Shown here: positions 1 through 10,155 of the stretch, one piece after another
Layout: the number at the start of each line of letters is the position of its first letter
Numbering within the stretch: the stretch's first letter is position 1
Source: Acidobacteriota bacterium
GTDB lineage: Bacteria > Acidobacteriota > Terriglobia > Terriglobales > Acidobacteriaceae
NCBI GenBank assembly: GCA_021801945.1
Contig: JAKABE010000088.1
Span: 1 to 10,155, forward strand
DNA length: 10,155 nt
Direction of reading: 5' to 3'
The notes under the pieces: generated by a model
The model's database searches: none
Seen by the model: only the letters and a program-made list of their open reading frames with translations
What the model was told of the DNA's origin: nothing
Program-made: the position numbers and the translations under genes

Positions 1-255
1 TTCACCTTTCCTCCCGGCATCCAGTTGACCCCCGAGGGAGCCAACCGCTACGTCGCGCCGCCAGGAGCGAAGGCGGCGATCGCAAAGGGTGCTTCCATCC
101 ATCAGGGCGCTCTGGAGACCGCCAACCAGGACGTGATCACGGGTTCCCTGGACCTGATCGTCATGCAGCGCCAGGCGGAGATGATGCAGAAGGCGGTGAC
201 CCTGTTCCACACCGACTTGAACAAATTCGCGGCGGAGGATCTGCCCAAGGTGTGA
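1..255 (+). CDS. flgF: FlgF-like flagellar rod protein, C-terminal fragment
   Basis: The frame is open from base 1 and ends at the TGA at 253-255, giving 84 residues of a protein whose start lies outside the window. The TTG at 25 is not a credible start, because reading is continuous before it. The fragment shows the C-terminal signature of the FlgF/FlgG rod and hook family: a QGALE.AN turn, then a long amphipathic helix (DVITGSLDLIVMQRQAEMMQ) and a tail with VTLFHTDLNKFA. In the family this helix packs with the N-terminal helix in the D0 core of the rod. Position just before flgG favours FlgF, the proximal rod protein, over a second FlgG. The family is clear. The FlgF assignment is an inference from gene order and from the tail, which differs from the QRAYE...K tail of the FlgG that follows. 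Confidence 0.85.
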   Translation, partial: FTFPPGIQLTPEGANRYVAPPGAKAAIAKGASIHQGALETANQDVITGSLDLIVMQRQAEMMQKAVTLFHTDLNKFAAEDLPKV

Positions 256-260
256 AAAGC

Positions 261-369
261 CAGTTCTGAGTACGCAGTTCACAGCGGACTGGGAGGTGCA
301 TGCGTTGATAAGCGCCAGTTCTGAAGCACCACGAAAACTGCGAAGTATGAACTACGAACTTTGAACTGC
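261..369 (+). repeat. flgF-flgG spacer with degenerate 7-bp repeats and an inverted repeat
   Basis: The 130-base spacer holds no gene. It has GTTC-containing heptads at 261-267 (CAGTTCT) and 275-281 (CAGTTCA). Three GAAC heptads in tandem follow at 346-366 (TATGAAC, TACGAAC, TTTGAAC). GCCAGTTCTGA occurs twice, at 259-269 and 314-324. GCAGTTCA (274-281) and TGAACTGC (362-369) form a perfect 8-bp inverted repeat, so the flgG leader could fold just upstream of its AAGGAG ribosome binding site at 375-380. I see no convincing promoter here. Confidence 0.6.
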
Positions 370-385
370 ACTTGAAGGAGCCATC

Positions 386-1174
386 ATGATTCGAGCCTTG
401 TACACCGCAGCCAGCGGCATGAGCGCGCAGCAGTTGAACCTGGACACCATCGCCAACAATCTGGCCAACTCATCGACCACGGGCTTCCGCCAGTTGCGCT
501 TGCAGTTCCAGGACATGGTCTACCAGAACCTGATCACCCCAGGAGCGGCCGAGAGCCAGAACACGGTCTCGGCCGGACTGCAGATCGGCCTGGGAACCAA
601 GTCGGCGGCCACCGAGGTCATCAATACCCAGGGCTCGCTGAACGAGACCGACAATCCCCTGGATCTGGCCATCGAAGGCGCAGGGTTCTTTCAGGTGCAG
701 ATGCCCGACGGCACCATCGCCTATACCCGGGCCGGCCAGTTTCACCTGAACAACCAGGGCACCATCGTGACCACGGACGGCAATCCGCTGATCCCGACCA
801 TCACGATTCCTCCCAACGCCACGTCGGTCACCATCACCCAGTATGGGGTGGTGAACGCGACCCTGCCCGGCCAGCAGAACCCCTCGCAGTTGGGGCAGAT
901 TCAACTGGCTACCTTCCCCAATCCGGGGGGTCTGGAAAGCATGGGCAACAACCTGCTCCAGGCCACGCTCACCTCCGGCGATCCGGTGCTCGATAACCCG
1001 GGCGGGACCGAGGGGTTGGGCACCTTGCAGCAGGGGTATCTCGAAAACTCGAATGTGGACGTAGTCACCGAGTTTGTGCAGATGGTGCTGGCGCAGCGGG
1101 CTTATGAATCGAACTCGAAGGTGGTGAAGGCCGCCGACACCATGTATTCGGAAGTCAACAACATGGCGCAATAA
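386..1174 (+). CDS. flgG: Flagellar distal rod protein FlgG
   Basis: FlgG polymerises into the distal rod, the drive shaft that passes through the P and L rings and joins the hook; it is exported by the flagellar type III apparatus and needs no signal peptide. The 262 residues are the usual FlgG length. The N-terminal D0 helix carries NNLANSSTTGFR at residues 24-35, the rod/hook family motif. A FlgG-type segment follows (FQDMVYQNL...GLQIGLGT, about 41-72). Next are PLDLAIEGAGFFQV and YTRAGQFHLNNQG of the central beta domain, and the C-terminal helix NVDVVTEFVQMVLAQRAYESNSKV. The ATG at 386 has AAGGAG at 375-380 and begins MIRALYTAASGM, typical of FlgG, so the start is secure. The following flgA start lies 45 bases after the stop, consistent with one transcript. 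Confidence 0.97.
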   Translation: MIRALYTAASGMSAQQLNLDTIANNLANSSTTGFRQLRLQFQDMVYQNLITPGAAESQNTVSAGLQIGLGTKSAATEVINTQGSLNETDNPLDLAIEGAGFFQVQMPDGTIAYTRAGQFHLNNQGTIVTTDGNPLIPTITIPPNATSVTITQYGVVNATLPGQQNPSQLGQIQLATFPNPGGLESMGNNLLQATLTSGDPVLDNPGGTEGLGTLQQGYLENSNVDVVTEFVQMVLAQRAYESNSKVVKAADTMYSEVNNMAQ

Positions 1175-1218
1175 TCTTGAGATTTTGAGTGCAGAACTGG
1201 CGGGAAGGGAACGGAAGG

Positions 1219-1737
1219 ATGGCAAGGCTGGGAGCGGGATCGGGGTGGATCATGCTGGCGGTTTTACCGGCGACGCTCGCCGCCGGCCAGGCCAAGGGGG
1301 ATGGCCGCGCTGCCGCGCATCTTCCACCCTCTCCGGCGATGACGGCTACGGTCCGGCCGGGCGCGGAGATCTTTCGCGAGATCGACGATCCGGGGACCGG
1401 CAATCGATGGCTGCTCGAGCGGGATCCGGATCATCCGGGCGGACCGGGACGGATGGTGCTGGCCGCGCCGGGGGTGAGTGGAGGCGCCGGATCGGCAAGG
1501 GCGACAGCGCAGGCCGCGCGCACGCCGCTGCTTCCCGTGATTCGCGCCGGAGAACGGGTGATCGTCGAGGAGAACACGCCTCTGGTTGAGGCGCGTCTGG
1601 AGGCGATCGCCCTGGCTCCGGCACTGGCGGGTTCGGTCTTCGCGGTGCGCCTGCAGATTGGTGGCAAGGTGGTTCGGGCGGTGGCGCTGGGTCCGGGCCG
1701 GGCCGCCTTCGCCAGCCAGATTGGTGACCGGCCATGA
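1219..1737 (+). CDS. flgA: P-ring assembly chaperone FlgA, short form
   Basis: This is a probable periplasmic chaperone for P-ring (FlgI) assembly, 172 residues long. I chose the ATG at 1219 because AGGGA lies at an appropriate distance upstream and the protein then opens with a signal peptide (MARLGAG...IMLAVLPATLAAG). A GTG at 1189 in frame would add ten polar residues and hide the signal. The C-terminal ~70 residues match the end of FlgA: VIRAGERVIVEE, then LEAIALAPALAGSVFAVRLQ, then GGKVVRAVALGPGRAAF. This is the repeated 'GD.I.V.....GKVV.G.V.GPG' beta pattern of the FlgA chaperone domain. The region between the signal and residue ~95 is Gly/Pro/Arg-rich, and I do not recognise a SAF domain in it. 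The stop overlaps the flgH start (ATGA at 1734-1737). The call rests on the C-terminal domain and the position between flgG and flgH. Confidence 0.8.
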   Translation: MARLGAGSGWIMLAVLPATLAAGQAKGDGRAAAHLPPSPAMTATVRPGAEIFREIDDPGTGNRWLLERDPDHPGGPGRMVLAAPGVSGGAGSARATAQAARTPLLPVIRAGERVIVEENTPLVEARLEAIALAPALAGSVFAVRLQIGGKVVRAVALGPGRAAFASQIGDRP

Positions 1738-2465
1738 GGATGCGTTCGCGTGGCGGGATGGTCCTTTGCCTGTCGCTGGCGGTGGCCGCGGCCCTGCCGC
1801 AGCAGGTGGCCGCGAAGCGGCAGAAGTCTTTGGGACCGCACAAGATGAGCCCGCCCGAGCAGTCGCTGGAGAACTACATCCAGAGGGTGCGCGCCGAGCA
1901 CGCAGCGGAGGTCAAGACGCCCGGCTCGCTCTGGAGCCCGCAGGGCCAACTGGTGCGGCTGGGGACCGATGTGAAGGCCTATCGGCTCCACGATGTCGTG
2001 ATGATCGTCGTCAGCGAGAGCCTGACAGCCTCGACTGCAGGCCAGGTGAAAGATGCCCGGGCTTCGAACGCCAACTCGGGTCTGACGGCGCTGTTCGGCG
2101 CGCTCAAGGCCTCAAACAGCATGCAGAACCTGGTGGGCGCCAACGCCGCATCGGGACTGACGGCGCAAGGGCAGAGCACGACAGACTCCAGCCTGCAGAC
2201 GACCTTTGGCGCAGAGGTGGTCGATGTGCTGCCCAACGGGATGCTGGTGGTCCAGGCGACCCGGCAGTTGACCTTCTCCCAGCAGACGCAGCTGATCACG
2301 CTGCGCGGGCTGGTGCGGCCCTGGGACGTCAGCGCACAGAACCAAGTGCAATCGTCGGCCATGACGGACCTGGAGCTGGAGGTCACCGGCAAAGGGATCG
2401 TGAACGACTCCACCTACCGGCAAAGCCCGCTGGTGCGCTTTCTTCAGAGGTTGCTGGTGTTTTGA
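1734..2465 (+). CDS. flgH: Flagellar L-ring protein FlgH
   Basis: FlgH forms the outer-membrane L ring around the rod. This copy has 243 residues, near the family norm. Residues 1-27 look like a Sec signal peptide: basic MRMRSR, a hydrophobic core, and possible cleavage after VAA. The family core begins with GSLWSPQGQL (about 64-73), then TDVKAYRLHDVVMIVVSESL. The C-terminal half has EVVDVLPNGMLVVQATRQL, LRGLVRPWDVS, NQVQSSAMTDLELEVTGKG and a hydrophobic end, as in other FlgH proteins. The start is fixed by the ATGA overlap with flgA; no strong Shine-Dalgarno precedes it, which suggests coupled translation. Typical FlgH is a lipoprotein. Here the only cysteine in the signal region is C12, preceded by M-V-L, which is not a lipobox and lies too early in the signal, so lipidation looks absent. 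Confidence 0.95.
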   Translation: MRMRSRGGMVLCLSLAVAAALPQQVAAKRQKSLGPHKMSPPEQSLENYIQRVRAEHAAEVKTPGSLWSPQGQLVRLGTDVKAYRLHDVVMIVVSESLTASTAGQVKDARASNANSGLTALFGALKASNSMQNLVGANAASGLTAQGQSTTDSSLQTTFGAEVVDVLPNGMLVVQATRQLTFSQQTQLITLRGLVRPWDVSAQNQVQSSAMTDLELEVTGKGIVNDSTYRQSPLVRFLQRLLVF

Positions 2466-2513
2466 AGAGAACCGGCCCAGGGGCTGGCCGTAGCGGAAAC
2501 GGAACCAGGGTTA

Positions 2514-2534
2514 GAAAGTCGGGAATCGGGGATC
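2514..2534 (+). repeat. Degenerate heptamer repeat upstream of flgI
   Basis: Within the 102-base flgH-flgI spacer, three consecutive 7-mers share their ends: GAAAGTC (2514-2520), GGGAATC (2521-2527) and GGGGATC (2528-2534). The spacer is purine-rich on this strand up to the flgI start. No promoter or terminator is evident, so the spacer is probably an untranslated part of the operon mRNA. Confidence 0.5.
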
Positions 2535-2567
2535 AGAACAGAAATGAGAGCGGGCTGGGGATAGGCG

Positions 2568-3734
2568 ATGCGAGTGGCAAAACGGGACGGACTACAACGA
2601 CAATCCAGAGCGTGGATCGGGCGGTTGGCGATGTTGATTCTGACGCTGTTGGCTGTGGCCATGAACCACGCTCAGGACGGGGGACAACTGGCGCGGATCA
2701 AGGATGTGGCCAGCATCGAAGGGATTCGCGACAACCAGTTAGTCGGCTACGGGCTGGTGGTGGGACTGCGCGGCACCGGCGACAGCCAGCAGACTGTCTT
2801 TCCGGCGCAGACTCTGGTCTCGGCACTGGAGCGGATGGGCGTGACTGTGCCCCAGACCGGCACCATGAGCGTCAACAACATGCAGGTGAAGAACATGGCC
2901 GCTGTCTTCGTGATCGCCACGCTGCCGCCCTTCAGCCAGCCCGGAGAAAGGATTGACGTGACCGTCTCCTCGGCCGGGGATGCGCGCTCGCTCGAGGGCG
3001 GCATCCTGCTGATGACGCCACTCTACGGCCCGGACGGGCAGATCTTCGCCCAGGCCGAAGGGTCTTTGGTCCTGGGCGGTTATGTGGTGGCCTCGGGAGG
3101 GAACAGGCAGCAGATGAACGATCCCACCACGGGGCGCATCCCCGACGGAGCGATCGTGGAGCAGGCGGTGCCCTTCAGTCTGAGCCAGATGCATGTGATC
3201 CATGTCCTTCTGAACGATGCTGACTTCCATACGGCGGAACGGATGGCGGCGGCCGTCAATCGCATCATGGGCTCGGCCCGCGCGCACGCCGTCAACAGTC
3301 GCCTGGTAGAGGTTGCTGTGCTGCCACATGAGGATATCGCGGCCTTGCTGGACAAGGTGGAGTCGGTTCCGATCGAGGTCTATCCGCGCGCCCGGGTGGT
3401 GGTGGACGAGCGCACGGGGACGGTGGTGATCGGAGGCAGGGTGCGCTTGCGGCCGGTTTCGATTTTGCATGGAGGGCTGGAGGTGAATGTGGTCTCTACC
3501 GTCGAGGTCTCGCAGCCCAACCCGCTGTCTGCTGGGACGACCCAGGTGGTGCGGCAGACGGCCGTCCAGGCCCAGGACAAGCCGGTGAATGAGATCAATC
3601 TCAAGGAAGGGGCGACGGTGGAGGATTTGGTCAGGGAGTTGCAACGTACCGGAGCAGGTGCGCGCGACGTGATCTCCATCCTGCAGGCGATGAAGGCGGC
3701 CGGCGCTCTGGAGGCCGATCTGGAGGTGTTGTGA
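2568..3734 (+). CDS. flgI: Flagellar P-ring protein FlgI
   Basis: FlgI assembles as the P ring in the peptidoglycan layer around the rod, with FlgA as chaperone. The 388 residues fit the family. The mature N-terminus carries the signature RIKDVASIEGIRDNQ, then LVGYGLVVGLRGTGD (about residues 43-72). This is followed by QTLVSALERMGV, MQVKNMAAVFVIATLPPF, GERIDVTVSSAGDARSLEGG and LLMTPLYGPDGQIFAQAEGSL. The C-terminus has KEGATVEDLVRELQRTGA and the closing ILQAMKAAGALEADLEVL, both typical. The ATG at 2568 gives a basic n-region (RVAKRDGLQRQSR), then a hydrophobic segment near 20-32 and likely signal cleavage close to A35. An in-frame ATG at 2631 would leave a shorter signal peptide but has a weaker ribosome binding site. 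The stop shares a base with the flgJ start (TGATG). Confidence 0.97.
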   Translation: MRVAKRDGLQRQSRAWIGRLAMLILTLLAVAMNHAQDGGQLARIKDVASIEGIRDNQLVGYGLVVGLRGTGDSQQTVFPAQTLVSALERMGVTVPQTGTMSVNNMQVKNMAAVFVIATLPPFSQPGERIDVTVSSAGDARSLEGGILLMTPLYGPDGQIFAQAEGSLVLGGYVVASGGNRQQMNDPTTGRIPDGAIVEQAVPFSLSQMHVIHVLLNDADFHTAERMAAAVNRIMGSARAHAVNSRLVEVAVLPHEDIAALLDKVESVPIEVYPRARVVVDERTGTVVIGGRVRLRPVSILHGGLEVNVVSTVEVSQPNPLSAGTTQVVRQTAVQAQDKPVNEINLKEGATVEDLVRELQRTGAGARDVISILQAMKAAGALEADLEVL

Positions 3735-4102
3735 TGGCTTCGATTGTGGCACCAGCCGCGGCCAAGTCACCTGCGCATCCGGATGAGACGGTGCCGCAGC
3801 CCAAGTTGGTTCGGGCCGCACACGAGTTCGAGGGAATGATGATGAAGGAACTGCTGAAACCGATGACGGAAGGCGATGCGCTAACCGGCGGCGAAGGCGA
3901 CGACGCCGATCTGGACGCGGGCTCAGGCGGGGCGTTGGCCGAATTTGCCTCTGAGGCTCTCGGCCAAGCGGTCAGCGCGGGGGGCGGCTTTGGGATCGCA
4001 AACTTGATTCTTCGCCGGCTCTCCCACTCCGGCACCCAACACGGAATTGGGAAGGTAACCACAAAATTGCACGGCAATACCGTGATGAGAACGCCTGAAT
4101 GA
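3734..4102 (+). CDS. flgJ: Rod-binding protein, FlgJ N-terminal-domain type
   Basis: This 122-residue cytosol-made, type III-exported protein corresponds to the rod-capping half of FlgJ. VRAAHEFEGMMMKELLKPM (about residues 26-44) matches the FE..F...LL..M helix of the rod-binding domain. GALAEFASEALGQAVSAGGG and GIANLILRRL (about 66-96) match its second conserved helix with the SGGLGIA-type turn. The C-terminal muramidase domain of enterobacterial FlgJ is absent, so peptidoglycan opening must come from another protein. The ATG at 3734 has a strong GGAGGT at 3722-3727 inside the end of flgI and overlaps the flgI stop by one base. Residues 97-122 form a polar tail beyond the usual domain end, encoded by visibly less GC-rich DNA. 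A candidate sigma-28 promoter begins two bases after the stop. Confidence 0.88.
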   Translation: MASIVAPAAAKSPAHPDETVPQPKLVRAAHEFEGMMMKELLKPMTEGDALTGGEGDDADLDAGSGGALAEFASEALGQAVSAGGGFGIANLILRRLSHSGTQHGIGKVTTKLHGNTVMRTPE

Positions 4103-4103
4103 C

Positions 4104-4130
4104 TAGAGTGATTAGCAGCGAAGCCGATAG
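4104..4130 (+). promoter_or_regulatory. Candidate sigma-28 (FliA) promoter for flgM-flgN-flgK
   Basis: TAGAGTGA at 4104-4111, then 11 bases, then GCCGATAG at 4123-4130. The enterobacterial FliA consensus is TAAAGTTT-N11-GCCGATAA. The -10 element matches at seven of eight positions, the -35 element at five of eight, and the spacer is exactly canonical. Transcription would begin near 4136-4138, just before the flgM ribosome binding site AAGGAG (4138-4143), giving a very short leader. The promoter lies between the flgJ stop and flgM, where a class-3 promoter is expected. Confidence 0.7.
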
Positions 4131-4151
4131 ACCGGGCAAGGAGCAAACTCT

Positions 4152-4457
4152 ATGGATATTCGCAGCAGTATGGATGGCCTGAGGTCGCTGCTGGGGGTGG
4201 ATGCAGCCCAAGCGCCCGCCGGCCATGCCAAGGGCTCCGCAGCGGCGAACACGGGCAGCGCGCTGGGCAGCGACCGGGCGACGCTGAGCAGCGCGGCCAG
4301 CGAGGTTCTCGAGACGGCTGTCCAGGATGGTGTGCGCATGGATAAGGTGGCCTCCGTTCAGGTCGCGCTGGGGACCGGAACCTACAATGTGCCGGCCTCA
4401 GCGGTGGCTTCAAAGCTCGTCGATGCAATGCTCGGCGGAGGGCAGCAGCGGGGCTGA
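4152..4457 (+). CDS. flgM: Anti-sigma-28 factor FlgM
   Basis: FlgM binds and inhibits sigma-28 (FliA) in the cytoplasm and is exported through the completed hook-basal body, which releases late-gene expression. The protein has 101 residues, the usual FlgM size. The N-terminal ~40 residues are Ala/Gly/Ser-rich and probably disordered, as expected of the export region. DRATLSSAA (about 41-49) matches the conserved D.a.LS..a segment. RMDKVASVQVALGTGTYNV, then ASAVASKLVDAML (about 62-95) is the classic sigma-binding helix pattern (KV..ir.ai..GtY.v....vA.kLid.ml). The ATG at 4152 has AAGGAG eight bases upstream. Its promoter looks sigma-28 dependent, so FlgM probably controls its own synthesis. 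The spacer to the next gene (4458-4601) holds two copies of the 8-bp palindrome CCGCGCGG (4535-4542, 4558-4565) and nothing else I can assign. Confidence 0.95.
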   Translation: MDIRSSMDGLRSLLGVDAAQAPAGHAKGSAAANTGSALGSDRATLSSAASEVLETAVQDGVRMDKVASVQVALGTGTYNVPASAVASKLVDAMLGGGQQRG

Positions 4458-4601
4458 GACGCAGGCTGGACTCTGTCGGTCCTCCCATGTCCATCGCTGG
4501 AAAACTCCGGCCCGAGGCAAGTCGGGGCAGCCTCCCGCGCGGACCGGGTGGCGCTGACCGCGCGGCGTCAAGGCGCGGCCGGCTGGAAAGGGAAGCGAGC
4601 G

Positions 4602-4949
4602 ATGCAGGCGAAGACGCGCCTGATATACCCGGAATTGAAGGATCTGGTGGCAGAGGCGTCGCGGGCGCTGGCGCGGTTAGATGCCCCGCGGCTGGCCGCG
4701 CTGGCGCTTTCGTGCCAGGCGCTCAACCGGGATGTTTCCCCACTGGAGACGGACGAGAAGAGGGAATTGGCGCGTCAGGCCCGTGAAGCGGCAGCGGATA
4801 TGGCTGTCTTCGCGAGAGTGCTGGAGGCGACGCGCGCCAATTTGCGGGTGATGGACCGCTTGCGGGAGTTGCGCGCAGGCCGGTTGGAGTACAGCGAGCG
4901 CCAGGCGCGGGGCTATGCAGACTCGGAGAGCGGGCATGGGAACAATTAA
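4602..4949 (+). CDS. flgN: Putative FlgN-like export chaperone
   Basis: This 115-residue, almost entirely helical protein has no signal peptide or membrane segment. It shows two long charged/Leu-rich helical stretches (about 10-40 and 50-100). The C-terminal segment EATRANLRVMDRLRELRAG, then LEYSERQARGY resembles the FlgN pattern of an N..N...L..L helix followed by a tyrosine-glycine element that binds client tails. FlgN-type chaperones keep FlgK and FlgL export-competent, and both genes follow here, which is the strongest support. The ATG at 4602 has GGGAAG at 4590-4595; an in-frame GTG at 4548 would add 18 residues but has no good ribosome binding site. The last 14 bases overlap flgK, indicating coupled translation. 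Sequence similarity alone is weak, so the name depends on context. Confidence 0.72.
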   Translation: MQAKTRLIYPELKDLVAEASRALARLDAPRLAALALSCQALNRDVSPLETDEKRELARQAREAAADMAVFARVLEATRANLRVMDRLRELRAGRLEYSERQARGYADSESGHGNN

Positions 4950-7056
4950 CTCCGCATTCAGTCTCATCTCCGGCGCGCTCAACGCCGATCAGGCGGCCCT
5001 GAGTGTTGTAGCGAACAACGTCGCCAACGCCAATACCACCGGCTACACGCGTGAGACTCCCAACTGGCAGGAGAACCAGCCCATCTCGATCAATGGAGTG
5101 TTGATGGGCGACGGAGTGACGGAGGCGGGCGCAACCTCGCAGCGTGACCGTGTCCTCGAGGAGCGGTTGGATCAGCAGCAACAATTGGCTTCTGCATCGA
5201 GTGTTCGTCTGACCGCGCTCAACAACATTCAGTCTCTCTTTACGCCAGATTCGGGCACCTCCAATTCGACGGCCGGCGATATCGGAAGCGATATAACCAG
5301 TTTCTTCGATTCCTTTTCCTCGCTCGAAGCCAATCCCACCAACAACGCATTGCGTGAGCAGGTGCTGTCCGCCGCGGCGACCTTGGCGGGCGGCATTCGC
5401 AATGCGGCGAACAACCTGAATGCCCAAGGTGCGGCCCTGAACCAGGAAGCTACCGGCGTCGCCAGCCAGGTCAATTCGCTGACTAGCGCCATTGCGCAGC
5501 TCAATCTGGAGATTCAATCCGTCTCGCCCAACGCCGATGCGGGCACTCTGGAGGACCAGCGACAGCAAGATCTGAGCCAGCTTTCGCAGCTCATCGGCAT
5601 CAACCAAGTGACCACCGAAAACAACGGGCTCTCAATGACCACCACCTCGGGGCAGTTGCTCGTCTCTCAAGGCCAGAGCTTTCAGGTGACCACAGCAACC
5701 GTAAATGGACAAACAGATTTCTTCATGAACGGGGCGGACATCACGTCTCAGTTGGCTGCGGGCGGAGGGCAACTGGGCGGCTACCTGACTGCCCGGGACC
5801 AGGATATTCCCACCGTGCTCAGTTCGCTGGATCAGTTGGCCTTTGGAATCGCGACAACTGTGAATGCGCAAAATAACGCGGGTACGGATCTCGATGGAAC
5901 AACCGGCACAGCCACCAGTCCGCTGAATATCTTCAGAGAACCAACGCAAGTGGCCGGCAGCGCCGCAGCAATGAGCGTGGTGATGACAGATCCCAATCAG
6001 ATCGCGGCCGCGGGCGCTGGCAAGGGCGCGGGGGACAACTCGAATGCCGTGGCCATGGCCGATCTTGCCCAAGGCCCGCTTATCGCTCCATCGGCAACCT
6101 CGGCCTTCAGTATCACCCAGAATCTGAGTGCGGCAACACCTACAGGGAACTCCGTCTTGGGAACCACGGCCGTCTACGACTCGCTGGGCAAGAGCTATCA
6201 GGCGACCGTCACCTATACCAAACAGAGCACGGACCAATGGGCGTATCAGGTTTCTCTGGCCGACGTGCTCGCGCCGGACACCAGCGTAGCCGGGCAGGTC
6301 GGCTTCACATTCGGCGCCGGCGAAACCGTCGATCCCGGAACCGACCTGACAATTTCGGGCGTAACCGCCGGCGGGGGATTGGCGACGATGAATGCACCGG
6401 CGGTTACCGCAGGCGAGACGGTAGGTGACGCCGGTACCGGCTACGTGCAGGCGTTGAACAATGCGATTGCCGCGGCGGGAATCACCGGCATTACGGTGAC
6501 AAACAATGGCGGCCTGCTCACGATCTCCGGCGCGACGGCGACCAGCGGCAGCGTGATTGCGAATCCCGTGGCGGCCAATGCGAGCGGAACCCTTACTTTC
6601 AATTCCGGCAGCCTCGTCACCCCAAGCGCAAACGCCACGGGAATTGTATTTTCGGGGCTCTCCGACGGCGCCGCCCCGCTCAGCCTGACTTGGGATCTCT
6701 ATGGCCCGGGTGACGCGCCGCAGCTGACCGAGACCGCTGCGGCCTCGGAGCAGACGGCTCAGAGCCAGAATGGATCAGCCGGGAACAGCCAATCCCCGAT
6801 CAACTTTTATTCCAACTTCGTATCCACGCTCGGTTCCAGGGTCTCTGAGGTGCAAACGGACAACACGGCACAGAATGCTTCCGTGAGCCAGTTGCAGACC
6901 CAGAACAACGCCTTGTCGAGCGTCAACTTGAACGATGAAGCATCCGCGATGTCCACCTTGGAGACGAGCTATCAGGCGGCGTCGCAGGTCTTCACGATCC
7001 TCAACACCATCATGGCCTCGGCGTTGAATCTGGGTGTGCAGACGGCGGTGGCGTAA
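4936..7056 (+). CDS. flgK: Hook-associated protein 1 FlgK with an extra central hook-type domain
   Basis: FlgK forms the first junction ring between hook and filament and is exported by the flagellar type III system. I start at ATG 4936 (GGAGAG at 4925-4930; MGTINSAFSLISGALNADQ), not at the in-frame ATG 4915, giving 706 residues. The N-terminal D0 helix carries NNVANANTTGY (27-37). Family blocks follow: FFDSFSSLEANPTNNALREQ, an N..VTSLT..IA.LN-type helix (QVNSLTSAIAQLNLEIQSV), DQRQQDLSQLSQLIGI and GAGDNSNAVAMADLAQG. The C-terminus is also typical: INFYSNFVSTLGSRVSEVQ (about 622-640), SVNLNDEASAMSTLETSYQAA and the final ILNTIMASALNLGV helix. The oddity is length: E. coli FlgK has 547 residues. 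Removing about residues 384-620 leaves ~470 residues of ordinary FlgK. That extra segment resembles FlgE domain D2 and is described separately. Confidence 0.95.
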   Translation: MGTINSAFSLISGALNADQAALSVVANNVANANTTGYTRETPNWQENQPISINGVLMGDGVTEAGATSQRDRVLEERLDQQQQLASASSVRLTALNNIQSLFTPDSGTSNSTAGDIGSDITSFFDSFSSLEANPTNNALREQVLSAAATLAGGIRNAANNLNAQGAALNQEATGVASQVNSLTSAIAQLNLEIQSVSPNADAGTLEDQRQQDLSQLSQLIGINQVTTENNGLSMTTTSGQLLVSQGQSFQVTTATVNGQTDFFMNGADITSQLAAGGGQLGGYLTARDQDIPTVLSSLDQLAFGIATTVNAQNNAGTDLDGTTGTATSPLNIFREPTQVAGSAAAMSVVMTDPNQIAAAGAGKGAGDNSNAVAMADLAQGPLIAPSATSAFSITQNLSAATPTGNSVLGTTAVYDSLGKSYQATVTYTKQSTDQWAYQVSLADVLAPDTSVAGQVGFTFGAGETVDPGTDLTISGVTAGGGLATMNAPAVTAGETVGDAGTGYVQALNNAIAAAGITGITVTNNGGLLTISGATATSGSVIANPVAANASGTLTFNSGSLVTPSANATGIVFSGLSDGAAPLSLTWDLYGPGDAPQLTETAAASEQTAQSQNGSAGNSQSPINFYSNFVSTLGSRVSEVQTDNTAQNASVSQLQTQNNALSSVNLNDEASAMSTLETSYQAASQVFTILNTIMASALNLGVQTAVA
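6085..6801 (+). other. FlgE D2-like (FlaE-type) domain inserted in FlgK, itself split by a second insert
   Basis: This segment of flgK codes for about residues 384-622. The first part reads NSVLGTTAVYDSLGKSYQ, then ATVTYTK.STDQWAYQV (about 404-442). The last part reads GTLTFNSG (about 550-557), then GIVFSGLSDGAAPLSLTWDL, then QLTETAAASEQTAQSQNGS (to about 614). In family terms these are the opening strands (tvYDSlG..h..tvtftk....W.y.v) and closing strands (GtLtFds.G.l......i..l.dGa..l...w.l......tq.a..s....s.dG.) of the FlgE D2 domain. Between them lies a ~95-residue stretch (about 456-549) rich in Gly/Ala/Thr with TDLTISGV, GYVQALNNAIAAAGITGITVTN and GGLLTISG, which looks like another small beta domain. 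The assignment is by pattern recognition, without an alignment. Confidence 0.75.
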
Positions 7057-7088
7057 GAGCAACCTTTAACTACTGGCTTCCAGCTCGC

Positions 7089-7134
7089 TCCTGCGGGCGC
7101 AGGACTTGCCCTCCTATCTCGCATTGCGAGGGAG
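7089..7134 (+). other. Two adjacent hairpins in the flgK-flgL spacer
   Basis: TCCTGC (7089-7094) and GCAGGA (7099-7104) form a perfect 6-bp stem around a four-base loop. Just after it, CTCGC (7118-7122) pairs with GCGAG (7126-7130) across a three-base loop. That stem can be lengthened by CTCC (7111-7114) with GGAG (7131-7134), leaving a three-base bulge. Neither is followed by a T-run, so they are not obvious intrinsic terminators. They may set mRNA stability or the FlgK:FlgL ratio. Confidence 0.4.
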
Positions 7135-7153
7135 ATTGGGGCGAACGATAGAA

Positions 7154-7188
7154 AGCTAGAAGCTAGAGGCTAGAAGCTAGGAGCTGTT
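7154..7188 (+). repeat. Heptamer tandem repeat carrying the flgL ribosome binding site
   Basis: Five 7-bp units run in tandem: AGCTAGA (7154-7160), AGCTAGA (7161-7167), GGCTAGA (7168-7174), AGCTAGG (7175-7181) and AGCTGTT (7182-7188). The A-to-G change at the end of the fourth unit, joined to the AG of the fifth, creates AGGAG at 7179-7183, seven bases before the flgL ATG at 7191. The repeat is thus both a spacer element and the Shine-Dalgarno source. Confidence 0.8.
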
Positions 7189-7190
7189 TT

Positions 7191-8105
7191 ATGCGGGTGG
7201 ATCCCTACTATGTTTCAAATCTGGTTGGTTCGCTCAATCAGACTCAGGAGCAGGAGCAGCAGCTAACTTCGGAGCTTTCCAGTGGCGTCAGCATTGCGTC
7301 CATCGGTCAGAATCCCGTGGCTTCTGGAGAGAATGTGCTGCTGCTCAACCGAATCCAGCAGGAAGACTCCTTTACCGCCAGTGCGAACTTGGTGACGGGC
7401 CAGTTGCAGGTAGCGGATTCGGCGCTAGGCAGTGTCGTCTCCGAACTGACACAGGCGGTTTCGCTGGCAACCAGCGCCAGCAATGGCACCCTGAACCCCA
7501 GCGACGTCAAGTCCATTGCGATGCAGATCTCCGGCATTCTCAACGAGGTGCAGTCGCTGGCCAACACCAGCTATCAGGGCCAATACATCTTCGCGGGCGG
7601 CGAAGCAGCGACGGCACCGTTTACCACCTCCACGGCGACCTCGCCCGCCGTGACTACCTACCGCGGCGACGAAAACATCAACTATCTTGAGCTCCCCAAC
7701 GGCCAAGAGATCCAGTTGAATGTGCCAGGAGACCAGATCTTTCTGGGTGCCGGAGCCAACAGTGTGTTTGGCGCGCTGAACGCGCTGGTGGCCGACTATT
7801 CAACCGGCACAGTGGACACCGGTCAGGCCGTCGCCGACACGACGGCGTTAAGCTCCGCGCTCAACTACGTCTCGCAACAGCGCGTAACGATCGACAATTC
7901 CATGAACCAGCTCAGTGCCGCCTCCGGAGCGGTGACCAGCGAGCAGACACAACTCATCGCGGCGCAGACGGACTTGATACAAGCCGACATTCCCACGGTT
8001 TCCACGCAACTTTCGCTGGCCGAGACGCAACAGACAGCTCTCGAGGACGTGATCGCGCAATTGGAGTCGGTGTCGAACAGCCTGTTCAGCAAACTGCCAG
8101 GCTGA
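7191..8105 (+). CDS. flgL: Hook-associated protein 3 FlgL
   Basis: FlgL forms the second junction ring between FlgK and the flagellin filament. The 304 residues are close to the E. coli length (317). The N-terminal coiled-coil half reads MRVDPYYVSNLVGSLNQTQE, then QQLTSELSSGVSIASIGQNPVASGE, matching the family pattern QL..qlSSGkri..psDdPvaa. The repeated helix NLVTGQLQVADSALGSVVSEL follows. SYQGQYIFAGGEAATAPF (about 125-142) is the family's G.YlFaG segment. The C-terminal helix ends in LSLAETQQTALEDVIAQLESVSNSLF, as in flagellin-like proteins. The ATG at 7191 follows AGGAG at 7179-7183, which lies inside the heptamer repeat. It would be a client of the FlgN-like chaperone encoded upstream. 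No flagellar gene follows it in this window. Confidence 0.95.
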   Translation: MRVDPYYVSNLVGSLNQTQEQEQQLTSELSSGVSIASIGQNPVASGENVLLLNRIQQEDSFTASANLVTGQLQVADSALGSVVSELTQAVSLATSASNGTLNPSDVKSIAMQISGILNEVQSLANTSYQGQYIFAGGEAATAPFTTSTATSPAVTTYRGDENINYLELPNGQEIQLNVPGDQIFLGAGANSVFGALNALVADYSTGTVDTGQAVADTTALSSALNYVSQQRVTIDNSMNQLSAASGAVTSEQTQLIAAQTDLIQADIPTVSTQLSLAETQQTALEDVIAQLESVSNSLFSKLPG

Positions 8106-8155
8106 TTTCCGTATCCGATCCGGCGCATTCTCTGCACGCTCCAAGAAAGAGCCTC

Positions 8156-8172
8156 ATCGGATGTGCCATCCG
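8156..8172 (+). terminator. Possible stem-loop after flgL
   Basis: CGGATG (8158-8163) and CATCCG (8167-8172) form a perfect 6-bp stem with a three-base loop, 50 bases after the flgL stop. Only TCCTTT follows, so it is a poor intrinsic terminator and may simply stabilise the 3' end. ATCGGAT (8156-8162) could instead pair with ATCCGAT at 8113-8119. The rest of 8106-8276 shows no gene on either strand. Confidence 0.3.
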
Positions 8173-8252
8173 TCCTTTGCAGCCATCATAGGATGGGGCA
8201 GAGGCATAACCGTTCAGCCGCCGGTGGCAAGCATCTTGCTCAGCAACCCAAC

Positions 8253-8258
8253 TATACT
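8253..8258 (+). promoter_or_regulatory. Possible -10 box for the small gene at 8277
   Basis: TATACT at 8253-8258 is a good sigma-70-type -10 hexamer, 18 bases before the GTG start at 8277. The only -35-like hexamer at normal spacing is the poor GCATCT at 8231-8236; TTGCTC at 8236-8241 is too close. The call rests on the -10 alone. Confidence 0.3.
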
Positions 8259-8276
8259 CATGGATAAGAGGTTTGC

Positions 8277-8501
8277 GTGCTCGCTCCGTTCCGCTTTCTC
8301 TGGAATGCAACGCGCGGCCACCGGCTGGCCCCGTGGCGAAGTCCCTATCTGCGCTGGCGGGTGGAGACCTATTCCGGCCAGCGCGCAGAGACGCTGACAG
8401 CCATGAGCGTCCTTGCCTTTCTCTGGGCCTCGCGGTGGGAGCTGCTGAGTTTTCTCGCCTGGACAAACAGTCTGGACCGCGAGACTCGCAAGGAATCCTG
8501 A
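8277..8501 (+). CDS. Small conserved-looking basic/aromatic protein of unknown function
   Basis: The frame encodes 74 residues and opens LAPFRFLWNATRGHRLAPW, then RSPYLRWRVETYSGQRAE, followed by a hydrophobic/aromatic helix (MSVLAFLWASRWELLSFLAW) and a charged end. The start is GTG at 8277, with AAGAGG at 8266-8271 five bases upstream and a TATACT -10-like box before that. The Trp/Arg-rich N-terminal block (WNATRGHRL.PWRSPYLRWR.ETYSG) resembles small uncharacterised proteins that I recall from Acidobacteriota genomes; this is memory, not a search. The second half could be a weak membrane-associated or amphipathic helix, since R and E within it argue against a standard transmembrane segment. 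Competing frames over the same bases have poorer starts. I infer no function. It is probably not part of the flagellar operon. Confidence 0.6.
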   Translation: MLAPFRFLWNATRGHRLAPWRSPYLRWRVETYSGQRAETLTAMSVLAFLWASRWELLSFLAWTNSLDRETRKES

Positions 8502-8567
8502 ACAGCGATCCCGTTAAGCTGATGATCGTGAGGGGTGCGAGTCGGCGCAAGCTCACGCAGTGGTGAA

Positions 8568-8594
8568 TATTCCTCTGGCGTGTGCAGAGGCATA
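8568..8594 (+). other. Inverted repeat upstream of the VWFA gene
   Basis: CCTCTG (8572-8577) and CAGAGG (8585-8590) form a perfect 6-bp stem around GCGTGTG. Beyond one mismatch it extends by TAT (8568-8570) with ATA (8592-8594). It lies 84 bases before the chosen ATG of the next gene. It could be an operator or a leader hairpin. No clear promoter accompanies it in 8502-8677. Confidence 0.35.
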
Positions 8595-8677
8595 AGGCCG
8601 ACGTCCCGGCGCCATCCATGTTCTGCGGGATCCAAAGAATGAACGGCCCGGTGTCGAGTACCCTGGAAGAAGAGCGT

Positions 8678-9721
8678 ATGAGAATCGGCATTCACTGTGA
8701 TTGGCTGGCAAGCGCAGCCCTGCTCTCGACGGCCTTGGCCTGGGGGCAGCAGGCGCCACCTCAGTTGCCGCCCATTGAGCCGCCCAAACCCATGCCCGTT
8801 TCCCATTCTGCTCAGACGCCCGCGCTGCGCGTAACAACCACCGAGGTTCTGGTGCCGACGCTCGTCGAAGAGCACAGCGGCAGCATTATCTACGGCCTCA
8901 AGCAGAAGGATTTCCTGCTCGAAGACAACGGCGTGCCCCAGAGGATCCACGTGCAGGCAGAGATGGACACGGCCCCGGTGGCGCTGGTGGTGGCCGTGGA
9001 GCTGGGCGGCGCCAGCGTGCTGGAATTCGGCAGGCTGGCCAAGCTGGGGCCATTGCTTCAGCTCTTCATGGCTTCTCCAGGAAGCGAGGTGGCCCTGGTG
9101 GGTTTCGATTCCACCCAATATCTGATCCAGGATTTCACGCATTCCGGCGGCTTGGTGGATAAGGAACTCACTGAGTTGCGGCCTGGGAACGGCGGCGCGG
9201 CGATCCTGGACACCGTGAGCTATGCCGTCAACTTGCTGGAAACGCAGCCGCGAACCTACCGGCGGGTTTTGCTTCTAATCAGCGAGCGGCGCGACCACGG
9301 AAGCAAGCATACCCGGCCGGAGCAGTTGCTCCAGCAGATCGGCGAGTCGGACGTACTGGTGCTGAGCGTTTCGTTCTCCCCGGCGGTGGCCGAATTCACC
9401 CATGACGTCCAGGACTCCGGCGAAGATCGCACCATGAACATGATTTCGCCCATCATCATGGCTATCAATGCCTTCAAAAAGAACGTGACCAAGGAGATTG
9501 CTCAACTGACGGGCGGCGAGTATATGAGCTTTAGCGGCACCAGAGGGTTCGAACAGCGGGTCGTCAATGCAGCCGCGCACATGCGCAACCGCTACCTGAT
9601 CACCTTCAGTCCCTCCAATCCCACTCCCGGACTGCACACCATCAAGGTGCGGACGGTCGAAGACTACGGAGCAAGGATTGTGGCGCGGACCAACTATTGG
9701 ATTGGGCCGCAGGCGCAATAG
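8678..9721 (+). CDS. Secreted VWFA-related acidobacterial-domain protein with a degenerate metal site
   Basis: The ATG at 8678 follows GGAAGAAGAG and gives 347 residues opening with a signal peptide (MRIGIHCDWLASAALLSTALAW, likely cleaved after G23). An in-frame GTG at 8582 would bury that signal 32 residues in. A short Pro-rich linker follows (PPQLPPIEPPKPMP). The next block (RVTTTEVLVPTLVEEHSG...YGLKQKDFLLEDNGVPQ) is the lead-in typical of the 'VWFA-related Acidobacterial domain' family. The von Willebrand A-like fold comes next: VALVVAVELGGAS, GSEVALVGFDST, GGAAILDTVSYAVNLL, RVLLLISERRDHGS and a C-terminal MRNRYLITFSP..P.PGLHTIKV. All three metal-site motifs deviate. DxSxS is E108-L-G-G-A112. 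The Thr of GGTA is A174. The Asp of the ISD motif is E203. Role and partners are unknown; it probably acts outside the cytoplasm by protein binding. There is no visible link to the flagellum. Confidence 0.88.
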   Translation: MRIGIHCDWLASAALLSTALAWGQQAPPQLPPIEPPKPMPVSHSAQTPALRVTTTEVLVPTLVEEHSGSIIYGLKQKDFLLEDNGVPQRIHVQAEMDTAPVALVVAVELGGASVLEFGRLAKLGPLLQLFMASPGSEVALVGFDSTQYLIQDFTHSGGLVDKELTELRPGNGGAAILDTVSYAVNLLETQPRTYRRVLLLISERRDHGSKHTRPEQLLQQIGESDVLVLSVSFSPAVAEFTHDVQDSGEDRTMNMISPIIMAINAFKKNVTKEIAQLTGGEYMSFSGTRGFEQRVVNAAAHMRNRYLITFSPSNPTPGLHTIKVRTVEDYGARIVARTNYWIGPQAQ

Positions 9722-10155
9722 GAGAAGGCAGGAGCGGGTCTGAAGCAGTGCTCTAACCCCGCCGAGGCTCTGGAACTAAACGACTGGGGAACCAGCCCAG
9801 CGAGTGGGTCGCGGGCCGAAATAGTGCCTGCAAACCGCGTCAGCTTTAGCTCCTGTTGGGATACACCCACCGCGATGTTGCACTTGGCGCTTCCCTCAAG
9901 AAAAGCGCCCCATGGCGCACCTCACGGCACTCCTTGGCGATCGGAGAACCGCCGTAATTCGTAATGAGCGATCCGCCATTCGTGTACAAGGTGAAGAGGC
10001 GATTCTATCTTTCGGCGCAAACGGCAGTGGCGTGATGGGTCCAACTCCTTCTATCCGCAAAACGCTGCAGCACGCTGCTCCGCAGGGCGGGACTCTGCGC
10101 CTTCACTCCACCCATAAAGGTGTAGCCGCCATCGATTCGATCCGGGCGGCCCCGA
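9722..10155. other. Region without a confident gene; inverted repeats and a heptad tract
   Basis: No convincing coding frame occurs in these 434 bases. CTGGG (9784-9788) can pair with CCCAG (9796-9800). AAGCGCC at 9903-9909 can pair with GGCGCTT at 9886-9892, or its GCGCC core with GGCGC at 9914-9918, so two exclusive hairpins are possible. Degenerate heptads run at 9954-9981 (GTAATTC, GTAATGA, GCGATCC, GCCATTC). On the minus strand one frame runs from the window edge (10154) to a TAG at 10005-10007 and then stays open to TAA at 9846-9848. The first 49 codons could be the tail of a gene beyond the window, but I do not recognise it. Confidence 0.45.

Follow-up and report, generated by a model that had tools for sequence, protein, structure and literature searches.

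The flgK gene of the window, the whole stretch of 10,155 nucleotides analysed here, raises the question of how a junction protein comes to carry, between the two parts of its core, a domain resembling the outer domain of the hook protein FlgE. The named matches of the FlgK search assign the window operon to an Acidobacteriaceae bacterium near Terracidiphilus. The flagellar genes are arranged as flgG..flgH flgI flgJ flgM flgN flgK flgL (Table 1), so that FlgK stands ahead of flgL in the position typical of FlgK/HAP1. The flgK ORF matches TIGR02492 (flgK_ends) at 265.4 bits, above the cut-off of 170.75, and the helical FlgK_D1 domain at 154 bits, in agreement with the original prediction that both ends of the protein are those of an ordinary FlgK. 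The start of flgK is probably 4936, since the conserved start MGTINS.. falls at residue 8 of the ORF, in keeping with the 706 aa of protein P0001. A VWA-domain protein (VWA_2, 27.9 bits) is encoded at 8582-9721 on the + strand and adjoins the end of the flagellar operon.

Table 1 Features of the window around flgK, with positions counted from its first nucleotide.
Feature	Position	Strand	Extent and evidence
flgK	4915..7056	+	713-aa ORF; TIGR02492 and FlgK_D1 profile matches
FlgK D0-D1, N-terminal part	4936..6069	+	Residues 8-385; FlgK_D1 118-332, Flg_bb_rod 20-45
Putative transplanted FlgE-type D2 domain	6070..6780	+	Residues ~386-622; missing in sister FlgKs such as L028
D2 barrel, N half	6094..6273	+	ATSAFSITQNL..YDSLG..WAYQV, residues 394-453; FlgE alignment
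Nested module within D2	6280..6582	+	Residues 456-556; common to long-D2 FlgEs
D2 barrel, C half	6583..6774	+	GTLTFNSG..GLSDGAAPLSLTWDL..QTAQSQNG, residues 557-620; FlgE alignment
FlgK C-terminal D1-D0 part, restart	6793..7053	+	SPINFYSNFVSTLG.., residues 627-713; alignment with insert-less FlgKs
flgN-like gene	4548..4949	+	Directly 5' of the flgK ORF, which it overlaps; named mainly by position, weak FlgN (Pfam) match (E 0.11)
flgL	7191..8105	+	Directly 3' of flgK; Flagellin_N 54.3 bits and position
flgJ-like gene	3731-4102	+	Weak Pfam match (E 0.49); naming mainly positional

Identity of the extra segment

Comparison with insert-less FlgKs such as L028, whose flanks show the highest identity to those of the window FlgK (85%), confirms the presence of about 237 extra residues. 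Nucleotides 6085-6801, which had been proposed to encode a D2 domain of the FlgE type, correspond to residues 391-629 of the ORF, and the motifs are found in the predicted order from YDSLG.. to GTLTFNSG... The isolated segment matches PF07559 (E 1.9e-7, 32.1 bits, cut-off 22.7), most strongly at residues 416-496. The whole window FlgK scores only 20.5 bits and so falls under the cut-off, consistent with the absence of PF07559 from the precomputed P0001 annotation. In control searches E. coli FlgE gives 81.7 bits with PF07559, and E. coli FlgK gives 97.9 bits with PF21158 and has PF07559 unlisted. Similarly, PF07559 is unlisted in the profile search of the insert-less L028. In the window FlgK, PF21158, the E. 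coli type of FlgK D2, is unlisted at E up to 10 (the HMMER filters drop most matches above 0.1), as is the FlgE/F/G D1 domain PF22692 around the D2. Judged by its sequence, the window protein is thus a FlgK and not a whole FlgE hook protein.

Along its length the segment aligns with the FlgEs of relatives, L064 reaching 151 bits in one stretch, and the alignments with these FlgEs and with FlgK relatives agree with a FlgE-type D2 placed in FlgK. The predicted fold of the segment is that of FlgE D2. Among the matches listed for this model in VIA no FlgK chain is named, which is no proof that the folds differ, and a phmmer search with the segment gives no match among PDB sequences. The nested module of the window FlgK scores 244 against that of the G167 FlgE (L228), with 63% identity across 100 residues, while the best of 200 shuffles scores 97, so the likeness of the segment to FlgE goes beyond chance. 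The fold of the module is perhaps like that of the outer domains of flagellin and FliD. Conservation at 80% or more is found at 27 core positions in both the 70 FlgE and the 66 long FlgK D2s, at 18 positions in FlgK only and at 10 in FlgE only, a count that leaves out 14 FlgEs and six compact FlgKs. A chance or weak HMM match is rejected by the structural model, the E. coli profile controls and the shuffle test, and an assembly error is judged unlikely, the domain lying in frame in many contigs from several sources.

The nearest known system is the FlgE D2 domain itself (PF07559; Salmonella 1wlg and 3a69, Treponema denticola 6ndw), from which the window domain differs in sitting between the D1 parts of FlgK and in having conserved positions of its own, such as Q402 and Q613. 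The protein shares with FlgK/HAP1 (PF21158 in E. coli; Salmonella 2d4y and 9go6) the D0-D1 ends, the order flgN-flgK-flgL and the insertion slot after FlgK_D1. Unlike in E. coli and Salmonella FlgK, its outer domain comes from another family. As in Campylobacter FlgK, the outer domain departs from the enterobacterial type. The available passages of PMC5691160 describe the Campylobacter FlgK D2 as divergent, propose that it fits its hook and do not term it FlgE-derived, whereas here FlgE ancestry is shown by the tree. Divergent FlgK outer domains are thus already known from that source; a FlgK with a transplanted FlgE D2 is apparently new, with no report among the literature matches listed, a search whose scope lay outside most subscription journals.

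Origin of the domain and its probable second conversion

The D2-core tree was built from 149 columns and contains 81 FlgEs and 57 FlgKs, retained after thinning of 84 and 72 sequences respectively, with the FlgEs of the FCPU426 genome left out. All FlgK D2s form one clade (support 100/100). The G167 and G179 FlgEs are its sisters (99/91), and the clade lies within the long-type FlgEs of the genus. The tree has few columns, an unsettled bootstrap and a root set by outgroup, with one outgroup row misplaced. The recombination of flgE with flgK that was suggested earlier as one possible origin is supported by this tree, and the segment shares its ancestry with FlgE D2s, two genus FlgEs among the 81 being its sisters. 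It is very improbable that the segment represents the usual variable outer domain of FlgK and resembles FlgE D2 only as one beta-barrel resembles another: FlgK D2 folds do vary among species, that of Salmonella and Burkholderia being described as an eight-stranded barrel in PMC5691160, but the PF07559 match lies at the sequence level, the nested module is common with FlgE, the FlgK D2 clade is nested among the FlgEs of one genus, the E. coli FlgK D2 belongs to a different family, and 64 of the 65 FlgKs sampled in the phylum are without such an insertion.

The direction of transfer was from FlgE to FlgK, as argued by the wide occurrence of FlgE D2 (63 of 247 phylum genomes) and the confinement of FlgK D2; from the sequences, the transfer took in the nested module. 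In the alignments the limits of the insert lie approximately at the D1-D2 hinges of FlgE. The insertion site on the FlgK side is the short loop LA..IVNGQTP; most of the 55 insert-less rows, those of outgroups among them, have it in the same or a similar form. An ancestral Acidobacteriota FlgK lacking such a D2 would have taken the whole FlgE D2 with its nested module from a hook protein of the same genus and received it in the loop that holds the native D2 of other FlgKs; the transplanted domain would then have diverged within FlgK and acquired its own signature. The FlgK of the window lineage is almost certainly a natural chimera with a FlgE D2, cut approximately at the FlgE D1-D2 hinges. Flagellar axial proteins are thought to have common origins; we know of no second clear case in which one functional axial paralogue has passed a domain to another and the event can be traced to a single genus. 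The FlgK loop that receives the D2 has also changed in another way, the insert-less FlgKs L026, L174, L185 and L187 bearing a short insertion there (..PPILNGLTLPDGTTLASGQTLL.. or similar).

Six FlgKs (L001, L002, L003, L165, P0099 and P0104) carry a compact D2 of ~160 residues without the nested module. The best identity of its middle tract is 0.72-0.80 to compact FlgEs versus 0.47-0.53 to other FlgK D2s. At the ends the relation is reversed: identities to FlgK are 0.70-0.74 and 0.59-0.78, those to compact FlgE 0.50-0.58 and 0.41-0.52, and the final end stretch comprises 27 columns only. The middle tract (64 columns) groups with 35 compact FlgEs (99/93), and a single clade comprising all FlgK D2s is not rejected by an AU test on the same columns (p 0.122). 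In the trees of the two core halves one side holds all FlgK D2s (80 and 90), which confines the conversion signal to the middle tract. Part of the FlgK D2 would thus have been overwritten again by compact-type flgE sequence in one subgroup, an event that we consider likely.

Distribution and probable exchange between lineages

Among 49 loci matched by the window FlgK the insert is present in five (L001, L002, L003, L005 and L007), while 43 align without it, L016, L021, L031, L046 and L048 of these being cut or broken frames, and L047 stops before the insertion site. Complete insert-less Acidobacteriota frames in this search span 478-556 aa, and the FlgK of FCPU426, another phylum (L049, 568 aa), has no insert. 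Within the genus sample of 80 genomes, 58 were classified by hand, 12 with the insert (G193 and G212 being fragmentary) and 46 without (at least G206 and the partial G203 not being entered); the domain is therefore dispensable within the genus. In the family sample of 150 genomes, 71 hold a FlgK above the cut-off, and the sole long frame with a split match is that of the seed genome G001, several other frames being fragments. Across the 247 phylum genomes, 65 give a FlgK match at E <= 1e-20; 64 of these matches run unbroken for 1.3-1.5 kb, and G001 is the only genome in which PF07559 (E <= 0.001) overlaps FlgK. A FlgK without a FlgE-type D2 is thus the norm in the sampled phylum, and together with the differing E. 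coli FlgK this speaks against an ordinary FlgK variable domain, the outcome that would have contradicted the original prediction.

On the FlgK flank tree (127 rows thinned from 185; 72 with the insert) presence of the insert requires 16 changes, at least nine of them forced by starred branches. A hand-picked subset of 45 rows requires 11 changes, at least six of them forced, and rejects a single clade of insert-bearers (dlnL 280, AU p 4.5e-86). A single origin of D2 with polyphyletic carriers implies either exchange of flgK alleles or many losses. In the compact subgroup silent sites favour exchange, on sequence comparison of pairs with flank dS <2, the range that the dS results cover. All six pairs of L001, L002, L003 and L165 show dS of 0.20-0.53 in D2 versus 0.78-1.11 in the flanks, and the three pairs of L002, L003 and L165 show third-position identities of 0.76-0.91 in D2 bins versus 0.38-0.74 in flank bins; the contrast is weaker in the L001 pairs, with overlapping bins in L001-L165. 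In long-form pairs the silent sites are mixed and near saturation, so exchange of the long form rests on the trees. The dS of L163-L164 is 0.94 in the flanks and 1.28 in D2, and the L162 pairs are likewise higher in D2, while the window compared with L163, L164 and L166 has lower dS in D2 (1.65 and 1.05 with L164). Amino-acid change is greater in the long D2 than in the flanks.

Tested for congruence, the flank and D2 trees are rejected in both directions (dlnL 368 and 279). Random flank halves also reject each other (93 and 143), contiguous flank halves do so more strongly (173 and 241), and the D2 comparisons give 195-492; the test is therefore anticonservative and carries little weight, and mosaicism is not peculiar to D2. 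The cassette would have passed between lineages through homologous recombination of flgK, giving the present patchy distribution. Such movement is very likely for the compact form and reasonably probable for the long form, whose grade is lowered by the mixed silent sites. One transplant followed by vertical descent and many independent losses, the cassette never crossing species, is unlikely. It would account for the single clade of FlgK D2s and for the long-form pairs without a clear silent-site drop in D2, and losses are readily imagined for a dispensable loop domain. The number of changes forced on the flank tree argues against it, as does the outgroup-type loop, rather than scars, in most insert-less rows; the low silent divergence inside compact D2s is further evidence against it, limited to the compact subgroup and not extending to the long form.

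Relation to the hook and possible role

In the available parts of PMC6769732 and PMC11839096, hook D2 domains are the outermost layer and make contacts along 6-start lines only; the accessible portion of PMC12221982 places the FlgK ring between hook and FlgL, with FlgK D2 exposed. A FlgE-type D2 on FlgK could thus prolong the outer layer of the hook by one ring. The 11 FlgK subunits would expose a hook-type D2 on the outer face of the first junction ring, where it could pack against the last FlgE D2s or alongside them and make the outer shell wider or longer, while the D0-D1 core would keep its joining role. Extension of the hook outer shell by the first junction ring is a tentative functional reading, slightly more easily wrong than right.

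The suggestion that the domain might match the geometry of the cell's own hook has so far found no support. It is weakened because the own FlgE is nearest in only one of eight genomes and because the insert is unrelated to own-FlgE D2 length. With the insert, three genomes have a long and nine a compact own-FlgE D2; without it, 18 are long and 24 compact, and in four more no FlgE was found (Fisher p 0.33, uncorrected for kinship). The kin-independent comparison has three independent pairs and is powerless. The D2 in FlgK is apparently under constraint, as its conserved core positions and low dN/dS (about 0.12 in L163-L164, 0.151/1.28) suggest. That the domain serves chiefly as a variable surface decoration, hiding or altering the junction towards phages, predators or surfaces and making no hook-like contacts, is a real possibility, though the less probable side of the question. 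It accords with patchy presence and exchange between lineages, with the faster amino-acid change of the long D2, with independence from the own FlgE type and with a nested module whose fold may be flagellin/FliD-like; the conserved barrel core with its low dN/dS and the FlgK-specific conserved positions argue against it. The explanation that joins chimera, exchange, second conversion and outer-shell role is, as a whole, fairly likely to be the best one.

A bolder proposal is doubtful: that genus flgE and flgK hold one exchangeable outer-shell cassette in common, which would have jumped from hook to junction, would move between species as a presence/absence polymorphism and would be replenished by gene conversion from flgE; the junction ring would thereby prolong the D2 spring layer of the hook in some strains but not in all, under diversifying selection. 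Because insert-bearing and insert-less FlgKs reach 85% flank identity to that of the window, they provide a natural test of the role of the junction outer domain, and such pairs also inform on domain gain in a nanomachine whose parts must fit.

FlgEs with a greatly enlarged D2 occur in the genus (L226:554-4777, L220:753-3596, L219:692-3253 and L071:1-2397; frames of 799-1408 aa), and the L071 FlgE contains several tandem copies of the nested module. Several genus genomes hold a second, distant FlgK (L105-L110 and L112-L114), and several hold a second FlgE type (L050, L135, L137-L140, L142, L144, L149 and L233); a second FlgK and/or a second FlgE type, as in G004, suggests two flagellar systems per genome.
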